The position numbers were made by a program, and so were the translations under genes. A DNA stretch of 64,000 bases, from the NCBI GenBank assembly GCA_021790935.1, contig JAJYFL010000005.1, forward strand, positions 62,001-126,000, read 5' to 3'. The notes below the pieces were generated by a model. It did no database searches. It worked only from the letters and a program-made list of their open reading frames with translations, and was not told the DNA's origin. This DNA comes from a bacterium (GTDB lineage Bacteria > Vulcanimicrobiota > Vulcanimicrobiia > Vulcanimicrobiales > Vulcanimicrobiaceae). Every line of letters begins with the position of its first letter. The first letter of the stretch is position 1. Positions 1-64,000 of this stretch are shown here, one piece after another.

Positions 1-395
1 TAAACGCCGGCCGGAACCGTCGCGTCGACGGCGCGTCGAATGTCGCCGGCGTGCCCCTCGATACGCAGCGCTAAGTGGGTAAGCCGCGTTTCCATCGGTG
101 GAGCGCCGTCGTTGGCGTAGGTGAGGGTGAGGTGATAGGACGTTTCGCGCACGGCCGTCGGTATGGAATCGGCAGCATAGAGCATTCCGTAGCTGCCGTC
201 GCTGAAACGGCTGGCGCTGGGGAATTGAAACGGTCGATCGACGTAGTCGCGGGCGCCGGCGCTGGGGGGCGTGGTATGGCGGAGTACGATCTCCGCGGCG
301 AGCCGTTCTTCATCGCTCTGGCCGAGCGTTTTGAACCCGACGCTTTGCAGTGGAAACGCGAGTCGTACGAGGCGTTCGCTCAGCGTAGTTAGCAT
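1..395 (-). CDS. RES-domain toxin (partial, runs off the left edge)
   Basis: This minus-strand reading frame starts with ATG at 395 and stays open to the window edge, giving 131 residues without a stop. It carries the RES-family signature: an Arg-Phe-Ser at residues 63-65 (SRFSDGSYGMLYAAD) followed by TAVRE with the conserved Glu near residue 84. Known RES toxins of type II toxin-antitoxin systems degrade NAD+ by phosphorolysis or hydrolysis, using these Arg and Glu positions. The start codon overlaps the stop of the upstream antitoxin by one base (TGATG), so the two are translationally coupled. The C-terminus is outside the window. The family call rests on motif and context, and the activity is inferred from the family. 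Confidence 0.82.
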   Translation of the reverse strand, partial: MLTTLSERLVRLAFPLQSVGFKTLGQSDEERLAAEIVLRHTTPPSAGARDYVDRPFQFPSASRFSDGSYGMLYAADSIPTAVRETSYHLTLTYANDGAPPMETRLTHLALRIEGHAGDIRRAVDATVPAGV

Positions 396-793
396 CAGGA
401 GTTCAACGCCTGTTCGATATACCGGCGTACCTCGACCAGCGCAGTGAATCTGCCGCTGAGCAAAAGCTCCGTTGGCGCATGGCCGCCGAATGCGGGGTTC
501 GGGCGATGGACCCACTGATCGGCGAAGCGTTCGTCGCCATACAGCCGGTGCAGCCCGTCGTAGATGCCCAACAGGTGCGAGATCCGTTCGAGCGCGTCCG
601 GCTCGAGCGGGGCACGGTCGTTTTCCGCCCAATCCCGCACGGTGCGCGGTGGGCGATTGAGCAGCGCTGGCAGGTGATGCTTGCGCAGGTTCCAGTGCTC
701 CGCGACGCGTTCGAGGAGTTTAAGGGCGACCGTGCGGCGTACCGCCGGCGTCTCGTGGGCCAGCCCAATCAAGCTGGAATACGATGCGGCCAT
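395..793 (-). CDS. Antitoxin of the Xre/MbcA/ParS (DUF2384) type
   Basis: This 132-residue protein precedes the RES toxin in a two-gene operon. The N-terminal part contains a helix-turn-helix-like stretch (LLNRPPRTVRDW), and the C-terminal half, with ERISHLLGIYDGLHRLYGD followed by WVHRPNPAFGG, is the toxin-binding domain characteristic of MbcA/ParS antitoxins. It should neutralise the RES toxin and repress its own promoter. The ATG lies only 8 nt downstream of a perfect TATAAT, and no Shine-Dalgarno sequence fits in that space, so a leaderless mRNA is predicted. An in-frame TTG at codon 8 is an alternative start. Confidence 0.85.
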   Translation of the reverse strand: MAASYSSLIGLAHETPAVRRTVALKLLERVAEHWNLRKHHLPALLNRPPRTVRDWAENDRAPLEPDALERISHLLGIYDGLHRLYGDERFADQWVHRPNPAFGGHAPTELLLSGRFTALVEVRRYIEQALNS

Positions 794-801
794 ATTGCCA
801 T

Positions 802-831
802 ATTATAGCATAAATGTGGCAAAAGTGCCAC
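802..831 (-). promoter_or_regulatory. Promoter and operator of the RES/Xre operon
   Basis: Read on the minus strand, 807-802 is a perfect TATAAT preceded by TGC, which makes an extended -10 element. Directly upstream lies a perfect 6-bp inverted repeat with a 4-nt spacer (GTGGCA-N4-TGCCAC, 816-831), a probable operator for the antitoxin. The -10 box ends 8 nt before the antitoxin ATG, so transcription should start at or within one or two bases of that codon. No good -35 box is visible. Confidence 0.7.
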
Positions 832-888
832 CATGCGGACGGCTTGGGTAGTGGTCCCATTTGAAGGGGGGCCATGCCTGCCGCTGAG

Positions 889-1072
889 TTACATGAGGTC
901 GGGCAGGTTTCCGAGATCGTGCACCGTCCAGAGCCGATCCGTAAGCCCTGCTTTGATTGCCGGCGTCGTCTTGATCGTCGAGTGCTTCCGGCAGAAGTTG
1001 TAGTGCATGAAGTAGAGCGCGGGGGCGCGCTGTAGGTTCTGTGCCTTCTTCGAAAAGGCGTTCGTTAGTCGC
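889..1072 (-). pseudogene. C-terminal remnant of an IS1-like transposase
   Basis: The minus strand encodes RLTNAFSKKAQNLQ, then YFMHYNFCRKHSTIKTTPA, then GLTDRLWTVHDL, ending in TAA at 891-889. This is the familiar C-terminal tail of a family of IS1-like transposases (consensus of the type FSKK...HFMHYNFCRIH...TPAMAAG). Only about 60 residues remain. The N-terminal catalytic part is absent, because the frame runs directly into the last codons of ssb. Downstream, 845-860 (TGGGTAGTGGTCCCAT) may be the outer end of the same element. No intact start or second terminal repeat was found, so the element is dead. Confidence 0.75.
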
Positions 1073-1525
1073 CTAGAACGGGATCTCGTCGTCGAGGGCG
1101 TCGTCGATCGCGCCGCCGGAGGATGCGCCCGCTACAGCACCGGCGGGTGCCGCGTTGCGGCCGCCCGACCACTCGTCGCCACCGCTCTCGCTGCGGTCGC
1201 GCGGCGAGCCGAGCATCTGCATCGTGTTGATCACGACCTCGGTCGCCTGGCGCTTGTTGCCTTCCTTGTCGTCGTACTGACGAATGGAAAGCCGCCCTTC
1301 AACCAAGCATGACATGCCCTTCTTGAGGTACGTGTTGCAGGTTTCGGCGAGCTTCTCCCACGCGACAACGTCGATGAAGAGCGTGTCTTCCGGTTTTGGG
1401 TCGCGCTTGTTGGGATTCACGGCCAGGCGAAACTTCGTAACACCCGCCCCGGACGCGATATACCGAATCTCGGGGTCCCGGACCAGCGTCCCGACCAGGA
1501 TGACCTTATTGAACGATGCCGCCAT
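1073..1525 (-). CDS. ssb: Single-stranded DNA-binding protein
   Basis: This 150-residue protein binds and protects single-stranded DNA during replication, repair and recombination. Residues 1 to about 105 form the OB fold, starting with FNKVILVGTLVRDPEIRY and including FIDVVAWEKLAE. A flexible Gly/Ala/Ser-rich linker follows, and the tail ends in DDEIPF, the acidic tip that docks partner proteins (canonical DDDIPF). It lies 91 bp downstream of rpsF on the same strand, the usual rpsF-ssb order, although rpsR, which often follows, is not next. A transposase remnant starts immediately after its stop codon. Confidence 0.97.
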   Translation of the reverse strand: MAASFNKVILVGTLVRDPEIRYIASGAGVTKFRLAVNPNKRDPKPEDTLFIDVVAWEKLAETCNTYLKKGMSCLVEGRLSIRQYDDKEGNKRQATEVVINTMQMLGSPRDRSESGGDEWSGGRNAAPAGAVAGASSGGAIDDALDDEIPF

Positions 1526-1616
1526 GTTGCGCTACTCTTTCTCCGGCTATAACGGTGCTCTGCGAATACTTCACGACGCCGATCGTACGCGCTAGGTGTG
1601 CCACCAGCCTGGCACT

Positions 1617-1952
1617 TTACAGCGTGGGGATGGGCGGCGGCGCCTTCTCGGCGGCCAGGGCATGTTTGTCGAGCTTGATCAGCAGCGCGCGCATGACGTT
1701 TTCGTTTAGCGTGAGTTGGCGCTCTAGCTCCTTGGCCGCAGCGGCGTCGCTCTGGAAGCGCATCACCGCGTAGATGCCCTCGCGTACGTCGTTCATCTCG
1801 TAGGCCAGGCGCTTCTTGCCCAGTTTCTCGGTGGCCAGCACCGAGCCGCCGATCTGTTTGAGCTGCTCGGCAATCGCCGCGATGCGCTCGTCGGCCTCGG
1901 CTTCTTCGAAATTCGGCCGCAAAATATAGGTTACTTCGTAATCGACGCTCAT
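1617..1952 (-). CDS. rpsF: Small ribosomal subunit protein bS6
   Basis: This 111-residue protein is S6 of the 30S subunit, which pairs with S18 on the platform. The start MSVDYEVTYILRP and the core KLGKKRLAYEMNDVREGIYA are typical. An upstream in-frame extension to 2135 exists, but the ATG at 1952 has a strong GGAGAGGG ribosome binding site about 6 nt before it and matches the family length, so that start is used. It heads the rpsF-ssb transcription unit. Confidence 0.96.
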   Translation of the reverse strand: MSVDYEVTYILRPNFEEAEADERIAAIAEQLKQIGGSVLATEKLGKKRLAYEMNDVREGIYAVMRFQSDAAAAKELERQLTLNENVMRALLIKLDKHALAAEKAPPPIPTL

Positions 1953-2051
1953 GGTTATCCCTCTCCGGACGCTCGCTTGCGGCGAGTGGCCCACCGAGCC
2001 CGGCGGGCAGGGGGTACGGGCCGGAAAACTCCGAACCCGAAAACGCGGATT

Positions 2052-2080
2052 AGCATACCATGGCAACCGGCGGGGAGCAA
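2052..2080 (-). promoter_or_regulatory. Probable promoter of rpsF-ssb
   Basis: On the minus strand a TTGCTC hexamer (2080-2075) is followed after 17 nt by TATGCT (2057-2052), which is preceded by TGG, giving an extended -10. The expected transcript would have a leader of about 90 nt before the rpsF ATG. The hexamers and spacing are read directly; activity is inferred. Confidence 0.5.
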
Positions 2081-2193
2081 GGGGACGGGCGCGGAGCCCG
2101 GCGCTCGGGCACCGGGGCGGCCGGATTCTCAGCAATCTTTAACTGCCGTCTGGGATGCTGGTCGCTGTCCACGGAAGGGAAGTCGCGACCTCC

Positions 2194-5100
2194 ATGCCCA
2201 TCGCAAAGTTTGCCGTAAACCGCCGCATAACCGTGGCCATGATCGCCACGGCCATCGTCGTGCTCGGTATCTTTGCGTTGCCTCGTCTGCCCGTCTCCCT
2301 GCTTCCCAGCTTCTCTCCGCCGGTCGTCTTCGTCAGCATCAGCTATAAGAACGTCGCGCCGCAACAGATGGAGACGCTCATTACGCGGCCGATAGAAAAC
2401 GCCGTGAGCCGCGTCGCCGGCGTCGAGCAGATCAACTCCAGGTCGTCCGAGGGCAGCAGCATCGTCATCGCCCAGTTCTATTATGGGACGAACATCGATA
2501 CGGCCGCCGTCGACGTCCAAGAACAGGTCGCGCGGATCTACAGCTCGTTGCCGAACGACCCCAATCTTTCGCAACCGGCCATCAACAAATTCGATCCGAA
2601 TCAGCTGCCGGTCGTGAACCTTTTCGTCACCGATCCCAACATGACGGTGCGCCACCTCGGCGATCTCTGGACCAACACCCTTTCCGACGAGTTTTCGAGC
2701 GTCGCCGGAGTCGCGTCGGTGGCGATCAGCAACGACCAAACTCGCGCCATCATGATCGCCCCAAACGAAACGCTGTTGGCCGGCGACGGCTTGACGTTGA
2801 GCCAAATCGTCAACCGAGTTAGCCAAGAAAACTTGAACCTCCCCGCCGGAATCATTCGGATATCGAATAAAGAATATCAAATCCAAGCGAACGAATTGTT
2901 CCAAAATGCGCGGCAGGTTGGTAATATCATCGTCGCAACCAAGAACGGCGCCCCCATATACCTGAAGAACGTCGCGACCGTTAGCGACTCCATCGAAGAA
3001 CAGCGCTCGTTCCAGCGCTTGAACGGCACGCCGGCGATCAGCGTTTCGATTGTCGCGCAGCCTAACGCCAACGTGGTCCAGACGGCCAACGGCGTCTACG
3101 CAAAGATCGCCCAGGTGCAAAAGCGCTATCCCGGCATGCATATGTCGGTCGTCTTCGGGCAGCGTAATTTCATCACGCAGGCCGTCACCGCGCTAGAGCA
3201 CACCGCGTTCTACGGGGCCATCCTCGCGGTCCTCGTCATCCTGCTCTTCCTGCACTCGTGGCGATCGACGCTCATCGTCGCGATCTCGCTGCCGATCTCG
3301 GTGCTCGGCACGCTGTTCGCCGCCTACATTCTCGGCTATTCGCTGAACACGATGACGCTCGGGGGCCTGGCACTCTCCGTTGGCCTGATCGTCGACGACG
3401 CGATCGTGGTAATCGAAAATATCTATCGGCATATGGCGCGCGGCCAAACCGTAAGGGAGGCGGCTGAAAGCGCCGTCACCGAGATATTCTCCGCGGTTTT
3501 CGCCTCGTCTATCACGGTCATCTCCGTATTCATCCCGCTGCTGCTCATTCCGGGCGTGCAGGGGCTCATCTTCGCTCCGTTCGCGCTCATGGTGATGGTT
3601 GCCGTGGCCATCTCGCTGCTCGTCGCATTGACGACCGTGCCGATGCTTTCGACCGTGCTCCTTCGCAACGAAGTCTCCCATGCCAACGGCCGTCGTATGG
3701 GCGGGTACGCGCGCTTCGTCGCCAATTTCGATGCCGCCTACGGGCGCTTCGCAGGATGGTACCGCCGCCGGCTCGAGTGGTCGATCGACCACCCCGGCCG
3801 CGTCGTAGCGGCAGCCGGCGTCGTCATCATCCTGACCATCCTAGCGTTGCGGATGGGCGCCGTTGCCACCGAACTCTTCCCCGCCGATAACTCCCGCTAC
3901 GTGCGTTTCAATCTCCGCATGCCCAACGGCACCGCACTGAGCATCATGAATACGGTCGCGCGCGGCGTCGAACGGCGGATGAGCAAGGACCCGCGCGTCG
4001 CCTCGGTCGGGGCACAGGTCGGCAGCGAGGGATATATCATATCGCAAAGCGTCTCGAACATCGCTTCGCTTGCGATAACGCTCAAACCAGGGACGACGAG
4101 CAGCACCGCGGCGCAGTTCGTCCAGCAATGGCAGTCGGCTCTCAACGGCACCGGCAGCCCGGCCGCTCGCGCGCGCGGCTCAAAACCGATTGCGGGGCTG
4201 CAAGCGTTCGGCCATCCGATCGACATTCTGCAAAACATCATCGCGCGCGGTCAGAGCGCGCTGGACGTTCAGATCTACGGTCCGAGCGAGAACACGCTCT
4301 ATACCATAGCTCAGAGACAGGTCATACCGAAGCTTCAGCAAGTGCGCGGGCTCTCGCGACCCGACACGAGCATCACGCCATCGCAACCGCTGCTCAACGT
4401 CGCGGTCAACCGCACCCTCGCCGCGCAACTCGGTCTTTCGACGCAAGACGTCGCGCAGACGATCGATACCGCGACGAGCGGCGATACGGCTTCCTTCCTG
4501 CAAGTCAACGGAACGGAGTACCCGATCGTCGTCCAGCTGCCGCCCGACCAGCGGCGGTCGCTCCCATCTATCGACCAGTTGCAGATTCCGGTTTCGAGCA
4601 CCGGCGGTGGCTCTGCCGCCCCGCTCACCTCCACGACGGCAGCGACGGCGGGAGGAGGCTTCACCCTGCCGACGGTGCCGCTCGGCGAGATCGCCAACAT
4701 CACGACGGGCGTCGGTCCATCGGAGATCACGCGCCAGAATAAGCAGCGCGAGATCGACGTCACGGCCGATCTCACCGGTATTCCGCTCGGAGCGGCGGTC
4801 CAAGCGGCAACGAAGATCATGAACTCGATCGTGTTGCCGCCCGGCTACTATTGGGAGTTCGGGCAATCGGTGACGCAGCAAAGCCAGGCCTTCAGCAGCA
4901 TGGGATTGATCGTAATCCTCGCCATCCTGTTGATCTACATGCTCCTCTCCTCGCAGTTCGAATCGCTGCTGCACCCACTCATCATCATGGTCTCGGTACC
5001 GCTCTCCCTCGCCGGCGTCGTGCTGGCGCTCGTGCTTACGCATCGTTCCTTCGGCTTGACGGCCTTCATAGGCATGCTCATGCTGGTGGGCATCGTCGTA

Positions 5101-5478
5101 AAGAACGCCATCCTCGTGGTGGAGTTCACCAATCAGCTGCGCCGCCGCGGGCTCTCCGCGCGCGACGCGGTCCTCCAGGCCGCACCCTTGCGGCTCCGGC
5201 CGATTTTGATGACGACGCTTGCCACCGTCGGCGGCATGCTTCCGCTAGCGATCGGGATCGAAGCCGGAAGCGAAACGCAGGCTCCGCTCGGAACGGTCGT
5301 CGTCGGGGGACTGCTCTGTTCGACGATGCTCTCCCTGGTGGTTATTCCGACGCTGTATCTGTGGTCGGCGCAACATATCGAACCGCGCTTCAACCGGGAG
5401 CGGCACGGCGGCAACGGTCGCCCACGCTTACCGAAAGCGGGCGGCGCTCCGCACGCCGAGCCGATCGCGCCGGCCTAA
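2194..5478 (+). CDS. RND-family multidrug efflux permease (AcrB/HAE1 type)
   Basis: This 1,094-residue inner-membrane transporter has the AcrB layout: a first transmembrane helix near residues 10-30, a large periplasmic loop, helices 2-6, a second loop, and helices 7-12. The proton-relay residues are present: a Asp pair at 401-402 in SVGLIVDDAIVVIEN and a Lys at about 970 in VGIVVKNAILVVEF. It should exchange protons for drugs or other amphiphiles. The ATG at 2194 is chosen over 2155 because a GGAAGGGAAG stretch precedes it and the protein then begins like AcrB. No membrane-fusion or TolC-type partner lies beside it, so its partners must be encoded elsewhere. Confidence 0.95.
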   Translation: MPIAKFAVNRRITVAMIATAIVVLGIFALPRLPVSLLPSFSPPVVFVSISYKNVAPQQMETLITRPIENAVSRVAGVEQINSRSSEGSSIVIAQFYYGTNIDTAAVDVQEQVARIYSSLPNDPNLSQPAINKFDPNQLPVVNLFVTDPNMTVRHLGDLWTNTLSDEFSSVAGVASVAISNDQTRAIMIAPNETLLAGDGLTLSQIVNRVSQENLNLPAGIIRISNKEYQIQANELFQNARQVGNIIVATKNGAPIYLKNVATVSDSIEEQRSFQRLNGTPAISVSIVAQPNANVVQTANGVYAKIAQVQKRYPGMHMSVVFGQRNFITQAVTALEHTAFYGAILAVLVILLFLHSWRSTLIVAISLPISVLGTLFAAYILGYSLNTMTLGGLALSVGLIVDDAIVVIENIYRHMARGQTVREAAESAVTEIFSAVFASSITVISVFIPLLLIPGVQGLIFAPFALMVMVAVAISLLVALTTVPMLSTVLLRNEVSHANGRRMGGYARFVANFDAAYGRFAGWYRRRLEWSIDHPGRVVAAAGVVIILTILALRMGAVATELFPADNSRYVRFNLRMPNGTALSIMNTVARGVERRMSKDPRVASVGAQVGSEGYIISQSVSNIASLAITLKPGTTSSTAAQFVQQWQSALNGTGSPAARARGSKPIAGLQAFGHPIDILQNIIARGQSALDVQIYGPSENTLYTIAQRQVIPKLQQVRGLSRPDTSITPSQPLLNVAVNRTLAAQLGLSTQDVAQTIDTATSGDTASFLQVNGTEYPIVVQLPPDQRRSLPSIDQLQIPVSSTGGGSAAPLTSTTAATAGGGFTLPTVPLGEIANITTGVGPSEITRQNKQREIDVTADLTGIPLGAAVQAATKIMNSIVLPPGYYWEFGQSVTQQSQAFSSMGLIVILAILLIYMLLSSQFESLLHPLIIMVSVPLSLAGVVLALVLTHRSFGLTAFIGMLMLVGIVVKNAILVVEFTNQLRRRGLSARDAVLQAAPLRLRPILMTTLATVGGMLPLAIGIEAGSETQAPLGTVVVGGLLCSTMLSLVVIPTLYLWSAQHIEPRFNRERHGGNGRPRLPKAGGAPHAEPIAPA

Positions 5479-5482
5479 CAGG

Positions 5483-6250
5483 TTAACCCCCGTGCATGCT
5501 CTTCGCAAAAAAATACGCGGTCATCGCGGTGCCGATGGCGATCACGACGCTCCGAGAGACGCGCGCCGGCAATCGCCGGAAGAAACGCGCGCCGAAGTAC
5601 CCGCCGAGTACCGCGAACGCCGCCATCAAGACCGCCGGAAACCACTGGATGATGCCGGCGATGACGAACGGAACGATCGCGATACCATTGATGGTGATCG
5701 ACAGCACGTTCTTGACGCCGTTCATCGCATTGAGGCTCGGCAACCCCGAAAACGCCAGAATCGCGAGCATCAATATCCCCATGCCGGCGCCGAAGTAGCC
5801 GCCGTAGACCGAGACGCAAAACTGCAGCGCTAACTGCAGCGGCGTGTGTTTGCGGGCGCTGGCCGCATGCGGCTTTACAAAATACGGGCTGAGCGCGAAG
5901 ACCACCGTTGCGAACAGCAGCAAGAACGGAATCATGCGCTGGAAGAGGATCGGCGGCGTCTTTAGCAGCAACACCGCGCCGCCGAGCGAGCCGACGAGGC
6001 TCACGAGCAATGGAAGCAAGAGCAGGTGGCGATGCTCCCGGATCTCTTCCTTGTAGCCGCGCGCGCTACCCAGAACTCCGACCCACATGGCCGTATTGTT
6101 CGTGGCGTTCGCCGCGATCGGCGGCACACCGACGAAGATGAGCGTCGGGAACGAGAGAAAACTCCCCCCGCCCGCAACGCTGTTAATCGCACCGGCTACG
6201 AGCGCGACCGCAGCCAGGGCCACGATGTGGGCGAGACTCAACGGCGGCAA
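5483..6250 (-). CDS. TSUP (TauE/SafE) family membrane transporter
   Basis: This 255-residue protein has about eight hydrophobic segments. The family pattern shows at the N-terminus (AGAINSVAGGGSFLSFP) and again in the second half (GGYFGAGMGILMLAIL), the internal duplication seen in TauE/SafE proteins. Members carry sulfite, sulfonates or other anions across the inner membrane; the substrate cannot be read here. It starts 9 bp after the rel stop and is probably co-transcribed with it. Confidence 0.88.
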   Translation of the reverse strand: MPPLSLAHIVALAAVALVAGAINSVAGGGSFLSFPTLIFVGVPPIAANATNNTAMWVGVLGSARGYKEEIREHRHLLLLPLLVSLVGSLGGAVLLLKTPPILFQRMIPFLLLFATVVFALSPYFVKPHAASARKHTPLQLALQFCVSVYGGYFGAGMGILMLAILAFSGLPSLNAMNGVKNVLSITINGIAIVPFVIAGIIQWFPAVLMAAFAVLGGYFGARFFRRLPARVSRSVVIAIGTAMTAYFFAKSMHGG

Positions 6251-6259
6251 CGGGGTTGC

Positions 6260-8434
6260 TTACGAACCTTGAGAGACGCGCACTTCGCGCTTGGTTACGC
6301 GATAGACGCGGCGTACGTCTTTGAGCGTCTCGAGCTTGCGCAAGATCTTGTGCAGGTGCTCGAGGTCGTGGATTTGGACGGTCAAACTGACGACCGCGTG
6401 ATGGTCGCGTTTCACGCGCGCGGTGACGGAACTCACCTGCGTCTTCATCTCCGAAAACACGCCCATCACGTCTTGCAGTAAGGCCGTGCGGTCGAGCGCT
6501 TCGATCTCGATATCGACGGCGTGCGCGAACTCGGTCTTGCCGACCCACGTCGCCTCCAGCATCCGCTCCGGCGTCGCCGTCATGTACGCAACGTTGGGAC
6601 AGTCGGCGCGGTGAACGCTCACGCCCTTGCCGATGGTGACGTAACCGACGATCGGATCGCCCGGAACCGGGCTGCAGCACTTGGAGAGGCGCACCAGCAC
6701 GTCGTCGACGCCCGCGATGCGAATGCCGCTGGTTTTGCGCGCGACGCGGCGCGAAACCGAGGGCGGGCGCCCGACCTTGCCGATCTCGACGACGTTGGAG
6801 CCTTTGACTTCTTCTTTCAGGCGGTTGACGACGGATTGCGCCGACGCGTCGCCGAAACCGATCGCCGCGAAGAGATCGGCGGTATTCGCGTAGTTCGTAC
6901 GATGCGCGATGCGTTCGACGAGCTCGCCGCGCAGAACGTCGAGGCGGACGTGCTGGCGCGCGAGTTCGTGCTCGAGCGACTCCTGGCCGGCCAGCACGTT
7001 CTCTTCGCGGCGCTCCTTCCGGAACCACTGCTTGATCTTGTGCTTGGCACTCGACGTCTTGACCAGCGACAGCCAATCGAGCGAGGGTCGGCCGCTCGAC
7101 TTGTTGACGAGGATCTCGCAGATATCGCCGTTCTGGAGCTGGTAGTCGAGCGATACGATCCGCCCGTTGACGCGCGCGCCCACGCAATGGTTGCCGACAT
7201 CGGTATGCACCGAATACGCGAAGTCGAGCGGCGACCCGCCCGCCGGAACGCTAAAGACGTCGCCGCGCGGCGAGAAGACGAAGACCTGCGAATCGAACAA
7301 GTCGAGTTTCAAGTTTTCCATGAAGACGCGCGAATCGCGCATGTCTTTTTGCCACTCGAGCAACGCGCGCAGCCAAGAGAGTTTGTTCTCGAACTGGTCG
7401 GGCTTGCCGCCCTCTTTGTAGCGCCAGTGCGCCGCGATGCCGTACTCGCTGGTTCGGTGCATCTCCCACGTGCGTATTTGGATCTCGAGCGGCTCGCCCT
7501 CAGGGCCTACGACCGTGGTATGGAGCGACTGGTACATGTTCGGTTTAGGCATCGCGATGTAGTCTTTGAAGCGCCCCGGCAGCGGCGTCCACATCGAGTG
7601 GACCGTACCTAGGGCCGCGTAACAGTCTTTAACGCTGTCGACGATGATGCGGATCGCGGTGAGATCGTAGATCGTCGAGAAATCGCGGCCCGTCTTCATC
7701 TTCGTGTAGATCGAGTAAAAATGCTTGGGGCGCCCTTGTATCTCGGCGTTGATGCCGAGTCCGGCGAACTCGTCGCCCAAGCGCGTCGTCGCGCCCGTCA
7801 CCGCGCTCTCGCGTTCCTTGCGCGTCTTGGCCACGCGCTCGACGATCTCCCGATACGCTTCCGGGTCGAGGTAGCGCAGGCAGAGATCCTCCATCTCCCA
7901 TTTGATCTTCCAAATCCCGAGCCGATGCGCGATCGGGGTGTAGATGTCGAGCGTCTCGCGGGAGATCGCTACTTGCTTGGCATGCGGCAGACTTGCGAGC
8001 GTGCGCATGTTGTGCAAGCGGTCGGCGAGTTTGATGATGATGACGCGGATGTCCTTGGCCATCGCCATGAACATCTTGCGCAGGTTCTCGACCTGGGCTT
8101 CTTCTTTCGACTGGTACGGTATGCGCGTCAGTTTGGTAACGCCGTCGACGAGGCTCGCGATCTCGTCGCCGAATTTGGCCGCAACCTGCTCGCTCGTGAT
8201 GCTGGTATCTTCGACGACGTCGTGCAGGATCGCCGCGGCGATCGTTTGGCCGTCCATCTCGAGGTCGGCCAGGATCCCGGCCACCGCCAGCGGATGCTCG
8301 ATGTACGATTCGCCCGAGGCCCGGCGCTGGCTGCCGTGGGCCTGATCGGCCATCTCGTAGACGCGCGTAAGCCACGACCCGTCGAGCGACGGGTCGTAGA
8401 GGCGAACCTTCTCCACGAGCTCTGCAATCATCAT
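6260..8434 (-). CDS. rel: Bifunctional (p)ppGpp synthetase/hydrolase
   Basis: This 724-residue RelA/SpoT homologue makes and breaks the stringent-response alarmones. The HD hydrolase domain is intact (H71-D72 in HDVVED, KLADRLHNMRTL). The synthetase domain carries RFKDYIAMPKPNMYQS; the basic RFKD motif is typical of bifunctional Rel rather than the acidic version in monofunctional RelA. A TGS domain (SPRGDVFSVPAGGSPLDFAY) and a C-terminal ACT domain follow. It lies downstream of apt and a small exported protein, in an apt-rel order also seen in other bacteria, and runs straight into a TSUP transporter. Confidence 0.97.
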   Translation of the reverse strand: MMIAELVEKVRLYDPSLDGSWLTRVYEMADQAHGSQRRASGESYIEHPLAVAGILADLEMDGQTIAAAILHDVVEDTSITSEQVAAKFGDEIASLVDGVTKLTRIPYQSKEEAQVENLRKMFMAMAKDIRVIIIKLADRLHNMRTLASLPHAKQVAISRETLDIYTPIAHRLGIWKIKWEMEDLCLRYLDPEAYREIVERVAKTRKERESAVTGATTRLGDEFAGLGINAEIQGRPKHFYSIYTKMKTGRDFSTIYDLTAIRIIVDSVKDCYAALGTVHSMWTPLPGRFKDYIAMPKPNMYQSLHTTVVGPEGEPLEIQIRTWEMHRTSEYGIAAHWRYKEGGKPDQFENKLSWLRALLEWQKDMRDSRVFMENLKLDLFDSQVFVFSPRGDVFSVPAGGSPLDFAYSVHTDVGNHCVGARVNGRIVSLDYQLQNGDICEILVNKSSGRPSLDWLSLVKTSSAKHKIKQWFRKERREENVLAGQESLEHELARQHVRLDVLRGELVERIAHRTNYANTADLFAAIGFGDASAQSVVNRLKEEVKGSNVVEIGKVGRPPSVSRRVARKTSGIRIAGVDDVLVRLSKCCSPVPGDPIVGYVTIGKGVSVHRADCPNVAYMTATPERMLEATWVGKTEFAHAVDIEIEALDRTALLQDVMGVFSEMKTQVSSVTARVKRDHHAVVSLTVQIHDLEHLHKILRKLETLKDVRRVYRVTKREVRVSQGS

Positions 8435-8499
8435 CGGCTTATCCCCCTATGATGCCACAGAGATCTAGCCAGTTGCAAAGGCTTCGGGCTTGCCGCCGG

Positions 8500-8940
8500 T
8501 CATTCAAAGAAAATAAGGGCGATGCGGCCGTCGGGGTCGAGGCTGAACTCCATCCGAATCGAGCCGTTCTCGCAGGCCATGCGGTAGACGTAAAACCGGG
8601 CGCCGCGGGCCACGCTTATGCCAAGGAACGTGGCCTTCTGCAGGCCGCCCAAGCGGGCTAGCGCCGCGCTTCCGCCCTGCAGCACCTTGTCGGTCAGATT
8701 GGCGTTGACCGCCGCACCGTAACGGGAACGATCGATGGTGTCGCTCTGCCACGCCAGAAACTGCCCGATGGCGAGTTTGGTGACCTTGGGGTCTTCCGGA
8801 GCGGGGTGTGGCGGCGGTAACTTCGGCGCTCGGGCATCGGCGCCGGCGGTGGAGGCGGGAGCGGGCGGCGTCTGCGCCGTGCCTGCGGCTGCGGTGACGC
8901 CGATCATCGCGGCCAGCAAGGCAGCGGAGACGAAGCGCAA
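8500..8940 (-). CDS. Small exported protein of unknown function
   Basis: This 146-residue protein has an N-terminal signal peptide (MRFVSAALLAAMIGVTAAAGTAQ), then a Pro/Ala-rich linker, then a compact domain that starts near residue 50 and ends with SLDPDGRIALIFFE. That ending, a strand with DPDG turn, resembles the last strands of small DUF3887-like periplasmic domains, but I do not recognise the family firmly. It sits between apt and rel on the same strand with gaps of 30 and 65 bp, so it is probably in one operon with them. Confidence 0.75.
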   Translation of the reverse strand: MRFVSAALLAAMIGVTAAAGTAQTPPAPASTAGADARAPKLPPPHPAPEDPKVTKLAIGQFLAWQSDTIDRSRYGAAVNANLTDKVLQGGSAALARLGGLQKATFLGISVARGARFYVYRMACENGSIRMEFSLDPDGRIALIFFE

Positions 8941-8970
8941 CGGGGACCCTCTCTTTAGCCTTGCGGCCCG

Positions 8971-9483
8971 TCAATAGGTGATGAACGTGGTAACGTCAAT
9001 GCCCGGCAGAGCGTTTCGCCCGTTAAGTGCGACCAGCTCGATGAGGAACGCGAACCCTTCGACCTTTGCCCCCAGGCGCTCGAGCAGGCGCCGCGTCGCC
9101 ATCGCCGTTCCGCCGGTTGCGAGCAAGTCGTCGACGACCACGACGGTATCCCCGCGGCCAAGCGCGTCTTCGTGGATCTCCAGCGAGTTAGTGCCGTATT
9201 CGAGCGCGTATGACTCGCTGAGCTTGCTGTAAGGCAGCTTCCCGGGCTTGCGCACGGGCACGAACCCCGCGCCGATCGCGTAGGCCAGCGGCGCGCCGAG
9301 CATGTACCCGCGCGCCTCGATGCCGACGACATAGTCGATGCCGCGGCCCCGGTAGCGCGTCACAAAGAGATCGACTGCTTGCTTGAACCCCTGCGGGTCT
9401 TTGAGCAGCGGCGTAATATCGCGAAAAAGAATGCCCGGAATAGGAAAGTCGGGGATAGCGCGAATCAACTCTTTGACGTCCAC
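8971..9483 (-). CDS. apt: Adenine phosphoribosyltransferase
   Basis: This enzyme of purine salvage joins adenine and PRPP to AMP. The PRPP-binding motif is clear (VVVVDDLLATGGTA), as are IPDFPIPGILFRDITPLL at the N-terminus and GIEARGYMLGAPLAYAIG. The frame is open up to an ATG at 9549, but the GTG at 9483 gives a 170-residue protein of normal family length and conserved start, so it is preferred. The start is uncertain because no strong ribosome binding site is seen at either position. It is the first gene of the apt-rel unit. Confidence 0.93.
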   Translation of the reverse strand: MDVKELIRAIPDFPIPGILFRDITPLLKDPQGFKQAVDLFVTRYRGRGIDYVVGIEARGYMLGAPLAYAIGAGFVPVRKPGKLPYSKLSESYALEYGTNSLEIHEDALGRGDTVVVVDDLLATGGTAMATRRLLERLGAKVEGFAFLIELVALNGRNALPGIDVTTFITY

Positions 9484-9575
9484 GAGGAACCAGGATTCCG
9501 TGGAACGGCGGCGGCAGCCTTTTCGTTGCCCTGATTGGTAAGGTTGCATGACGTTTTACTAGAAGGAACGGACGC

Positions 9576-9872
9576 ATGAAGCAGAGAGTAATGGCCGCAG
9601 TCTTGACCGCTGCGATCGCCCTGGGCGGAACGGCACCTGCCCTGGCCGACGGCGCTGCCAGCACGCGCAACATCGTTCTTTTCGGCGCCGCCGCGGCTTT
9701 GCTGATCACAAACTACGAACACAAGCTGCGGGCCAAGCACGCCGAGCACATGGAGACCGCGCGCCGCCAGTCCGCGTACCGCGACTGGTACTACCATAAG
9801 TTCGGGTACTACCCGACGAACGAGCAGTTCGTAAAGTGGTACGTGCAGACGTACGGGGTCAAACCGAGCTGA
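9576..9872 (+). CDS. Small exported protein, unknown function
   Basis: This 98-residue protein starts with a signal peptide (MKQRVMAAVLTAAIALGGTAPALA) and a second hydrophobic stretch (IVLFGAAAALLITN) near residue 35. The remainder is rich in Tyr, His and Trp (DWYYHKFGYYPT, FVKWYVQTYG). The ATG has an AGAAGGA ribosome binding site about 9 nt upstream. It is divergent from apt and precedes a TonB-like gene by 7 bp. I do not recognise a family. Confidence 0.75.
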   Translation: MKQRVMAAVLTAAIALGGTAPALADGAASTRNIVLFGAAAALLITNYEHKLRAKHAEHMETARRQSAYRDWYYHKFGYYPTNEQFVKWYVQTYGVKPS

Positions 9873-9879
9873 GAGGCGG

Positions 9880-10737
9880 GTGACCGCAGCCACGAGCCCT
9901 GATTCGAACGCCGAAGAGCCGTCTGCGGGAAGCGGGTGGCTCTCATTCTTCTTCGGCAGCGGACACCGGCGGCGCCTGATCGTGGCCTTCGCGGCGGCGA
10001 TCGCCCTGCACGAGATCGCCGCCGGCTTCTTTCCGCCGCCCGCGACCGCACCGCAGAGAGAGATCGTGACCGCCGTGGAGATCGTGACGCTCCAGCGCCG
10101 CGCGGTGCCAACGCCAACGCCGCGCCCGACACCGGTCGTCCTCGTTCGCACCCCGGCCATCGCCCCCGCGCGGCAACGGCCGCGCACGATCGCTCCGGGC
10201 CGCCCGGCGGCGCGCCGCCCCGTACGGGCACGTTCGTCCGCGGTGCGCCTGGTGCACACCATCCATCACAGCAAACCGGCGCCGGTGCACGTTGCGACCG
10301 GCGCTCAGAGCATCACGGCCGGTGCCGGGCCCGGCGGCGCCGGCACCGGCCAAAGCGGCACTGGGAACGGCACCGGCGGCGCGCCGGCGGCCAACGAGCC
10401 GTGCGGCTACGTCGAATTCGTCAACGTCGGCGGCCTCTCGAAATACGACCGGCGCACCGGCGGTTACTTCGTGAACATCCGCATGACCGTCCACTTCCCC
10501 GACCATCATACGGAGTCGGTGCGGCTCGATTATCCTTGGTACTATCCGAGCCAAGCCGCCAACCCGTGGTCGGCGCAGAACTTGGCGAACCCGAACTTCC
10601 CCGTTACACTCCAGACGCCGCCGCCCGGCCAGGCCCAAAACGAGCCGCCCCTCCTGCAATACGTGATCGCCCACTCCACGCCCGACGGGTACACGCTGCT
10701 CAAGAACTGCCCGGGAGGCGCTTCCACGGGCATGTGA
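9880..10737 (+). CDS. TonB-like membrane-anchored protein with Pro-rich linker
   Basis: This 285-residue protein starts at a GTG 7 bp after the previous gene. It has a short cytoplasmic N-terminus, one transmembrane helix at about 33-52, then a basic Pro/Thr/Arg-rich periplasmic linker (VPTPTPRPTPVVL) and a Gly-rich hinge (GAGPGGAGTGQSGTG) before a C-terminal domain of about 110 residues containing Cys pairs and FVNIRMTVHFPDHH. The architecture is that of TonB-type energy transducers. The C-terminal domain lacks an obvious YP-x-A motif, so a TonB role is only a possibility. Confidence 0.6.
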   Translation: MTAATSPDSNAEEPSAGSGWLSFFFGSGHRRRLIVAFAAAIALHEIAAGFFPPPATAPQREIVTAVEIVTLQRRAVPTPTPRPTPVVLVRTPAIAPARQRPRTIAPGRPAARRPVRARSSAVRLVHTIHHSKPAPVHVATGAQSITAGAGPGGAGTGQSGTGNGTGGAPAANEPCGYVEFVNVGGLSKYDRRTGGYFVNIRMTVHFPDHHTESVRLDYPWYYPSQAANPWSAQNLANPNFPVTLQTPPPGQAQNEPPLLQYVIAHSTPDGYTLLKNCPGGASTGM

Positions 10738-10802
10738 AACACGCACCGTCGGCGCCCGGTACACCTTAGGTGAATGCCGCGCACGCGCTTTGGAGGCGTC
10801 CT

Positions 10803-11585
10803 ATGCGAGTTTCGTTCCCTTTGGCAGCGCTCTTTGCCACCGTCGCCCTGGCCGGCTGCGTCAGCTTCGGCGGCCACATCAGCAACAGCCACGCCTATCA
10901 CCAAAGCCTGCACCGGAGCTTCGCGACCTCCGGACCGGCGAGCGTTCACCTGACGAACGTCTCGGGCAGTATCACGGTCCGAGCCTGGAACAAGCCAGAG
11001 GTCCAGATCGACGCACTAAAATACGGCGGTTCGCAACGCGACCTCACGGAGACCGACGTCGCGATCGACCGCCACGGCAACACCATTCGCGTGCACACCA
11101 AGTATCTGAAGCAAGATGGTGCCTTCGGGCTCGACGTGCATCACGGCGCTAGCATCGACTACACGCTGCACGTGCCGGCGCGAACGGCCCTCGAGATCAA
11201 GAACGTCTCCGGCTCGGTGCGCGTCGAGGGAATCGCCGGTCGCGTGCGCATCGCCGACGTGAGCGGCAGCATTAAGGCGAGCGCCGTCGGCGGGGACGTT
11301 CGAATCGCCACCACCTCCGGCAGCATCGACGCCTCGATGCCGCACCTGGCTGGAAACACCTCGGTCGACATCGCCACGGTGAGCGGCAGTATCAACCTCA
11401 CGATCCCCAAGAACAGTAGCGCCTCGCTGAAGATGGGGACCGCCGCCGGTTCGATCTCGAGCACGTTCCCGCTGCAAGTGAAGAAAGAGACCGTGGGCAG
11501 CTCCGCGACCGGAAGGATCGGCCGCGGATCCGCGAGCGTTCACCTCGCCACGGTGGCCGGTTCGATCTCGATCGGCTCGAATTAA
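10803..11585 (+). CDS. DUF4097-type beta-helical lipoprotein
   Basis: This 260-residue protein carries a lipoprotein signal (MRVSFPLAALFATVALAGC, with Cys at about residue 19). The rest is a series of short repeated strands with the recurring pattern V-S-G-S-I/V (LTNVSGSITVRAW, IKNVSGSVRVEG, IADVSGSIKAS, IATVSGSINLT), as in DUF4097 adhesin-like beta-helix proteins. Such proteins are common in cell envelopes but their role is unknown. The ATG at 10803 is favoured because GGAGG precedes it by 6 nt. The next gene starts 4 bp after its stop. Confidence 0.85.
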   Translation: MRVSFPLAALFATVALAGCVSFGGHISNSHAYHQSLHRSFATSGPASVHLTNVSGSITVRAWNKPEVQIDALKYGGSQRDLTETDVAIDRHGNTIRVHTKYLKQDGAFGLDVHHGASIDYTLHVPARTALEIKNVSGSVRVEGIAGRVRIADVSGSIKASAVGGDVRIATTSGSIDASMPHLAGNTSVDIATVSGSINLTIPKNSSASLKMGTAAGSISSTFPLQVKKETVGSSATGRIGRGSASVHLATVAGSISIGSN

Positions 11586-11589
11586 CGCC

Positions 11590-14500
11590 ATGAGCAGAAC
11601 GTTTTTCGCCGCTGCCGCGCTTGCACTCTTAGCGTTCGTGGCGGCACCCGGGACGGCCCGGTCGCAGACGCCTTACATCTTTCAAAATCCAACCTTGAGC
11701 CGCACGCAGGTCGCATTCGAATGGGGCGGCGATATCTGGCTCGTCTCGCGCTCGGGCGGCCAGGCGCGGCGCCTGGTGACCGGGTTCGATCTCGAGGGTG
11801 CGCCGTATTTTTCGCCCGACGGTTCGAATATCGCGTTCAGCGGCGACTACAACGGCAACGTGGACGTCTACGTCGTCCCCTCAACCGGCGGCGCGCCCCG
11901 CCGGCTCACCTACCATCCCGGTGCGGATATCGCGGTGGGCTGGACGCGCGATGGGAAAGACGTCCTTTTCCGTTCGGGTCGCGCGAGCTACGCCGACGAG
12001 AACATGCTCTACACCGTACCCGTCGCCGGCGGCTTCCCCAAACCGCTGCCGCTCGCGATGGCGGAGTTCGGTTCGTTCTCTCCCGACGGCACGCACTTGG
12101 CGTACGTGCCGACGGCCGAATGGGAGCCGCAGTGGCAAGGTTATCGCGGCGGGCAAACCACACCTATTTGGATCGCGAATCTCGCCAACTCGAGCGTCGT
12201 CAAGATCCCGCGCCCCAACTCCAACGACCGCAATCCCATGTGGGTCGGCAGCACGGTCTACTTCTTGTCGGATCGCGCCGGTCCGGCCACGCTCTACGCC
12301 TACGATACGCAGACGCGCCGCGTGCGGCAACTCGTCGCCAACCACGGCTTCGACATGCTCTCCGCCAACGCGGGGCCCGGCGGGATCGTCTACGCTCAAC
12401 TGGGTTCGATGCATATCTACGACTTCGCAACGCACGCGGTACGCGCGGTTCCGGTCACGATCGCAGCCGATATGCCGCAACTGCGGCCGCACTGGATGAA
12501 GGTCGGCGACCAGATCCAGAACGCGAACATCTCGCCGAGCGGCGTACGCGCGGTCTTCGAGGCGCACGGCGACATCTTCACCGTTCCCGCACGGCACGGC
12601 GACGTCCGCGACATCACCGATACGCCTGCCATCGCCGACCGCGACCCCGCCTGGTCGCCGAACGGGCGTTGGATCGCGTACTTCTCCGATCGCTCCGGCG
12701 AATACGCTCTGCACGTAAAGGACCAAGAGGGCCTGCGCCCCGCGCGCGTCATCCCCTTGCCGTCCCCCTCGTTCTTCTACACCCCGACCTGGTCGCCGGA
12801 CAGCAAGAAGATCGCCTACACCGACAAGCACATGAACTTGTGGTACGTGGATCTTGCGCACCCGAAACCGGTACTGATCGACACCGCACCGTACGAATCG
12901 TTCGGCGTCTCGACCTTCAACGCGCAGTGGTCGCCGGATAGCCGTTGGATCGCCTACAACAAGCAGCTCCCGAACTTTCTGAATGCGATCTTCGCCTACT
13001 CGATCGCCGATCGCCGCTCCACGCAGATCACCGACGGCATGAGCGACAGCCGCGACCCGGCCTTCGACAAGAGCGGAAAGTATCTCTATTTCTTGGCAAG
13101 CACGAATACGGGGCTCACGGCGAACGGGCTCGACATGACGAGCGACCAGCACCCGACCTCGAGCTCTCTTTACATGGCGGTCCTGCGAAACGACACGGTT
13201 TCGCCGCTCAAGCCGCGGGTCGCCAACGAGCCGGTGCCCGCCAAGCCCGGCGGAAATGCGCACGCGAGTGCAGCGGCTGCGGCCGTGCGCATCGATTTCG
13301 CCGGCCTCTCCCAGCGCATCATCGCGTTACCCGTGCCTTCGGCAAACTACGTGCAGCTCGCGGCAGGGAAGGCCGGCGAGGTCTATCTCGTGCGCGCCCC
13401 GCTGACGAGCGTCACGCCGAATGCGCCGCCGATGTCGGTCCTCAAGTTCGATCTGCACTCGCGTAAGACGATCGAACTCGCAGACGGCATCTCCAATTTT
13501 GCCCTCTCGTTCGACGGCAAGAAGATGCTCCTGCAAGAAGGGCCGCATTGGTCGATCGCCGGCACGGCCGCGCCGGCCAAACCGGGCCAAGGAACGATCG
13601 CGACCGACGCGATGGAGCTCTATTCGGTGCCGAAAGAAGAGTGGGCGCAGATGTACCACGAGACGTGGCGCATCGAACGAGACTTCTTCTACGACAAACA
13701 TTACGGCGGCCTCAACATCGCGCAAGCGGAGCGCCGTTTTGCCGAGTTTCTTCCTGGCTTGGGCTCGCGCGACGATCTCACGTTCCTCACGCACCAGATG
13801 CTCAGCTACCTTTCGACCGGCCACATGTGGGTCGGGGGTGGAACGCAGCCGCGGATGCGGCACGTGAACGTCGGACTCTTGGGCGCGGATTATACCATAG
13901 CGCACGACCGCTACCGGTTCGCGAAGATCTATAGCGGTGAAAATTGGAACCCGCAACTGCAGGCGCCGCTCACGCAGCCGGGTGCGGCGGTGCACGCGGG
14001 AGAGTACCTGCTCGCCGTCAACGGCCGCCCGCTCTACGCAACCCAAAAGATCTACAAGTTCTTCGAAGAGACGGCCGGCAAGCAAACGACGATCGAGGTC
14101 GGGCCCAATCCGAATGGCGCGGGCGCGAGAGAGATAACGGTGTTGCCCGTCGCCAACGAGCATGCGTTGCGCAACTATGCCTGGATCGAGCACAACCGGC
14201 GCGAGGTCGATCGCCTGAGCGGTGGAAAACTCGGCTACGTCTACCTGCCGGACACCGGGTACGGCGGCTTTACGAACTTCAACCGCTATTTCTTCGCGCA
14301 GGTGGACAAGCAAGGGCTCATCCTCGACGAGCGCTTCAACCACGGCGGGCAGATCGCCGACTACATCATCGACCTCTTGAAGCGCAAGCCCATGAGCATG
14401 CTGGTGCCGCGCGACGGCAAGATCACGCTCGACCCGCCGCTAGCCGTCTACGGCCCGAAGGTCATGATCATCAACCAGTACGCCGGCTCGGGCGGCGACG

Positions 14501-14844
14501 CGATGCCGTGGTACTTCCGCAAGGCGCATATCGGGCCGCTCGTCGGCGTGCGCACGTGGGGCGGACTCGTCGGCATCGGGGGTTATCCAACGCTCATGGA
14601 CGGCGGAAACGTCATGGCGCCGCGCATCGCGATCGGCGGCCTGCACGGGCATTGGGACGTCGAAGGGCACGGTATCCCGCCCGATATCAAAGTCTGGCAG
14701 AACCCGCAGCTGATGCGCGAGGGGCACGACCCGCAGCTCGAAGCGGCCGTGCAGACCGCGATGCGCATGCTGCGCGAGCACCCGCTACCACGGTACCTGC
14801 CTCCGCCCTATCCCAACCATCACGAACGTATCCCGCACCGATAG
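11590..14844 (+). CDS. Exported tricorn-type protease (beta-propeller plus S41 peptidase)
   Basis: This 1,084-residue protein has a signal peptide (first ~25 residues), then an N-terminal propeller made of TolB/PD40-type repeats (for example PYFSPDGSNIAFSGDYNGNV, DPAWSPNGRWIAYFSD), a second propeller region, a PDZ-like segment (AAVHAGEYLLAVNGRPLY) and a C-terminal S41 peptidase core. The nucleophile Ser lies in YAGSGGDAMPWYF, the tricorn pattern. Tricorn proteases trim oligopeptides; the signal peptide here implies a periplasmic enzyme. It is probably co-transcribed with the DUF4097 lipoprotein 4 bp upstream. Confidence 0.93.
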   Translation: MSRTFFAAAALALLAFVAAPGTARSQTPYIFQNPTLSRTQVAFEWGGDIWLVSRSGGQARRLVTGFDLEGAPYFSPDGSNIAFSGDYNGNVDVYVVPSTGGAPRRLTYHPGADIAVGWTRDGKDVLFRSGRASYADENMLYTVPVAGGFPKPLPLAMAEFGSFSPDGTHLAYVPTAEWEPQWQGYRGGQTTPIWIANLANSSVVKIPRPNSNDRNPMWVGSTVYFLSDRAGPATLYAYDTQTRRVRQLVANHGFDMLSANAGPGGIVYAQLGSMHIYDFATHAVRAVPVTIAADMPQLRPHWMKVGDQIQNANISPSGVRAVFEAHGDIFTVPARHGDVRDITDTPAIADRDPAWSPNGRWIAYFSDRSGEYALHVKDQEGLRPARVIPLPSPSFFYTPTWSPDSKKIAYTDKHMNLWYVDLAHPKPVLIDTAPYESFGVSTFNAQWSPDSRWIAYNKQLPNFLNAIFAYSIADRRSTQITDGMSDSRDPAFDKSGKYLYFLASTNTGLTANGLDMTSDQHPTSSSLYMAVLRNDTVSPLKPRVANEPVPAKPGGNAHASAAAAAVRIDFAGLSQRIIALPVPSANYVQLAAGKAGEVYLVRAPLTSVTPNAPPMSVLKFDLHSRKTIELADGISNFALSFDGKKMLLQEGPHWSIAGTAAPAKPGQGTIATDAMELYSVPKEEWAQMYHETWRIERDFFYDKHYGGLNIAQAERRFAEFLPGLGSRDDLTFLTHQMLSYLSTGHMWVGGGTQPRMRHVNVGLLGADYTIAHDRYRFAKIYSGENWNPQLQAPLTQPGAAVHAGEYLLAVNGRPLYATQKIYKFFEETAGKQTTIEVGPNPNGAGAREITVLPVANEHALRNYAWIEHNRREVDRLSGGKLGYVYLPDTGYGGFTNFNRYFFAQVDKQGLILDERFNHGGQIADYIIDLLKRKPMSMLVPRDGKITLDPPLAVYGPKVMIINQYAGSGGDAMPWYFRKAHIGPLVGVRTWGGLVGIGGYPTLMDGGNVMAPRIAIGGLHGHWDVEGHGIPPDIKVWQNPQLMREGHDPQLEAAVQTAMRMLREHPLPRYLPPPYPNHHERIPHR

Positions 14845-14887
14845 AGAGGAAACACGCTGGCAAAGTGCATATGCTACGGTCCCTAGC

Positions 14888-15130
14888 ATGAACGATCCAC
14901 CGACGACGCGCGACATCCTCGACCTCCTGCTCGATTTCCGCGATGCGGTCCGCTCCCGCTTCGATGCCGTCGACCGGCGCTTCGACGGGATCGACCGGCG
15001 CTTCGATGCGGTCGACCGGCGCTTCGATGGGATCGAGGAACGGCTCGATCACCACGAACTACGCCTGGACTCGATCGATCGCCGCTTGGGGCGCCTCGAA
15101 ACGCGCATCGAAACCGTCGAACGCCACTAG
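14888..15130 (+). CDS. Small coiled-coil protein built of tandem heptads
   Basis: This 80-residue protein is almost entirely a predicted coiled coil. After a short N-terminus (MNDPPTTRDILDLLLDF) come heptads of the form RRFDAVD/RRFDGID, four nearly identical, then RRL variants up to the end. The heptads are encoded by a 21-bp tandem repeat. It has no signal peptide or membrane segment. It lies 44 bp after the tricorn gene and before a protease gene. I do not recognise a function; oligomerisation is inferred. Confidence 0.7.
   Translation: MNDPPTTRDILDLLLDFRDAVRSRFDAVDRRFDGIDRRFDAVDRRFDGIEERLDHHELRLDSIDRRLGRLETRIETVERH
14957..15040 (+). repeat. 21-bp tandem repeat, four copies, within the coiled-coil gene
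   Basis: Four consecutive 21-bp units begin with CGCTTCGA at 14957, 14978, 14999 and 15020. Units alternate between an Ala-Val and a Gly-Ile version of the same heptad, so units 1 and 3 are near-identical and so are 2 and 4. The unit is a multiple of three, so changes in copy number would keep the frame. Confidence 0.85.
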
Positions 15131-15152
15131 CCGCTCGCCCTCTCTGTCGCAG

Positions 15153-15188
15153 AAGCCTTTCACAGCACGCAGTTGTGGGAGGCTTTTT
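15153..15188 (+). terminator. Hairpin with T-tract that overlaps the next ribosome binding site
   Basis: A 12-bp stem including two G-U pairs (AAGCCTTTCACA, 15153-15164, with TGTGGGAGGCTT, 15174-15185) encloses a 9-nt loop and is followed by TTT. It looks like a rho-independent terminator for the coiled-coil gene. Its right arm contains the GGGAGG ribosome binding site of the following protease gene, whose ATG is at 15190, so it could also hide that site. Confidence 0.6.
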
Positions 15189-15189
15189 C

Positions 15190-16419
15190 ATGGAATCAGT
15201 TCGGCAGCCGGCGATGCGAACGGTCGAGTTCGGCATCTATCGCGACGGCGACAACAACCTGGACGCGTCACAAGGGGCTACGCTCGCACAGGCACTCCAC
15301 GCCAGCGCAAAGGATTCGCGCATCGAATACACGGTGCAGGATACCACCGCACTTCGCCGGTCGCGCGGCGACCTCGTAGAGGGCAAGCTCCGCACCGACT
15401 CGTTCACGATCGCAGACGGGACCCTCGGGCACGCGCAGGCCGGGAAGCCCCATAACATGGCCGATCCGAAGAACCTCGCCCACTTCGTCGCGCAGGTGCT
15501 CGACAACGCGCAGGCGTCCGGCGCGAAGCAGACGTGGATCGAGCTGACCGACCACGGGGCCGGCGACGGCGGCGGGCTCGAAGCGGACTCGACCAAAGGG
15601 ATCATGCGCATGCCCGAGATGGCCGCTGCGATTGCCGAAGGCGTGAAGATCCACTCGCAAGAGCATCCCGAAGATGCCGGGCGCGGCATCGACGGCGTAG
15701 TTGCAAACCAATGCTTGATGTCCAGCTTGGGCTTCGCCGACGCACTCTCGCACGCTGGAGTGAGATATCTCGCCGCCTCCCCGGAGACGATGGTCTCCCC
15801 CGGCGTCCCGAGCAACGTCGCCGACGCGATCGCAAAAAACCCGAACGATCCGCAAGCGATGGGGAAGGCGCTAGTGAACGACGTGATGCACCAAAGATAC
15901 GGCATGGACGGGCAGACGTGGGGACCCGCCGCAGCCTTCGACGTGCTAGACCTCGACCGCGCCAAGATGCAGAGCGTCGAATCCTCCGTCAAGGAACTCA
16001 ATGACGCCATAGCCTCCGAAAAAGGTAATGCCGGCGCCGTTGCGGCGCTGCGCGAGGATGCAAGAAGCGTCCCCGGCATGGTACGTTTCCATGGCGCTAC
16101 GCCCGATATGCCCTGGCACGCCGACCGCCCCGCAATCGAGCTGTACGGTACCATCGCAAGTGACGGGCGTTTGGACGCGCGGCTTCGCAAAGACGCTGCC
16201 GGAGCGCAATCGGCGGTCGAGAACCTCGTCGTCGCGCACAAAGAAAGCCACAGCTTCGGTCCCTTTGATGGCGACAGCTACGTCGACGCGGCCGGCCCGA
16301 CCACGCACTTCCCCGTCAACCCTGCGCAGATCGATCCCTGGGCGCCCAAAGTGAGCGAAACGAAGAATCGCTTCTTCGCGGAAACCGACGCCGCAGCCGC
16401 GGAGCGGGTTATCGCCTAG
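15190..16419 (+). CDS. Clostripain-family (peptidase C11) cysteine protease
   Basis: This 409-residue protein shows the caspase-fold dyad of family C11: His122 in WIELTDHGAGDGGG and Cys175 in GVVANQCLMSSLGFADAL, followed by YLAASPETMVSPG. The start GIYRDGDNNLD also fits clostripain relatives (MADNNL motif). It has no signal peptide, so it is probably cytoplasmic, unlike most secreted clostripains. The ATG at 15190 is used because GGGAGG lies 8 nt before it; a GTG at 15175 is less likely. The ribosome binding site lies inside a terminator-like hairpin. C11 enzymes usually cut after Arg or Lys; the substrate here is unknown. Confidence 0.83.
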   Translation: MESVRQPAMRTVEFGIYRDGDNNLDASQGATLAQALHASAKDSRIEYTVQDTTALRRSRGDLVEGKLRTDSFTIADGTLGHAQAGKPHNMADPKNLAHFVAQVLDNAQASGAKQTWIELTDHGAGDGGGLEADSTKGIMRMPEMAAAIAEGVKIHSQEHPEDAGRGIDGVVANQCLMSSLGFADALSHAGVRYLAASPETMVSPGVPSNVADAIAKNPNDPQAMGKALVNDVMHQRYGMDGQTWGPAAAFDVLDLDRAKMQSVESSVKELNDAIASEKGNAGAVAALREDARSVPGMVRFHGATPDMPWHADRPAIELYGTIASDGRLDARLRKDAAGAQSAVENLVVAHKESHSFGPFDGDSYVDAAGPTTHFPVNPAQIDPWAPKVSETKNRFFAETDAAAAERVIA

Positions 16420-16438
16420 CAGATATGGCGGGCGCAGC

Positions 16439-16471
16439 GCCCGACTTGCCGGGTCTTCGGAATTATCGGTG
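16439..16471. repeat. Palindromic repeat, copy 1
   Basis: The core GCCCGACTTGCCGGGTCTTCG followed by an ATCGGTG block also occurs, with few changes, at 17875-17908. The CCCGRC-TT-GCCGGG part is a short hairpin. The two copies lie in the same orientation on either side of the AbiEii-type module. Confidence 0.7.
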
Positions 16472-16499
16472 GGTTGCTGCCGGAGGGGCAGTTTTTTGG

Positions 16500-16685
16500 G
16501 CCGCCCCCCTTTCGCCCGTTCGCTCGCGCCGCCGGGCGCTTCTCAAGAGTCTTCTTCGATCCCCCGAGCCTGGCGAAGTTCCGGGCGGCATTGCTGTTGA
16601 GCACGTCTGAAACGAGTCCCGGGACGTGAATATCCACGTCGAGGCGAGGTACGGAGATTGAATCTAGCAAGTGTGTTCCCTGCAT
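16500..16685 (-). pseudogene. Possible frameshifted small antitoxin-like gene
   Basis: From an ATG at 16685 the minus strand reads VPRLDVDIHVPGLVSDVL, then ARLGGSKK, then AARANGRKGGGPKN. Many small bacterial DNA-binding and antitoxin proteins end in a tail like ARENGKKGGRPRK. The run of six G (minus strand; 16504-16509 on the plus strand) would need one more G to read KGGRPKK. The reading is therefore a guess at a gene broken in a homopolymer, or a sequencing error. It follows the AbiEii-type toxin on the same strand. Confidence 0.3.
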
Positions 16686-16758
16686 GGACGATCTCCGCAG
16701 CGCGACGCGACTCGGTGTCCGGCACGCCGCCGTTGTGAAAGCGGCAGACGCGTTCGAT

Positions 16759-17457
16759 TCAAAGCGTCTCGCGTGGAAGACGTGGTTCATCACAAAATGT
16801 CAACCGTTCGCTCCGTATCGATAGGTTCGGCAATGCTCCGCACGCGGCCGCTGCGCGCGTCAATCGCTCGCGTATACCATGCTCCAGCGCGTGCACGTTA
16901 CCATCTTCATAATATGCGAGCGCCTTGAGCGCCTCCGATGGCTGAAAGGCCGGCCCATACAATGCCTTCGCCGCAGCGAGCCCGCGTTCCAGCGCGTGAC
17001 CATGGCGTAAGATGACATCAATATCGCGGTAGTACCTCTCCTCTGCCCTCTGCAACAACACTTTCAATTTCGTCGCGAACACATCGTCGACAGAAGCCAC
17101 TTGCAACACACCATCGCGCGTGGTCTGTGGATCGCCGACGCGCCCAAAGCGAATGCGCCCAAAAAACGAAAGTTTCACTTCCGCGTCACCAACCGGAACG
17201 AGCACCGTGAGCGCGTCGCGCTCCTCCTGGATGACTTGCGATCCATTCAAGAGCGGTAACGCATCGAAGAGGCTCTTGCGGTCCATTGGCATGTGACTGA
17301 GGAAATCAAAATCGACCGATTCCCGATGGCCAAAATACAGCGCAAGTGCCGTCCCACCATACAGCGTGAAACACAGGCCGGCGACAGGACGTAGGTCATT
17401 CCAAATAGCGCGCTGCGCGGCCGGCAAGACATCGAGCTTTGGGTCGAACGTCTCCAT
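16759..17457 (-). CDS. AbiEii-type nucleotidyltransferase toxin
   Basis: This 232-residue protein carries the nucleotidyltransferase signature of the AbiEii/MenT group: YGGTALALYFGHRES with Gly-Gly at 34-35, followed by VDFDFLSH with the metal-binding Asp pair (D49, D51). A later VDDVFATKLKVLLQRAEERYYRDIDVILRHG matches the second conserved block with Lys and Asp. Such enzymes act as toxins in type IV-like abortive infection systems by nucleotidylating tRNA or other targets. The ATG at 17457 overlaps the stop of the upstream partner (TGATG). The frame extends further upstream but overlaps that gene. Confidence 0.82.
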   Translation of the reverse strand: METFDPKLDVLPAAQRAIWNDLRPVAGLCFTLYGGTALALYFGHRESVDFDFLSHMPMDRKSLFDALPLLNGSQVIQEERDALTVLVPVGDAEVKLSFFGRIRFGRVGDPQTTRDGVLQVASVDDVFATKLKVLLQRAEERYYRDIDVILRHGHALERGLAAAKALYGPAFQPSEALKALAYYEDGNVHALEHGIRERLTRAAAACGALPNLSIRSERLTFCDEPRLPRETL

Positions 17458-17792
17458 CAAAACGCTCGCGTTTTCATCGGAGGAACGGGATCGGCGGCGG
17501 GAACGAGTCCAAGCCGATAGTGCCAAAACGCCCACGACTTCGGTGACAAGATGCCGGGAGCGGCAGTACGCAAGACGCGAATGAGCCGATCCCGCCGAAC
17601 GTACTGCTCAAGCCGGAGCACATCATCCCAATCGCCGATATTCATCACCTGGGCAACAATCCGGTCGATGTCGGGCTCGGCGCCGCTGCTATCTTGCCAC
17701 CAAATATAACGGCGCGCCAGATCTTGAAATAGCGCCCCTGGCGAATGCGCGCGTGCCGCCTCGCCGCTTGGAGAATATCGACTCAAATTCAC
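17457..17792 (-). CDS. Putative antitoxin partner of the AbiEii-type toxin
   Basis: This 111-residue protein begins at a GTG and ends by overlapping the toxin start by one base. Notable parts are FQDLARRYIWWQ, GDWDDVLRLEQYVRRDRLIRVL and GILSPKSWAFWHYRLGL. Small proteins with a C-terminal SPRSWAYWH-like motif commonly precede AbiEii-like nucleotidyltransferases. It does not resemble the larger winged-helix AbiEi antitoxins. The antitoxin role is inferred from position. The start codon lies 5 nt after a perfect TATAAT. Confidence 0.72.
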   Translation of the reverse strand: MNLSRYSPSGEAARAHSPGALFQDLARRYIWWQDSSGAEPDIDRIVAQVMNIGDWDDVLRLEQYVRRDRLIRVLRTAAPGILSPKSWAFWHYRLGLVPAADPVPPMKTRAF

Positions 17793-17797
17793 CCTTT

Positions 17798-17808
17798 ATT
17801 ATACCATG
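17798..17808 (-). promoter_or_regulatory. Extended -10 promoter of the AbiEii-type module
   Basis: The minus strand reads CATGGTATAAT at 17808-17798, a perfect TATAAT with the TGn extension. Only 5 nt separate it from the antitoxin GTG at 17792, so transcription should begin at the start codon and give a leaderless mRNA. No inverted repeat as clear as at the other two toxin-antitoxin promoters is seen. Confidence 0.65.
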
Positions 17809-17874
17809 AACGAGCTTGCGGGAAATGGCGGGAACCGCCACTCGAAGCCGGCCGGAGCGCCAGCCATTTCAAGT

Positions 17875-17908
17875 GCCCGGCTTGCCGGGTCTTCGAAACC
17901 ATCGGTGT
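17875..17908. repeat. Palindromic repeat, copy 2
   Basis: GCCCGGCTTGCCGGGTCTTCG followed by ATCGGTG matches the copy at 16439-16471 in the same orientation. The CCCGGC-TT-GCCGGG arms are perfectly complementary here. It lies between the AbiEii-type module and the end of the LD-carboxypeptidase gene and could act as a terminator for either strand. Confidence 0.7.
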
Positions 17909-17919
17909 GGTACCGGATG

Positions 17920-18846
17920 TTAGCGGTCTACCGCGGCCTCTTCGATCGTAAGCGTGCGCGCGTCGGCATCGAGGGTCGCCCAGGCACCGATCGGGATGGT
18001 CCACTGCTCCTCGATGTGGCCGATGAGCGCCCCGCGCAAGGACGGTACCGCAAGATCCCGCAAGCGGTCGTCGATGGCCTGCGCCGATCCGAAAGAGCCG
18101 GGCGTTCGTGCTTCCTCCGGCACGTCGCAGTTGTGGAAGCGGCCGGCAACGATGCCTGCCGCGACGCCCAACCCGCCCGAGAGGCGCATCTGCGTCAGCA
18201 TGCGGTCGATGCGATACGGCGCTTCGTCGACGTCTTCGAAGAAGAGCAGCGTGCCGAGCGTGTCGACGGCGTACGGCGTACCGATCAACGCGGCCAGCAG
18301 CGAGAGGTTTCCGCCCGCCAATCGCCCGCGCGCGGTGCCGCCGCATATCGTTTCCATCTCCGGCACGTGCAGCGTGCCCAGCGGCCGCGCGACGCAGATC
18401 GCGCGGCGAAGTGCCTCGACGACCATCGGCGTGAACGGCGAGATCGCCGCGACGGGCCCGTGAAACGTCACCAGATCCGAGCGAGCGCTAACGGCATTGA
18501 GCAGCGCCGTGAGATCGGAGTACCCGAGCAGCACCTTCGGGTCGGCGCGCAGCGTGCCGTAATCGAGCAGATCGAGGATGCGCAACGTTCCGTAACCGCC
18601 GCGCATCGCGAAGATCGCGCGAATATCCGGATCGCGCGCGGCAACGTTGAAATCCTCGGCTCGCTGCGCGTCGCTGCCCGCAAGATAGCCGTAACGTTCT
18701 AACGCGTTCGCCCCGACGCGCGGGCGCAAGCCGAGTGCCTCGACCGCAGCGCAGGCGCGCTGCAGATCCTCAGGTCCCTCCAGCGGGCCGGCGGGCGCGA
18801 TCAGCGCGACGGCGTCGCCTTCGCGCAGTGCGGGCGGCTTGCGCAC
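17920..18846 (-). CDS. LD-carboxypeptidase (S66 family, LdcA/MccF-like)
   Basis: This 308-residue serine peptidase releases the terminal D-Ala from tetrapeptide stems during peptidoglycan recycling. The conserved elements of E. coli LdcA are present: the oxyanion loop MRGGYGTLRIL, the nucleophile Ser in LLGYSDLTALL, the Glu in LFFEDVDEAPYRIDRML and the His in IGHIEEQWTIPIG. The GTG at 18846 is chosen because it starts the conserved domain and lies 1 bp after the stop of the helicase gene; an ATG at 18903 would overlap that gene. The related MccF proteins give microcin immunity, which remains possible. Confidence 0.9.
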   Translation of the reverse strand: MRKPPALREGDAVALIAPAGPLEGPEDLQRACAAVEALGLRPRVGANALERYGYLAGSDAQRAEDFNVAARDPDIRAIFAMRGGYGTLRILDLLDYGTLRADPKVLLGYSDLTALLNAVSARSDLVTFHGPVAAISPFTPMVVEALRRAICVARPLGTLHVPEMETICGGTARGRLAGGNLSLLAALIGTPYAVDTLGTLLFFEDVDEAPYRIDRMLTQMRLSGGLGVAAGIVAGRFHNCDVPEEARTPGSFGSAQAIDDRLRDLAVPSLRGALIGHIEEQWTIPIGAWATLDADARTLTIEEAAVDR

Positions 18847-18847
18847 C

Positions 18848-20947
18848 TCAGCGCACCAGTTCCGCGCGCTCGGGATAGATCGGGCGGTTGACGATCGCCT
18901 CAAGCGCGGAAGGCTGCGCCTTCAAGACGAGCTCGCAGAATCGCGCGAAATCCTCGCGTTCGGCTTCGCCCTCGGCGAAGCGCTCGTTCTTCGAGAGGTC
19001 GATCTTGCCGGTTACGGGCTGAAAGCGCACGTAGCGGCCGTCGTCGTCGCTCCCGAGCTCCACCAGGTTCTCGTCTTCGAAGATGTGCAGCGCTGCGGCG
19101 ACGGTACGTTCGTCGGCCTTGCCGATCTCGAGGGTGCGAGCGATATCGACGTGCGAGAGGCGCAGTACGCCGCCGGACGCCAATCCTCGCATCCCTTTGT
19201 AGAGCTCGCGCAGCACCCCGATCGTCGGAGAACTGCGGTCGATAATGTACTCGTTGATGCGCCGGTCGGCCTCGCCGAAGAGCAGGTGAATCTGCGCGTA
19301 CCCGCCGTCGCGCCCCGCGCGCCCGGCCTGTTGGTTGAACGAAGTGAAATCGAAGTTCAGGTGGTAGAGCACGACGTGGCGCACGTCGGGCAGGTCGATT
19401 CCTTCGCCGAAGGCAGAGGTCGCCACGACCACGCGCAGCGCGCCCTCGCGGAACAACTGCTCCACGCGCGCGCGATCCGGCGAGTTCATGCCGGCGTGGT
19501 AGAACATGACCTCGTTCCCGTACGTCTTTCGCAAAGCGTCAGCCGTCTTCGTTGCCTCGGCGCGTGAATTGCAGTAGACGATAGCCTTGCCGCCGTCGCC
19601 GAAGACGCGGCGCAGGTACTCGGCCTTCTCCTTGGTCGCGCGGGCGTCGACGATATGCAGGTTCTCGCGAACGGTCGGATCGATCACCCACGCGTCCACG
19701 CGTAACTCGCGACGGATATGTTCGAAGGCTTCGGCGTCGGCGGTCGCCGTCAGCGCGAGCACCTGCGGATCGCCGAGCGCCGCAATAGTTCGGCCCAAAC
19801 GCCCGTAAGCGGCGCGGTGCTTGGATTCGAAGAGATGATGTGCCTCGTCGACGACTACCAGCGACGGGCGGCTCTTGCCGGTGAACGCATCGTAATGGAA
19901 CTGCAGAAACTCCGGCGTCGAGAGAATCACGTCCCAGTCCCCGGTGTGGAGCGCCTGCATCAGATCCTCGCGCTCTTCGCTCGATATCGCTCCGTTAGCC
20001 CGGTGGACGCGCAAGCCGAAGCCGTCCAAACGGCGCGAGAGCGCGTCGTACTGATCGTTCGCAAGCGCCCGCAGCGGATAGAGAACCAGCGTCTTCTGTT
20101 CGCTCTCGAGCGCGCGGCACGCCGCCGCGTATTGAAAGCAGTACGATTTCCCTCGGCCGGTCCCGAATACGGCCAGCGTGTTCTTGCCGGCATCGACGCG
20201 CGCCAGCACGGCCAGCTGCGCTTCGCGCGGCTGCCGGTCGCCGATGAGCGCCACGCGCACCGCATCGCCGCGCACGTGCGCGCGTTGTAACGCACCGTCT
20301 TGCGAGCGCGCGGACTCCGCCGCGACGCGCTCGACCAGGATATTGACGCCGCGGTGACGCGCCCCCCCTCCCGGTGCCGCGGCCGTTCCGCCCGTCAGCG
20401 ATTCGATGCGTGCGCGGTAGCGCGTACCGGAATCCATGCGCGGTGCGACGTGCATGGCGATCTCTTTGCGCAGAAAACCGATCTGAAGTTGTCCGTACCT
20501 CACGGCGATCGCGTTTGCGTCGTGCGGGTTATCGGGCTGCCGCTCGAGCGCGAGCTCGTACCCTTCGCGCAGCCCTGCGACGACGTCTTGCCTCCCCTCG
20601 AACGAGACGCCGACGATCTTCGTGTGAAAGCGGTGCGCCTCGCCGATACTCGCGAAGGGTTCGCGGACGAGATAGCTCGCGCTCTCACGGTACGCGCGCT
20701 CTACGAAATCGTCTCTTCCCTCTTCAGGCGTACCGCTCGCACCACCGTCGCCCTTCGACAAGCTCGGGGTGACAGAATCCCCCATAGCATCGTCAACGCA
20801 CCCGGTCGTCCCGCGCGTCTGGCCGGTCATCCTGATCTTGTCGAAGGAGGCCAGGGCGCGTTCGAATGCCGCCTCCGAGGCGGTCGGAGGCGGGAGGCGG
20901 TCAGCCGTTCTGCGGGTGCGCGGGCTCATGCTCCGGCGCGGGCTCAT
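18848..20947 (-). CDS. RecQ-like DEAH helicase with an N-terminal HIRAN domain
   Basis: This 699-residue protein joins a HIRAN domain (about 107-187, RFHTKIVGVSFEGRQ and QPDNPHDANAIAVR) to a RecQ-type helicase core: Walker A FGTGRGKS at 262-268, DEAHHLFES, ALTATAD, VYCNSRAEA, TSAFGEGIDLPDVRHVV and QQAGRAGRDG. A winged-helix-like region follows; no clear HRDC domain is seen. HIRAN domains recognise stalled-fork or 3-prime DNA ends in eukaryotic HLTF, so a fork-repair role is plausible. The first ~100 residues are low in conservation and contain an inverted pair of a dispersed repeat, so the real start may be an internal ATG such as 20785. Confidence 0.85.
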   Translation of the reverse strand: MSPRRSMSPRTRRTADRLPPPTASEAAFERALASFDKIRMTGQTRGTTGCVDDAMGDSVTPSLSKGDGGASGTPEEGRDDFVERAYRESASYLVREPFASIGEAHRFHTKIVGVSFEGRQDVVAGLREGYELALERQPDNPHDANAIAVRYGQLQIGFLRKEIAMHVAPRMDSGTRYRARIESLTGGTAAAPGGGARHRGVNILVERVAAESARSQDGALQRAHVRGDAVRVALIGDRQPREAQLAVLARVDAGKNTLAVFGTGRGKSYCFQYAAACRALESEQKTLVLYPLRALANDQYDALSRRLDGFGLRVHRANGAISSEEREDLMQALHTGDWDVILSTPEFLQFHYDAFTGKSRPSLVVVDEAHHLFESKHRAAYGRLGRTIAALGDPQVLALTATADAEAFEHIRRELRVDAWVIDPTVRENLHIVDARATKEKAEYLRRVFGDGGKAIVYCNSRAEATKTADALRKTYGNEVMFYHAGMNSPDRARVEQLFREGALRVVVATSAFGEGIDLPDVRHVVLYHLNFDFTSFNQQAGRAGRDGGYAQIHLLFGEADRRINEYIIDRSSPTIGVLRELYKGMRGLASGGVLRLSHVDIARTLEIGKADERTVAAALHIFEDENLVELGSDDDGRYVRFQPVTGKIDLSKNERFAEGEAEREDFARFCELVLKAQPSALEAIVNRPIYPERAELVR
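20752..20848. repeat. Inverted pair of a dispersed repeat inside the helicase gene
   Basis: CCTTCGACAAGCTCGGGG at 20752-20769 and the roughly complementary CCTGATCTTGTCGAAGGA at 20831-20848 face each other about 60 bp apart. The same sequence family is found at 41979, 56514 and 56675. Here it is read through in frame near the start of the helicase gene. Confidence 0.75.
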
Positions 20948-22259
20948 GCTCCGGCACGGGCTGCTCCTCGGGTTCGAACTCGTCGAGGTTCAGATGAATC
21001 TCTTCGTGACCCTGATCGTAGGCCGCGTCGTGCATGCCTGCGTTCTGCGCGTCCAGCGGATCGATCGGTTCCTCCGTACCGTCGTCGTACGCCGCCGCCT
21101 CTTCCGGCGCCGGCGCAGGCGCGGCTTCGTCACGCTTGCGTTTGTAACGCGCCGGTGCGGCCGGGCCGCGAGCCGACTTCGCCTTGGCACGGCGCTCGCG
21201 TCGGGCAGCCACGATGTCCTCGCGCGCCGCACCGCCGTGCGCGCCGATCGCTTTGGATTCGGCAACCGAGCGCGCCGAACGCGTGCGGTCGACGCCGATG
21301 CCCGCTTTGCGTTTGCGCGCCGCCGCTTCGAGCTGCCGCTTGCGGAAGACCAGAACCAGCGGTGCCGAGTAGAAGATGGAGTGATAGCCGCCCGAGCAGA
21401 TGCCGACCAGTAGCGCGAACGCAAAGTTCTTCAGGGATGCGCCGCCGAACGCCAGCAACGCGACCAGCACGACGACGACGGTAGCGAGCGTGTTGAACGA
21501 GCGCGTCATCGTCTGGAGGATCGAGGTGTTGACGATCTTCTCGTACGCTTGACCCGCCAGCAGCTTGGTATTCTCGCGTATTCGATCGAGAATGACAATC
21601 GTATCCATGACCGAGTAGCCGATAACGGTCAGCACCGCCGCCAGAAACGCGTCGTCCGCTCGCTTGTCGAACAGGGCGTAGATGCCGATCATCATCGCCG
21701 CGTCCCGCACGAGTGCGATGACCGTTACCAAACCGAATATATAGTTCCAGCCGAAGCGGAACGCGATGTACATGAACTGGATGGTCAGCGCGATCACCAG
21801 GGCTAAAATCGCCTTGGTGAGGTACTCCTTACCGAGCGTCGGCCCGACCGATGCGATGCGCGAGGAGCTGCGCGCGATCGGAGCCAGCGTGCCGAGCGCC
21901 TTCCATAACGCGGTGGTATTGTTGCCGAACGCTTTCTGCGTTTCGATCGAATACCGCAGCGTCGGTGCCGTTCCGGAGGTACCGACGGTCGTGATGTGCT
22001 CGTCGTGAACGCCGAGCGAAGCGAGCGCCGTCACGATCGCCGCTTGCGCGACCGGCTTCTTGAACGTAACGTCGACGTCGGTCCCACCGGTGAACGAGAG
22101 GCCCAGCCGCAGCATGTGCGACGGCTGGAAACCGCCTCCGGGCGCGTTGAAGGCGTGGTACAGCATGGAACCGAGACCAATCGCGATCACCAGATACGAG
22201 ATCGTCGAGATGATGCGGAACCATCCGACGATGTTCCAATTAAGCCTGCGGAACAGCAT
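20901..22259 (-). CDS. secF: Protein translocase subunit SecF with a long charged tail
   Basis: This 452-residue inner-membrane protein works with SecD to pull proteins across the membrane using the proton gradient. It has the SecF pattern: first helix, GLSFTGGTDVDVTF in the periplasmic region, then helices including AVLTVIGYSVMDTIVILDRIREN and RSFNTLATVVVVLVALL. The first ~310 residues match the family. The remaining ~140 residues form a cytoplasmic tail, first basic and then very acidic, ending with a small PEHEPA repeat. The ATG follows the secD stop with no gap. Confidence 0.95.
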   Translation of the reverse strand: MLFRRLNWNIVGWFRIISTISYLVIAIGLGSMLYHAFNAPGGGFQPSHMLRLGLSFTGGTDVDVTFKKPVAQAAIVTALASLGVHDEHITTVGTSGTAPTLRYSIETQKAFGNNTTALWKALGTLAPIARSSSRIASVGPTLGKEYLTKAILALVIALTIQFMYIAFRFGWNYIFGLVTVIALVRDAAMMIGIYALFDKRADDAFLAAVLTVIGYSVMDTIVILDRIRENTKLLAGQAYEKIVNTSILQTMTRSFNTLATVVVVLVALLAFGGASLKNFAFALLVGICSGGYHSIFYSAPLVLVFRKRQLEAAARKRKAGIGVDRTRSARSVAESKAIGAHGGAAREDIVAARRERRAKAKSARGPAAPARYKRKRDEAAPAPAPEEAAAYDDGTEEPIDPLDAQNAGMHDAAYDQGHEEIHLNLDEFEPEEQPVPEHEPAPEHEPAHPQNG

Positions 22260-23621
22260 CTACGCACCTACTTTCGCGAAGATGCCGACGTCTTCGGGTT
22301 TGACGCCGTACGCGGCGGGCGCGGTGACCAAATCGTTGTCCACGACGACATCCATGAAGAAACGTGTGATGAAGACCGCCGTTATAAGGGAGAAGACGGT
22401 GCCCCAGAAGAGCGTATAGGCAAAGCCCTTGACGGTGCCGGTGCCGAGCATGAAGAGCACGCCGGCGCCGACGATGGTGGTGAAGTGGCTGTCGAAGACC
22501 GCCGTGAAGGCGCGCGCGAAGCCGACCCGCACGGCGGCGCGCAGGCTCTTGCCGGCCCACAGCTCTTCCTTCAAGCGTTCGAAGATCAGCACGTTTGCGT
22601 CGACCGCCATACCGATCGAGAGGACGAAGCCCGCGATTCCCGGTAGCGTCAGCGTCGCGTGCGCCAGCGCGAGCAGGCCGAGCATCATGATGACGTAGAC
22701 GATCAGCGCCACGTCGGCGAGAAGGCCCGGCAGGCGGTAGAAGAGGACCATGAAGAGCAGCACGATGGAGAGGCCGACGATCGAAGCCTTGAGCGATTTG
22801 ATGAGATCGATCTTGCCGAGCGTCGGACCGATCGTCTCGTTCTCGACGATCTTCACCGAGACCGGCAACGCGCCGGCGTTGAGTTCGTTGGCGAGCGTGA
22901 TGGTTTGGTCCGCCGTGAACTGCCCGGTGATCTGACCGTTGCTGGAGATGACGCCGTTGATGATCGGCGCCGATAGATAGCGCTTATCGAGGAAGATACC
23001 CAGCGCTTTGCCGAGATTGGCTTGCGTGAGCTTCGCGAACTTGAGCGGGTTCTTCGTCGTAAAGATGATGTCGGGCTGGTTGGAAGTGTCGTATCCCGCG
23101 GCCGCGCTCTTCAAGTCTTTGCCGGAGTAGACGACCGGACCGCTCGCGTTGTAGGCGCCGAGAGCGATGTAGGCCTTGGCCGCGGCGCGCTCCTTGGGCG
23201 TTGCGGTCGGCGAGTTCGCGATCTGCAGATCGGCTTCGGCCTGCTGCACGACGTTCGGCGGCACGATCTTGTATTCGAGCACCGCGACTTGTTTGAGTAC
23301 CGCTTCCGCTTGCCCCGGGTTCTTCACTTGCGGCAGCTCGACGAGGATGCGGTTGAAGCCGGATTTGCTGATCTGCGGTTCGGTTACGCCCAAGCCGTTG
23401 ATGCGGTTGTCGATGACTTGCATCGTCTCGTTCTGCACCTGGGGCGTGATCTGCGGAACGTCGGCAGTCGGATAGAGCTGAAGCAACAACCGCGCGCCGC
23501 CTTGCAGATCGAGGCCGAGGTGGATGTTCTTTTGCAGCGGCAGGCTCGCCCACAGGCTGATCGTGACGATCGCAATAACGACGAGCGCCTTGAGCGGGTT
23601 CTTGATTCTATTCCAGTTCAT
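22260..23621 (-). CDS. secD: Protein translocase subunit SecD
   Basis: This 453-residue protein is the partner of SecF. The signature LGLDLQGGARLLLQL follows the first helix, a periplasmic domain spans about 45-260, and the C-terminal helices contain FVLSIGMAVDANVLIFERLKEEL and the FDSHFTTIVGAGVLF region. The ATG at 23621 (MNWNRIKNPLKALVV) is the family start; the upstream open extension overlaps flhA in another frame and is discarded. It begins 35 bp after the flhA stop, so secDF may be transcribed with the flagellar operon. Confidence 0.96.
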   Translation of the reverse strand: MNWNRIKNPLKALVVIAIVTISLWASLPLQKNIHLGLDLQGGARLLLQLYPTADVPQITPQVQNETMQVIDNRINGLGVTEPQISKSGFNRILVELPQVKNPGQAEAVLKQVAVLEYKIVPPNVVQQAEADLQIANSPTATPKERAAAKAYIALGAYNASGPVVYSGKDLKSAAAGYDTSNQPDIIFTTKNPLKFAKLTQANLGKALGIFLDKRYLSAPIINGVISSNGQITGQFTADQTITLANELNAGALPVSVKIVENETIGPTLGKIDLIKSLKASIVGLSIVLLFMVLFYRLPGLLADVALIVYVIMMLGLLALAHATLTLPGIAGFVLSIGMAVDANVLIFERLKEELWAGKSLRAAVRVGFARAFTAVFDSHFTTIVGAGVLFMLGTGTVKGFAYTLFWGTVFSLITAVFITRFFMDVVVDNDLVTAPAAYGVKPEDVGIFAKVGA

Positions 23622-23656
23622 ATCCGTCCAGGGAAAAGCAGGGCCCGGCAGGGCCG

Positions 23657-25786
23657 TTAGGCGCCCGCGGGGGCGCGGGCAGCCTTGGGAGTTCGCCCAA
23701 CCGCCCCCGAGCCCTGGCCGCCACCGCCGGGCAGCCCCAGAACCTGCGCCGGCACCAGGCGTACCTCCGGCGGAATCTCGCCGTAACCGAAGACGTCGAG
23801 CCCGATGCCGGAGCGCTGCAGCAGATCGGCCAGAAGCGGGCGTACCGCCGAGCTGCAGACGACGGCCGCGCGGTCCGGGTTCGTCGCGCGCGCGTACCCC
23901 TCGGCCCGATCGCGAATGGCCAGAGCGACGGCCGGGTCCGGAGCGGCTGCCAAACCCGACGGGTCGGGAAGCCACGAGCCCGCAATCTCCCGCTCCAGTT
24001 CCGGGTCGAGCAGCAGCGGCTCCAGCACGCCGCCGGCGCGGCGCCGCAACTGCGCCGGCACCAGGACCCGCCGGGCCGCCTCGGCGAGATCGCGGGGCTC
24101 TCGGCTCTGCGCCGCGGCATCGATCATCGCCTCGAGCGCCGTGACGGGATCGCGCGGCCAGACCCGCTCGCGCAGCAGCAGGGTGAAGGCTTTATGCACG
24201 TTGGCGAGCGGCAGCGCATCGCTGCCGACCTCTCTTACGATCGAAGGGACGCTGGCGCGCAGATGTTCGAGCAGCGTCTGCATCTCTTGGCGTCCGAGCA
24301 GCGCGCCCGCGTGCGCGCGCGCCGCTTCGGCCAAGTGCGAGCCGACCACCGAGACCGGATCGAAGACCAGCGCACCCGCTTGCAGCGCGGGCTCGTGCAG
24401 GGGCGGCTCGATCCACTTCGCCGGCAGGCCGTAGACGGGCTCGAAGGTCGCCTGCCCCTCGATCCGCGCGAGCGTCGGATCGTCGGCCACCGCCAGCATG
24501 CAATCCAGCCGCAGCGCTCCTTCGCCCGCAAGTTGGTCGCGCACGCGGATCGCGTAGGTGTCGGGGTCGCGCGTCAGGTCGTCGCGCAGGCGCACGCCGG
24601 GCAAGACGACGCCGATCTCGGCGGCCAGCGCGCGCCGGACCTCGCCCACGCGGTCGAGCAGCCCGTCGGCCAGCGGCGGCGCGAGCAGCGGCGCGAGGTT
24701 CGCGCCGACCTCGATCGCAACCACGTCGACTCCGACGAGTCCCAGCGCCATCTCGGGGCGGCGCACGGCCTTGCGTTTGGAGAGTTCGCGTACGCGTTCG
24801 AACTCGGCCGCGGCGGCAGACCGGCGGCGCAGCGCCAGTTGCGCGCCACCGAACGCAGAGAGCCCCAGCACGACGAAGACCGGCCGCGGCAGCGCCGGTA
24901 CGAGCGCCAGCGCGAGCATCAGCGTGCCGGCGGCGCGCAGAATCTCGGGGCGCGCGAAGAGTTGCGTCGCAAGGTCGAAGCCGAGAGAACCGTTCGCAGC
25001 GACGCGCGTTACCATCATACCCATCGCGGTCGAGAGCAGAAATGCCGGCAGCGTCGTGACCAGCGCGTTGCCGATGGAGAGCAGCGCGAACGTGTTGAGC
25101 GCGTCCAGCGGCGAAAGCCCGCGATAGGCGACGCCCACGACCACGCCGCCGACGAGATTGAGCGCCACGATCACGAGCGCCGCGATTGCATCTCCTTTAA
25201 CGAATTTCCCCGCGCCGTCCATGGCGCCGTAGAAATCCGCCTCCTTTTGAACCAACTCGCGTTTGCGGCGCGCGCCATCGGCATCGAGCACGCCCGCGTG
25301 CACGTCGGCGTCGATCGCCATCTGTTTGCCGGGCATCGCGTCGAGCGTGAAGCGCGCCGCCACTTCGGCGACGCGCTGCGACCCGCTCGCGATGACGACG
25401 AATTGAATCGTCACGAGAATCGCGAAGACGATGAGCCCGACCACCAAGTTCCCCTGCACCACGAAAGCGCCGAACGCCGGAATGATCGCGCCGACGCCGC
25501 CCGGTACGTGCCCCTGCGTGAGGATGAGACGCGTCGCCGAGACGTCTAGCGAGAGGCGAAAGAGCGTCGCGACCAGCAGCGCCGGCGCGAACGCGGCGAA
25601 CTCGAGCGGTTCGTCGATCGTAACGCTCAGCAGAAGCACGAGCGCGGATCCGAAGACGTTGAGGCCGAGCAGCACGTCGAGCAGCCCCGGCGGCAACGGC
25701 ACGATTAGAATCGCGACGATCGAAAGCAGCACGCCGGCAAAGGCGTACGTGGACGAACGATGCATCGCGCTCGGCGCCGCGGTCAC
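23657..25786 (-). CDS. flhA: Flagellar-type export gate protein FlhA
   Basis: This 709-residue protein forms the ring-shaped export gate of flagellar type III secretion. Eight hydrophobic helices fill residues 1 to about 310, with the conserved cytoplasmic FHIPEP-like region starting around SLDVSATRLILTQGH and continuing through ARFTLDAMPGKQMAID. The C-terminal cytoplasmic domain follows (KWIEPPLHEPALQAGALVFDP, HLAEAARAHAGALLGRQE). Its ATG overlaps the flhB stop by 4 nt (ATGA). It is the last export-gate gene of the cluster. Confidence 0.96.
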   Translation of the reverse strand: MTAAPSAMHRSSTYAFAGVLLSIVAILIVPLPPGLLDVLLGLNVFGSALVLLLSVTIDEPLEFAAFAPALLVATLFRLSLDVSATRLILTQGHVPGGVGAIIPAFGAFVVQGNLVVGLIVFAILVTIQFVVIASGSQRVAEVAARFTLDAMPGKQMAIDADVHAGVLDADGARRKRELVQKEADFYGAMDGAGKFVKGDAIAALVIVALNLVGGVVVGVAYRGLSPLDALNTFALLSIGNALVTTLPAFLLSTAMGMMVTRVAANGSLGFDLATQLFARPEILRAAGTLMLALALVPALPRPVFVVLGLSAFGGAQLALRRRSAAAAEFERVRELSKRKAVRRPEMALGLVGVDVVAIEVGANLAPLLAPPLADGLLDRVGEVRRALAAEIGVVLPGVRLRDDLTRDPDTYAIRVRDQLAGEGALRLDCMLAVADDPTLARIEGQATFEPVYGLPAKWIEPPLHEPALQAGALVFDPVSVVGSHLAEAARAHAGALLGRQEMQTLLEHLRASVPSIVREVGSDALPLANVHKAFTLLLRERVWPRDPVTALEAMIDAAAQSREPRDLAEAARRVLVPAQLRRRAGGVLEPLLLDPELEREIAGSWLPDPSGLAAAPDPAVALAIRDRAEGYARATNPDRAAVVCSSAVRPLLADLLQRSGIGLDVFGYGEIPPEVRLVPAQVLGLPGGGGQGSGAVGRTPKAARAPAGA

Positions 25787-26808
25787 GCCCCGAGCGCCCC
25801 CGTCCGCAGCAGAGCCGCGACGACCTCGGCAACCGCGACATAGCTCTCGGCCGGGATCGTCTCACCCGGTCGCGCACCTGCGTAGAGCACGCGCGCCAGC
25901 GGCACGTTCTCGACGACCGGGACGCGATAGGCGGCGGCGAGCTCGCGTACGCGCGCGGCTGCCTCCTCGGCCGCACGAACCAGCACGCGCGGCACCGGAA
26001 CCTCCGGCGGCCGGTACTCGAGTGCAATCGCAAGATGCGTGGGGTTGGTCACGACGAAGGCCGCGTCTTTCACGCGCCGCAGCGAGCCGCGCGCGATCTG
26101 CCGGTGCATCGCACGGCGCCGCCCGCGCGCCATCGGGTCGCCGTCGTGTTCTTTGGCGTCGCGCTTGAGTTCGTCGAACGACATGCGCAGCCGCTTGCGC
26201 CAACGCGCGAACTGCACGCCGAAGTCGACCGCCGCAAACGCCGCACCGACGGCGCACGCGACGTATGCGGCTCGGCTCGCACCGCTCCAAGCCGCCGATG
26301 CCATCGCCGCAAGTCGGCCGCCGCCCGGCGCGGCGGCGTACAAGCGCGCGATCGCCGGCGCAATCGCCGCGGCGGCACACGTAAATGCAACGGTCGCGCG
26401 CGCCGCCGAGATCGCCGTCTCGCGCGAGAGCATCCGCTTGACGCCCTCGAACGGGTTCAAGCGTTCGAACTTCGGCACGACCGCTACGACGCGCAGGCCG
26501 CCGGCCTGGAACAGCGACGCCGCGGCGCCGGCCGATGCGCCGCAGGCAATCGGCACGAGCGCGAGAGCGAGGATCGCCACTACGGCGGAGAGATCGCCGC
26601 GCCCACCCGCAGCAGCGATCAAGGCCGTCCGTGCCTCGCTGCCGATCGGCGCGATGACCGCCGCAGTTGCAGGGAGCGCCGCGGCGAAGGCGGCGACCAT
26701 CGAAACCTCCTGCGATTTCGCGACGTTGCCTTCGCGCTGAGCGCGTTCGATGCGCGACTGCGTCGCCTCGAACTGCTTTTCACCCCCGCCCTCCTGATCG
26801 GAACTCAC
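25783..26808 (-). CDS. flhB: Flagellar-type export protein FlhB
   Basis: This 341-residue membrane protein is the autocleaving substrate-specificity switch of the export gate. The autocleavage motif NPTH is at 255-258 (VVTNPTHLAIALEY), and four hydrophobic segments lie between residues 40 and 200. The GTG at 26808 is chosen: it overlaps the fliR stop by 4 nt (GTGA) and is followed by the conserved start KQFEATQSRIERAQREGNVAKS. An upstream extension to 27183 is a shadow of fliR. Confidence 0.95.
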   Translation of the reverse strand: MSSDQEGGGEKQFEATQSRIERAQREGNVAKSQEVSMVAAFAAALPATAAVIAPIGSEARTALIAAAGGRGDLSAVVAILALALVPIACGASAGAAASLFQAGGLRVVAVVPKFERLNPFEGVKRMLSRETAISAARATVAFTCAAAAIAPAIARLYAAAPGGGRLAAMASAAWSGASRAAYVACAVGAAFAAVDFGVQFARWRKRLRMSFDELKRDAKEHDGDPMARGRRRAMHRQIARGSLRRVKDAAFVVTNPTHLAIALEYRPPEVPVPRVLVRAAEEAAARVRELAAAYRVPVVENVPLARVLYAGARPGETIPAESYVAVAEVVAALLRTGALGA

Positions 26809-27524
26809 GGAGCCGCCGCAAACGGAAGGTGCAGCCACGGCTGCCCGGACTGCGGGAAGAGCAGCGGCACGGCGATCAGCGTTGCCACCAGCGCGGCCGC
26901 AAACATCAGCGGAAACGAAAGCGTGAAGCTCGCGAAGCGCGGAATCACGCGCGTCAGCGCGCCGAGCGCGACCTGCATTACGAATACCAGCGCGATCGCC
27001 GGCCCGGCTACCAGCAGCGCCGCCTCCACCACGTCGAGCGGCAGCTGCACCGCAAAGCGGTAGAGATCGCGGGCGCCCACCAAGCCGCCGGGCGGTACCC
27101 GTTCGAAACTGCGCGCGAACGCGAAGACGAGCAGGCGGTATCCGCCTAGCAGAAAGAAGCCGGTGGTGAACGTCAGCGACCAAATCCTGCCGAAGCCGCT
27201 GGCCGCAAAGATCTGTGCGTCGGGCGCGCTGCCGCGGATGCCCACGTAGTCGTCCAGCGCGCGCCCGCCCGCGTACACGCCATCGTAGAGCACGCTGGCG
27301 GCGATCCCGATCGCGGCGCCGAGTGCGAACTCGGTGGCGAGCGCAAAGACGAACGCCGCGCCGTCGGGCGCGCGCGCCGCTCGAACCGCCGGCATCAGCG
27401 CGATGCTCAGCACGAGCGCGAGCCCGGCCCGCACCGCGGGCGGGACGCTCGGATGCGAGAAGCCCGGCGCGCGAAACGCGAACCCCGCGCAGCGCGCGAA
27501 CGTCAGGAAGGCTACGCCGCCCAT
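26805..27524 (-). CDS. fliR: Flagellar-type export protein FliR
   Basis: This 239-residue protein is part of the FliP-FliQ-FliR export channel. It is strongly hydrophobic, with six or so helices, and has FliR features such as RCAGFAFRAPGFS near the N-terminus, ALGAAIGIAASVLYDGVYAGG and the C-terminal VMQVALGALTRVIPRF. The ATG at 27524 overlaps the fliQ stop by one base (TGATG). Confidence 0.92.
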   Translation of the reverse strand: MGGVAFLTFARCAGFAFRAPGFSHPSVPPAVRAGLALVLSIALMPAVRAARAPDGAAFVFALATEFALGAAIGIAASVLYDGVYAGGRALDDYVGIRGSAPDAQIFAASGFGRIWSLTFTTGFFLLGGYRLLVFAFARSFERVPPGGLVGARDLYRFAVQLPLDVVEAALLVAGPAIALVFVMQVALGALTRVIPRFASFTLSFPLMFAAALVATLIAVPLLFPQSGQPWLHLPFAAAP

Positions 27525-27790
27525 CAGCCGTGGACGATTGCAGGCAGCTGCGCCAGCACGTCGTCGAAGAGCGCCGCGCACAGATGCATGCCGAACGATC
27601 CGAAGAGCGCGACCGCCAGACCGACGGCTACCAGTTTGGGCAAGAGCGAGAGGGTCTGTTCCTGCACTTGCGTCGCCGCCTGCACGACCGCAACCGTCGT
27701 TCCGACGAGTGCCGCAAGCGCGAGCACCGGCAGGCAGAGCACGGCGGCAACCACCAGCGTCTCGCGCAAGAGCCCGTCGAACGCATCCAT
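27524..27790 (-). CDS. fliQ: Flagellar-type export protein FliQ
   Basis: This 88-residue protein has two transmembrane helices, the standard FliQ size. The signature TTVAVVQAATQVQEQTLSLLPK links the helices and matches family members. It lies 56 bp downstream of metF rather than directly after fliP, and overlaps fliR. Confidence 0.94.
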   Translation of the reverse strand: MDAFDGLLRETLVVAAVLCLPVLALAALVGTTVAVVQAATQVQEQTLSLLPKLVAVGLAVALFGSFGMHLCAALFDDVLAQLPAIVHG

Positions 27791-27846
27791 CCCCCGATGC
27801 TACGGGGAGCGCGTTACCGAACCGTTAACCGCCCGTTGCGGCGCTG

Positions 27847-28734
27847 CTAGAACGAAGGGCGCCACGCGGTCGCGGCCGCGAGCGAACTGACGATCGCGCG
27901 GGTTGCCGGCGACCTGTTGAGCGTATAGAAATGTATGCCCGGCGCGCCGCGTCGCAGCAGGTCGGCGCACTGTAGCGTCGCGTACGCGACGCCCAGATCC
28001 TCGACCGCCTTGGGCTGCTCGCGGCGCTCTTCCAACTCGACCAATAGTTTCGGCGGGATCGTCGCGCCGCACATGGCCGTGAAGCGCGCGATCTGCTCGT
28101 AATTGGTGATCGGCATGATGCCGGGAACGATCGGCACGGTGATGCCGGCCACACGCGCGCGCTCGACGAAATCGAAGTATCTGTCGTTGTCGAAGAACAA
28201 CTGCGTGATCAGGAACTCCGCTCCGGCGTCGACCTTCTCTTTGAGATGCCCGAGATCGGTGCGCGCGTCCGGTGCCTCGACGTGCTTCTCGGGATAGCAC
28301 GCCGCGCCGACGCAAAAATGATAGCTCCGCTCGAGCATGGCTACGAGTTCGGATGCGTGCGCGAAGCCGCCCGGCGCGCGTTCGAACGCCTCGGCGCTTC
28401 GCGGCGGATCGCCTCGCAGAGCCAGGACGTTCGAGATTCCGGCGGCTTCCAACTCGGAGAAGACCGCCCGCAGGTCGCCTCGCGAACTTCCGGTGCACGT
28501 GACGTGCGACATGACGTTGATGCCGAGTTCGTTTTGTATCTGCTTGGATATCTCGATCGTGCGCGCGCGCGTCGAGCCGCCGGCGCCGTAGGTCACGGAG
28601 ACGAAGGCCGGGCGCAGCCACCCGAGCGTCCGCACCGTCTCGAGCAGTTGGGCGTGGGCTTCGTCGCTCTTGGGCGGAAAGAGTTCGAACGAAAAGAACG
28701 GCCGCACCGTCGCGAGCGCTTCACTGATCCGCAT
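27847..28734 (-). CDS. metF: Methylenetetrahydrofolate reductase
   Basis: This 295-residue flavoenzyme reduces 5,10-methylene-THF to 5-methyl-THF for methionine synthesis. Features include the N-terminal FFSFELFPPKS with the catalytic Glu, SVTYGAGGSTRART, HVTCTGSSRGDL, NVLALRGDPP and EFLITQLFFDNDRYFDF. It is the expected length. It lies inside the flagellar export operon, 10 bp after fliP and 56 bp before fliQ, an unusual place for a one-carbon metabolism gene. Confidence 0.96.
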   Translation of the reverse strand: MRISEALATVRPFFSFELFPPKSDEAHAQLLETVRTLGWLRPAFVSVTYGAGGSTRARTIEISKQIQNELGINVMSHVTCTGSSRGDLRAVFSELEAAGISNVLALRGDPPRSAEAFERAPGGFAHASELVAMLERSYHFCVGAACYPEKHVEAPDARTDLGHLKEKVDAGAEFLITQLFFDNDRYFDFVERARVAGITVPIVPGIMPITNYEQIARFTAMCGATIPPKLLVELEERREQPKAVEDLGVAYATLQCADLLRRGAPGIHFYTLNRSPATRAIVSSLAAATAWRPSF

Positions 28735-28744
28735 GGCACGGCGT

Positions 28745-29401
28745 TCACCTAAAGCTTGCCGCGATTCCTCCGCAGACGAGCGCCCAGCCGTCGACCATCA
28801 CGAAGAGCAGCAGTTTGGCCGGCAGCGAGATGACCGGAGGGCTCAACATGAACATCCCTAAGCCCATGAGTATCGAGGCAACCGCGAGATCGATCGCGAC
28901 GAACGGCAGATAGATCGCAAAACCGATGGCGAAGGCATCGCGCAGCTCGCCGACGACGAACGCCGGGATCAGCACGAAGGCCGGCGCGCTCGCAGGCGGC
29001 TCCGGCGAGCGGTGCGCCACGCGCTCGAAGGTCGCGATATCCGCGATGCGCGTCTGGCGCAACATGAAGGCTCGCAACGGCCGCGCGGCCGCGCCGACGA
29101 ACTGCGACTGGGTGAGCCGCCCTTTGCCGTACGGCTCGAGCGCGTCGCGTTGAATGCGTGCGAGCGTCGGCGACATGATCGCGAAGGTCAGGACGAGCGC
29201 GAGTCCGGTGATGACGCTATTGGGCGGCAACGCCGCCGCGCCGATCGCCGAGCGAACCAGCGAGAGCACCACGACGATGCGTACGAACGAAGTCGACATC
29301 ACCAGCACGAACGGCGCGACCGAGAGCAGCGTCAGCGCAGCCAGCACGTCCAGCGGAAGCGTCCCACGCGCGTGCGACGCGATGCGAAGCAGATCGTCCA
29401 T
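28745..29401 (-). CDS. fliP: Flagellar-type export protein FliP
   Basis: This 218-residue protein is the core of the export channel. The family signatures are VMSTSFVRIVVVLSLVRSAIG near the N-terminus, LAVASILMGLGMFMLSPP and ISLPAKLLLFVMVDGWALV at the C-terminus. The gap between fliN and fliP holds a large perfect inverted repeat. The next gene downstream is metF instead of fliQ. Confidence 0.94.
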   Translation of the reverse strand: MDDLLRIASHARGTLPLDVLAALTLLSVAPFVLVMSTSFVRIVVVLSLVRSAIGAAALPPNSVITGLALVLTFAIMSPTLARIQRDALEPYGKGRLTQSQFVGAAARPLRAFMLRQTRIADIATFERVAHRSPEPPASAPAFVLIPAFVVGELRDAFAIGFAIYLPFVAIDLAVASILMGLGMFMLSPPVISLPAKLLLFVMVDGWALVCGGIAASFR

Positions 29402-29439
29402 ACGCCGATCCTAACGGAAAGCCTTTGCGCGTATCCGTC

Positions 29440-29547
29440 CAGCCCGTTGCCGGCACGTTGCCGCCCGGGCGCGTGTGAGGTCGCGCCGAAGCCAGGATGG
29501 CGAAAATGCGCGCGTCGCCCGGGCGGCAACGTGCCGGCAACGGGCTG
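29440..29547. repeat. Perfect 32-bp inverted repeat between fliN and fliP
   Basis: Arms at 29440-29471 and 29516-29547 are exact reverse complements over 32 bp; they begin CAGCCCGTTGCCGGCACG and end with its complement. The spacer is 44 bp. There is no coding gene across it. It could form a very stable hairpin in the transcript, or be a small mobile element (MITE-like) or a short invertible segment. Confidence 0.92.
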
Positions 29548-29561
29548 AGCGCGCGGCGCTG

Positions 29562-29852
29562 CTACGCGAGCCGCTGGATCAGTTCGGTGATGCGGACGCC
29601 GAAGTTGTCGTCGATCGCGACGACCTCGCCGCGAGCGACGAGCTTGTTGTTGACGAGGAGATCGACCGGCCCGCTGGCCAAACGGTCGAGTTCGACGACC
29701 GATCCGGTGCCGAGCTTCAGCACGTCGGCTACGAGCATCTTGCACTTGCCGAGCTCGGCGGTAACCTGCAGGGTGACGTTCATGAGCAGGTCGAGGTTCT
29801 GCTGGTCTGCGCCCGCCTTCTCTTGCTGTTCGGCAGCCATTGCGGTACTCAC
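29562..29852 (-). CDS. fliN: Flagellar switch protein FliN
   Basis: This 96-residue protein is a single SpoA/surface-presentation domain: [20 protein letters not shown], then [21 protein letters not shown], then [21 protein letters not shown]. It forms the bottom of the C-ring and a sorting platform for export. The GTG at 29852 overlaps the fliM-like stop (GTGA) and has a GAAGGGAG ribosome binding site, so this start is preferred over one at 29909. Confidence 0.95.
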
Positions 29853-30640
29853 GCTCCCTTCGGACCGGCAGAGACGATCATCGCACTCCGGCCGCCGATC
29901 GATCCGCACTCGCCGCGCGCTACGACCGCTCCGGCCACCTTAAGCATAGCCAAATCGCCTACCTTCGTATCCATCACAACCTCGCAGCCCGGGCGCAAGC
30001 CGAGGATGCCGGCAGCGCCGATGCTCCCCGAGGCGAACTCAACGCCAACCTCGATCTCGACGTCGAGCAGGTCCTCCGCGCGCAGATGGCCGCGCCTCTC
30101 GGGCGCCGGATCGCGCGAGAGCGCAACGCCGATGCGCGCGGCGAACGGGTGCTCGACGATCAGCTCGAAGTAGGTGGCGTACCCGCGCACGCCGGCGACG
30201 CGCTCGGCGGGCGCCGGATCGCGAATCCCGCAGACCGCCGCGACCGTCGTGCCCAGCGCGCGTACGACGCGCGCGAGAACCTCTCGCTCGATCGGCGAGA
30301 GCGGCCGCGGCTCGCCGCCGGCCTCTCCGAACGCAGCGGTCGCCAGGGCGAGCGCATCCGGCGGGCGCAGCACGAACGCCGCGTCGGCAATCGGACCGCG
30401 CAACCGGAAGATCTCGGCTTGCGAGGCGATCGCCGCCCACGCGGCTTCGTCGGGGATCGCCGGCTCGAGCAGCCGCAGCGAGACGCCGGTACCGTAGGCT
30501 GCCGCCAGCGCTTCGCGCGCGCCGTTCGCGACGACGCACGCCGCCGAAACCGGCAGCGACGACCGGGGCTCGAAACGCGCGCGCCGCACGCGACTCCCCG
30601 CGCACTCGGCCGCGCGTTCGAAACCGAGCACCGGGATCAC
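29849..30640 (-). CDS. fliM: Short FliM-like flagellar switch protein
   Basis: This 263-residue protein ends in a SpoA-type domain ([35 protein letters not shown]) and has a FliM-like middle part containing [16 protein letters not shown]. It is about 70 residues shorter than standard FliM and lacks the N-terminal LSQxEIDALL peptide that binds CheY. The GTG at 30640 overlaps the previous stop by 4 nt. The upstream extension of the frame to 31474 is a shadow of other genes. Loss of the CheY-binding peptide suggests a switch without chemotactic control. Confidence 0.78.
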
Positions 30641-31356
30641 TTGAGCAGGTCCATCGCCGTCTTGCGCACGCCGTCGCGGGCGAGCTGCGCGCCGTGCAGC
30701 GCGTCGAGCGCGAGGTATGACTCTTGCAGGCGTTTCAACCCGCGATCGATGTCGATGCCGCTGCGTTCGCGCGCGAAGGCGTGGAGCTCGCCGAAGTTGC
30801 CGTCGCCCGGGAGGCCGAGGTGCGGCGCGATCCCGGCGGGCGCGACCATGCGAGTGGCGTCGACCGCTTGGAGCTTCGTCGCCGCAGCGAAGCGCGCGAG
30901 CGCCACGCGACCGAGCGTCGTTACCTGCATCTCGCGCCTCCCGCTGCGCGGGTCGATCGTCGCCCGCCGGTACGTCACCGAGCCGTCGGCCTCGACCCGG
31001 ACGTCGCCGGTCAGGCCGAGAGCCGCGTCGACGGGATCCGCGCTCAGCGGGCCGAGCGGCGCGCCGGCCTCGCGATAACCGAGGATCGCGCGGCCGTCGC
31101 GGTCGACGAGTGCGCCGCCGCGAAAGGCAAAGCCGCCATCGCGCGTGTAGCACTGCCGCCCACGCTCGTCGGTGTAGACGAAATAGGCCCCCTCGGGTGC
31201 GGCAACCGAGAGCGGATCGAGCGAAAACTGCGCGCTGCCCGTGCGAGCGACGTCCGAGCGCTCGGGAACCGCGCCGGGCGTAAAGGCGTGCATCACGTCG
31301 CGCTCGCGGATCGCGATATCGTCGAGCGCCCGGGCGGTGGCCGTAGAGATCAGCAC
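30637..31356 (-). CDS. FlgF/FlgG-like flagellar rod protein
   Basis: This 239-residue protein has the middle domain of hook-basal-body proteins (YFVYTDERGRQCYTRDGGFAF, ALVDRDGRAILGY) and a C-terminal helix GLKRLQESYLALDALHG, similar to the FlgF/FlgG tail. The usual N-terminal motif is poorly kept (VISTATARALDDIAIRERD-like). The GTG at 31356 lies within the last codons of the upstream gene. Only one such rod protein is present, so I cannot tell FlgF from FlgG. Confidence 0.75.
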   Translation of the reverse strand: MLISTATARALDDIAIRERDVMHAFTPGAVPERSDVARTGSAQFSLDPLSVAAPEGAYFVYTDERGRQCYTRDGGFAFRGGALVDRDGRAILGYREAGAPLGPLSADPVDAALGLTGDVRVEADGSVTYRRATIDPRSGRREMQVTTLGRVALARFAAATKLQAVDATRMVAPAGIAPHLGLPGDGNFGELHAFARERSGIDIDRGLKRLQESYLALDALHGAQLARDGVRKTAMDLLK

Positions 31357-31910
31357 GAACCGGCATCCTCCGCGGTCCGCGCGTCGATATCGATGCCGCG
31401 CAGCGCCAGCGCGTAGCGCGCCTGCACAAGCGCCGCAGCGACCTGCGCGCGCGCCTGACGCGGGCAGATGGCAATCAGCCGTACGCGCTCGCCGCCGCTT
31501 CGCAACAGCACCTGCACGCGCCCGTGCGCGCCGTCCAGCGCGAACGCCGCGTGGTGCGGGGGCGCCGACGGCCGCAAAAACGTACGCTCGATCTTGCGCG
31601 CCAGCGGCGAACGCACGGCGCGGCGCTCGGCGGGCGCGATCTCCGCCTCCGCACGCGCGGCGCGCGCGATTCGAACGCCCGTCACGTCGCGGGGCGGCTC
31701 GCGTTTCGCGGGCACCGCGTGCTCGGCGCAGAGGGGCCGCTCCGCCGCGGCGCGCGCCGCCGGCCGCGCGTACCGCTGCGGCGTCTCTCCTTCGTGTGTT
31801 ACGCGCTCGCCGTAGAGCGCCGAGAACCAGGCCTGCGAGAGGATGCGCCGGTCGACCGTCGCGAGCGGCGCGGTGAGAACGCTGAATCCAAGTTGTTCGT
31901 CGATCGTCAT
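31350..31910 (-). CDS. Unknown protein in the flagellar cluster
   Basis: This 186-residue protein begins MTIDEQLGFSVLTAPL, has a long Ala/Arg/Pro-rich middle, and ends with a compact segment (GRVQVLLRSGGERVRLIAIC, then ALRGIDIDAR). The size and layout, a disordered middle and small C-terminal domain, would fit a hook-length control protein (FliK-like), but no FliK signature is seen. The ATG at 31910 is used; an upstream ATG at 31934 is less likely. It overlaps the rod gene. Confidence 0.6.
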   Translation of the reverse strand: MTIDEQLGFSVLTAPLATVDRRILSQAWFSALYGERVTHEGETPQRYARPAARAAAERPLCAEHAVPAKREPPRDVTGVRIARAARAEAEIAPAERRAVRSPLARKIERTFLRPSAPPHHAAFALDGAHGRVQVLLRSGGERVRLIAICPRQARAQVAAALVQARYALALRGIDIDARTAEDAGSC

Positions 31911-31981
31911 GCCGCAAGCGTAGCGCGCCGGCATGGACGCCGCGTTGCGCCGGTGTTACCGGCGCGCGACGCGGCGCGCGC

Positions 31982-32605
31982 TCAGCGGTTCTGCGCCCGG
32001 TAGCGCCGATAGCTCGAGAGAACGTTCTGCACGTAGTTCTGCGTCTGCGCGTACGGCGGGACGCCGCCGTACTTCTCGACCGCGCCGGGACCCGCATTGT
32101 ACGCGGCGACCGCGAGACGAAGATCGCCGTGGAAGCGGTCGAGCAGACCACGCATGTAGCGCGTACCGCCCCACACGTTCTGCGCCGGGTCGTACGCGTC
32201 GGTAACGCCGAGCGAGGCGGCCGTCGCGGGTTCGAGCTGCATCAACCCCTGCGCGCCGGTGCGCGAGGTCGCATTGGCATCGAAGCCCGATTCGTTGGCG
32301 ATGATCGCTTTGACGAGTGCCGGATCGACGCCCCAGGCCGATGCGTTCGCCGCTACCAGACGCTCGATCTGGACCGGCGGCACGATCGCCGGCGGTGCCG
32401 GCGCGGAGGCCGGAGAGCCTTCGCCGCCGGCTGCGGCGAGAGCTGCGGAGACCATCGACGAAAAAGCGCCCGCCGCGTTCGGGTCGAGGATGGGCAAGCC
32501 GTCGGGACCGGTACCGCGCACCTCGGGCGGCGCCGAGACCACCGCTTCGCCGGTGATCTGGGCGATGCGGCGTTGGATGGCGGCGAGATCGCTTGCAATA
32601 TTCAT
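31982..32605 (-). CDS. Lytic transglycosylase (SLT domain) of the flagellar cluster
   Basis: This 207-residue protein has a goose-type/Slt70 lysozyme domain from about residue 80, with the catalytic Glu105 in IIANESGFDANATS, then GAQGLMQLEPATAASLGV and AVAAYNAGPGAVEKYGG. It should open the peptidoglycan for rod assembly, the role FlgJ has in proteobacteria. There is no signal peptide, so export through the flagellar apparatus is likely. It lies 8 bp after fliI. Confidence 0.92.
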   Translation of the reverse strand: MNIASDLAAIQRRIAQITGEAVVSAPPEVRGTGPDGLPILDPNAAGAFSSMVSAALAAAGGEGSPASAPAPPAIVPPVQIERLVAANASAWGVDPALVKAIIANESGFDANATSRTGAQGLMQLEPATAASLGVTDAYDPAQNVWGGTRYMRGLLDRFHGDLRLAVAAYNAGPGAVEKYGGVPPYAQTQNYVQNVLSSYRRYRAQNR

Positions 32606-32613
32606 AGCAGCCT

Positions 32614-33843
32614 TTATAAAGTATCGGCAACTCGAGCTAGCCGCGCGAGCGTCTGCGCGCAGCTCGACGGCTCGGGGCCCTGCCGCAGCAACGTTTCCAG
32701 TTCTTCTTCGGCCGATACCGCTGCCTGCGTTGCGGGGTCGGCGGGAGCGATGCCGAGGCTGCGCGCATCTTCGCTCTGCGCCAGCAGCGCCAGCGCGCGG
32801 CGCACGGCGCGCGCGTGGGCGAGATGCTCGGCCGAGACGACCGCATCCATGGTGCGGCTGATGCTGGCAGGGACGTCGACGGCAGGGTAATGCCCCGCCC
32901 GCGCCAATCGCGGCGCGAGCTGCACGTGCCCGTCGAGAAGGGAGCGTGCCGCGTCGCTGAGCGGATCGCGCTCGTCGCCGTCGGAGAGAACGGTCGCGAT
33001 CAAGGTGATGGAACCGCGCGCCGTGCAGCCGGCAATCTCGACCAGCCCGGCGAGCTCGGCGAAGACGCTCGGCGGGTATCCGCCGCGGCCGACGCTCTCG
33101 CCGGAGGCCACGGCGATCTCTCGCAGTGCGGCTCCGAAGCGTGCCAGACTATCGAGAATTGCGAGTACGTGCAGACCGCGTGCCCGCAACGCGTGCGCCT
33201 GCGACATCGCGACGCGCGCCGCCCAGACGCGCTCGGCGGCCGGCCGGTCGCCGGTCGCGCAAACGACGCTCGCGTGTGGATCGCACGCGCCGGTCCACGC
33301 CTGCGCCTCGCGCCCACGCTCGCCGACCAGCCCCACGACCACCGCGTCCGCATTCGTTCCGCGAGCCAGGGCCTGCAGCAGTAGCGATTTGCCGACGCCG
33401 GCTTCGCCGAAAAGCCCGATGCGCGCGCCGCGCCCGATCGTGAGCAGCGCGTCGATGACGCGCACGCCGGTCCAGAGCGGCTCGGCGATCGGCCGTCGCT
33501 CCGCCGGCGAGATCCGCTCGCCTCCGATCCGCACCACTCTGCCCGCCGGCGGAGCGCCCCCGTCGAGCGCGTGCCCGCGAGCGTCGAACGCGCGTCCGAG
33601 CAGCGTCGTCCCCAGCGGCAGCATCGCCGCAGCGGGATCGGCGTGCACGGCGTCGCCCGTGGTGACGCCTTCGAGGCCACCGTGCGGCGCGACCGTGGCG
33701 CGCGAACCGAGCAGCGCGCCGACCGTGCCGTGCAAAACGCCGCGCGCGCCGCAAACCGAGACGCCGTCGCCGATGCGCGCCCCCGGTAGAGAGACCTCCA
33801 GCAGGCCGCCGCGCGCACCGAGGACGGTGCCGCGCGCCCTCAC
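32614..33843 (-). CDS. fliI: Flagellar-type export ATPase FliI
   Basis: This 409-residue ATPase of the F1-like family unfolds and delivers export substrates. Walker A is G146EAGVGKS153, the Walker B Asp is in LHVLAILDSLARF, and GDRPAAERVWAA and SGESVGRGGYPPSVF are typical. It has a GTG start that overlaps the fliH stop by 4 nt. The N-terminal beta-barrel is short. No fliJ gene follows; the next gene is the lytic transglycosylase. Confidence 0.95.
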   Translation of the reverse strand: MRARGTVLGARGGLLEVSLPGARIGDGVSVCGARGVLHGTVGALLGSRATVAPHGGLEGVTTGDAVHADPAAAMLPLGTTLLGRAFDARGHALDGGAPPAGRVVRIGGERISPAERRPIAEPLWTGVRVIDALLTIGRGARIGLFGEAGVGKSLLLQALARGTNADAVVVGLVGERGREAQAWTGACDPHASVVCATGDRPAAERVWAARVAMSQAHALRARGLHVLAILDSLARFGAALREIAVASGESVGRGGYPPSVFAELAGLVEIAGCTARGSITLIATVLSDGDERDPLSDAARSLLDGHVQLAPRLARAGHYPAVDVPASISRTMDAVVSAEHLAHARAVRRALALLAQSEDARSLGIAPADPATQAAVSAEEELETLLRQGPEPSSCAQTLARLARVADTL

Positions 33844-34349
33844 GCGCCGGCCAAGGCGCGCACCGCGTCATCGAGCCGAACGCCGAGCGAAGCGTCGACG
33901 GTGCCGTTGCGAAGATCGACGGCAGCGTCGCCGCGCCGCAGCCGCGGGTCCGCTTCGACCGCGATCGGTGCATCCCGCAGCGCCGCGGCGTCGTCGGGGT
34001 GAACGCGGACGCGCAGAGGCTCCTCGGCGAGATAGCGGGCCAGCGCGCGGTCGACGATACGTTCTATCGCGACCGGCGCCAGTTCCAGCTCGCGCCCGAT
34101 CACGTCGGCCGCGATATCTTGAAGCAGCGTCGCCGCCGCCAGGTCGACCGCCTCGGCGACGCGCGCGCGAAAGAGACGCACCTCCCGCAGCAACTCGGCA
34201 GATTCGGCTTCGTGCGGCGCGGCGGGTTCCGCTATCGCCGGCGGCGGCATCGGCGGCGGTATCGGCGCGGCGTCGGCATCGCAGGCGGGCCGTAGCATCG
34301 CGGGCCGCAGCATCGAGGAGAGGGCGCGAAAGCCTTCAGGCCTTTCCAA
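33840..34349 (-). CDS. fliH: FliH-like export ATPase regulator
   Basis: This protein of about 169 residues has a Pro/Ala-rich N-terminus (PIPPPMPPPAIAEPAAP) and a C-terminal FliH/YscL domain (VAEAVDLAAATLLQDIAADVI, YLAEEPLRVRVHPDDAAAL, VDASLGVRLDDAVRAL). It tethers FliI to the C-ring. The start is uncertain: a TTG at 34349 has a GGAGAGA site a few bases before it, while the ATG at 34364 lacks one. Both overlap the fliF end. Confidence 0.85.
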   Translation of the reverse strand: MERPEGFRALSSMLRPAMLRPACDADAAPIPPPMPPPAIAEPAAPHEAESAELLREVRLFRARVAEAVDLAAATLLQDIAADVIGRELELAPVAIERIVDRALARYLAEEPLRVRVHPDDAAALRDAPIAVEADPRLRRGDAAVDLRNGTVDASLGVRLDDAVRALAGA

Positions 34350-35808
34350 TGAATCTCTCCGCATCGGGAAAGAGCGGCGACGGCGCGCGCTGCATGCGGC
34401 GCACGATGTCGGCGCGCTCGTGCGCGGGGTAGAGATCGAGCACCGCCGCGGCGGTCGCGGCCGGCAACGCGCTGATGACGGCGGCTGCGGCGTGCGGCGG
34501 TTCGCCCTGCAGGCAGGCGCGCACGCGGGCCGGTGGGACGCCGGCAGCGGCCACGGTCGCGCGAGCGATCCCGGCGCGCTCCACCAGCGCCCGCACGAGC
34601 GCGTTCGCGGGAGCGCTCGCGAATCGCATTGCGATCAACGCGGCCAGCGCCAGCACGAGCGTCGGCAAGAGCGGCACGATCGCACCGTAGGCGAGCCACC
34701 ACCCGTCCTTGCGCGGAAGCGGCACGCGCGCGAAATCGATCGCTTCCACCGCGATCGTATCGCCGCGCCGCGGGTCGATGCCGGCGGCGGCCGCCGCCAG
34801 CGCGCGCACCGTGGAGAGGTTCGCGCGCCGGGCCGCGTCGACGAAGATCGCGACCGAGATGCGCGCGACCCGGCCGGGCTGCACGGTCGTCGTAACGTCG
34901 CGCGTCTCGCTGCCGCGATCGACGTGCCGGATCGTATGCTCGTACTGCTTGCCGTCGCCGGCATACGATTCCGCGTCGTTCGTGAGGGCGATCGGAGCGC
35001 CCGTCAGCGGCACGCGCCGCACCTCGCGGCTGCTGCGCGCACGCTGGTCGCGTTCGACGCGCACGCGCACGATCGACGCGCCCGGACCGATCGCCGTATC
35101 GAGCGCGCTCTGAAGCTGCGCCTGCAGGCCGGCGGCGTCGTCGCCGTCATCGCCGGCGGTTCCGAGCGCGAGGCCGCGGTCGTCGAGAATGGTGACGCGG
35201 TTCGCGCCGAGCCCCGGAACGCTCGCCGCAACGAAGGCGCGGATCCCGGCGACCGCCGCGCGCGTCAGACGCGCGCCCGGCCGCAGGCGCAGCCGGACGC
35301 TGGCGCTCGGATCGTGCGGCCGTTCGTCGGCGAAGTAGCCCGGCTTCGCTGGAGCGACGATGACGCGCGCATCGTCGACGCCGTCGATGCCGCGCAGCCC
35401 GAGCTCGATGTCGCCGGCGAGACCGGCGCGCGTCTGCTCGTCGATCACCGCCTGCGGCGTCAGCGCGCTCACCTTCGCCAGCACGTCGCCGCTGCTCGCG
35501 ATGTGCACGTGCGGCACGCCGGCAAGCGACAGGCGCAGCAGCAGATCGCTGCGGCGCCCCGCGTCGACCAGCACGTTGTCGGCGGACGGCGTGAACGGCA
35601 CGTTCCAACTCGCGAGATGCTCCTGCACCTCGGCCAGCTGCTCGGGGTAGAGCGTGCCCGCGAAGAGCGCGCTGCGCGCGGAGTGGGTAAAGAACGCGAT
35701 GGCCGCGAGCGCGCAGAGAGCGACGGCGCCGCCGAGCGCCGCGGCGATGCGCGCGGAGGGCGGCAGCGCGCTCCAACGCGTGAGGAACGCGACGGCATTC
35801 ACGCTCAC
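34336..35808 (-). CDS. fliF: FliF MS-ring protein carrying a FliG-middle-like C-terminus
   Basis: This 490-residue protein has the FliF layout: a first transmembrane helix at about 23-42, ring-building domains (YPEQLAEVQEHLASWNVPF, VIDEQTRAGLAGDIE, PSASVRLRLRPGARLTRAAV) and a second helix near 370-395. Its last ~65 residues (RVRACLQGEPPHAAAAVISA, then AAAVLDLYPAHERADIVRRM) resemble the FliG middle domain, whose EHPQ motif and LSxLP-A-x-VL pattern they echo. There is no FliG gene beside it and no FliG C-terminal torque domain. The GTG start overlaps fliE. The FliF call is firm; the FliG-like part is judged by eye. Confidence 0.88.
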   Translation of the reverse strand: MSVNAVAFLTRWSALPPSARIAAALGGAVALCALAAIAFFTHSARSALFAGTLYPEQLAEVQEHLASWNVPFTPSADNVLVDAGRRSDLLLRLSLAGVPHVHIASSGDVLAKVSALTPQAVIDEQTRAGLAGDIELGLRGIDGVDDARVIVAPAKPGYFADERPHDPSASVRLRLRPGARLTRAAVAGIRAFVAASVPGLGANRVTILDDRGLALGTAGDDGDDAAGLQAQLQSALDTAIGPGASIVRVRVERDQRARSSREVRRVPLTGAPIALTNDAESYAGDGKQYEHTIRHVDRGSETRDVTTTVQPGRVARISVAIFVDAARRANLSTVRALAAAAAGIDPRRGDTIAVEAIDFARVPLPRKDGWWLAYGAIVPLLPTLVLALAALIAMRFASAPANALVRALVERAGIARATVAAAGVPPARVRACLQGEPPHAAAAVISALPAATAAAVLDLYPAHERADIVRRMQRAPSPLFPDAERFIGKA

Positions 35809-36074
35809 ACCTGCATGTTCAGTATCGATTGCAGCGCTTGGGCGGTACGCTGCGCCGCCGCCGTTGCGACCGCAAGGACGACGTCGGCGCGCGCGCGCTC
35901 GTAGACCGCCGTCTGCAGATCGCCGTGGCCGGCGGCAAACGCGTCTTCCGCATTCTCCGCGCGATCGAGCGCCGAGCCGGCACCGTCGAGCGCGCGAGCG
36001 AACGCGGAAGCGTCACCGGCGGAGCGTGCGCGCGTGGTGAGCGGCAGATCGGGAACGAGCGCTTCCGCTCTCAT
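35805..36074 (-). CDS. fliE: FliE basal-body protein
   Basis: This 89-residue protein has a C-terminal region typical of FliE (GDLQTAVYERARADVVLAVA, then AQRTAQALQSILNMQV), which links the MS ring to the rod. Its ATG overlaps the flgC stop by 4 nt (ATGA) and its stop overlaps fliF. Confidence 0.88.
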   Translation of the reverse strand: MRAEALVPDLPLTTRARSAGDASAFARALDGAGSALDRAENAEDAFAAGHGDLQTAVYERARADVVLAVATAAAQRTAQALQSILNMQV

Positions 36075-36403
36075 AGGCGCCCCATCTCGATCGTGCGTTC
36101 CGCCAGCTGCTTGCCGGCGTCGAAGACCGAGGCATTGGCCTCGTAGGCGCGCGAGGCGTTCATGACGGCGATCATCTCGGTGACGACGTCGACGTCGCTG
36201 CCGCGTTGCGCGTGCGTGCCCGCAAAGGCGACGCTCTGCGTCTCGCCCTGCCGCACGAGCCGAAACTGCGGGACGAGCCGTTCGTAGCTGCCTTTGGGGC
36301 CTGCTGCCTCGGCGGCGGCGACGTTGCGCGCGGCCACGTCGAGCGCGGCGCGTTGCGCCTCCATGCCGCCGGCCGCCGCCTGCAGCACGTCGAAGGCGCT
36401 CAT
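36071..36403 (-). CDS. flgC: FlgC proximal rod protein
   Basis: This 110-residue protein has the rod-protein N-terminus with the ARNVAAAEA variant of the ANNIAN motif and the C-terminal block SDVDVVTEMIAVMNASRAYEAN that is diagnostic for FlgC. It is shorter than the usual ~135-150 residues. The ATG overlaps the flgB stop. Confidence 0.9.
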   Translation of the reverse strand: MSAFDVLQAAAGGMEAQRAALDVAARNVAAAEAAGPKGSYERLVPQFRLVRQGETQSVAFAGTHAQRGSDVDVVTEMIAVMNASRAYEANASVFDAGKQLAERTIEMGRL

Positions 36404-36615
36404 CGCGTCACCGCCTTGAGCTCCGCGAGCCGCGCGTGCACCGCCCCGAGCAAAGCTTCGGTGAAGAGGGCGCGCTGCGCGACCAGCGCCATCGTCGCAT
36501 CGGTCGCGTGGGTTGGGTCGAGCGCCTGCTCGCGGGCGGTCTCCGATGCGGCCGCATCGAGAGCGGTGCGCGCGGCGCCCAGCGCACCGCGCAGAGTTGC
36601 TGCTACGTCAAACAT
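36400..36615 (-). CDS. flgB: Very short FlgB-like rod protein
   Basis: This 71-residue protein is the first gene of the cluster. Its second half (THATDATMALVAQRALFTEALLGAVH) resembles the C-terminal helix of FlgB (DREMAALAENQLQYQAL pattern), but the N-terminal half is much reduced; FlgB is normally about 130 residues. Position before flgC supports the call. A truncated or degenerate FlgB is inferred. Confidence 0.6.
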   Translation of the reverse strand: MFDVAATLRGALGAARTALDAAASETAREQALDPTHATDATMALVAQRALFTEALLGAVHARLAELKAVTR

Positions 36616-36660
36616 GCCTCCACGGTACGCGCATCGTCTTGCCGAAGTGCGGCGCGCGCG

Positions 36661-37710
36661 TTACCGGGATGTGACGGGAAGGCCGCGGCGGTCGAGCGGA
36701 ATGCCGACGAACAGCCGCGTGACCTCGTCGTAGTTGGCGATGCCCGAGGCGACGTGATTGCTCTGCAGGTAGCGGTTGTAGACGTGCCACGAGAAGCGCG
36801 AGAGCGAGAGATTGATGCGCCGCGCGTTGCGCGCTCGCAACGCCGCAAAATCCCGCCATACGAGCGGCACGAACGTGGATTTCGCGTACTTCTTCTCGGG
36901 TGGAAGGTAGAGAAAGAGTTCGAGCCAGCCGGAGTATCGCGCGACCGCGCCGGGATCGCGCAGGCAGGTTACGGCGGCGATGTAGTTGGCTTCGTCCTCG
37001 CGGTTGAAGCCCGCCGCGTGGCTCCATTCGTGCGCGAGCGAAAACGGCCGCTCGAACCACAACAGATCCGATGCCAGCTGGGATTCGAGCGTGAATGGGT
37101 TGATGAAGCCGCTGGTGCCGGTCGCGTTCATGAACGGATCGGCCAGCGTCGGTTTCGGCCGCCCGACCGCCGGCGTCCACGCATCGCCCAGCCGCCGCAC
37201 CACCGGCAGCCACGCCGCGCGCAGCCTGGTGCGATCGAGGTGCGGATCGCTCTCGTGCCGGGCATGCGCGAGCGGCGCGAGCCGGTTCATCTCGGCGATC
37301 GCGCGCGCGCGCAACGCGCCGATCGCCGCGGGCGTGACGCGGCTCGCGCTATACGCGGTGCGGTCCTGCAACGGCGGGCGGTCGTAGCCCCAGCCCCAGC
37401 CGGCGTAGAACCATGCGGCGTAAAGCCCGGCGACCGCCGCGAGGTCCAGCGCCAGCCGCGCGATGGGCCGCCACGAACGCGCGCGGCGCGCCTGCCGGAT
37501 CTGCGCGATACTCCGCCAGACGATCGCCAGAAGACCCGCGAGCACGACGAAATCGCCGAGCGAGAAAGGCACCTCGCGCGTGATTGCGTGGAGCGCGCGT
37601 TCCCAATGCGGATAGTATCCGTTGCTGAACGAGCGTTCCACCCAGCCCGCGCTCGGGCGCCACACGGCGGCCGCAATCCCGCCGGCGATAGCCGCCGCCT
37701 CGAGCAGCAA
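36661..37710 (-). CDS. DUF3810-type membrane protein with a zinc-peptidase-like motif
   Basis: This protein of about 349 residues has hydrophobic helices in its first third (for example FVVLAGLLAIVWRSI and LDLAAVAGLYAAWFYAGWGW) and a soluble part with LAHEWSHAAGFNREDEANY, an HExxH motif followed by Glu residues as in zinc metallopeptidases. DUF3810 proteins have this layout; their role is unknown. No ATG or GTG exists near the 5-prime end. A TTG at 37710 is taken here, but the frame is open upstream into rpsI and the true start is uncertain. Confidence 0.75.
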   Translation of the reverse strand: MLLEAAAIAGGIAAAVWRPSAGWVERSFSNGYYPHWERALHAITREVPFSLGDFVVLAGLLAIVWRSIAQIRQARRARSWRPIARLALDLAAVAGLYAAWFYAGWGWGYDRPPLQDRTAYSASRVTPAAIGALRARAIAEMNRLAPLAHARHESDPHLDRTRLRAAWLPVVRRLGDAWTPAVGRPKPTLADPFMNATGTSGFINPFTLESQLASDLLWFERPFSLAHEWSHAAGFNREDEANYIAAVTCLRDPGAVARYSGWLELFLYLPPEKKYAKSTFVPLVWRDFAALRARNARRINLSLSRFSWHVYNRYLQSNHVASGIANYDEVTRLFVGIPLDRRGLPVTSR

Positions 37711-37727
37711 TGTCAGCCAAAACGCAA

Positions 37728-37748
37728 AGGAGCCGCGCGGCGGCCCCT
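37728..37748 (-). terminator. Terminator of the rplM-rpsI unit
   Basis: On the minus strand AGGGGCCGC-CGC-GCGGCTCCT forms a 9-bp stem with one G-T pair and a 3-nt loop, starting 10 bp after the rpsI stop and followed by a T-rich stretch (TTTGCGTTTT). This is a good rho-independent terminator. It overlaps the region where the DUF3810 gene begins. Confidence 0.7.
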
Positions 37749-37757
37749 TCAGACTGG

Positions 37758-38147
37758 TTAACGTTTGCTGAACTGGAAGCGTTTGCGGGCGCGTTTGCGG
37801 CCGTACTTCTTGGACTCTTTTTCGCGCGGGTCGCGCGTGAGCAAGCCGTGGCGGCGCAGCACCTCGCGCAGTGATTCGTCCATTAGCACGAGAGCGCGCG
37901 CGATGCCGTGGCGTACCGCACCGGCTTGGCCGGCGATTCCGCCGCCTTCGGTCTTCACGTCGATGTTGAAGCGCCCGGTGCTCCCGGTCGCTTCGAGCGG
38001 CTGCCGCACGATCTGCTGCAGCGTCTGGCGCGGGAAGTACTCGTCGATCGGCCGTTTGTTGATGGTGATCGCGCCTTCGCCGAGCGAGACGTTGACCCGC
38101 GCGATCGAGCGCTTGCGGCGGCCGGTGCCTTGAAAAATATCGGACAC
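37758..38147 (-). CDS. rpsI: Small ribosomal subunit protein uS9
   Basis: This 129-residue protein of the 30S head has the family start [14 protein letters not shown], the block [20 protein letters not shown] and the basic C-terminus [16 protein letters not shown] whose tail reaches the P-site tRNA. It follows rplM by 8 bp, the standard pair. Confidence 0.97.
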
Positions 38148-38155
38148 GTTCTCTC

Positions 38156-38581
38156 CTAGGCCAGGGGCTTCGGCTGCTGCGCGGCATGCGCGTGGGCCGG
38201 TCCCGAATAGACGTTCAGACGCGTCAACTGCACGTCCCGCATGCGATTGGTGGGAAGCATTCCGCGAACGGCGCGCTCGATGAGCCGCTCGGGATGCTTC
38301 TCCTTCACTTGCTTAGCCGTCTCGATCTTGAGACCGCCGGGGAAGCCGCTGTGACGGTAATAGACTTTTTGGTCCCACTTGTTGCCGCTCAGTTCGATCT
38401 TCTCCGCGTTGATCACGATCACGTGATCGCCGTCGTCGATGTGCGGCGTCCACGTCGGCTTGTGCTTGCCGGAGAGCGCGCGCGCGATGCGCACGGCCAG
38501 CGTGCCGAGGCGTTGCCCGGCAGCGTCGACGACGTACCAGTCGTGTTTGGTCTCCGCGGTCTTCTGTTGGTAGGTGCGCAT
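38156..38581 (-). CDS. rplM: Large ribosomal subunit protein uL13
   Basis: This 141-residue protein is L13 of the 50S subunit. It shows the start [19 protein letters not shown], the motifs [16 protein letters not shown] and the C-terminal [19 protein letters not shown]. It is first in the rplM-rpsI unit and is preceded by a good promoter. Confidence 0.97.
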
Positions 38582-38613
38582 CTCTCTGGAATCCTTACTG
38601 TGGCAGCCGCATT

Positions 38614-38642
38614 AGTGTATCGGAAGGCTCGAGCGGAGTCAA
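38614..38642 (-). promoter_or_regulatory. Promoter of rplM-rpsI
   Basis: On the minus strand TTGACT (38642-38637) and TACACT (38619-38614) are separated by exactly 17 nt, a good housekeeping promoter. The transcript would start about 25-30 nt before the rplM ATG at 38581. Confidence 0.75.
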
Positions 38643-38663
38643 GGAAAACGGCCTCGATTATTC

Positions 38664-38693
38664 TTGACAAGTATTTGTGCAATCACATATACT
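38664..38693 (+). promoter_or_regulatory. Promoter and operator of the MarR-like gene
   Basis: TTGACA (38664-38669) and TATACT (38688-38693) are spaced by 18 nt. The ATG follows 7 nt after the -10, so the mRNA should be leaderless. Within the promoter, TATTTGTG (38672-38679) and CACATATA (38684-38691) form an 8-bp inverted repeat with one mismatch, a likely autoregulatory operator covering the spacer and -10. Confidence 0.75.
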
Positions 38694-38700
38694 CACACCG

Positions 38701-39138
38701 ATGCTCACGGAATCGATCGCCCTGGCCGTCGGGCTCTCGCGGGCCGATGCGTGGCTGCGTCGCGAGATCGATGCGGGGTTGCGCGCGCTTCACGGGATCG
38801 GCTACACCGATCTCCTGATCTTGCTCGAACTGGGCTCCGTGCGGGGCGGCCGGCTGCGTTCTACCGATCTGGCCCAGCGCCTCCTCCTCACGCCTTCCGG
38901 CGTCACGCGGGCGGTCCTCCCGCTGGAACGGGCCGGCCTGGTCGAGCGCGTCGCGCACGAACGCGACGGCCGCGCGAGCTACATCGGGCTCTCCAAGAGC
39001 GGGAGAGTGCTCCTCGCGCAGGCCGTTCCCACAGCCGATCGCCTGGTGCGCCAGACGTTCGGCGCCGCGCTCTCGCCAAGCGCGCTCATCGCGCTGCTCG
39101 GTTTCTTCGAACGCCTCGGGTACGCCGTCCGGCCATAA
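38701..39138 (+). CDS. MarR-like winged-helix regulator
   Basis: This 145-residue protein has a winged-helix DNA-binding region (RSTDLAQRLLLTPSGVTRAV with PLERAGLVERVAHERDGRAS as wing), flanked by helices for dimerisation, as in MarR. The ATG at 38701 is chosen over the GTG at 38677 because a strong promoter ends 7 nt before it. It is divergent from rplM and ends just before the convergent truA. It probably represses itself; the ligand is unknown. Confidence 0.82.
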   Translation: MLTESIALAVGLSRADAWLRREIDAGLRALHGIGYTDLLILLELGSVRGGRLRSTDLAQRLLLTPSGVTRAVLPLERAGLVERVAHERDGRASYIGLSKSGRVLLAQAVPTADRLVRQTFGAALSPSALIALLGFFERLGYAVRP

Positions 39139-39146
39139 ACGCGCGT

Positions 39147-39923
39147 CTATGCGAAGAGCGGCGGCTCCCGAAACGAATCGAAGCCGTCGTCGTAGCGCAC
39201 GCCGGCGAGGTAGAGCCCCTGCGGCGGTGCGGTAAGCCCGGCGGCCCCGCGCATCTGCGCGCTCAGAACGGCGGGGAGCGCCTCGGGATCGCGCCGCCCG
39301 ACCCCGCACTCCACCAGCGTCCCGACGATCGTTCGCACCATCCGGTGCAAGAAGCCATCGGCGCAGACGGAGACTCGTACCAGATCGCCGCGCCGCTCGA
39401 TGGTCACCGCTTTGACGCAGCGCCGCGTCGGGCCGCTCTGCGGAAGCGATCCGCAGAACGAACGAAAATCGTGCTCGCCGATCAGGTGGCGCGCGCCGGC
39501 TTCGAACCGATCGACGTCCAGCGGCGTCCAAACGTGGTAGGCGTACCGCGCCAGCAGCGCCGACGGCCCCGGACGATTGAGAATCGCATAGACGTACGTG
39601 CGTTCGACCGCGGAGAAGCGCGCCGAGAAGCGCTCGGGCGCCTGCTCCGCCGCGCGCACGCGCAGATCGCCGGGCAGTTCGTGATTGAGCGCGAGCGCGA
39701 GCCGCTCGAACGGGAAGGCGCGCACCGTTCTAAACGAGACGACTTGGCCGGTTGCGTGAACGCCGGCATCGGTGCGTCCCGCCGCCGAGATCTTGATGGG
39801 CTCGGCGAGGAGCGCGCTCAGCGCGCGCTCCAACTCGCCCGCCACGGTACGGACTGCAGGCTGATACTGCAGCCCGCAGAAGGCCGTGCCGTCGTACTCG
39901 ACGACGGCGCGAACGACGCTCAG
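39147..39923 (-). CDS. truA: tRNA pseudouridine synthase A
   Basis: This protein of about 258 residues makes pseudouridine at positions 38-40 of tRNAs. The catalytic Asp is in ISAAGRTDAGVHATGQV; VEYDGTAFCGLQYQP, FSARFSAVERTYVYAI and DGFLHRMVRTIVGTLV are family motifs. No ATG, GTG or TTG is available near the conserved start. A CTG at 39923 overlaps the preceding stop as CTGA, in the same way that many genes here overlap as ATGA or GTGA, and is proposed as the start. Confidence 0.92.
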   Translation of the reverse strand: MSVVRAVVEYDGTAFCGLQYQPAVRTVAGELERALSALLAEPIKISAAGRTDAGVHATGQVVSFRTVRAFPFERLALALNHELPGDLRVRAAEQAPERFSARFSAVERTYVYAILNRPGPSALLARYAYHVWTPLDVDRFEAGARHLIGEHDFRSFCGSLPQSGPTRRCVKAVTIERRGDLVRVSVCADGFLHRMVRTIVGTLVECGVGRRDPEALPAVLSAQMRGAAGLTAPPQGLYLAGVRYDDGFDSFREPPLFA

Positions 39924-40354
39924 GCCTGCACTCGCTGCGGAACCGGGCGCTTCTCGTCCAGATCCAGCAGGTCGGGCCAGCTCGTCACGTCCGTCCGGCC
40001 CGGTGCGATCTTTTCGCGCAGATGGACGAAGTGCTCCCACGATTCTCCCGACGGTTTCGCCGTAAGCCAGTCGTGGTTCCACTTCTCGATCTCCGCCGGC
40101 GACTTCTTGCCGACGACCGGACGCAGCTGCGTTTCGATATCGGCATCGCTCTTGGCATTCTTCACGACCTCGAGGAGCCATTCGCCCTCGATGCCGAGGT
40201 AGGCAAAGAGCGCTTTGTCCATCGGGCAATCGTAGTTGTACTCGCCGAGATGGCCTGCGAGTTTAGCCTTTGCTTTGTCGATCGTGCGCGGCAGCTGCAC
40301 GAGCCCCAGCATCTTCTCGTGCACGCTGCGCGGATAGGTCTTGGTCAGATCCAC
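39920..40354 (-). CDS. DUF5069 family protein
   Basis: This 144-residue soluble protein has the DUF5069 pattern: the start LTKTYPRSVHEKMLGLVQLP, then RTIDKAKAKLAGHLGEYNYDC and ALFAYLGIEGEWLLEVVKN. Its function is unknown. Its stop overlaps the proposed CTG start of truA, so the two are coupled. Confidence 0.85.
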   Translation of the reverse strand: MDLTKTYPRSVHEKMLGLVQLPRTIDKAKAKLAGHLGEYNYDCPMDKALFAYLGIEGEWLLEVVKNAKSDADIETQLRPVVGKKSPAEIEKWNHDWLTAKPSGESWEHFVHLREKIAPGRTDVTSWPDLLDLDEKRPVPQRVQA

Positions 40355-40453
40355 TGTGTGTAACTCCCTTAACGATTGAGTCGGAATGACGTACCCGGAC
40401 CGCGAGGCCCGGTAACGGACCTAACCCACGAAAAGTAAGTCGGGTTTCAGCGT

Positions 40454-41947
40454 TCAGCCGTGCTGGCGCTGCAGCGGGAAGAGGATCACGTCGCGGATGC
40501 TCGGGTTGTTCGTCAGCAGCATCACCAGCCGGTCGACCCCGATCCCGATGCCGGCCGTCGGCGGCATGCCGTACTCCAGCGCTCGGACGAAATCCCAATC
40601 CGGCTCGGGGATATCCTCGTTGCCGCCGGCGCGCTCGCGCACTTGGGCTTCGAAGCGCGCGCGCTGATCGTCGGGATCGTTCAGCTCGGTAAACGCGTTC
40701 GACACCTCGAAGTTCGCGCAGAAGAGCTCGTAACGGTCGACGAGCTCGGGGTCGTCCTTCTTGCGTTTGGCGAGCGGCGAGATGGCGACGGGGTAATCCG
40801 TCACGAAGGTCGGTTCCACGAGATGCGGCTCGAGCACGTGTTCGAAGATCTTGTCGAGCGCGTGGCCGTGCGCCGGCGAAGGCGGCAGGCCGAGCTCCTC
40901 GAGGATCGCGGCGGCGCCGGCCGGCGAGAGCAGGCGCTCGCGTTCGAAGCCGCCGTAGCGCGCGATGCCCTCGAGGTACCCGATGCGCGCGAACGGCCGT
41001 TCGAACGAGATCGTGCGCTCGCCGTGCCGCAGCGTATTCAGCCCGCCGGTAACGCCGGCGACCAGATGCGCGACGAGCGCTTCGTTGAACTCCATCATGT
41101 CGTGCACGTCCCAGTAGGCCGCGTAGAGTTCGAGCATCGTGAACTCCGGATTGTGGGTCGTGTCGATACCTTCGTTGCGAAAGATGCGCCCGATCTCGTA
41201 GACGCGCTCGAGGCCCCCGACGATCAACCGCTTGAGGTTCAGTTCGGTCGCGATGCGCAGCTGCATCGATTGGTCGAGCGCGTTGACGTGCGTGAGAAAC
41301 GGCCGCGCCGCGGCGCCGCCGGCGACGTGCAGCAACGTCGGGGTTTCGACTTCGAAAAAGCCGCGCGCGTCGATGAAACGCCGCATCTCCGCAACGATGG
41401 TGCTGCGCGCGGCGAAGGCGTCGCGCACTTCGGGGTTCACGATGAGATCGAGGTAACGCTGGCGATAGCGCTTCTCCACGTCGGTCAGGCCGTGCCACTT
41501 GTCGGGCAGCGGCGCGAGCGCCTTCGCGAGCACCGCGAAATCCAAGACGTGCAGCGTCAACTCGCCCATCTTGGAGCGGAACATGTAACCGCGCACGCCG
41601 ACCAGATCGCCGATGTCGAGATCGATCCAATCCTCGTAGCGCTCCGGCCCGATATCGTCTTTGCGGACGTAGATCTGCAGCCGGTCCGTGCGGTCGCGCA
41701 GATCGGCGAAGAGCGTCTTGCCCATGCGCCGCTTCGACATGATCCGCCCGGCGATCGACCGCTGCTCGCCCTCGGCCTTCCGTTCGGGCTCGAGCGCCGC
41801 GTACGCGGCGCGCAGTTCCGCGGCGCTGGCATCCACGTCGTACCGCGTTTGAGCGAAGGGGTCGTTCCCGCGCGAGCGCAGAGCGGCAAGATTCGCACGC
41901 CGGGCCGCGACCAGCGCGGCCTCCGCCGCGCCCAAATCCTCGTTCAT
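40454..41947 (-). CDS. lysS: Lysyl-tRNA synthetase, class II
   Basis: This 497-residue enzyme charges tRNA-Lys. The N-terminal OB-fold binds the anticodon (AGRIMSKRRMGKTLFADLRD), and the class II motifs follow: motif 2 in EIGRIFRNEGIDTTHNPEFT and motif 3 in GIGIGVDRLVMLLTNNPSIR. The N-terminal start MNEDLGAAEAAL at 41947 gives the usual length. It lies downstream of greA on the same strand, separated by a dispersed repeat. Confidence 0.97.
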   Translation of the reverse strand: MNEDLGAAEAALVAARRANLAALRSRGNDPFAQTRYDVDASAAELRAAYAALEPERKAEGEQRSIAGRIMSKRRMGKTLFADLRDRTDRLQIYVRKDDIGPERYEDWIDLDIGDLVGVRGYMFRSKMGELTLHVLDFAVLAKALAPLPDKWHGLTDVEKRYRQRYLDLIVNPEVRDAFAARSTIVAEMRRFIDARGFFEVETPTLLHVAGGAAARPFLTHVNALDQSMQLRIATELNLKRLIVGGLERVYEIGRIFRNEGIDTTHNPEFTMLELYAAYWDVHDMMEFNEALVAHLVAGVTGGLNTLRHGERTISFERPFARIGYLEGIARYGGFERERLLSPAGAAAILEELGLPPSPAHGHALDKIFEHVLEPHLVEPTFVTDYPVAISPLAKRKKDDPELVDRYELFCANFEVSNAFTELNDPDDQRARFEAQVRERAGGNEDIPEPDWDFVRALEYGMPPTAGIGIGVDRLVMLLTNNPSIRDVILFPLQRQHG

Positions 41948-41978
41948 CGAAGCCGTTCCCTCATCGAAGCCCCCTCCC

Positions 41979-42002
41979 TGTCATCCTGAGCCTGTCGAAG
42001 GA
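41979..42002. repeat. Dispersed repeat copy between greA and lysS
   Basis: CATCCTGAGCCTGTCGAAGG matches the repeat family found at 20752-20848 and 56514-56700. It is followed by degenerate short iterations of GTCGAAGGAC up to about 42030. Confidence 0.7.
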
Positions 42003-42044
42003 CCGTCGAAGGACGAAGGACCGCCGACGGACGCAGGACGGAAC

Positions 42045-42563
42045 TCAGCTGGCCTTCTTGGCAGCTTTCTTGGGAGCTGCGCCGGCGCCGCTCTTGATCT
42101 GCTCGACCTTGTATTTGACGAGGCCGCGCGGCGTGGCCACGTCGACGGTCTCGTTCTTCTTACGCCCGATGAGCGCGTGGCCGAGAGGAGACTCGTTGCT
42201 GATGCGGTGGTTCACCGGGTCCGCCTCCGCCGAGCCGACGATCGAAAACTCGCGCGAGGCGCCGCTCTTGATATCCTTCACCTTGACGCTGCAGCCAAGA
42301 TGCACCTCGCCCGCGGCGTACTCCAACTCGTCGATGAGCCGCGCGTTGCGAATCATCCCTTCGAGCTTGAGGATGCGACCCTCGATGAACGCCTGTTCCT
42401 GCTTCGCGTCCTCGTACTCCGCGTTTTCGCTGAGGTCCCCGAACTCTTTCGCCTGGCGAATGCGGTCGTTGACCTCCCGGCGGTGGACGCTCTTCAGATC
42501 GTCGAGCTCGTGCTCGAGCTTTGCCAGGCCCTCTCTGGTAAGGACGATCTCTTTTTCGTTCAA
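42045..42563 (-). CDS. greA: Transcription elongation factor GreA
   Basis: This 172-residue protein rescues backtracked RNA polymerase by stimulating RNA cleavage. The coiled-coil with acidic tip is clear (RIRQAKEFGDLSENAEYEDA), followed by the FKBP-like domain (YKVEQI near the end). A Lys/Ala-rich C-terminal extension (APKKAAKKAS) adds about 12 residues to the usual size. Confidence 0.97.
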   Translation of the reverse strand: MNEKEIVLTREGLAKLEHELDDLKSVHRREVNDRIRQAKEFGDLSENAEYEDAKQEQAFIEGRILKLEGMIRNARLIDELEYAAGEVHLGCSVKVKDIKSGASREFSIVGSAEADPVNHRISNESPLGHALIGRKKNETVDVATPRGLVKYKVEQIKSGAGAAPKKAAKKAS

Positions 42564-42753
42564 CTAAAGACCCTCTATAGACCCTCGAAATATGCAGAGA
42601 ACCTCAGGATGCCGCGGCACCGAGAGGAACCCGCGCCCGGTATGAAGGCGCCCGAAGTACGGGGCCAGCGCCGTTGGTTCCGTGCTGCCCGGGTGGGCGC
42701 CTGCCGCCGCCCCTCTCGGCAGCGCGACGAACGCGGCACCCGGGGCCGTTCGC

Positions 42754-42778
42754 GGCCCCCGGGGAGCCCCCGGGGGCC
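42754..42778 (-). terminator. GC-rich hairpin after the quinate-dehydrogenase-like gene
   Basis: A perfect 11-bp stem (GGCCCCCGGGG with its complement) and a 3-nt loop lies 8 bp after the stop of the 42786 gene. There is no T-tract, so it is a terminator-like structure or an RNA-stabilising hairpin. The remaining 190 bp up to greA hold nothing recognisable. Confidence 0.5.
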
Positions 42779-42785
42779 GTGGGCG

Positions 42786-43691
42786 CTAGTTCAACTCGAT
42801 GACGCGGGGCTGCAGGTGCAGCTCCGCGAGCAGCCGTTCGTAGTCGGCGGGTGAGACGTCGGCCCACTTCTTTCCGAGCAGCGCCAGCAAGGCCGCTTCG
42901 ACGACGTTGGTTCCGAACGAGCGCCCTTGGAAATCCGGCGTCGTCGTGACGAGCATCTTCACGCCGCGGGTTCGCAACTCGTCGATATTCGCCGTCGTGA
43001 CGGTATTCGTGAGCACGATCTTTCCGTCCAAGCGATCCGGCATATATCGCCGCATGAAATGAAAGTCTCCGGCGACGATATCCGCCTCCCGATAGTACTC
43101 CGGATACTTCGGCTCGGGCGGCTGCTCTTGTTTCTTGCCGGTCGGATAGAAGAACTGGAACGGCAGCTTGCAGGCATCCGGCAGATATTTTTCGGCCATC
43201 TCTTCGAACTCGCGCAGCCCGCGCACCGGCTTGTCGAGATCGAGCGCGAAGATGAAGTCGCCGAATAGCACGTCCGCGCCGGCTTCGACCAGCGCCTGCG
43301 CCATGCCGAAACGGTCGAGCGCGGAGACCATCAGCACGTGCTTGCCGCGCAGATCGATGCCGAGATCCGCCTGCATGTAGCGCACCGCTTCGCGTTCGAG
43401 CGTGTTCTTGAGCCCGCTGCCGTCGACCACCGGCGTCACCGCGGCGGCCGCGAGCAGCCGCAAGCCGTCACGCAGGGCGTAGCGCTTGGTGCCGGCATAG
43501 AGGTAGACGTCGATGCCGCCGAGCCCAATCGCGTCGACGGTGCCGTCGAGCGACTTGACCTTTGCAATCGCGGCATCGAGCTTGCCGTCGGTGCCTATTC
43601 GCGATATGTCGAACTCCTCGCCCAACAGCGTCACGAGCGCGCGATGGTCGCGCGTGCTGCTGCCGAGCGAGACGGAGACGACCGTCTTCAT
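42786..43691 (-). CDS. Quinate/shikimate 5-dehydrogenase-like protein
   Basis: This 301-residue protein starts VVSVSLGSSTRDHRALVTLL and has GLGGIDVYLYAGTKRYALRD and VDGSGLKNTLEREAVRYM. Proteins of this type are annotated as quinate 5-dehydrogenase in databases, though the real activity is not established to my knowledge. The ATG at 43691 overlaps the stop of the acyl-ACP-reductase-like gene (ATGA), and the pair likely works together. The reaction is unknown. Confidence 0.7.
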   Translation of the reverse strand: MKTVVSVSLGSSTRDHRALVTLLGEEFDISRIGTDGKLDAAIAKVKSLDGTVDAIGLGGIDVYLYAGTKRYALRDGLRLLAAAAVTPVVDGSGLKNTLEREAVRYMQADLGIDLRGKHVLMVSALDRFGMAQALVEAGADVLFGDFIFALDLDKPVRGLREFEEMAEKYLPDACKLPFQFFYPTGKKQEQPPEPKYPEYYREADIVAGDFHFMRRYMPDRLDGKIVLTNTVTTANIDELRTRGVKMLVTTTPDFQGRSFGTNVVEAALLALLGKKWADVSPADYERLLAELHLQPRVIELN

Positions 43692-44815
43692 GCCGATACT
43701 CCGGCGCCGCGCGCCCGAGCGGCGGCACGCGTGGCCGCGATCTTCTCCGCCGTGATCGCCGTGTCGAAGGCGCGCATGCCGGCCGGCGTAAAGCCCGCGC
43801 GCGTGGCCAGCGCTTCGATCTCGACGACCTTCGCAATGTCGATGCCGCGCCCGAGCGTGTAACATTCCAAACGGTTTTCGAGCGCTAAGACCATCGTCTC
43901 GCTCATGCAGGCCAGCGCCGTACGCGGCGGAAGATTCAAATCGAACTCGGTGCCCGGTTCGCGTACGCGCTCGAAGCGCGGGTTCGGGCCCGGAACCAGC
44001 ATGTTCCCGCCCTCGGTCACGAGCACGTCCGGGCGCTCGAGCGCGACGCGGCGGCTCACGTCGTGCGGCAGCGAGAGCTCGCAGACGACCGCACCGGTCT
44101 GCAAATCTTCGGGTTGGATGACGTCTTGCGTCGAACTCGTCGCGGTGAGCACCAACTGTGCGCGGCGTACCGCGGCCGAGATGTCGGTCGTGTACGAAGA
44201 GCCGCACGGCAGCTCGCCCGCGATCGACTCGTGGAACTTCGCCAGCCGCGTGTTGTTGCGCGCCACGAGCACGACGTGCTTCACCCGCGGCGCGATGAGC
44301 TTCACGCAGGCCGAGCCGATCGAACCGGTCGCGCCGGCGACGACGGCGGTCGCCTCGCTCGCATCGATCCCCATCTCGCGAGCGCCGCGAAAGAGGCTCT
44401 GAATTCCCGCGGCGATCGTGAGCGCGTTCCCGGTCGTCACCGGAATCGGCGAGCGCTCCGCGATCGTCACGCCGGCATCGCCCACGACGCCCGTGAAGGC
44501 GCCCAGCCCCGCGATCTGCGCGCCGAGCTCCGCGCCGATCTCGATCGCGCGAACGATGCGGTCGTAGACGGCGTCGCGCGAAAACTCCAGCATCTGCTCG
44601 GGCAGCAGCGGCGCGCCGATGAACCAGCCCTCGGTCTCGCGGCCGTCCGGCGTCACCACGCCCGTCACGTGCACCGCAGCCCACGGCGGCATCCACTCGA
44701 GAATCTTGCGAATGATGGGCGCACCTTTCCCGGCGGCGCCGGGTTCGTAGCGCGCCACGTCGTCGAGCGAGAGCGGATGGATGACGAAACAGAACTTACT
44801 CGTCGGCTGCGTCAC
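43688..44815 (-). CDS. Relative of cyanobacterial acyl-ACP reductase (COG5322)
   Basis: This 375-residue protein resembles the long-chain acyl-[ACP] reductase of cyanobacteria, which makes fatty aldehydes. Shared features are LPEQMLEFSRDAVYDRIVRA with GAQIAGLGAFTGVVGD, the threonine-rich TTGNALTIAAGIQ, the NAD(P)-binding loop GATGSIGSAC at 161-170, and Cys303 in TALACMSETM, which aligns with the catalytic Cys of the cyanobacterial enzyme. The GTG at 44815 overlaps the SRPBCC gene stop (GTGA). The exact substrate is not known; an amino or fatty acyl aldehyde is possible. Confidence 0.78.
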   Translation of the reverse strand: MTQPTSKFCFVIHPLSLDDVARYEPGAAGKGAPIIRKILEWMPPWAAVHVTGVVTPDGRETEGWFIGAPLLPEQMLEFSRDAVYDRIVRAIEIGAELGAQIAGLGAFTGVVGDAGVTIAERSPIPVTTGNALTIAAGIQSLFRGAREMGIDASEATAVVAGATGSIGSACVKLIAPRVKHVVLVARNNTRLAKFHESIAGELPCGSSYTTDISAAVRRAQLVLTATSSTQDVIQPEDLQTGAVVCELSLPHDVSRRVALERPDVLVTEGGNMLVPGPNPRFERVREPGTEFDLNLPPRTALACMSETMVLALENRLECYTLGRGIDIAKVVEIEALATRAGFTPAGMRAFDTAITAEKIAATRAAARARGAGVSA

Positions 44816-45246
44816 TTCTCCGCCTCTGCTTTCAGCGCGGCCAGCATCATCTCGCTGTTCTCGCGCACCTTCTTCTGCAACGTCGGGCCGATCAGCTCGG
44901 CCAGCGTCGGCACGCCGAAATCGTACTCGACGCCGAGTACGACGTGCGTCGCGCTGCCGTTTTGCGTAAAGGTCCACGCGCCCTCGAACGTATCGAGATC
45001 GCCTTCCAGGAGTTTGTAGTCGATGCGCAAGGCCTCGTCGTCGAAGCGGTCTTCCTCGATCCACTCGATCGGCGCCTCCTCGACGAGCGTCTTCCAGCGC
45101 GTGAGGACGCGGTCGGGGAAGCGCTCGACGACCGTCACCGACTCGACATCCGGCATGAACTGCGGAAAGCGCTCTTGCTCCTTCGCCAGTTCGTATACGC
45201 TGCGGGCCGGGGCTACGATCGCGATGCTCGTTTCAACGTAGGGCAT
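44812..45246 (-). CDS. SRPBCC (polyketide cyclase/RatA-like) protein
   Basis: This 144-residue protein is a single START-like lipid-binding domain: MPYVETSIAIVAPARSVYEL, then ERFPQFMPDVESVTVVER, then GSATHVVLGVEYDFGVPT. Such domains bind hydrophobic ligands. It lies between an aminotransferase and an acyl-ACP-reductase-like gene in one operon, which fits a role with a lipophilic intermediate. That role is inferred from context. Confidence 0.85.
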   Translation of the reverse strand: MPYVETSIAIVAPARSVYELAKEQERFPQFMPDVESVTVVERFPDRVLTRWKTLVEEAPIEWIEEDRFDDEALRIDYKLLEGDLDTFEGAWTFTQNGSATHVVLGVEYDFGVPTLAELIGPTLQKKVRENSEMMLAALKAEAEK

Positions 45247-46503
45247 TTACAGCGGCCCGAGCTTCTCGTACGCGGTGGCCAGCCCTGCTTCAAGTGCGGC
45301 TAGCGCCCGGTCGATCTCTTCGGCCGTCACGACCAAGGGCGGCTCGAGACGGATGACGCGCTGCATGTTCAGCGTCCAGGCGGCGGTAACGCCGTGCTTG
45401 ACCATCTCGGGGATGATCCAGCCGCCGTAGCCTTCGCTCGTGAGCTCGACGCCCACCAGCAGGCCGAGCCCGCGCGCCTCGCGCACGACGCCCGGGTACT
45501 TCTCACCGAGCGCGCGCGCCCCCGCCAGCAGCTGTTCGCCACGCACGCGCGCGTTCTCGACCAAACCGTCGGCAACGAGCACCTCCATGGCGGCGAGCGC
45601 CGCCGCGCACGCGATCTCGCTGCCGCCGAAGGTCGAGGTGTGCATGACCGGGTGTTTGCCGTACGCGGCGTGCCAGACGCTCGGGCGCGCGATGAACGCG
45701 CCGACCGGAATCACGCCGCCGGAGAGCCCTTTGGCCAGCGTCATCACGTCGGGGACGACGCCGTCGCGGTCGCAGCCGAAGAGCATGCCGCAGCGTCCGA
45801 GCCCGGTCTGCACTTCGTCGGCGATGAAGAGCGCGCCGGTGCGGTCGCACGCGTCGCGCACCGCGCGCAGGTAGCCGAGCGGCGGAACGTTGACGCCGCC
45901 CTCGCCCTGCACCGGCTCGACAACGAACGCCGCCGCGTCGCGCAGCACCTCGTCGAGCCCGGTCGCGTCGCCGTAGGGAACGTGTGCGACGTCGCTCAGC
46001 AGCGGGCGGTACTCGCTCTTGAAGTATTCGCGTCCGCTGATGGAGAGCGCGCCGAGCGTCTTGCCGTGATACGCGTCGTGCGTGCCGACGATCTTCGCGC
46101 GCTTCGTCGCGACGCGCGCGAGTTTGACCGCACCTTCGACCGCTTCGGCGCCGCTGTTTGCAAAGAACGATATCTGCAGGTCTCCCGGTGCGAGCTCGGC
46201 TAAGCGGCGCGAGACGCGGCCGAGCATCACGTTGAACATCGTCTTGCCCGAAAGCGACATCAGTTCGAGCTGCGCCTTGACGGCGGCGACGACGGCGGGG
46301 TGGCTGTGGCCGAGCGTGAAGACCCCGTAACCTCCGGCGAAGTCGAGGTAGGCCTTGCCGTTCTGGTCCCAAATCGTGCAGCCGCGCGCGCGCACTTCGA
46401 CCGGGCTGCCGGAGAGTTTCATCACGCGCGCGAGCGGCGGGTTTACGAACTGCCGGTAATTCTCATACGTCTCGTCGTAGAGTCTCTGCGCGGCGTCGCT
46501 CAT
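45247..46503 (-). CDS. Class III PLP-dependent aminotransferase
   Basis: This 418-residue enzyme has the fold-type I ornithine/putrescine aminotransferase pattern: YLDFAGGYGVFTLGHSHPAV, NSGAEAVEGAVKLAR, ADEVQTGLGRCG and the PLP Lys258 in TLAKGLSGG. It likely moves an amino group from a diamine or omega-amino acid to a keto acid. The ATG overlaps the dus stop (ATGA). Putrescine or 4-aminobutyrate are the likeliest substrates from general similarity, but the specificity is not visible. Confidence 0.92.
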   Translation of the reverse strand: MSDAAQRLYDETYENYRQFVNPPLARVMKLSGSPVEVRARGCTIWDQNGKAYLDFAGGYGVFTLGHSHPAVVAAVKAQLELMSLSGKTMFNVMLGRVSRRLAELAPGDLQISFFANSGAEAVEGAVKLARVATKRAKIVGTHDAYHGKTLGALSISGREYFKSEYRPLLSDVAHVPYGDATGLDEVLRDAAAFVVEPVQGEGGVNVPPLGYLRAVRDACDRTGALFIADEVQTGLGRCGMLFGCDRDGVVPDVMTLAKGLSGGVIPVGAFIARPSVWHAAYGKHPVMHTSTFGGSEIACAAALAAMEVLVADGLVENARVRGEQLLAGARALGEKYPGVVREARGLGLLVGVELTSEGYGGWIIPEMVKHGVTAAWTLNMQRVIRLEPPLVVTAEEIDRALAALEAGLATAYEKLGPL

Positions 46504-47510
46504 GCGGCGGCCGGGCGTTCTAGGGTCGCGATCGCGGTTTCGACGACGGCGATCACGTCGGCGGCGCGGTCGAGGCGCATGATGCGCTCCCGCAGGATCG
46601 CGGCGTTGGGCATGCCTTTCAGATAGAGCGCGAGATGCCTGCGCATCTGCGGCACGGCGCGGCGTTCGCCGAGCTCGTCGACCATCGCGGAGAAGTGCAC
46701 GCCGATCGCGTAGCGCAGCCGGTCCGGCGCGCTCGGCAGCGCGTGCGGTTCGCGGCCCTCCATCGCGTCGCGAATCTGCGAGATGAGCCACGGGTTGCCG
46801 AGCGCCGCGCGTCCCAGCATGATGCCGTCGGCGCCGCTCTCCCGCATGCGCTGCAGCGCGATTCGAGCGTCGGCGAGATCGCCGTTGCCGATGACCGGAA
46901 TGTCGACGGCGCGCTTGAGCCGCGCGACGTGCGCCCAGTCCGCTTCACCTTTGTAGAACTGCCGCGCCGTCCGTGCGTGCAGCGTAACGGCACGCGCACC
47001 GGCATCTTGAGCGCGCTTGGCGACTTCGAGGTAGACCAGTGCGTCTTCGCTCCAGCCCAACCGCAACTTGATCGTCACCGGGCAGTCGACGGCCGCCGCG
47101 ACCGCGCGCACGATCGCCTCGCAGCGGTCCACGTCGCGCAGGCAGGCCGAGCCGCCGTTGGTCTTGGTGACCTTCGGCGCCGGGCAGCCGAAGTTGATGT
47201 CGACGATGTCGGCGCCGCATTCGCGCACGACCCGCGCCGCGCGCGCCATCAGCTCGGGATCGTCGCCCCAGAGCTGCGTGGCGACGGGCTTCTCGAGCCC
47301 GTGCTGGTCGATCATCTCCATCGTGCGCCGGTTCGTCGACGCATACGAGAGCGCGTTGGACGAAACGAACTCGGTGACGGTGAGCCCCAAGCCGAAGGGC
47401 CGGTAGAGCGCGCGCATCGTGCGGTTGGTCACGCCCGACATCGGCGCCAGCACCAGCGGCGGCCAAATTTCGTGCGGCCCGATAACCAGCGGATCTACGG
47501 TGCGAGGCAT
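46500..47510 (-). CDS. dus: tRNA-dihydrouridine synthase
   Basis: This 336-residue flavoenzyme reduces uridines in the tRNA D-loop. The family motifs are LAPMSGVTNRTMRALYRPFG, DINFGCPAPKVTKTNGGSACL with the catalytic Cys, TLHARTARQFYKGEADW and GNGDLADARIAL. The ATG at 47510 is used; a further upstream start at 47540 lies before the promoter. It heads the operon of aminotransferase, SRPBCC, acyl-ACP-reductase-like and quinate-dehydrogenase-like genes. Confidence 0.95.
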   Translation of the reverse strand: MPRTVDPLVIGPHEIWPPLVLAPMSGVTNRTMRALYRPFGLGLTVTEFVSSNALSYASTNRRTMEMIDQHGLEKPVATQLWGDDPELMARAARVVRECGADIVDINFGCPAPKVTKTNGGSACLRDVDRCEAIVRAVAAAVDCPVTIKLRLGWSEDALVYLEVAKRAQDAGARAVTLHARTARQFYKGEADWAHVARLKRAVDIPVIGNGDLADARIALQRMRESGADGIMLGRAALGNPWLISQIRDAMEGREPHALPSAPDRLRYAIGVHFSAMVDELGERRAVPQMRRHLALYLKGMPNAAILRERIMRLDRAADVIAVVETAIATLERPAAA

Positions 47511-47519
47511 AGCGCCCGT

Positions 47520-47528
47520 AGTATAGCA
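47520..47528 (-). promoter_or_regulatory. Extended -10 promoter of dus
   Basis: The minus strand reads TGCTATACT at 47528-47520, an extended -10. Nine bases separate it from the dus ATG, so the leader would be only 2-3 nt. The -35 region is not clear. Confidence 0.5.
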
Positions 47529-47629
47529 CGCGCCCGGCATCCGGGCACCTGCTGGAGGCGGCTTCCCGTGCCGAAGGGCACGAGGCCCGGCACAGGGATT
47601 GCGGCGCCGCTGCGAACAGTCCTAGCAGG

Positions 47630-48256
47630 ATGAACTCGCCGCAACTGCTGCTGATCGGGGCGGTGCTCGCCGTGGGCGTGCTCCATACCATCGTGCCCGA
47701 CCATTGGCTGCCGATCGCGGTGCTCGCCCGCCACCACCGCTGGTCGGTGGCGCGCACCGCGCGCACGGCGGCACTGGCCGGCGTCGGCCACACGCTCTCG
47801 ACGCTGGTCATCGGCGCGCTCGTATGGCTGGCCGGTGCGCTGGTCGCGCAGCGATATGGGCATGCGATCTCGCTACTCTCGAGCCTGGCCCTGGTCGGCT
47901 TCGGCGTTTGGATCGCGATCTCGTCGGTGCGCGAGCTGCGCGAGCGGGAGCGCGAACCGGCGCGCAACCCGGGAACCTCGCGCTCGACCGCGCTGCTGCT
48001 GATTCTCGGATCGTCGCCGATGGTCGAAGGGATTCCCGCGTTCTTCGCCGCGGGGCGCTACGGTCTCAACCTGATCCTCATCATGTCGGCCGTCTTCGCA
48101 CTCTCGACGATCCTCACGTACGTCGTGCTCTGCGCGGGCTCCGCGGCCGGATTGCAGACCCTGCGCTTGGGACGCTTCGAACGCTATGGTGAAGTCCTCA
48201 GCGGCGCGATCATCGCGCTCGTCGGGGTCGCGTTCCTCATCTGGCCCGTGTTATAG
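47630..48256 (+). CDS. NicO/HupE-like metal transporter
   Basis: This 208-residue membrane protein has about six helices. H19-TIVP-D24-H25 in VLHTIVPDHWLPIAVL matches the H-x4-D-H signature of nickel/cobalt transporters, and a second His occurs in AGVGHTLSTLVIG. Nickel or cobalt uptake or efflux is plausible, but homologues with other substrates exist. Its end overlaps the convergent coaX gene by 20 bp. Confidence 0.72.
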   Translation: MNSPQLLLIGAVLAVGVLHTIVPDHWLPIAVLARHHRWSVARTARTAALAGVGHTLSTLVIGALVWLAGALVAQRYGHAISLLSSLALVGFGVWIAISSVRELREREREPARNPGTSRSTALLLILGSSPMVEGIPAFFAAGRYGLNLILIMSAVFALSTILTYVVLCAGSAAGLQTLRLGRFERYGEVLSGAIIALVGVAFLIWPVL

Positions 48257-49028
48257 CCTGGTGCGATAAGCGATAGAAGGCGCGCAAGCCGAGCAAGCTC
48301 AGGTGCGGGTTCACTTCGTCGATGGCATCCGTGTGACGCGCGAGCGTCTCCGCGAGCCCGCCCGTCGCCACGGTGCGCGCATTCGCGCCCAACTCCTTGC
48401 GAAAGCGCGCGATCATCGCCTCGGTCTGGCCCACGAAGCCGTAGACGATCCCCGACTGCAGCGCCGAGATCGTGTCGCGGCCGATCGCCTGCCCGGGCGC
48501 TTCGAGCGCGATCTCGGGTAGTTTCGCCGTGCGCCCTACGAGCGCATCGACCGAGATGTTGATGCCTGGTGCGATCGCGACGCCGAGATACTCGCCCGCC
48601 GCCGAGATCGCCATGAAGACCGTCGCGGTGCCGTAGCTGATGACGACGAGCGGTGCGCCATAGAGCTCGCGCGCGCCGATCGCTGCGGCGACGAGGTCTG
48701 CGCCGACTTCGTTCGGTCGTTCCGTCACGACCGTCATCAGGTTCTGCCGGTGCGCCTTGAAGAAGACCGGCGTTACGTTGAAGAAGCGCCGGCAGGCCTG
48801 CTCCAGCACCGGGTCGAGCGGCGGCACGACGCTGGCTGCGACCACCGCCTCCACCTCGGCGGGCCGCAGGCCGGCCGTCGCGAAGAGCTGCGTGAGAAAG
48901 ACGCCGTATTCGTCGGCCGTGCGCCGGCGCTCGGTCGTGACGCGCCAGGTGTGCGAGAGCCGCTCCGAACCGTCTTCGAAGCAGCCGAGTTTGGTCTCGG
49001 TATTCCCGACGTCGATCGTCAGCAGCAT
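48237..49028 (-). CDS. coaX: Type III pantothenate kinase (with unusual active-site residues)
   Basis: This 263-residue protein phosphorylates pantothenate in the first step to coenzyme A. The N-terminal phosphate loop DVGNTETKLG and the spacing fit CoaX. Two family positions differ: GADLVAAA keeps the catalytic Asp111 but has Leu for the usual Arg of GADR, and ISYGTATVF has Ser-Tyr in place of the usual Asp in DxGTATT. The start overlaps coaBC by 10 bp. Context in the panC-coaBC-coaX operon supports the role, although the changes leave activity open. Confidence 0.85.
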   Translation of the reverse strand: MLLTIDVGNTETKLGCFEDGSERLSHTWRVTTERRRTADEYGVFLTQLFATAGLRPAEVEAVVAASVVPPLDPVLEQACRRFFNVTPVFFKAHRQNLMTVVTERPNEVGADLVAAAIGARELYGAPLVVISYGTATVFMAISAAGEYLGVAIAPGINISVDALVGRTAKLPEIALEAPGQAIGRDTISALQSGIVYGFVGQTEAMIARFRKELGANARTVATGGLAETLARHTDAIDEVNPHLSLLGLRAFYRLSHQAITRAR

Positions 49029-50245
49029 TCGTCGTCCTCCACTCCGCTACGGGCGTGGCGGGCCTGCATGCGCTCCTGCACGCAGTCGAGCAGGCGCGCG
49101 GCCAGCACCTCCTTGCGCGCGGTGCCGAGTTCGCGCCGCCCGCCGCCCCCCCACAGCACGACGAGCGCGTTCTCCTGCGCGCCGAATCCGCGCGCTCCGC
49201 TCACATCGTTCACGGCGATCGCGTCGAGGTTCTTGCGCGCGAGCTTCGCGCGTGCGTTCGCTTCGTGGTCCTCGGTCTCGGCGGCGAAACCGAGGAGAAA
49301 CGTCTCGCCCTTGCGCCGGCCGAGCTCCGCCAGCACGTCGGGGTTTCGCACCATGCGCACGTTGAGATCGGCCTCGGTTTTCTTCACCTTGCGCTCGGAT
49401 GCGTCGGCCGGGCGCCAATCCGCTACTGCGGCGGCCGCCACGATCACGTCCGCCCCAACCGCGCGTTCGATCGCGGCGTCGTACATCTCGCGCGCGGTGG
49501 TCACGCGCTCGACGCGCACCTGCGCGGGCGCTTCGAGCTGCGTCGGCCCGAGTATCAGCGTAACGTCGGCTCCGCGCAGGTGCGCCTCGCGCGCGAGCGC
49601 GATGCCGGTGGCGCCGGTCGACGGGTTCGAAACGAAGCGAACCGGATCGAAGGCTTCGCGCGTCGGTCCGGCGGTAATCGCGACGCGCAGCCCCTCGAGC
49701 GCGCGCGTACGCGCGAGCGCAACCTCGATCGCGCCGAGCAGCGCGCTCTCCTCGGCCAAGCGCCCGATGCCGCTTTCGCGTTCGGCCAGAAAACCCACGC
49801 CGGGTTCGACCACGTCGTAGCCGCGCTCGCGCAGCGCGCGCAGATTCGCCTGCGTCGCCTCGCTGCGGTACATCGCGTCGTTCATCGCCGGCGCCAGCAC
49901 GACCGGAATGCGCGCGGCCAGGAGCGCCGTCGTCACCAGGTCGTCCGCGATGCCGTGCGCGAGCTTCGCGATGACGTTGGCCGTCGCCGGCGCCACCACG
50001 GCCGCCTGCGCTTCGCGCACCAGGCGCACGTGTGGGATGCGTTCGGGCGCATCCCACAGCGACGAGTAGACCGGCCGCGCGGTGAGCGCCGAAAACGTTA
50101 GCGGGCCGACGAACCGTTCGGCCTCCGCGGTCATCATCACGTCGACGACGGCGCCGCCCTGCACGAGCGCGCTCGCTAGCGACGCGGCTTTGTACGCCGC
50201 GATGCCGCCGGTCACGCAGAGCAGCACGTGCGAGCCCGCCTTCAC
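49019..50245 (-). CDS. coaBC: Bifunctional phosphopantothenoylcysteine decarboxylase/synthetase
   Basis: This 408-residue enzyme makes 4-phosphopantetheine. The N-terminal flavin-binding CoaC part includes CVTGGIAAYKAASLASAL, PATANVIAKLAHGIADDLV and APAMNDAMY; the C-terminal CoaB part includes ITAGPTREAFDPVRFVSNPS and AAAVADWRP. Its GTG start overlaps the panC stop (GTGA). Confidence 0.96.
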   Translation of the reverse strand: MKAGSHVLLCVTGGIAAYKAASLASALVQGGAVVDVMMTAEAERFVGPLTFSALTARPVYSSLWDAPERIPHVRLVREAQAAVVAPATANVIAKLAHGIADDLVTTALLAARIPVVLAPAMNDAMYRSEATQANLRALRERGYDVVEPGVGFLAERESGIGRLAEESALLGAIEVALARTRALEGLRVAITAGPTREAFDPVRFVSNPSTGATGIALAREAHLRGADVTLILGPTQLEAPAQVRVERVTTAREMYDAAIERAVGADVIVAAAAVADWRPADASERKVKKTEADLNVRMVRNPDVLAELGRRKGETFLLGFAAETEDHEANARAKLARKNLDAIAVNDVSGARGFGAQENALVVLWGGGGRRELGTARKEVLAARLLDCVQERMQARHARSGVEDDECC

Positions 50246-51087
50246 CGCGCCACCCAGATATTGTCGAGCAGCCGCGTGTTGCCGAAGCGCACCGCAGCGA
50301 TCGCGAAAGCCGGCGAACGCAGCGCCGCGAGCGGCTCGAACGTGTCGGCATCGACGAGGTCCAAGTAATCGAGCTGCGCGAGCGGGCTGAGCACCGGACG
50401 CGCCTCGCGCGCGGCCGCCTCGCCGCTCGCGCCTTCGCGCAGGCGCCCGAGAAAGGCGCGCAGCATCGCGTGGAGGGTGGGCGCCGCGGCGCGCTGCTCG
50501 GCCGTCAAATACACGTTGCGGCTCGAGAGCGCCACGCCGTCGTCTTCGCGCACCGTCGGCACGATCTGCACGCGCACCGGCACGTCGAGATCGCGGACCA
50601 TCTTGCGCAGCACCGCCGTCTGCTGCGCGTCCTTCTGGCCCACGTAAAGAACGTCGGGGCGCACGACGTTCAGCAGCTTGCTCACCACGGTGGCGACCCC
50701 GCGAAAATGCGTGGGGCGCACCGCGCCCTCGTACCGCGCGCCCATCGGTCCGACGTCGATCACCGTCGAGTATCCCGGCGGATAGATCGCGCCGCTCTCC
50801 GGCGCGAACAGCAGGCTCGCGCCCGCGTGCTCGAGTTTGGCACGATCGCCGGCGTAGTCGCGCGGGTAGCGTTCGAAGTCCTCGCCCGGCCCGAACTGCG
50901 CCGGGTTAACGAAGACCGAGGCGACGACGCTCGCGCACTCCGCGCGGGCGGCGGCCACGAGCGCCAGATGCCCCGGATGCAGCGCCCCCATCGTCGGCAC
51001 GAAGCCGAGCGGGCGAGGAAGCACCCCCACGGCCGCGCGGGCCTGCTCGACGGTCGCCGCAACCGCCATCGCCGTGGCCGGGGTCAC
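50242..51087 (-). CDS. panC: Pantothenate synthetase
   Basis: This 281-residue enzyme joins pantoate and beta-alanine using ATP. Conserved blocks are GFVPTMGALHPGHLALV, SVFVNPAQFGPGEDFERYPR and the second motif VYVGQKDAQQ region with SSRNVYLT. The GTG at 51087 overlaps the FHA gene stop as GTGA, matching the rest of the operon; an in-frame ATG at 51069 is the alternative. Confidence 0.95.
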   Translation of the reverse strand: MTPATAMAVAATVEQARAAVGVLPRPLGFVPTMGALHPGHLALVAAARAECASVVASVFVNPAQFGPGEDFERYPRDYAGDRAKLEHAGASLLFAPESGAIYPPGYSTVIDVGPMGARYEGAVRPTHFRGVATVVSKLLNVVRPDVLYVGQKDAQQTAVLRKMVRDLDVPVRVQIVPTVREDDGVALSSRNVYLTAEQRAAAPTLHAMLRAFLGRLREGASGEAAAREARPVLSPLAQLDYLDLVDADTFEPLAALRSPAFAIAAVRFGNTRLLDNIWVAR

Positions 51088-51377
51088 GTCCGGGTCACGC
51101 GTAAAGCCGTTCGCCCCACGACAAAGGGCGCTCCGACCTCGAGCGGCACCTCGCCGCTCACCGCCCGGCCGTCCACCTTCGTGCCGTTGCGGCTCGAGAG
51201 ATCGGTGAGGGTGAGCCCGCTCGAGTCGCAGTGCAGCCTGGCGTGCCGGCGCGAGACGTAGCGGTCGATCGTGATGCACGCCTCGGCCACGGTATCGTCG
51301 CGGCCGATGGTGATCTCGTTCTCGAACTGCCAGGTCTTGCCGTCGAGCGGGCCGCTGAGAACCTCCAGGAGATACAT
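51084..51377 (-). CDS. Small FHA-domain protein
   Basis: This 97-residue protein is a lone forkhead-associated domain that binds phosphothreonine peptides. The FHA motifs are all present: ITIGRDDTVAEACITID, SRRHARLH and LTDLSSRNGTKVDG. The ATG at 51377 begins the domain (MYLLEVLSGPLDG). It is the first gene of the panC-coaBC-coaX operon, which is an uncommon partner and may hint at phospho-dependent control. No Ser/Thr kinase is in the window. Confidence 0.9.
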   Translation of the reverse strand: MYLLEVLSGPLDGKTWQFENEITIGRDDTVAEACITIDRYVSRRHARLHCDSSGLTLTDLSSRNGTKVDGRAVSGEVPLEVGAPFVVGRTALRVTRT

Positions 51378-51480
51378 GGCTCGCGGCCCTTCTCCCACCG
51401 GCCGCCCGCCTCCCTGGTCGGCCCCTTCCGGCCCCTCCGCAGCGGCTAACAAAAGGCGTTCTCCGGACGATAACGGGTAG

Positions 51481-51738
51481 GTGACGTCATGGATGCTGGA
51501 AGCACAGGCAAGGCGGATGAACGACAGGATCGACGAGCTCTTGCACCTGATCGAGGTCGAGCCGGACGCGCTGCGCGAGGCGGAGTTTCTGCAGGCGCGG
51601 GCGATTCTCGAGACCTTGGTCGGCAAGACGGTCTCGGCCGCCGACGTTGAGGACACGCGAATCGTCATCACCACGTCCGACGGAAACAAGTACTTTTTTT
51701 ACGGGTTCCTGGGCGAGGGCGCCGGCGGAAACGGTTAA
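51481..51738 (+). CDS. Small protein of unknown function
   Basis: This 85-residue protein has a helical first half (DRIDELLHLIEVEPDALREA) and a beta-rich end (RIVITTSDGNKYFFYGFLG). It is divergent from the FHA gene and its stop overlaps the convergent PilZ gene by 4 bp. It starts at GTG 51481 or ATG 51493. I do not recognise the family. Confidence 0.65.
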   Translation: MTSWMLEAQARRMNDRIDELLHLIEVEPDALREAEFLQARAILETLVGKTVSAADVEDTRIVITTSDGNKYFFYGFLGEGAGGNG

Positions 51739-52094
51739 GATTCGGCCTGCTCCGCTGCGTCGATGAACGAACCGATCGCTTCCTGAGCCTCGCGCGCGAT
51801 TTGGGTGAACGCCGTCCCGTGCGCGTACGCCTGCCGGGCAGCATCGAAGAACGAAAGCACGACGCGCGCTCGCACCAGCACCTCCCCATCGGATTCGGGG
51901 AGGCTGAAACGCAGCATCACGTTCTGGCCCGCCGGGAGATCGCGCTTGGTGGCGACCCGAACCCCTCCGCCGCTGATGTCGACCGCCTGGCCGTCCATCA
52001 CGAGCTCGGCTCCCGGGACGATCACCGTAACCGGAAAATCAACATGGGCGCGCGCATATCGGCGCCTCTGCGGACCGCTATATGTACTACTCAC
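51735..52094 (-). CDS. PilZ-domain c-di-GMP-binding protein
   Basis: This 119-residue protein has both halves of the PilZ c-di-GMP site: an Arg-rich RRRYAR near residues 10-15 and AVDISGGGVRVAT about 25 residues later (D-x-S-x-G-G). It is a single-domain receptor that presumably acts through protein partners. A second-messenger receptor and flagellar-type genes are both in the window, but they are 15 kb apart. Confidence 0.9.
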   Translation of the reverse strand: MSSTYSGPQRRRYARAHVDFPVTVIVPGAELVMDGQAVDISGGGVRVATKRDLPAGQNVMLRFSLPESDGEVLVRARVVLSFFDAARQAYAHGTAFTQIAREAQEAIGSFIDAAEQAES

Positions 52095-52106
52095 CTATCA
52101 CCTGCC

Positions 52107-53390
52107 CTAGACGTTCTTTGAAGAGGCGGCGCGCCCTGCGGCCGCTGGGCCGACGGCCTCCGCAGCGAAGAGCGCGCCGAGCACCGCATGTTCGAGCACG
52201 ACGCCGCCCTGCAGATAGACCTCGAACGGTTCGCGCAGCGGCGCGTCGCAGGAGAGTTCGATCGTCGCGCCGCCGATGAAGGCGCCGCTCGACATGACGA
52301 CCGGATCGAGATAACCGGGAACGCTGCCCGCCTCCGGGCGGAAGCGCGCGTTCACCGGCATCGCGCGCTGCAAGCCTTGCGCAAAGCGCAGCAGGCGCTC
52401 GGGGGAGCCCAAGCGGATCGCCTGCACGATGTCGGTCCGCCGCACCCCCGGCTGCGGATCGACCCCATACCCGAGTTCGCCGAAGAGCGCGGCCGCGAAA
52501 TCGAGTCCGCGCAGGGTCTGCTCGACGACCAGCGGCGCGAGGAAGAGCCCCTGCACGAACGCACGGCCGAAGCCGAGCGTCGGCCCGAGGCCGTCGCCCA
52601 GGCCCGGGGCGTAGAGCCGCGAGGCGACGCGTCCGACGAGGTCGGCGCGGCCCACGACGTAGCCGCCGGCCGGAGCGATCGAGCCGCCCAGGTTCTTGAT
52701 GAGCGAGCCCATCGCCAGATCCGCTCCGGCGTGCGTCGGCTCGCGCTCCTCGACCAGTTCGCCGTAACAGTTGTCGACCAAGATCGCCACCTCTGGGCGC
52801 AGCGCGTGGATGCGCGCGAAGGCGCGCTCGCAGCGCGCGATCGAAAGCGACGGGCGCGGCGCGTAGCCGCGCGAGCGCTGCACGAAGGCGACGGCGACAT
52901 CCCCGCGCGCGAGCTCGCGCTCGACCGCCTCGAGGTCTATCTCGCCGTCCGCCCCGAGCGCGACCTCTCGGTACGCGATGCCGGAGCGCGCGAGCGCGTC
53001 GGGGTGATCGGCGATGGCGTTGCGCAGCGTGTCGTACGGGCGCCCGGTAACGCTCAGCAGCGCGCGCCCGGGCGGAGTGCAGGCCGCGAGCGACGCGACG
53101 ATCGCGTGCGTTCCGCTCGCGATCGAAAGGCGCGCCAGCGCTCGTTCCGCGCCGAAGACGCGCGCCAGCAACGATTCGTAGCGCGCGCGCGCGGCGTCGT
53201 CGTAACCGTATCCGGTCGATCCCGCGAGGTCGCTCTCGTTAAGGCCCTCGTCGAAGAAGGCGCGCAGCACGTTGACCTTCACGCGCGTTTGCGCTTCGTA
53301 GGAAGCGGATGCGACGCGTTCGTAGGCGCGCCGCGCGGCCTCGCGTACGGCGCCGCCGATCTCGAAGCGCGAGCAGAGGAGATCGATCAT
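52107..53390 (-). CDS. Methionine gamma-lyase-like PLP enzyme (aluminium-resistance family)
   Basis: This 427-residue protein belongs to the fold-type I PLP enzymes annotated as methionine gamma-lyase family or aluminium resistance protein. The PLP Lys232 is in MGSLIKNLGGSIAPAGGYV, with SIASGTHAIVASLAACTPPG and VDNCYGELVEE upstream. The ATG at 53390 overlaps the stop of the EIIC gene (ATGA). The activity is known only by similarity. Confidence 0.88.
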   Translation of the reverse strand: MIDLLCSRFEIGGAVREAARRAYERVASASYEAQTRVKVNVLRAFFDEGLNESDLAGSTGYGYDDAARARYESLLARVFGAERALARLSIASGTHAIVASLAACTPPGRALLSVTGRPYDTLRNAIADHPDALARSGIAYREVALGADGEIDLEAVERELARGDVAVAFVQRSRGYAPRPSLSIARCERAFARIHALRPEVAILVDNCYGELVEEREPTHAGADLAMGSLIKNLGGSIAPAGGYVVGRADLVGRVASRLYAPGLGDGLGPTLGFGRAFVQGLFLAPLVVEQTLRGLDFAAALFGELGYGVDPQPGVRRTDIVQAIRLGSPERLLRFAQGLQRAMPVNARFRPEAGSVPGYLDPVVMSSGAFIGGATIELSCDAPLREPFEVYLQGGVVLEHAVLGALFAAEAVGPAAAGRAASSKNV

Positions 53391-54541
53391 GCGGCGATGC
53401 GAGCCTCGTGACGTTCGTACGCGCGCACGAACGGATAGTAGATGAGCGTCGCAACTGCGATGTTGAGGAGCACGAGGACGACGGCGCGCGGATCCAGCGT
53501 AGCGAGATAGGTGGCCGCCGGCGCCGGCACGGCGGAGGGGATGTAGTACGCCGGCCGCGCCACCCAGCCGTGCGCGACGACCGCGTAGGTGATCGTCGCG
53601 AGCACCGCCGGCGCCACGACGAACGGCAGCGCCAGAAACGGGTTGAAGACGATCGGCAGGCCGAAGAGCAGCGGTTCGTTGATGTTGAAGAGCGCCGGAA
53701 CCATCGCGAGCCGCGCGATCGTGCGCAACCGCGCGACGCGGCTGAAACACAGCATGACCGTCAGCGGAAGCGTCGCGCCGGCGCCGCCGGGGAAGACGAA
53801 CAGGAAGAGCGAGACGACCACGATGTACGGCAGCGCGTGGTGGCCGGCGAACGCCTCGGTGTTTTCGAACTGCATCGTCAGATAGACGGGCGTCACGATC
53901 GCCGCGAGCGTCGCCGGCCCGTGGATGCCGATCGTCCACAGCAGCGTCTCGACCACCGTAACGATCAGCAGCGCGGCGTAGGTGTCGCCGAGCCGGTCGA
54001 GCGGCTGCAGCAGCGCGACCAGCGCGTTGGCGATCGAGAGGTGCGCGGCGAAGAGCGCAAGCGCCGCGCCGACGACGGCGAACGCCCCAAGCGCGCTCGC
54101 GAGCGCCGCCGGCCGCACGGCGCGCCGCAGTGCGTAGGGCGCCCCGGCCGCAGCGAGCGCCGCGAGTATCGCCAGGAGGAGCCCGCTCTCGCCCACGCGG
54201 TGCAGGTACGCGACCGGGTCGGCGAAGGCGAACGGCCGCGGCAGGGCGAGCGCGAACGCCGCGCAAGCCGTCGCGGTGACCAGCACGCGGTCGAGCGCAA
54301 GCGCCGTGGCGAGCCGGTACGAGAGGATGACGACCAGCGTCGCCGCCATGATGCCGAACGCGGGCAGCTCCGCAAGCGTGAAGCGCGCCAGAAGCGCCGC
54401 GCCGGCCGTCGGCTCGGCCGGCGCCGGCGCGAAGAGCATGAGCGCCGCCAGGCCTGCCAGCAGCCCGATGAAACTCCACGGAATCGCCTGGCGGACGGCC
54501 AGCATAGCCGGAGCGTCACCGAAGCGCCGCAGCGGCGGCAC
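53387..54541 (-). CDS. Orphan PTS EIIC-like sugar permease
   Basis: This protein of about 384 residues is a membrane protein of the lactose/cellobiose PTS family. The signature NINEPLLFGLPIVFNPFLALP with the sugar-binding Glu is clear, and TIGIHGPATLAAIVTPVY precedes it. Phosphotransfer needs EIIA and EIIB, neither of which is nearby. The GTG at 54541 is the first plausible start after lexA; the frame is open upstream. Coupling to the PLP enzyme downstream suggests a linked role that I cannot name. Confidence 0.82.
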   Translation of the reverse strand: MPPLRRFGDAPAMLAVRQAIPWSFIGLLAGLAALMLFAPAPAEPTAGAALLARFTLAELPAFGIMAATLVVILSYRLATALALDRVLVTATACAAFALALPRPFAFADPVAYLHRVGESGLLLAILAALAAAGAPYALRRAVRPAALASALGAFAVVGAALALFAAHLSIANALVALLQPLDRLGDTYAALLIVTVVETLLWTIGIHGPATLAAIVTPVYLTMQFENTEAFAGHHALPYIVVVSLFLFVFPGGAGATLPLTVMLCFSRVARLRTIARLAMVPALFNINEPLLFGLPIVFNPFLALPFVVAPAVLATITYAVVAHGWVARPAYYIPSAVPAPAATYLATLDPRAVVLVLLNIAVATLIYYPFVRAYERHEARIAA

Positions 54542-54578
54542 GACGGCACGGCTGAGCCAGGCGCGCGCGCTAGAACTG

Positions 54579-55181
54579 CTAGAGCTTACGAACGACGGCT
54601 TCGACGCGCCCGACGATGGTGACATCGTTCGCGTAGATTGGCGCCATCGCCGGATTCTCCGGCTGCAGCCGGACGCGGCCGGCTTCTTTGTAGAAGCGCT
54701 TGACCGTCGCCTCGCCCTCGAGCATGGCCACGACGATCTCGCCGTTCGCGGCGTCGCGCTGCGGGCGGACGAGGATGAGGTCGCCGTCGAGGATGGCGGC
54801 GTCGATCATCGAGTCGCCCTGGACGCGCAGCATGAAGCCGTCGGACGTGCGCGTGAACGCCGCCGGGAAGACGAACTCGCCCTCGACGTTCTCCTGCGCG
54901 GTGATCGGCACGCCGGCCGCGACCTTGCCGACGATCGGCACGGTTATCAGGGGCGGCGCCGCCGGCTGCGCGCGCTCGCTGCGCATGGCGCGCGGCTTCG
55001 TGGGATTGCGGGTTATCAGACCGTGTCGCTCGAGCGACTTCAGGTGGGCGTGAATCGTGGAGGAAGACGAGAGCCCGACGCGCTGGCCGATCTCACGCAC
55101 CGATGGCGGATAGCCCTGCTCGGCCGTAAACTCGCGGATCACATCCAGAATGCGCCGTTGGCGCTCGGTCGCACCTTCCAA
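54579..55181 (-). CDS. lexA: SOS repressor LexA
   Basis: This 200-residue repressor controls the DNA-damage response. It has an N-terminal winged helix (PPSVREIGQRVGLSSSSTIH), the Ala89-Gly90 self-cleavage site in VGKVAAGVPI, the catalytic Ser124 in QGDSMIDA and Lys161 in GEATVKRF. It starts at a TTG at 55181 with an AGGAGGG site 6 nt before it; longer frames upstream are rejected. Two SOS boxes lie in the intergenic region. Confidence 0.96.
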   Translation of the reverse strand: MEGATERQRRILDVIREFTAEQGYPPSVREIGQRVGLSSSSTIHAHLKSLERHGLITRNPTKPRAMRSERAQPAAPPLITVPIVGKVAAGVPITAQENVEGEFVFPAAFTRTSDGFMLRVQGDSMIDAAILDGDLILVRPQRDAANGEIVVAMLEGEATVKRFYKEAGRVRLQPENPAMAPIYANDVTIVGRVEAVVRKL

Positions 55182-55230
55182 TGCCAGCCCTCCTAGGAAT
55201 GCCACCCGTATGGCACCCGTATCGCCTATA

Positions 55231-55259
55231 AGAATACCACAAAAGCCTTTCGAAGGCAA
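55231..55259 (-). promoter_or_regulatory. Promoter of lexA
   Basis: On the minus strand TTGCCT (55259-55254) is followed after 17 nt by TATTCT (55236-55231). The -35 overlaps an SOS box at 55257-55270, which explains autorepression. The leader would be about 40 nt. Confidence 0.65.
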
Positions 55260-55270
55260 ACGTATGTTCG
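55257..55270. promoter_or_regulatory. SOS box 1 (LexA operator)
   Basis: CAAACGTATGTTCG differs at one position from the Gram-positive-type consensus CGAAC-N4-GTTCG. It overlaps the -35 of the lexA promoter and lies just upstream of the divergent LysM promoter. Confidence 0.75.
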
Positions 55271-55278
55271 GTCTCCTA

Positions 55279-55309
55279 TTGACAAGCCAAGGAGCGAGTG
55301 TGCTAAAAT
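55279..55309 (+). promoter_or_regulatory. Promoter of the LysM gene
   Basis: TTGACA (55279-55284) is followed after 19 nt by TAAAAT (55304-55309), which has the TGC extension. Transcription should start near 55316, just before an SOS box. Confidence 0.65.
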
Positions 55310-55317
55310 CTAGGGGA

Positions 55318-55331
55318 CGAACAGGCGTTTG
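55318..55331. promoter_or_regulatory. SOS box 2 (LexA operator)
   Basis: CGAACAGGCGTTTG has one mismatch to CGAAC-N4-GTTCG. It lies immediately downstream of the LysM gene promoter, at about +2 to +15, where LexA would block transcription. Confidence 0.75.
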
Positions 55332-55358
55332 GCACAATATATAGTGAGGAGCATAACG

Positions 55359-55640
55359 GTGGTTAAGCGGAAACGGTTCAGCCTGATGCCGGTGATCGCG
55401 CTGGCAACGCTCAGCCTGATGGTCTCGCTGCCGATCCTGTCGAGCATGCGCCTCTACGCCGCCGGCACGCAGCGCTACACCACGGTTACCGTCCACGCGG
55501 GCGACACGCTCTGGGGAATCGCCGCAGCCCACACAGCGCCGAGCGTCAGCATGCAAGAGATGATCGACGAAATCTCCCAGGTCAACCATCTGCACGCCTC
55601 AACGCTACAGCCCGGCGAGCACCTGCGCATCCCGATCTAG
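55359..55640 (+). CDS. YneA-like LysM protein under SOS control
   Basis: This 93-residue protein has a basic start (MVKRKR), one membrane-spanning segment at about 10-33 and a LysM domain at about 41-92 (TVTVHAGDTLWGIAAAH, ending LQPGEHLRIPI). It is divergent from lexA and has an SOS box at its transcription start. In Bacillus the same arrangement produces YneA, a LysM-anchored inhibitor of cell division during SOS, and a similar role is inferred. The GTG at 55359 follows a GAGGAG site; the ATG at 55329 lies within the SOS box. Confidence 0.85.
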   Translation: MVKRKRFSLMPVIALATLSLMVSLPILSSMRLYAAGTQRYTTVTVHAGDTLWGIAAAHTAPSVSMQEMIDEISQVNHLHASTLQPGEHLRIPI

Positions 55641-55666
55641 CGCCACCACAACCGCGAGCGATAACC

Positions 55667-55698
55667 AACGAGGCCGCACCCTCCCGCGACCTCGTTTC
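55667..55698 (+). terminator. Possible terminator after the LysM gene
   Basis: AACGAGG (55667-55673) and CCTCGTT (55690-55696) form a 7-bp stem with a 16-nt loop, followed by a T. It is weak because the loop is long and the T-tract short. Confidence 0.4.
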
Positions 55699-55760
55699 GC
55701 TAGCTCTCCGATCCGTCTACGCCGCTTGGCGGTTTCACGGCCCGCACGCAGCGCCCCGGG

Positions 55761-55780
55761 CATGGTAGAATGCTACCATG
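55761..55780 (+). promoter_or_regulatory. Operator-promoter palindrome of the ParE/RelE-type module
   Basis: CATGGTAGAATGCTACCATG is a perfect 8-bp inverted repeat with a 4-nt centre. It contains an extended -10 (TGGTAGAAT, 55763-55771), and its last three bases are the antitoxin ATG (55778-55780). The operator, promoter and start codon are therefore one 20-bp palindrome, and the mRNA should be leaderless. Confidence 0.75.
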
Positions 55781-56005
55781 ACTCGCGCCGCACTCCATCA
55801 ACTCGTCGACGAACTACCCGAGAGCGAACTTGATCAGCTCGCTACCCTTTATGAGGCAGCGCGTACGCACGACCGCGCCCTATTGCGATCACTCCTCGCC
55901 GACGAAGAGCTGCCCGCACCCGGCGACATCGAGGCACTTGCTGAGGTGGATCGCACGGACACTCTTTCCGGCGAAGAGATTGAGCGCCGCTACAAACTTC
56001 CGTGA
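55778..56005 (+). CDS. Antitoxin of an addiction module (RelB/VapB-like size)
   Basis: This 75-residue acidic protein is an addiction-module antitoxin: the start MTRAALHQLVDELPESELDQ and the central LLRSLLADEELPAPGDIEAL, ending SGEEIERRYKLP, match small antitoxins paired with ParE/RelE toxins. Its stop overlaps the toxin GTG (GTGA). The start codon lies at the end of a perfect operator palindrome, so autorepression is likely. Confidence 0.8.
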   Translation: MTRAALHQLVDELPESELDQLATLYEAARTHDRALLRSLLADEELPAPGDIEALAEVDRTDTLSGEEIERRYKLP

Positions 56006-56250
56006 CGCGGTGCGTCCGCTATACCAGGCGCGCCGATCGCGACTTGGAAAACGTGCCCGAGCCCGACCGCCGCAGCATAGTTGCGGCGGTGCGTGCGTTT
56101 GCTGCCGGTACACCGGCCGACGTCAAGATGCTTACCGGCCATCGCGGACTCTATCGCCTGCGCGTGGGACGCTGGCGCATCTTGTATGAGATGCCGGCTG
56201 GTGAAGTATTGGTGCTACGGATTCGCGATCGCAAAGACGCCTATCGGTAA
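56002..56250 (+). CDS. RelE/ParE-family toxin
   Basis: This 82-residue protein has the RelE/ParE fold signature: YTRRADRDLENVPEPDRRSI, then KMLTGHRGLYRLRVGRWRIL and VLVLRIRDRKDAYR, a typical C-terminal basic end. Members cut mRNA on the ribosome or poison gyrase; the target here is not decidable. It begins with GTG and overlaps the antitoxin by 4 nt. Confidence 0.88.
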   Translation: MTRCVRYTRRADRDLENVPEPDRRSIVAAVRAFAAGTPADVKMLTGHRGLYRLRVGRWRILYEMPAGEVLVLRIRDRKDAYR

Positions 56251-56299
56251 CGTACCTACCTGAGCGCTTTGGCCGAACGTCGGGCTAGGGCTAGCTAGA

Positions 56300-56512
56300 T
56301 CACGACCGGCGGCTCACCACGATGACGCTGTGGCCGTGGTGATCGTTCAGGAACGCCATGCCCTCGGCGATCCACGTATCCAATCCCGTCTGCGAGTGCT
56401 TCGCGACCTCACGTGCCACATGTAGGCGATCCTTGAGCCACACGAGTTCGGCGCGCGTGGTGACCGGCCAAACCGAGGTCTCGCAGTCTTCGCATTGGTA
56501 GCCATACTGCAT
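56300..56512 (-). CDS. Small hypothetical protein with a CxxC pair
   Basis: This 70-residue frame starts MQYGYQCEDCETSVWPVTT and continues RAELVWLKDRLHVAREVAKH. The two Cys could bind a metal. It starts just inside the left inverted repeat of the neighbouring repeat element, so its promoter region is occupied by that element. It may be a real small gene; evidence is limited to length and composition. Confidence 0.45.
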   Translation of the reverse strand: MQYGYQCEDCETSVWPVTTRAELVWLKDRLHVAREVAKHSQTGLDTWIAEGMAFLNDHHGHSVIVVSRRS

Positions 56513-56513
56513 C

Positions 56514-56700
56514 CGCCCATCCTTCGACAAGCTCAGGATGACACCTCACTACTCACCGCACCTCACTACTCACCGCACCTCACTACGCACAACGCCTCAC
56601 TACGCACCGCACGCATGTGCCGCTGTGCGTGTGCGCGTGAACGAGTGCCGTGCTATCCTGAGCGTGTCGCTGTTATCCTGAGCTTGTCGAAGGATGGGCG
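56514..56700. repeat. 26-bp inverted repeats flanking 17-bp tandem repeats (MITE-like)
   Basis: The arms 56514-56539 and 56675-56700 are exact reverse complements over 26 bp (left arm contains CCTTCGACAAGCTCAGGAT). Between them, 56544-56611 holds four 17-bp units of the type CCTCACTACTCACCGCA, followed by about 60 bp with a partial extra arm (ATCCTGAGCGTGTCG at 56655-56669). The arms belong to the dispersed repeat family of the window. No coding gene lies inside. Confidence 0.88.
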
Positions 56701-56708
56701 TAGCGCGA

Positions 56709-56738
56709 GAGAGGCCCTCGCTTTTGCGAGGGCCTCTC
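56709..56738 (-). terminator. Strong hairpin after the TonB-dependent receptor gene
   Basis: A perfect 13-bp stem (GAGAGGCCCTCGC and its complement) with a TTTT/AAAA loop lies 23 bp after the receptor stop codon. There is no clear T-tract on the minus strand, so termination is likely but not certain. Confidence 0.65.
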
Positions 56739-56761
56739 CGGTTCGATCGTTTGGCTGAAAC

Positions 56762-59700
56762 TTAGAGTTTCAACTTGAGATCGAGGTATGCGTCGAAGGG
56801 TAGCGACCCAAAGTACGGCATGTACGGGTTTGCAAATTCGGGCTGAATCGTCGCGCCCGGATTGTACACGTTGCCCACCGGGGCTAACGTACCGTATGCG
56901 ACTGCGCCGTAGTTGCAGACCTTGCCCGCAGGGATGCCTGGAACGTTCGTCCAGGGTTCCTTCGAACCACCCCAGCAGCGGTCGATGATGTTGGCCAGCG
57001 TCAGCACGAGCGTCGCCTTGGGCGAAACTTCGTACGAAAGTTGGGTGTGCATCGTGAAGCGCTGCGGTGAGCGGAACGCGCCCGGCTTATCGAAGACACC
57101 CGTGGCGGGGTCCGGAATGGCCACGAGCGTCCCGTTGCAAGTCATCGCGTTGTACGGAGAACCGCCGGCAGCACCGTATGGATACCGCGGATCGCCCGCG
57201 GTCGTTCCGGTCAGCGCCGAACAACCCGATGCCGGGTCGATGCCGCTGTTCTGCAGGGGAGCGCCGTAATAACCGCCGCTGTTGTACTGGAAGGACGGTG
57301 TGATGGCGAACTTCCCGTGCTTATAGTTCAGCACGAGCGTCGCCACGTTTGGAACCTCGTAGGAGTTCGTCTGCGAGTTGATGCCGAGCGGGAAGATATC
57401 CATCGGGATGTAGTTCGCGTTCGGATCGAGGAGGCTCTGCACCGGAGCGTTCCAGTACGGGTTGGCGATACTGTTCGCCGCACATGCGAAGTCCGGAGCG
57501 CCGGCGCTGGTGTAGCACGGCGCGGCGTTCCCACCGTTGCCGCCGCATCGCGGATCGGTCGTGTGGGTGCTGCAGTACGACGTGTAACCGTTGTACTGCT
57601 GGATGTTCTGGTTGATCCCCGAGACGACCGTCGAGCCGTTCGAGAGCGTGTTCAACTTGACCGAGCTGTTCGTATACGTGTACGAGAACAGTCCGGAGAA
57701 GCCGTCACGATTGAAACTGCCCTTTTGAATCTCGAGCTCGATGCCCTTCGACGTCTGGTTTCCGACGTTCAGGCCCGAGACGAAACCGGTCTTCTGGCTG
57801 AGGAAGAACTGCTGGATTTGATTGTTCGTCTTGCGATAGAACGGCGTCAGCTTGAAGCTGAGGTCCGTATTCTTGAACTGGTGTTCGATCGAGAAGTCCG
57901 TGTTATACGAGATCTCCGGCTGGATCGGATAGCCCGGCGACGTACGGCCGTACGCATAGAACGTCGGTCCGAGGAAGTCGGGGAGATCTTGCTGGAGGGT
58001 ATTGTACTGTTCGAACGCCGAGTTCGGCGCCTGCGTGTACTTGCCGTAGCTGGCACGCAGGACCGTCAGCGGATCGACCGTGTAGGTCGCGCCCAAGCGC
58101 GGCTGCAACACGTTGAACGAGTAGTTCGCATCGGTGTTCGTCATGGTTGCCGGTGCGTACGACGTACCAGCAACCGAGCAAGCTGACGTAACCGGAATCC
58201 CGAGCGAGCCCTTCGAAACGGGGGCGGCGCCAGGGGTCGCGGTGTCCACGCACATCGCCTGGTTCCAGGCGTTGAACCAGAAGGTTCGGGCCGCGCCCGT
58301 ATGCGTGTCCGCGCCGATATACTGGAAGCGGTCCATCCGCAGACCGAGGTTGAAGAGCAACTTCGCGCTCGGCTGCCACTGATCGGTAATCGAGAAGGCG
58401 GTGAACTTCGGGGTAACGTTGTTGTACGTGGCCAGCAGACCGTTTTCAACGGTGTAGTAGGTGCACGGGCCGCCGCCGCAGTTCGCTGCGGTAACGACCG
58501 GGGGGGTGCCACCGGCAAACGCATTGCCCAAGGTCAGCGTGGCAGGATGTCCGCCCTGGATGGCGCTGCACCCGGTCGGAGTACCCGACGCCGTGTAGCA
58601 GATGCCGCTGTATGGCGCGTTCCCGTTGACGAGCAGAGCCAACGGTTTGTGGAACAACCCGTTGAGGATCTGCGAACTGAAGTCGCGGATTACGGAAGCC
58701 TGCGTGTACGAGCCCTGCAGCTGAAGCAAGTTTTGCGGATTGAGCTGCTTGGCGAACGTCGCACTGACACCCGCGGTGTGGGTGGATAACTCGTAGTCGT
58801 CCGGCATGATGCCGTCGAAGTTCGAGTAGTAGGTGTTCGGTCCCGAGAGGAACCAATTCGAGTAGAACGTGTAGCCGTAGACGCGCAGGTAGGCCGAGGA
58901 GTCGAAGTTGTGCTGGTACTGCAGCTTCACGATCGACTGGCCGTTCTGCATGCCGTCGCGCTCGCTGAACGGAATCGGGAGGCCGCCGGTTGCGGCCAGA
59001 TTCGGTTCATTCGGCCAAGCGAACGGCACCATCATCGACTGGTAGTTACTCGGCAACGGCACGCCGAGCGGGCCGTTGTACTGCGTGGCCTGGAGCGAGG
59101 GCACGCCGGGGATACCATTCAAGTAGAACGGATAGTTCGTGCCGACGGTGCCGGTGTTGTAAAGAAGGCCGTTGGTCGCCGCATAATCGAACAGCGCCTT
59201 GCCCCAGTCGCTCGGTGACGAGTAGAACTTCGACACGAGATTCGAGGTGTCGAAGAGCACCTGGATGTCGTCACGGTAGGGGTTGTTCTTGTGCGGAATC
59301 GCGAAGTGAAGGTTGACGACGTTCTCGCGATCCGAGATGTTCGAGTAATTGAACATGTTGTACGGCCCGAGGATGAGGCCGCCGGGACCCGCACCATATA
59401 TCCCGACGTTGTAGCACGCGTCGTAGCTCGCCGCTACCGCGCTCGTTGGATCGCATCCGATACCGCTTGTGTTTGGATTGGCTGAGAACGCGCCGGCCGG
59501 TGGCATCTGGTAGTCGAACGGAATGCCGTACAGGCTGCTGATGGCGGCGCCGTTGTTCTGGTCGTACGAGCGGAAGTCTTGGTTGTAACCGCCGATACCG
59601 ACATAGTACGAGAACCGGCGGTCCGGCGTGGCTCCGCCGGCTTCGACGTTCATCTTGTGATAGTACGTCGGGCCGCCGATGCCGATATCGGTTGAAGCGG

Positions 59701-60466
59701 AACCCGGATAGGTACCGTCGCGGATGACTTGGTTGATGAAGCCCGCGAGGCCCTGGCCTTCCGCGTTCGCCGGCGAGGCGCCGGTGTAGACCTGGAGCTC
59801 TTGCTGGCCGAGCGCCGAGGCGTTCGTCGACGGATAGTTGTCGAAGGCGCGGTTAACCGGTACGCCGTCGAACTCGTAGCCGACTTGGTCGTAGTCGCCG
59901 CCGCGGATATAGACGCTTTGGTACCAGCCGGCCTGGCCGACGGGAACGTAGGCGCCCGGGACGGTCGCGATGGCCGAGTACGCGTTATTCAAACCGCCGC
60001 CGCCGCCGAGCGCCTGGACCGTCGATTGCGTGCTCGCATTGACGGAGTAGACGTCGGCCGTGGTGCCGGATTTGATGAGCGAACTCGCCGCGCGCGAGGT
60101 TACTTTGGCGATGGTCTTCAGCGCCGGTTGAAGGCTGACGCTCACCGTTTGGGTGGCGTCGGCGAAGACCGTGATGCCCCCCTCGCTCGCCGGGGCATAG
60201 CCGTCTTTGCTGACCGAGACGGTATACGTATCCGGGATGAGCGAGATAAAGGCGAAGTGCCCGGTTGCATCGGTGTTTGCCGACATCGTCTCCGATGGAC
60301 TCGACACGGTCACCTTCGCATCGGCGATAGGTGCCTGCGTGCTCGCGTCCACCACGGAGCCCGATACGCCGCCGGTGGTGCCTGCCAGTGCCCATGTTCC
60401 CTGGGCAAGCATAGCCACCGCTAGCAGTACGGCCACCAACGCATGCCGGATCCGAAATCTTGGCAT
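56762..60466 (-). CDS. Large TonB-dependent outer-membrane receptor with a carboxypeptidase-regulatory-like domain
   Basis: This 1,234-residue protein has a signal peptide (to about residue 29), a carboxypeptidase-regulatory-like beta-sandwich at about 33-112 (VSGSVVDASTQAPIADAKVT), then a plug domain ([21 protein letters not shown]) and a long beta-barrel. The last residues DAYLDLKLKL suit a C-terminal strand. It has a GGAGGAACC ribosome binding site. Such receptors import siderophores, vitamins or glycans; the cargo is not evident, and no uptake genes are adjacent. TonB-box and ExbBD genes are not in view. Confidence 0.92.
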   Translation of the reverse strand: MPRFRIRHALVAVLLAVAMLAQGTWALAGTTGGVSGSVVDASTQAPIADAKVTVSSPSETMSANTDATGHFAFISLIPDTYTVSVSKDGYAPASEGGITVFADATQTVSVSLQPALKTIAKVTSRAASSLIKSGTTADVYSVNASTQSTVQALGGGGGLNNAYSAIATVPGAYVPVGQAGWYQSVYIRGGDYDQVGYEFDGVPVNRAFDNYPSTNASALGQQELQVYTGASPANAEGQGLAGFINQVIRDGTYPGSASTDIGIGGPTYYHKMNVEAGGATPDRRFSYYVGIGGYNQDFRSYDQNNGAAISSLYGIPFDYQMPPAGAFSANPNTSGIGCDPTSAVAASYDACYNVGIYGAGPGGLILGPYNMFNYSNISDRENVVNLHFAIPHKNNPYRDDIQVLFDTSNLVSKFYSSPSDWGKALFDYAATNGLLYNTGTVGTNYPFYLNGIPGVPSLQATQYNGPLGVPLPSNYQSMMVPFAWPNEPNLAATGGLPIPFSERDGMQNGQSIVKLQYQHNFDSSAYLRVYGYTFYSNWFLSGPNTYYSNFDGIMPDDYELSTHTAGVSATFAKQLNPQNLLQLQGSYTQASVIRDFSSQILNGLFHKPLALLVNGNAPYSGICYTASGTPTGCSAIQGGHPATLTLGNAFAGGTPPVVTAANCGGGPCTYYTVENGLLATYNNVTPKFTAFSITDQWQPSAKLLFNLGLRMDRFQYIGADTHTGAARTFWFNAWNQAMCVDTATPGAAPVSKGSLGIPVTSACSVAGTSYAPATMTNTDANYSFNVLQPRLGATYTVDPLTVLRASYGKYTQAPNSAFEQYNTLQQDLPDFLGPTFYAYGRTSPGYPIQPEISYNTDFSIEHQFKNTDLSFKLTPFYRKTNNQIQQFFLSQKTGFVSGLNVGNQTSKGIELEIQKGSFNRDGFSGLFSYTYTNSSVKLNTLSNGSTVVSGINQNIQQYNGYTSYCSTHTTDPRCGGNGGNAAPCYTSAGAPDFACAANSIANPYWNAPVQSLLDPNANYIPMDIFPLGINSQTNSYEVPNVATLVLNYKHGKFAITPSFQYNSGGYYGAPLQNSGIDPASGCSALTGTTAGDPRYPYGAAGGSPYNAMTCNGTLVAIPDPATGVFDKPGAFRSPQRFTMHTQLSYEVSPKATLVLTLANIIDRCWGGSKEPWTNVPGIPAGKVCNYGAVAYGTLAPVGNVYNPGATIQPEFANPYMPYFGSLPFDAYLDLKLKL

Positions 60467-60611
60467 GGTTCCTCCTTACAATGAGGGGTCGGTGTTTAAG
60501 TACCTAATGATCGCTTGCGGAATGCGGAAAAACCCGCCGCCCCAAATGCGACCATTGTCACCGTTCTTAGGGCTCGCCGTTAATCCTCTGAGAAATTTCT
60601 GAGAATCGCGC
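60467..60611 (-). other. Intergenic region upstream of the receptor gene
   Basis: These 145 bp between sucD and the receptor gene hold a CTGAG direct repeat around a palindromic AGAAATTTCT core (60588-60606), and the receptor ribosome binding site. A promoter for the receptor presumably lies here, but I see no convincing -10 and -35 pair. Confidence 0.4.
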
Positions 60612-61490
60612 TCAGACCTTAGCGGCCAGGCGCGCCGCCAGCAGGGCCGGGATCTGGGAGGGGCGGTCGGCCACCGGGACCCCGGCGGCTTGGAAGGCTG
60701 CGATCTTGCTTTGAGGCGTGCCGAACTTGCCTGAGATGATCGCGCCGGCATGGCCGAGCGACTTGCCCGGAGGCGCGTTCCGGCCGCCGATGAAGGCCAC
60801 GACCGGCTTCTCCGGCAGGTGCTCGGCGATGAAGGCGGCGGCGTCTTCTTCATCCGAGCCGCCGATCTCCCCGCAGAGGACGATGGCCTCGGTCTGGGGG
60901 TCGTTGGCGAACTCGCGAAGGCAATCGACGAAGGTGGTGCCGATGATCGGGTCGCCCCCGATGCCCACGCAGGTCGACTGGCCGAGGCCCGCCCGCGTAA
61001 GGAGGTCGACCACTTCGTAGGTCAGCGTCCCCGAACGCGAGATCAGCCCGACGCCGCCCTCTTTGAAGACGTGGCCCGGCATGATGCCGACCGAGGCCTT
61101 CCCCGGCGAGATGAGGCCGGGGCAGTTCGGGCCGATGATGCGCATGCCCGGCGTCGCTCCGACGACCTGGAGCATGTCGTGCACCGGAACGCCTTCGGTG
61201 ATGCAGATCGCGAGCGCGATGCCCGCGTCGTAGGCTTCGTAGAGAGCATCCGCTGCAAACGGCGGCGGCACGAAGATGCAGGTGAGCGTCGCCCCCGTTG
61301 CGTCGACGGCCTGCTTCACCGTATCGAAGACCGGCAGCCCGTGCTCGGTCGTCCGGCCGCCTTTGCCCGGCGTCACGCCGCCGACGATCTCCGTACCGTA
61401 CGCTAGCATCCGCCCCGTATGATACGAGCCCTCCGCCCCGGTGATTCCCTGGACGATGATCTTGCTGTTCTTATCGAGATAGATCGACAC
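60612..61490 (-). CDS. sucD: Succinate-CoA ligase, alpha subunit
   Basis: This 292-residue subunit carries the phosphorylated His in [10 protein letters not shown] and the CoA-binding Rossmann domain ([35 protein letters not shown]). With SucC it interconverts succinyl-CoA and succinate in the TCA cycle. It follows sucC by 19 bp. Confidence 0.97.
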
Positions 61491-61509
61491 TCTGCTTCTC
61501 CAGCTCCGT

Positions 61510-62670
61510 CTATTGCGTTAGGCCGACGGCAGCGGCCGCGCCTTCGTCCATCGTCTCCACCGGCGTCATGCCGGCGTCGGCGAGAATCTTTCGGCCGAGT
61601 TCTTCGTTGGTCCCCGTCAAGCGAATGACGAGCGGAATCTTGCGCGATTTCGTCGTCTCGAGCGCTTCGACGATGCCTTTAGCGACTTCGTCGCAGCGGG
61701 TGATGCCGCCGAAGATGTTGATGAACAAGGATTTCGCCCCGGTGTGGTTCACGATCAACTCGTAGCAACTGCGCACGCGCTCCGCGTTGGCGCCGCCGCC
61801 GACGTCGAGAAAGTTCGCAAAGTTGCCGCCGGCGTTGCGCACCGCGTCCATCGTGCCCATCGCGAGGCCCGCGCCGTTGGCCATCGTCCCCACGTTGCCG
61901 TCGAAGCGGCGGAAGTTGCGAATGCCCAAACCAGCCTGCGTCGCCAGCGTCTCGTCGGCGTCCAGCGGCAGCGTCTGCTGCCAAACTTTAAACTCCGGAT
62001 TCTTGTAGAGCGCGTCGTCGTCGAGTTCCACCTTCGCATCCGACGCGAAGACGTGGCCGTCGGAGGTGAGGACGAGCGGATTGATCTCGACCAGCTTCGC
62101 ACCATATTTAAAGAAGAGATCGTACAAGCCGGCAAGGATGCCCGGCAACTGCTTGCGGTAACCGGCATCGAGGCCGGCGGCGAATGCCAGCGTGCGCCCG
62201 ATGAACGGCGAGTACCCGATCGCCGTATTCACGAAGAACTTCGCGATCGACTCGGGATGCTGCTCGGCAACCTCCTCGATATCCATTCCGCCGAACTTGC
62301 TCACCATCACCACCGGTCTCTTCGTGGTGCGATCGATGGCGATGGCGCAGTACGCTTCTTTTGCGATCGGCAGCTTCGCTTCGACGAGCAGCGACCTCAC
62401 CGGCTCGCCTTGCGGGTTCTGCCGGTTCTTGATGACGAGTTGCAGAATCTCGTTCGCGCGCGCCCGCGCCTCCTCGGGCGTACTGGCAAATTTGATGCCG
62501 CCCGCTTTGCCGCGCCCGCCGACCAGGACTTGCGCCTTCACGACCCAGTCTCCCGGATTTCCCGCCACGAACGCCGCAGCGTCTTCGGCGGTGCCGCAGT
62601 GCGCGCCGCTCGGCACGGGAATGCCCGCGCGCCGGAACAACTCCTTGCCCTGGTACTCCATCAAATTCAT
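61510..62670 (-). CDS. sucC: Succinate-CoA ligase, beta subunit
   Basis: This 386-residue subunit has an ATP-grasp domain ([40 protein letters not shown]) and the C-terminal part with [20 protein letters not shown] and [17 protein letters not shown]. The family nucleotide preference (ATP or GTP) is not clear from sequence. It is transcribed with sucD, and probably with the acyl-CoA dehydrogenase gene 79 bp upstream. Confidence 0.97.
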
Positions 62671-62749
62671 AGCCGCCGCTCCTTCGCTGCAACGTTCGCG
62701 TCGCCTCTCAACGCACGCACCGCTGCGTCAAAAGTCGCACGCAGAACTA

Positions 62750-63910
62750 CTACGGTAGACGTCCCAGCAGCGAGCGGGCGATGATGATCTGCTGGATCTC
62801 CGAGGTGCCTTCGTAGATCTCGGTGATCTTCGCGTCGCGGTAGTAACGCTCGACCGGGAACTCCGTGGTGTAGCCGTAACCGCCGTGGATCTGAACCGCT
62901 TCCGCCGCGTGCTTGCGCGCCGCAGTCGATGCGAAGAGTTTCGCCTTGCTGCCTTCGACCGCGAAGGGTTTGCCGGCGTCGCAGAGCGCCGCCGCGCGAT
63001 AGGTGAGGATGCGCGCCGCATCGAGATCGGTCGCCATCTGCGCGATCTTGAACGAGATGCCCTCGAACGAACCGATCGGCTTCCCGAAGGCGATGCGTTC
63101 TTTGGCGAACTTCACCGAGGCGTCCAAGCAGGCCGCCAGAATGCCGCAGGCCTGCGCCGCGATTCCGATGCGCCCGCCCTGCAGCGCCGTCATCGCGCTG
63201 CCGAACCCGTCGCCGATCGCACCCAGCAGCGCCGCGTGCGGGACGATCGCGCCGTCGAACGCGAGATCGCACGTGTTGCTGGTGCGGATGCCGAGCTTCT
63301 CGGTGACGCGCTCGACCGTGATGCCGGGCGTGTCGTTATCGACCAAGAACGCGCTCACGCCTTTGGCCCCCGGCCCGCCGGTGCGGAACATGCCCATGAA
63401 GACGCGCGAGTAACTTCCGTTGGTGCACCACTGCTTGCGCCCGTTGAGAACGAAGCCGTCGCCGGTGCGCTTGGCCGTAGCGCGAATGTTGGCCGCGTCC
63501 GAGCCGGCGTCGGGCTCGGTCAGCGCGAAACCGGCGATCGCGTCGCCGGCGGCGAGTTGCGGCAGGTAGCGCTTACGCTGCTCGGCGTTCCCGAGCCGGT
63601 TGATCGCCGCGCAGATCATCGAATGAACGGAGAACGTCACCGCCGTTCCCGCGTCGACGCGCGCGATCTCCTCGACCGCCAGCGCGTACGAGACGTAATC
63701 GACGCGCGCGCCGCCGTACTCCTCGGGCACGAGCAGCCCCATCAAGCCCGCCCGGCTGAGTTTTGTATACAACTCGCGCGGAAAGGTGTGGTCGCGATCC
63801 CACCGCGCGACGTACGGTGCGATCTCGCGATGCGCGATCTCGGCCGCGAGCGCGCCGATCTGCCGCTGGTGGTCGGTGAGATCGAACGCGACCAGCGTCT
63901 GGGTGCTCAC
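62750..63910 (-). CDS. Acyl-CoA dehydrogenase
   Basis: This 386-residue flavoenzyme oxidises short- or medium-chain acyl-CoAs. Features are FALTEPDAGSDAANIRATAK, the substrate-binding TKLGIRTSNTC-like stretch and the catalytic Glu in ITEIYEGTSEIQQIIIAR. GTG at 63910 is the start. It lies just after a thiolase gene, a common fatty-acid or butyrate degradation pairing. Confidence 0.95.
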   Translation of the reverse strand: MSTQTLVAFDLTDHQRQIGALAAEIAHREIAPYVARWDRDHTFPRELYTKLSRAGLMGLLVPEEYGGARVDYVSYALAVEEIARVDAGTAVTFSVHSMICAAINRLGNAEQRKRYLPQLAAGDAIAGFALTEPDAGSDAANIRATAKRTGDGFVLNGRKQWCTNGSYSRVFMGMFRTGGPGAKGVSAFLVDNDTPGITVERVTEKLGIRTSNTCDLAFDGAIVPHAALLGAIGDGFGSAMTALQGGRIGIAAQACGILAACLDASVKFAKERIAFGKPIGSFEGISFKIAQMATDLDAARILTYRAAALCDAGKPFAVEGSKAKLFASTAARKHAAEAVQIHGGYGYTTEFPVERYYRDAKITEIYEGTSEIQQIIIARSLLGRLP

Positions 63911-63925
63911 GGGTTGCGTAACCTG

Positions 63926-64000
63926 TTACCCGACGCGAATCAGGACGGCGTCGCCTTGGCCGCCGCCGCTGCAGATCGAGGCGATGCCGAGGCCGCCGCC
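63926..64000 (-). CDS. C-terminus of an acetyl-CoA acetyltransferase (thiolase), partial
   Basis: The last 24 codons on the minus strand read GGGLGIASICSGGGQGDAVL and end IRVG before TAA at 63928-63926. The Cys-Ser-Gly-Gly-Gly motif is the C-terminal active-site signature of thiolases. The rest lies beyond the window edge. It is 15 bp upstream of the acyl-CoA dehydrogenase. Confidence 0.92.
   Translation of the reverse strand, partial: GGGLGIASICSGGGQGDAVLIRVG

Follow-up and report, generated by a model that had tools for sequence, protein, structure and literature searches.

The 32-bp inverted repeat between the flagellar genes fliN and fliP in the stretch of DNA analysed here (64,000 nucleotides, hereafter the window) is, we think, likely though by no means certain to be a shortened member of a non-coding palindromic element family that is dispersed in genomes of the class Eremiobacteria. 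On balance, these elements are best read as mobile palindromes akin to REP and REPIN sequences, with an architecture turned inside out. With this reading, a single palindrome becomes a class-wide element family whose architecture is opposite to that of REPINs. Moreover, with arms that change together and mismatches biased by strand, the family allows a test of whether perfect inverted repeats persist by selection on a folded strand or by templating of one arm by the other, and its hairpins behind infB, atpG and fliN provide natural material for the study of intra-operon control.

The inverted repeat between fliN and fliP

An inverted-repeat search of the window revealed two arms that are complementary at 32 of 32 positions and separated by a 44-nt spacer (Table 1), exactly as the sequence-only reading had described them between flagellar genes. 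Base composition alone would lead one to expect ~8e-12 such 32-bp arms, and the next-best perfect inverted repeat in the window (spacer ≤120 nt) is 14 bp long. The repeat takes up most of the 160-nt gap that extends on the minus strand from the stop codon of fliN to the ATG of fliP. Folded as RNA, this minus-strand gap reaches -111.7 kcal/mol, with a z-score of -8.4 against 200 shuffles, in line with the stable hairpin that had been considered possible. No promoter was found in the region of the window copy, and a scan of the same region gave no intrinsic terminator; the 10 nt after the stem contain one T, with no U tail. As at least five T within 10 nt after the right arm occur in only 3 of 78 copies of the family, the proposal of an ordinary transcript-end signal is not supported. 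Within the flagellar cluster, a gene for methylenetetrahydrofolate reductase (27847-28734, minus strand; PF02219, E 3.1e-94) separates fliP from a FliQ-like gene (PF01313).

Table 1. Features of the inverted repeat and its flanking genes (positions in the window)
Feature	Position	Strand	Basis or remark
fliP, downstream gene	28745..29401	-	Pfam FliP
fliP-side arm (3' arm on coding strand), 32 bp	29440..29471	-	sole part remaining in sister species G002
Covariance model R1 match	29456..29531	-	50.1 bits, E 1.5e-7
Short core, 44 nt	29472..29515	-	fits ~84-nt full core cut between two CCATCC repeats
Conserved core motif CGCCATCCTGGC	29491..29502	-	motif search
fliN-side arm (5' arm on coding strand), 32 bp	29516..29547	-	inverted-repeat search
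fliN	29562..29909	-	Pfam FliMN_C; stop codon 14 nt ahead of element; start codon provisional

A dispersed element family

By its nearest named relatives, the genome is a MAG of Candidatus Eremiobacterota. A search of this genome for further copies had been proposed as a check: a whole-genome DNA search detected no second copy of the window arms, whereas CGCCATCCTGGC from the spacer was detected at 12 places and its reversed control at none. Several of these places hold elements constructed like the window copy, and many further places carry the 12-mer without long arms. The 12-mer is present in 34 of the 41 genomes searched.

A covariance model, R1, was built from 16 copies that did not include the window copy, and its E-values are rough throughout. 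It finds the window copy with an E-value of 1.9e-6 at genome scale and 1.5e-7 over 209 kb. Among 60 relatives, R1 gave 213 matches in 35 genomes at E ≤ 0.01, with none in the five genomes from outside the class; at E ≤ 1e-4 it matched 76 of 149 Candidatus Eremiobacterota genomes, all 76 in one class. As the family was discovered via one 12-mer, divergent copies are under-sampled in these counts, which come mostly from draft MAGs with simple gene calls. The members dispersed in the same genome and in its relatives set the repeat apart from a lone inert palindrome, the outcome under which the sequence-only reading would have lapsed. For the window, Rfam gave no match above the gathering score and, at E ≤ 1, just sub-threshold matches of microRNA precursors to the hairpins, and a limited literature search found no dedicated report on repeats in Candidatus Eremiobacterota. 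Judged by literature searches and Rfam alone, this suggests that the family is undescribed.

Architecture of the elements

Each full copy in the genus of the window and in genome G008 consists of two near-perfect, copy-specific arms of 30-46 bp that enclose a core of 83-86 nt; across the family, arm length is even, with a median of 33 bp (n = 91), and the median core is 84 nt. Read on the strand of the upstream gene, the first arm is followed by ACG or CCG (65 of 69 full cores), a hairpin tipped with CATCC or CATCG, the tetranucleotide CTAC or CTGC, a second hairpin tipped with CGCCATCCTGGC, an end resembling CTCA(G/C)A and the other arm. On the opposite strand, a tag adjoins the first hairpin, which reads GTAG in 46, GCAG in 17 and neither in 6 of the 69 full cores. 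The window copy has neither this tag nor the full two-hairpin core of ~84 nt. The closest match to its 44-nt core is copy L250 of G012 when cut between the two CATCC repeats of that copy, and the core fits a full core that would have lost ~40 nt between two CCATCC repeats.

Comparison with known repeats revealed a mixture of shared and reversed features. According to Di Nocera et al. (2013, PMC3733652), REP sequences bear a GTAG tag with GYAG variants, beside a hairpin of 6-13 bp, and lie between unidirectional and convergent genes. The present elements resemble GTAG REPs in the short hairpin by a GTAG or GYAG tag and in being extragenic, non-coding, dispersed and located behind coding regions, with unidirectional or convergent neighbours, but they have one tag between two hairpins, inside arms of 30-46 bp, reach at most ~20 model matches per genome, and mostly occur in tested hosts without a RAYT. 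A REPIN, as described in PMC3116915, is a doublet of REPs that forms a hairpin with conserved ends and a variable middle. Similar to a REPIN as portrayed there, the element is a long palindrome with compensatory changes in a variable stem and a presumed single-strand mobile unit; by contrast, its middle is conserved and its ends vary. We therefore regard the family as neither REP nor REPIN: it has the tag, short hairpins and a location behind genes in common with them, but a conserved middle with variable ends is the reverse of the REPIN plan.

Bacterial MITEs such as NEMIS and ERIC are non-coding, 70-300 bp long and bounded by inverted repeats, lie near genes and give co-transcribed hairpins, and the terminal repeats of a MITE are alike in all copies. 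The elements share the non-coding nature, the length range, the inverted-repeat ends, the position next to genes and the co-transcribed hairpins, but their terminal repeats vary from copy to copy. The earlier suggestion of a MITE thus applies to a dispersed, non-coding, MITE-like element and fails on the arms. NEMIS and ERIC are both named among bacterial MITEs in PMC3733652. Compared to a Rho-independent terminator, the element is likewise a stable hairpin behind a stop codon, but it lacks the U tail and has a loop of 44-86 nt.

Arms that change together

Comparison of seven orthologue pairs in the genus, which are not all independent since three of their copies share one locus, revealed 10 compensated against 9 one-sided changes over 222 positions, where independently changing arms would give fewer than 0.5 compensated changes. 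Five orthologue pairs of the related genus g36, misaligned by the ungapped comparison, were left out of these counts. Four of the ten compensated changes are transversions, which cannot go via a G-U step. In 79 aligned copies, 94.5% of the paired cells are standard pairs, compared to 60.3% in shuffled and 37-48% in slid controls, a figure that leans towards structure because the alignment was fitted to R1; all 16 arm pairs show changes on both sides. The co-changing arms of orthologous copies back the active maintenance that had been read from the perfect arms. The recent origin read from them does not follow by itself, because arms are kept alike within a copy while they diverge between copies.

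Further analysis of the mismatches revealed a strand bias. On the sense strand, the arms of 78 copies contain 112 A.C, 30 G.T and 61 other mismatches, and the 112 A.C mismatches are wobble pairs when viewed from the opposite strand. Of 12 untied genomes, 10 show the A.C excess, which persists when G008 is left out. As a sense RNA stem should favour G.U, the pairing looks, from these comparisons, to be kept at the DNA level or on the antisense strand rather than as an mRNA stem; a mutational bias could be another source of the excess.

Similarity among non-orthologous arms differs between genomes: pairs alike at p ≤ 0.05 number 17 of 28 in G008 and 31 of 66 in G036, against 5 of 105 in G034 and 0 of 3 in G012. 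The window arm resembles the arm of L271 in the same genome, with 46 of 60,000 shuffles as good and 8 of 40,000 other window 32-mers matching the L271 arm as well as the window arm does, a likeness that is suggestive only, since L271 was the best among 84 arms compared.

A separate short hairpin lies a few nucleotides before the fliP start codon in relatives (type GGGTAACGC....GCGTTACCC; loci L132, L137, L138, L141, L142, L144-L146, L151, L156, L159, L164, L166 and L168, and the fliP loci of G011 and G031) and is absent in the window. By contrast with the arms, it tolerates G-U, with nine G-U and one other mismatch; 99.4% of its cells are paired and 5 of 11 pairs have changed on both sides. 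It resembles a conserved element of the sense RNA or an operator.

Placement behind genes

In a placement test of 81 copies, which was done without gene scoring, 66 copies follow, within 60 nt (median 14.5 nt), a sense open frame of 120 codons or more, and 34 are followed by the end of an antisense frame; where a frame is found on one side only, it is sense in 39 and antisense in 7 cases (p 2e-6). The window copy is a sense copy, 14 nt behind the fliN stop codon. Besides fliN there are 65 such upstream frames, and all 26 that were tested gave Pfam matches. The gene-scored context of 62 copies is ++ in 29, +- in 27, -- in 6 and -+ in none, in a table that omits 7 orthologues, copies with arms below 15 bp, the window copy, 13 copies without two flanking genes and 5 that overlap an open frame. 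A copy is located behind infB at 9 of 29 loci (28 genomes with infB loci; 30 searched), seven sense and two antisense. The fliN-fliP gap of genome G036 holds a copy whose core is of a different type; most relatives have no element there, and the gaps of 49 relatives' loci contain no exact arm longer than 13 bp.

An element kept as sense-strand mRNA structure, with a 33-bp stem that stabilises, ends or processes the upstream transcript (for instance as an RNase III substrate) and here sets fliN apart from fliP, is possible, though on the unlikely side. The strong sense bias, the closeness to stop codons, the recurrence behind infB and in the fliN-fliP gaps of G000 and G036, the very stable fold and the covariation all speak for it. 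However, the sense strand has fewer G.T than A.C mismatches, the reverse of what an RNA stem would give; moreover, four of the ten compensations are transversions, the core is inverted at two loci, two of the nine infB copies are antisense, and the gap of most relatives is free of the element. For the mobile palindrome that we prefer, co-transcription with fliN and fliP would likewise be expected to produce a highly stable hairpin in the mRNA; as a side effect, this may reduce the expression of fliP compared to fliN.

Spread and loss of copies

Comparison of related genomes revealed full, shortened and missing copies at shared loci. The fliN-fliP gap of the sister species G002 is 78 nt shorter than that of the window and contains the fliP-side arm, but no core and no second arm. 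Between atpG and atpD, full copies exist in G000 and G001, while in G002 the element is missing except for a remnant that is identical to the product expected of a deletion between two GGCGG repeats. Also in G002, the L078 locus has lost the right arm and half of the core, and the L076 locus has no element. In sister species, cores of 44 nt are found at L089 (G001) and L082 (G002), where the orthologues have 85-86 nt. In G088, from another genus, the G008 copy L270 is absent without a trace and the L268 site holds a remnant. A check for target-site duplications showed the empty sites to carry deletions or remnants; the search for an autonomous element covered Y1_Tnp only.

The presence and absence of copies, the deletion forms and the near-identical cores within genomes point to spread. 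We propose that the copies would spread as non-autonomous mobile DNA via a folded single strand, namely the GTAG-bearing strand, which tolerates wobble as expected of such a strand. What keeps the arms complementary may be selection on the fold, a copying process in which one arm of the hairpin serves as template for the other, or both. Arm-to-arm copying at hairpins is known from quasipalindrome mutagenesis; here it would explain arms that are matched yet drifting, and it goes with inversion of the core. The instability of long palindromes may lead to the recurrent deletion forms, and the window copy is probably no longer mobile.

The mobilising enzyme would not be a RAYT in most hosts. Y1_Tnp (PF01797), the RAYT domain, is matched in 4 of 21 genomes and missing from 17, and it was not found in the copy-rich genomes G008, G034, G036 and G037-G039; the genome of the window has partial matches only, at two places. 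A RAYT as mobiliser is thus unsupported. Several points count against the mobile palindrome itself: the search for a mobilising enzyme, with Y1_Tnp in 4 of 21 genomes, identified none; the sense placement and the recurrence behind infB would fit a selected mRNA element too; the loci are mostly from draft MAGs; and arm sequence is shared in some genomes (G008 and G036) and hardly in G034.

Tentatively, and with a rather small chance of being right, the elements may be a class of mobile palindromes that copy via the hairpin, such that in each round of movement or replication one arm is built anew with the other arm, or the target, as its template. Recognition would then be limited to the core, which alone would be conserved for that reason, and the arms would drift without limit yet always match each other perfectly. 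Such palindromes would depend on a mobilising enzyme that has so far not been linked to REP-like elements.

Origin of the arms and inversion of the core

It is improbable that the core inserts and copies ~30 nt of its flank in inverted form, the arms being native DNA. Arm sequences do differ between copies, and in G008 the inner arm parts are shared while the outer parts are unique to each copy; the fliN-fliP gap of G002 has one arm only, with its junction at the core boundary, and the left arm of the atpG copy takes in the last codon and the stop codon of atpG. However, the G002 gap measures 82 nt, compared to mostly 42-70 nt in readable element-free relatives, which makes the remaining arm extra length. 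The resemblance of the window arm to that of L271 and the G002 atpG sequence, matching a GGCGG-repeat deletion to the letter, also argue against a native origin.

Two related proposals were tried and dropped. The presence of GCGGCAAC in the gap of relatives had suggested that the fliP-side arm is native, but the arm is extra length; by a count made by eye, L124, L126, L129 and L131 have a GCAA[CT] 22 nt upstream of the ATG, apart from the arm. Insertion into pre-existing terminator hairpins is unsupported, the atpG-atpD sequence of G002 being accounted for by the repeat deletion.

A core that inverts between its arms as a phase switch and thereby alters fliP expression is very improbable, although one part of the invertible segment envisaged earlier did hold up. 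Among six loci shared in g36, the core is opposite between matching flanks at two (L278/L285 and L279/L290) and in the same orientation at three; the sixth, L275/L288, was not counted as an inversion because only one of its flanks is matched. These inversions are between species. Against a switch stand the lack of a promoter in the region and a core that is itself nearly a hairpin, and no mixed orientations were seen. Apparent core flips in G088 (L329 and L330) were rejected as snap-back artefacts at contig ends.

These two G088 contig ends count against the mobile reading as well, and they show that such hairpins can yield snap-backs; even so, chance or an assembly artefact has a negligible claim on the window copy, which lies inside a 190-kb contig with differing flanks and matches a family found in 76 of 149 genomes. 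At L094, L096 and L100 (G008) and at L329 and L330 (G088), the contig either stops within the core or closes with a snap-back of its terminal sequence, indicating that the elements break assemblies.

Other arrangements and repeats

Pairs of elements in facing orientation, a few hundred nucleotides apart, occur at L238, L247, L256, L261, L279, L281 and L287. Type-1 copies of the genus adjoin a separate repeat like GTCACCCTGAGCTTGTCGAAGG at L074-L077, L082, L083 and L088, and at L076, in the genome of the window, one element is followed by tandem partial copies of core and right arm. Other long palindromes, with no R1 match, are found in the atpG-atpD gap at L215 (G019) and L223 (G016), and perhaps form a second element family.

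Follow-up and report, generated by a model that had tools for sequence, protein, structure and literature searches.

Gene Organization of the Locus

The window is a stretch of 64,000 nucleotides whose host genome (2.65 Mb, 98.8% complete) has its relatives in the Eremiobacterota/Vulcanimicrobiota. On the minus strand, a run of genes with all frames open leads from dusB through the genes of an aminotransferase (AT), an SRPBCC protein, a thioester reductase (TR) and an orphan protein (ORF4) to greA and lysS. The features are as follows:

48237-49028, minus strand: coaX-like type III pantothenate kinase gene, upstream landmark (identified by eye in the sequence)
46500-47510, minus strand: dusB, tRNA-dihydrouridine synthase (TIGR00737, 332.7 bits, cut-off 293.3)
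45247-46503, minus strand: AT, class III PLP-dependent aminotransferase of the PigE/putrescine-aminotransferase type (PF00202, 3.7e-98)
45730-45732, minus strand: codon of AT Lys258, the PLP lysine in LAKGLSGG (invariant in alignment A4)
44812-45246, minus strand: SRPBCC/START-domain protein (PF03364, 4.1e-18)
43688-44815, minus strand: TR, acyl-ACP-reductase-like thioester reductase of the COG5322 type (matches to the PigE N-terminal half and TIGR04058)
44315-44335, minus strand: codons of the dinucleotide-binding loop GATGSIG, TR residues 161-167 (invariant across alignment A2)
43907-43909, minus strand: codon of TR Cys303, the predicted acyl-accepting cysteine (invariant in A2, aligned with the Cys of SeAAR and PigE)
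42786-43691, minus strand: ORF4, orphan conserved protein of 301 residues and partner of TR (adjacency and conservation)
42045-42563, minus strand: greA, downstream landmark (sequence and shared synteny)
40454-41947, minus strand: lysS, downstream landmark (sequence and shared synteny)

Every junction from dusB to ORF4 overlaps or abuts (ATGA between dusB and AT, TAA-ATG between AT and SRPBCC, GTGA between SRPBCC and TR, ATGA between TR and ORF4), as would be expected of one translationally coupled operon read as a single transcript. A scan of the locus for promoters and terminators gave no promoter-like site, and terminator counts stood at chance level. At another locus of the same group (L060), the operon is 97-100% identical to that of the window. 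The dusB gene, although first in the run, is probably outside the pathway, and it flanks the module in Firmicutes as well. The neighbors of the TR/AT module are thus the housekeeping genes dusB, greA, lysS and the coaX-like gene and not those of a polyketide- or prodiginine-type cluster.

The original prediction placed an aminotransferase and a lipid-binding-type protein beside the reductase, which the PF00202 and PF03364 matches bear out, and it saw no aldehyde oxygenase (ADO). A PF11266 search that detected the positive control Synechococcus elongatus returned no ADO in the host genome, and alkane synthesis by the window operon was therefore rejected. The same search gave a match in 1 of 148 genomes of the phylum. 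This sole ADO-like match (64.8 bits) is in genome G117, on contig C230:30633-31253, and an alkane pathway is possible in the genus of that genome.

The Thioester Reductase and the Aminotransferase

Among families, TR matches the N-terminal half of PigE best (1.4e-56) and then TIGR04058, the cyanobacterial acyl-ACP reductase (AAR; 3.1e-24), and searches of the PDB with a TR profile gave the same two relatives, PigE (4ppm, 1.7e-52) and SeAAR (6jzq, 8e-35). The Rossmann loop and the AAR cysteine that had been noticed in this protein are both there: the loop reads GATGSIG, and Cys303 aligns with Cys294 of SeAAR, which is the acyl-accepting residue of the cyanobacterial enzyme (PMC9594044). The invariance of Cys303 in alignment A2 is to be read with the exception of one row (L036:3998-5110), in which TR seems frameshifted in mid-gene, with identity down to 57% and unrelated residues over a stretch; this looks like a sequencing error or decay. 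A weak PF01488 match at the locus belongs to TR and not to ORF4. The protein scores far under both equivalog cut-offs, that of TIGR04058 (85.9 vs. 449.7 bits) and that of PigE (NF053554, 192 vs. 850 bits, the latter set for the whole protein), and its substrate may therefore differ.

AT stands in a similar position between two known enzymes. It scores 415 bits against the PigE model, under the cut-off of 850, and is also under the cut-offs of the putrescine aminotransferase models PRK11522/NF008570 (408 vs. 612) and TIGR03372 (347 vs. 658.65). Against the PDB, putrescine aminotransferase (1e-97) comes ahead of PigE (1.3e-88); the Escherichia coli enzyme (PatA/YgjG) ranks first among solved structures in the profile search, at 443 bits, and its LAKALGGG aligns with the LAKGLSGG around Lys258. 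Unlike the AT of the window, PatA/YgjG is a stand-alone polyamine enzyme with no thioester reductase partner. Within the host genome AT is distinct, scoring 796 bits on the AT profile vs. 293 for the next aminotransferase.

The SRPBCC Protein and ORF4

The AlphaFold model of the SRPBCC protein (pLDDT 89.7) has Thermus TTHA0849 (2d4r) as its best Foldseek match, with a TM-score of 0.87, followed by aromatase/cyclases, and the protein is presumed to be a carrier of a hydrophobic ligand or a cyclase.

ORF4 had been described as quinate-dehydrogenase-like, a label that is not supported, since the protein matches no Pfam and no NCBIfam model, of shikimate/quinate dehydrogenase or otherwise. It is nevertheless well conserved, with a mean column identity of 73% over two phyla, and its structure is predicted with a pLDDT of 90.5. 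Compared with the PDB, the model gives partial matches alone, AAR among them (TM 0.51). Profile comparison gave no support for ORF4 as a sequence homolog of TR (hhalign 0.3%), and the two folds are loosely alike, at a TM-score of about 0.5.

Known Fused Enzymes and the Proposed Pathway

The two-step chemistry of thioester reduction followed by transamination is already known from enzymes in which both halves are fused. PtTamH, from the pathway of tambjamine YP1, was shown by assay to convert an ACP-bound C12 chain into the C12 amine with NADH and L-Glu (PMC9594044). For PigE, thioester reduction and transamination were shown by chemical complementation (PMC8341465), and for the AT-COG5322 fusion KecF, reduction of an ACP-bound chain followed by amination of the aldehyde has been proposed (PMC6498172). 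Fusions from Thermaerobacter and Thermincola, which were assayed as transaminases, transaminate aliphatic aldehydes, and prodiginine-type clusters were reported in these thermophiles (PMC10829540).

The window resembles each of these in part. With PigE (Serratia prodigiosin, 4ppm) it shares homologous thioester reductase and class III aminotransferase halves, but PigE is one fused protein with TR first, lies in a secondary-metabolite cluster, and no SRPBCC protein or ORF4 has been described with it. In TamH and the thermophile fusions AT precedes TR, as in the gene order of the window, but these enzymes are again fused and TamH belongs to a secondary-metabolite cluster. KecF, of the koreenceine pathway in Pseudomonas, has the same pairing of AT with COG5322, but as a fusion in a type II PKS-like cluster, and its chemistry is itself a proposal. 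Cyanobacterial AAR shares the fold, nucleotide loop and catalytic Cys of TR, whereas its partner is ADO in alkane synthesis. The window thus has a reductase domain with loop and Cys and an aminotransferase domain with the PLP lysine, as PigE, TamH and KecF do, whereas it lacks their single polypeptide and their location in a polyketide- or prodiginine-type cluster.

We consider it likely that the operon is a split module of the TamH/PigE type that forms a primary amine in a core rather than a secondary pathway. Cys303 of TR would accept the acyl group of an acyl-ACP (or acyl-CoA), and reduction of this acyl-enzyme with NAD(P)H would yield an aldehyde; AT, through its PLP, would then aminate this aldehyde to a primary amine, with glutamate as the probable donor. 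These TR and AT steps are assigned by homology to the fused relatives, and their direction, substrate and product are inferred. For the SRPBCC protein, the probable role is to carry or shape the hydrophobic intermediate, while ORF4, as the conserved partner of TR, may be a subunit or the next enzyme.

That an aldehyde-forming reductase feeds the aminotransferase, as the original prediction proposed, is well supported by the similarity of TR and AT to the two halves of PigE, each being the closest or among the closest, by fusions with the TamH order and by the replacement of the separate genes by a fusion (see below); the aminoacyl-aldehyde pathway that it also offered found no specific support. 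A related reading, which we regard as improbable, is that the aldehyde is non-fatty, derived from a short, amino- or dicarboxyl-acyl thioester, and that AT converts it into a diamine- or polyamine-like compound or part of a cofactor. Such a product would agree with the likeness of AT to putrescine aminotransferase and with the distance of TR from the long-chain AAR equivalog. However, the SRPBCC protein next to TR, together with an SCP2 sterol-carrier-like protein next to ORF4 in some Firmicutes, suggests a hydrophobic ligand, and the fused relatives use aliphatic chains (PMC9594044, PMC10829540).

Conservation across the Eremiobacterota

TR was found in 138 of 149 genomes of the phylum and in 83 of the 85 high-quality ones, nearly always as one copy. 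The survey of the four-gene neighborhood that had been suggested as a check showed that roughly three in four of the Eremiobacterota loci examined retain the order AT-SRPBCC-TR-ORF4, even where protein identity drops to about 47%, and many of the loci without the full order are truncated by contig ends. Exceptions include a locus without SRPBCC (L099) and some with inserted genes. In all Eremiobacterota loci examined, as in the window, AT and TR are separate genes. In distant families of the phylum dusB is often gone from the locus while the AT-SRPBCC-TR-ORF4 block is intact, which argues for a functional unit rather than an inherited neighborhood. The conservation of the order across the phylum rules out chance.

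Of 81 Eremiobacterota loci, 35 carry the gene of an APC-type permease between ORF4 and greA; in the window this interval is a short gap (42564-42785) with no permease. Likewise, in some Firmicutes, ORF4 is followed by genes of an SCP2-like lipid-carrier protein and an APC permease (L079:8938-10648). A permease shared by the two phyla was considered and rejected, as the APC proteins of one phylum are not orthologs of those of the other (23% identity over 198 residues, E 3e-4).

These transporters bear on an unlikely alternative, in which the pathway runs in reverse as amine catabolism: an amine or diamine taken up by the cell would be deaminated by AT, and the resulting aldehyde would be oxidized to an acyl thioester by TR. 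Oxidation of an aldehyde to a thioester poses no thermodynamic difficulty, AT closely resembles putrescine aminotransferase, and amino-acid/amine permease genes (APC superfamily) adjoin ORF4 in the loci of the two phyla just mentioned, all of which would suit this direction. Against it, the permeases of the two phyla are not orthologs and the window has none at that place, the characterized relatives of TR are reductases (PMC9594044, PMC10829540), and a near-universal single copy better suits biosynthesis. For the preferred split amine-forming module, the same near-universal, single-copy distribution suggests that the product is probably a core constituent of the cell and not a secondary metabolite; it would be, for example, an amino-lipid or a modified cofactor.

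Split Genes and Fusions in Firmicutes

The search with ORF4 pointed to Firmicutes as a second phylum. In one class, taken around one ORF4-bearing genome, TR was found in 107 and ORF4 in 101 of 113 genomes, and in a wider Firmicutes sample the counts were 168 and 195 of 259. The usual order is coaX-like - dusB - HTH regulator - ORF4 - TR - greA - lysS, so that the pair sits among the same chromosomal landmarks as the window operon; the coaX-like gene precedes dusB in many of the loci L157-L171. With both genes present in nearly every genome, class-level co-occurrence of any TR with ORF4 was not significant (p=0.12) and was set aside. Gene adjacency is more telling: of the 101 Firmicutes genomes listing both, 89 have ORF4 immediately upstream of TR, with a median gap of 29 bp. 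Some Firmicutes genomes have ORF4 and no TR, and ORF4 may therefore have another role.

All 18 genomes of split-type Firmicutes that were tested have a relative of AT (417-577 bits), which in most of them is distant from TR on the chromosome. About 20 genomes of the class instead encode an AT-TR fusion of 870-950 residues with the domain order of TamH. A strong separate TR occurs in 1 of the 20 fusion genomes vs. 87 of the 93 others (Fisher p=2e-15), and a separate AT in 3 of 20 vs. 88 of 93 (p=4e-13), although these values overstate independence, since the fusion genomes are related. One of the fusions was deduced from a gene truncated at a contig end. The fusion is thus almost always found in place of both genes, the complementary pattern expected if it does the job of both. 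One Firmicute (L175:4928-9918) combines dusB and ORF4 with both an AT-TR fusion and a separate, fast-evolving TR, all side by side, perhaps an intermediate in the replacement.

It is very improbable that the genes are neighbors only by chromosome history, with TR and ORF4 doing one job (e.g., supplying a fatty aldehyde for another lipid) and AT another. The ORF4-TR pair does stand apart from AT in most Firmicutes, but this reading has to contend with the AT-TR fusions and their distribution complementary to the separate genes, and with the block that outlasts the departure of dusB in distant families of the Eremiobacterota.

In the TR tree, the Eremiobacterota split from a group of stand-alone and fused Firmicutes proteins, while PigE_TR and SeAAR sit on very long branches and their placement is unreliable. 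The AT tree likewise sets the Eremiobacterota apart from the stand-alone and fused Firmicutes forms, except that its Eremiobacterota side also holds EcPatA and four Firmicutes ATs. Membership of the window AT in the fusion/PigE clade was not supported, as it lies across a well-supported branch, in an unresolved part of the tree with EcPatA. This position counts against the split TamH/PigE-type module, as do the nearness of AT to putrescine aminotransferase and the distance between AT and TR in most Firmicutes.

The small HTH protein of the Firmicutes loci belongs to a family with no NCBIfam model and a weak HTH_3 match (L157:4402-4944). In many Firmicutes it adjoins ORF4-TR, and elsewhere its neighbor is AT or the AT-TR fusion; at L136 and L141, for instance, AT lies beside a regulator of this family. 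It could be the regulator of the pathway.

Significance of the Split Operon

The original prediction knew of no described pathway with this set of genes. This is not so for the chemistry, which has been described for the fused PigE, TamH and KecF, but it stands for the setting: the split, phylum-wide core operon with SRPBCC and ORF4, the greA-lysS site in two phyla and ORF4 as a partner of TR were not found in the literature searched, which took in few subscription journals and is weak evidence on this point. The combination of TR and AT is otherwise known from pigment and alkaloid clusters, and the unfused, near-universal, single-copy operon and the conserved site in Firmicutes would imply a primary-metabolic amine, unnamed as far as we found. 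For the uncharacterized family of ORF4, the association with TR is a strong functional lead.

A broader and more doubtful idea, which we put forward tentatively, is that a long-chain primary amine not described before (e.g., an amino-lipid) is a core constituent of the cell in the whole phylum and in large parts of the Firmicutes, made by split TR and AT with the help of ORF4, and that the fused enzymes of antibiotic and pigment pathways are offshoots of this ancient module. A literature search on the membrane lipids of Eremiobacterota gave nothing beyond the chemotaxonomy of Vulcanimicrobium alpinus, which has iso-C14 among its main fatty acids. In this organism, the first cultured member of the phylum, seven lipids were reported as unidentified (PMC9758169), which makes the amine idea directly testable.
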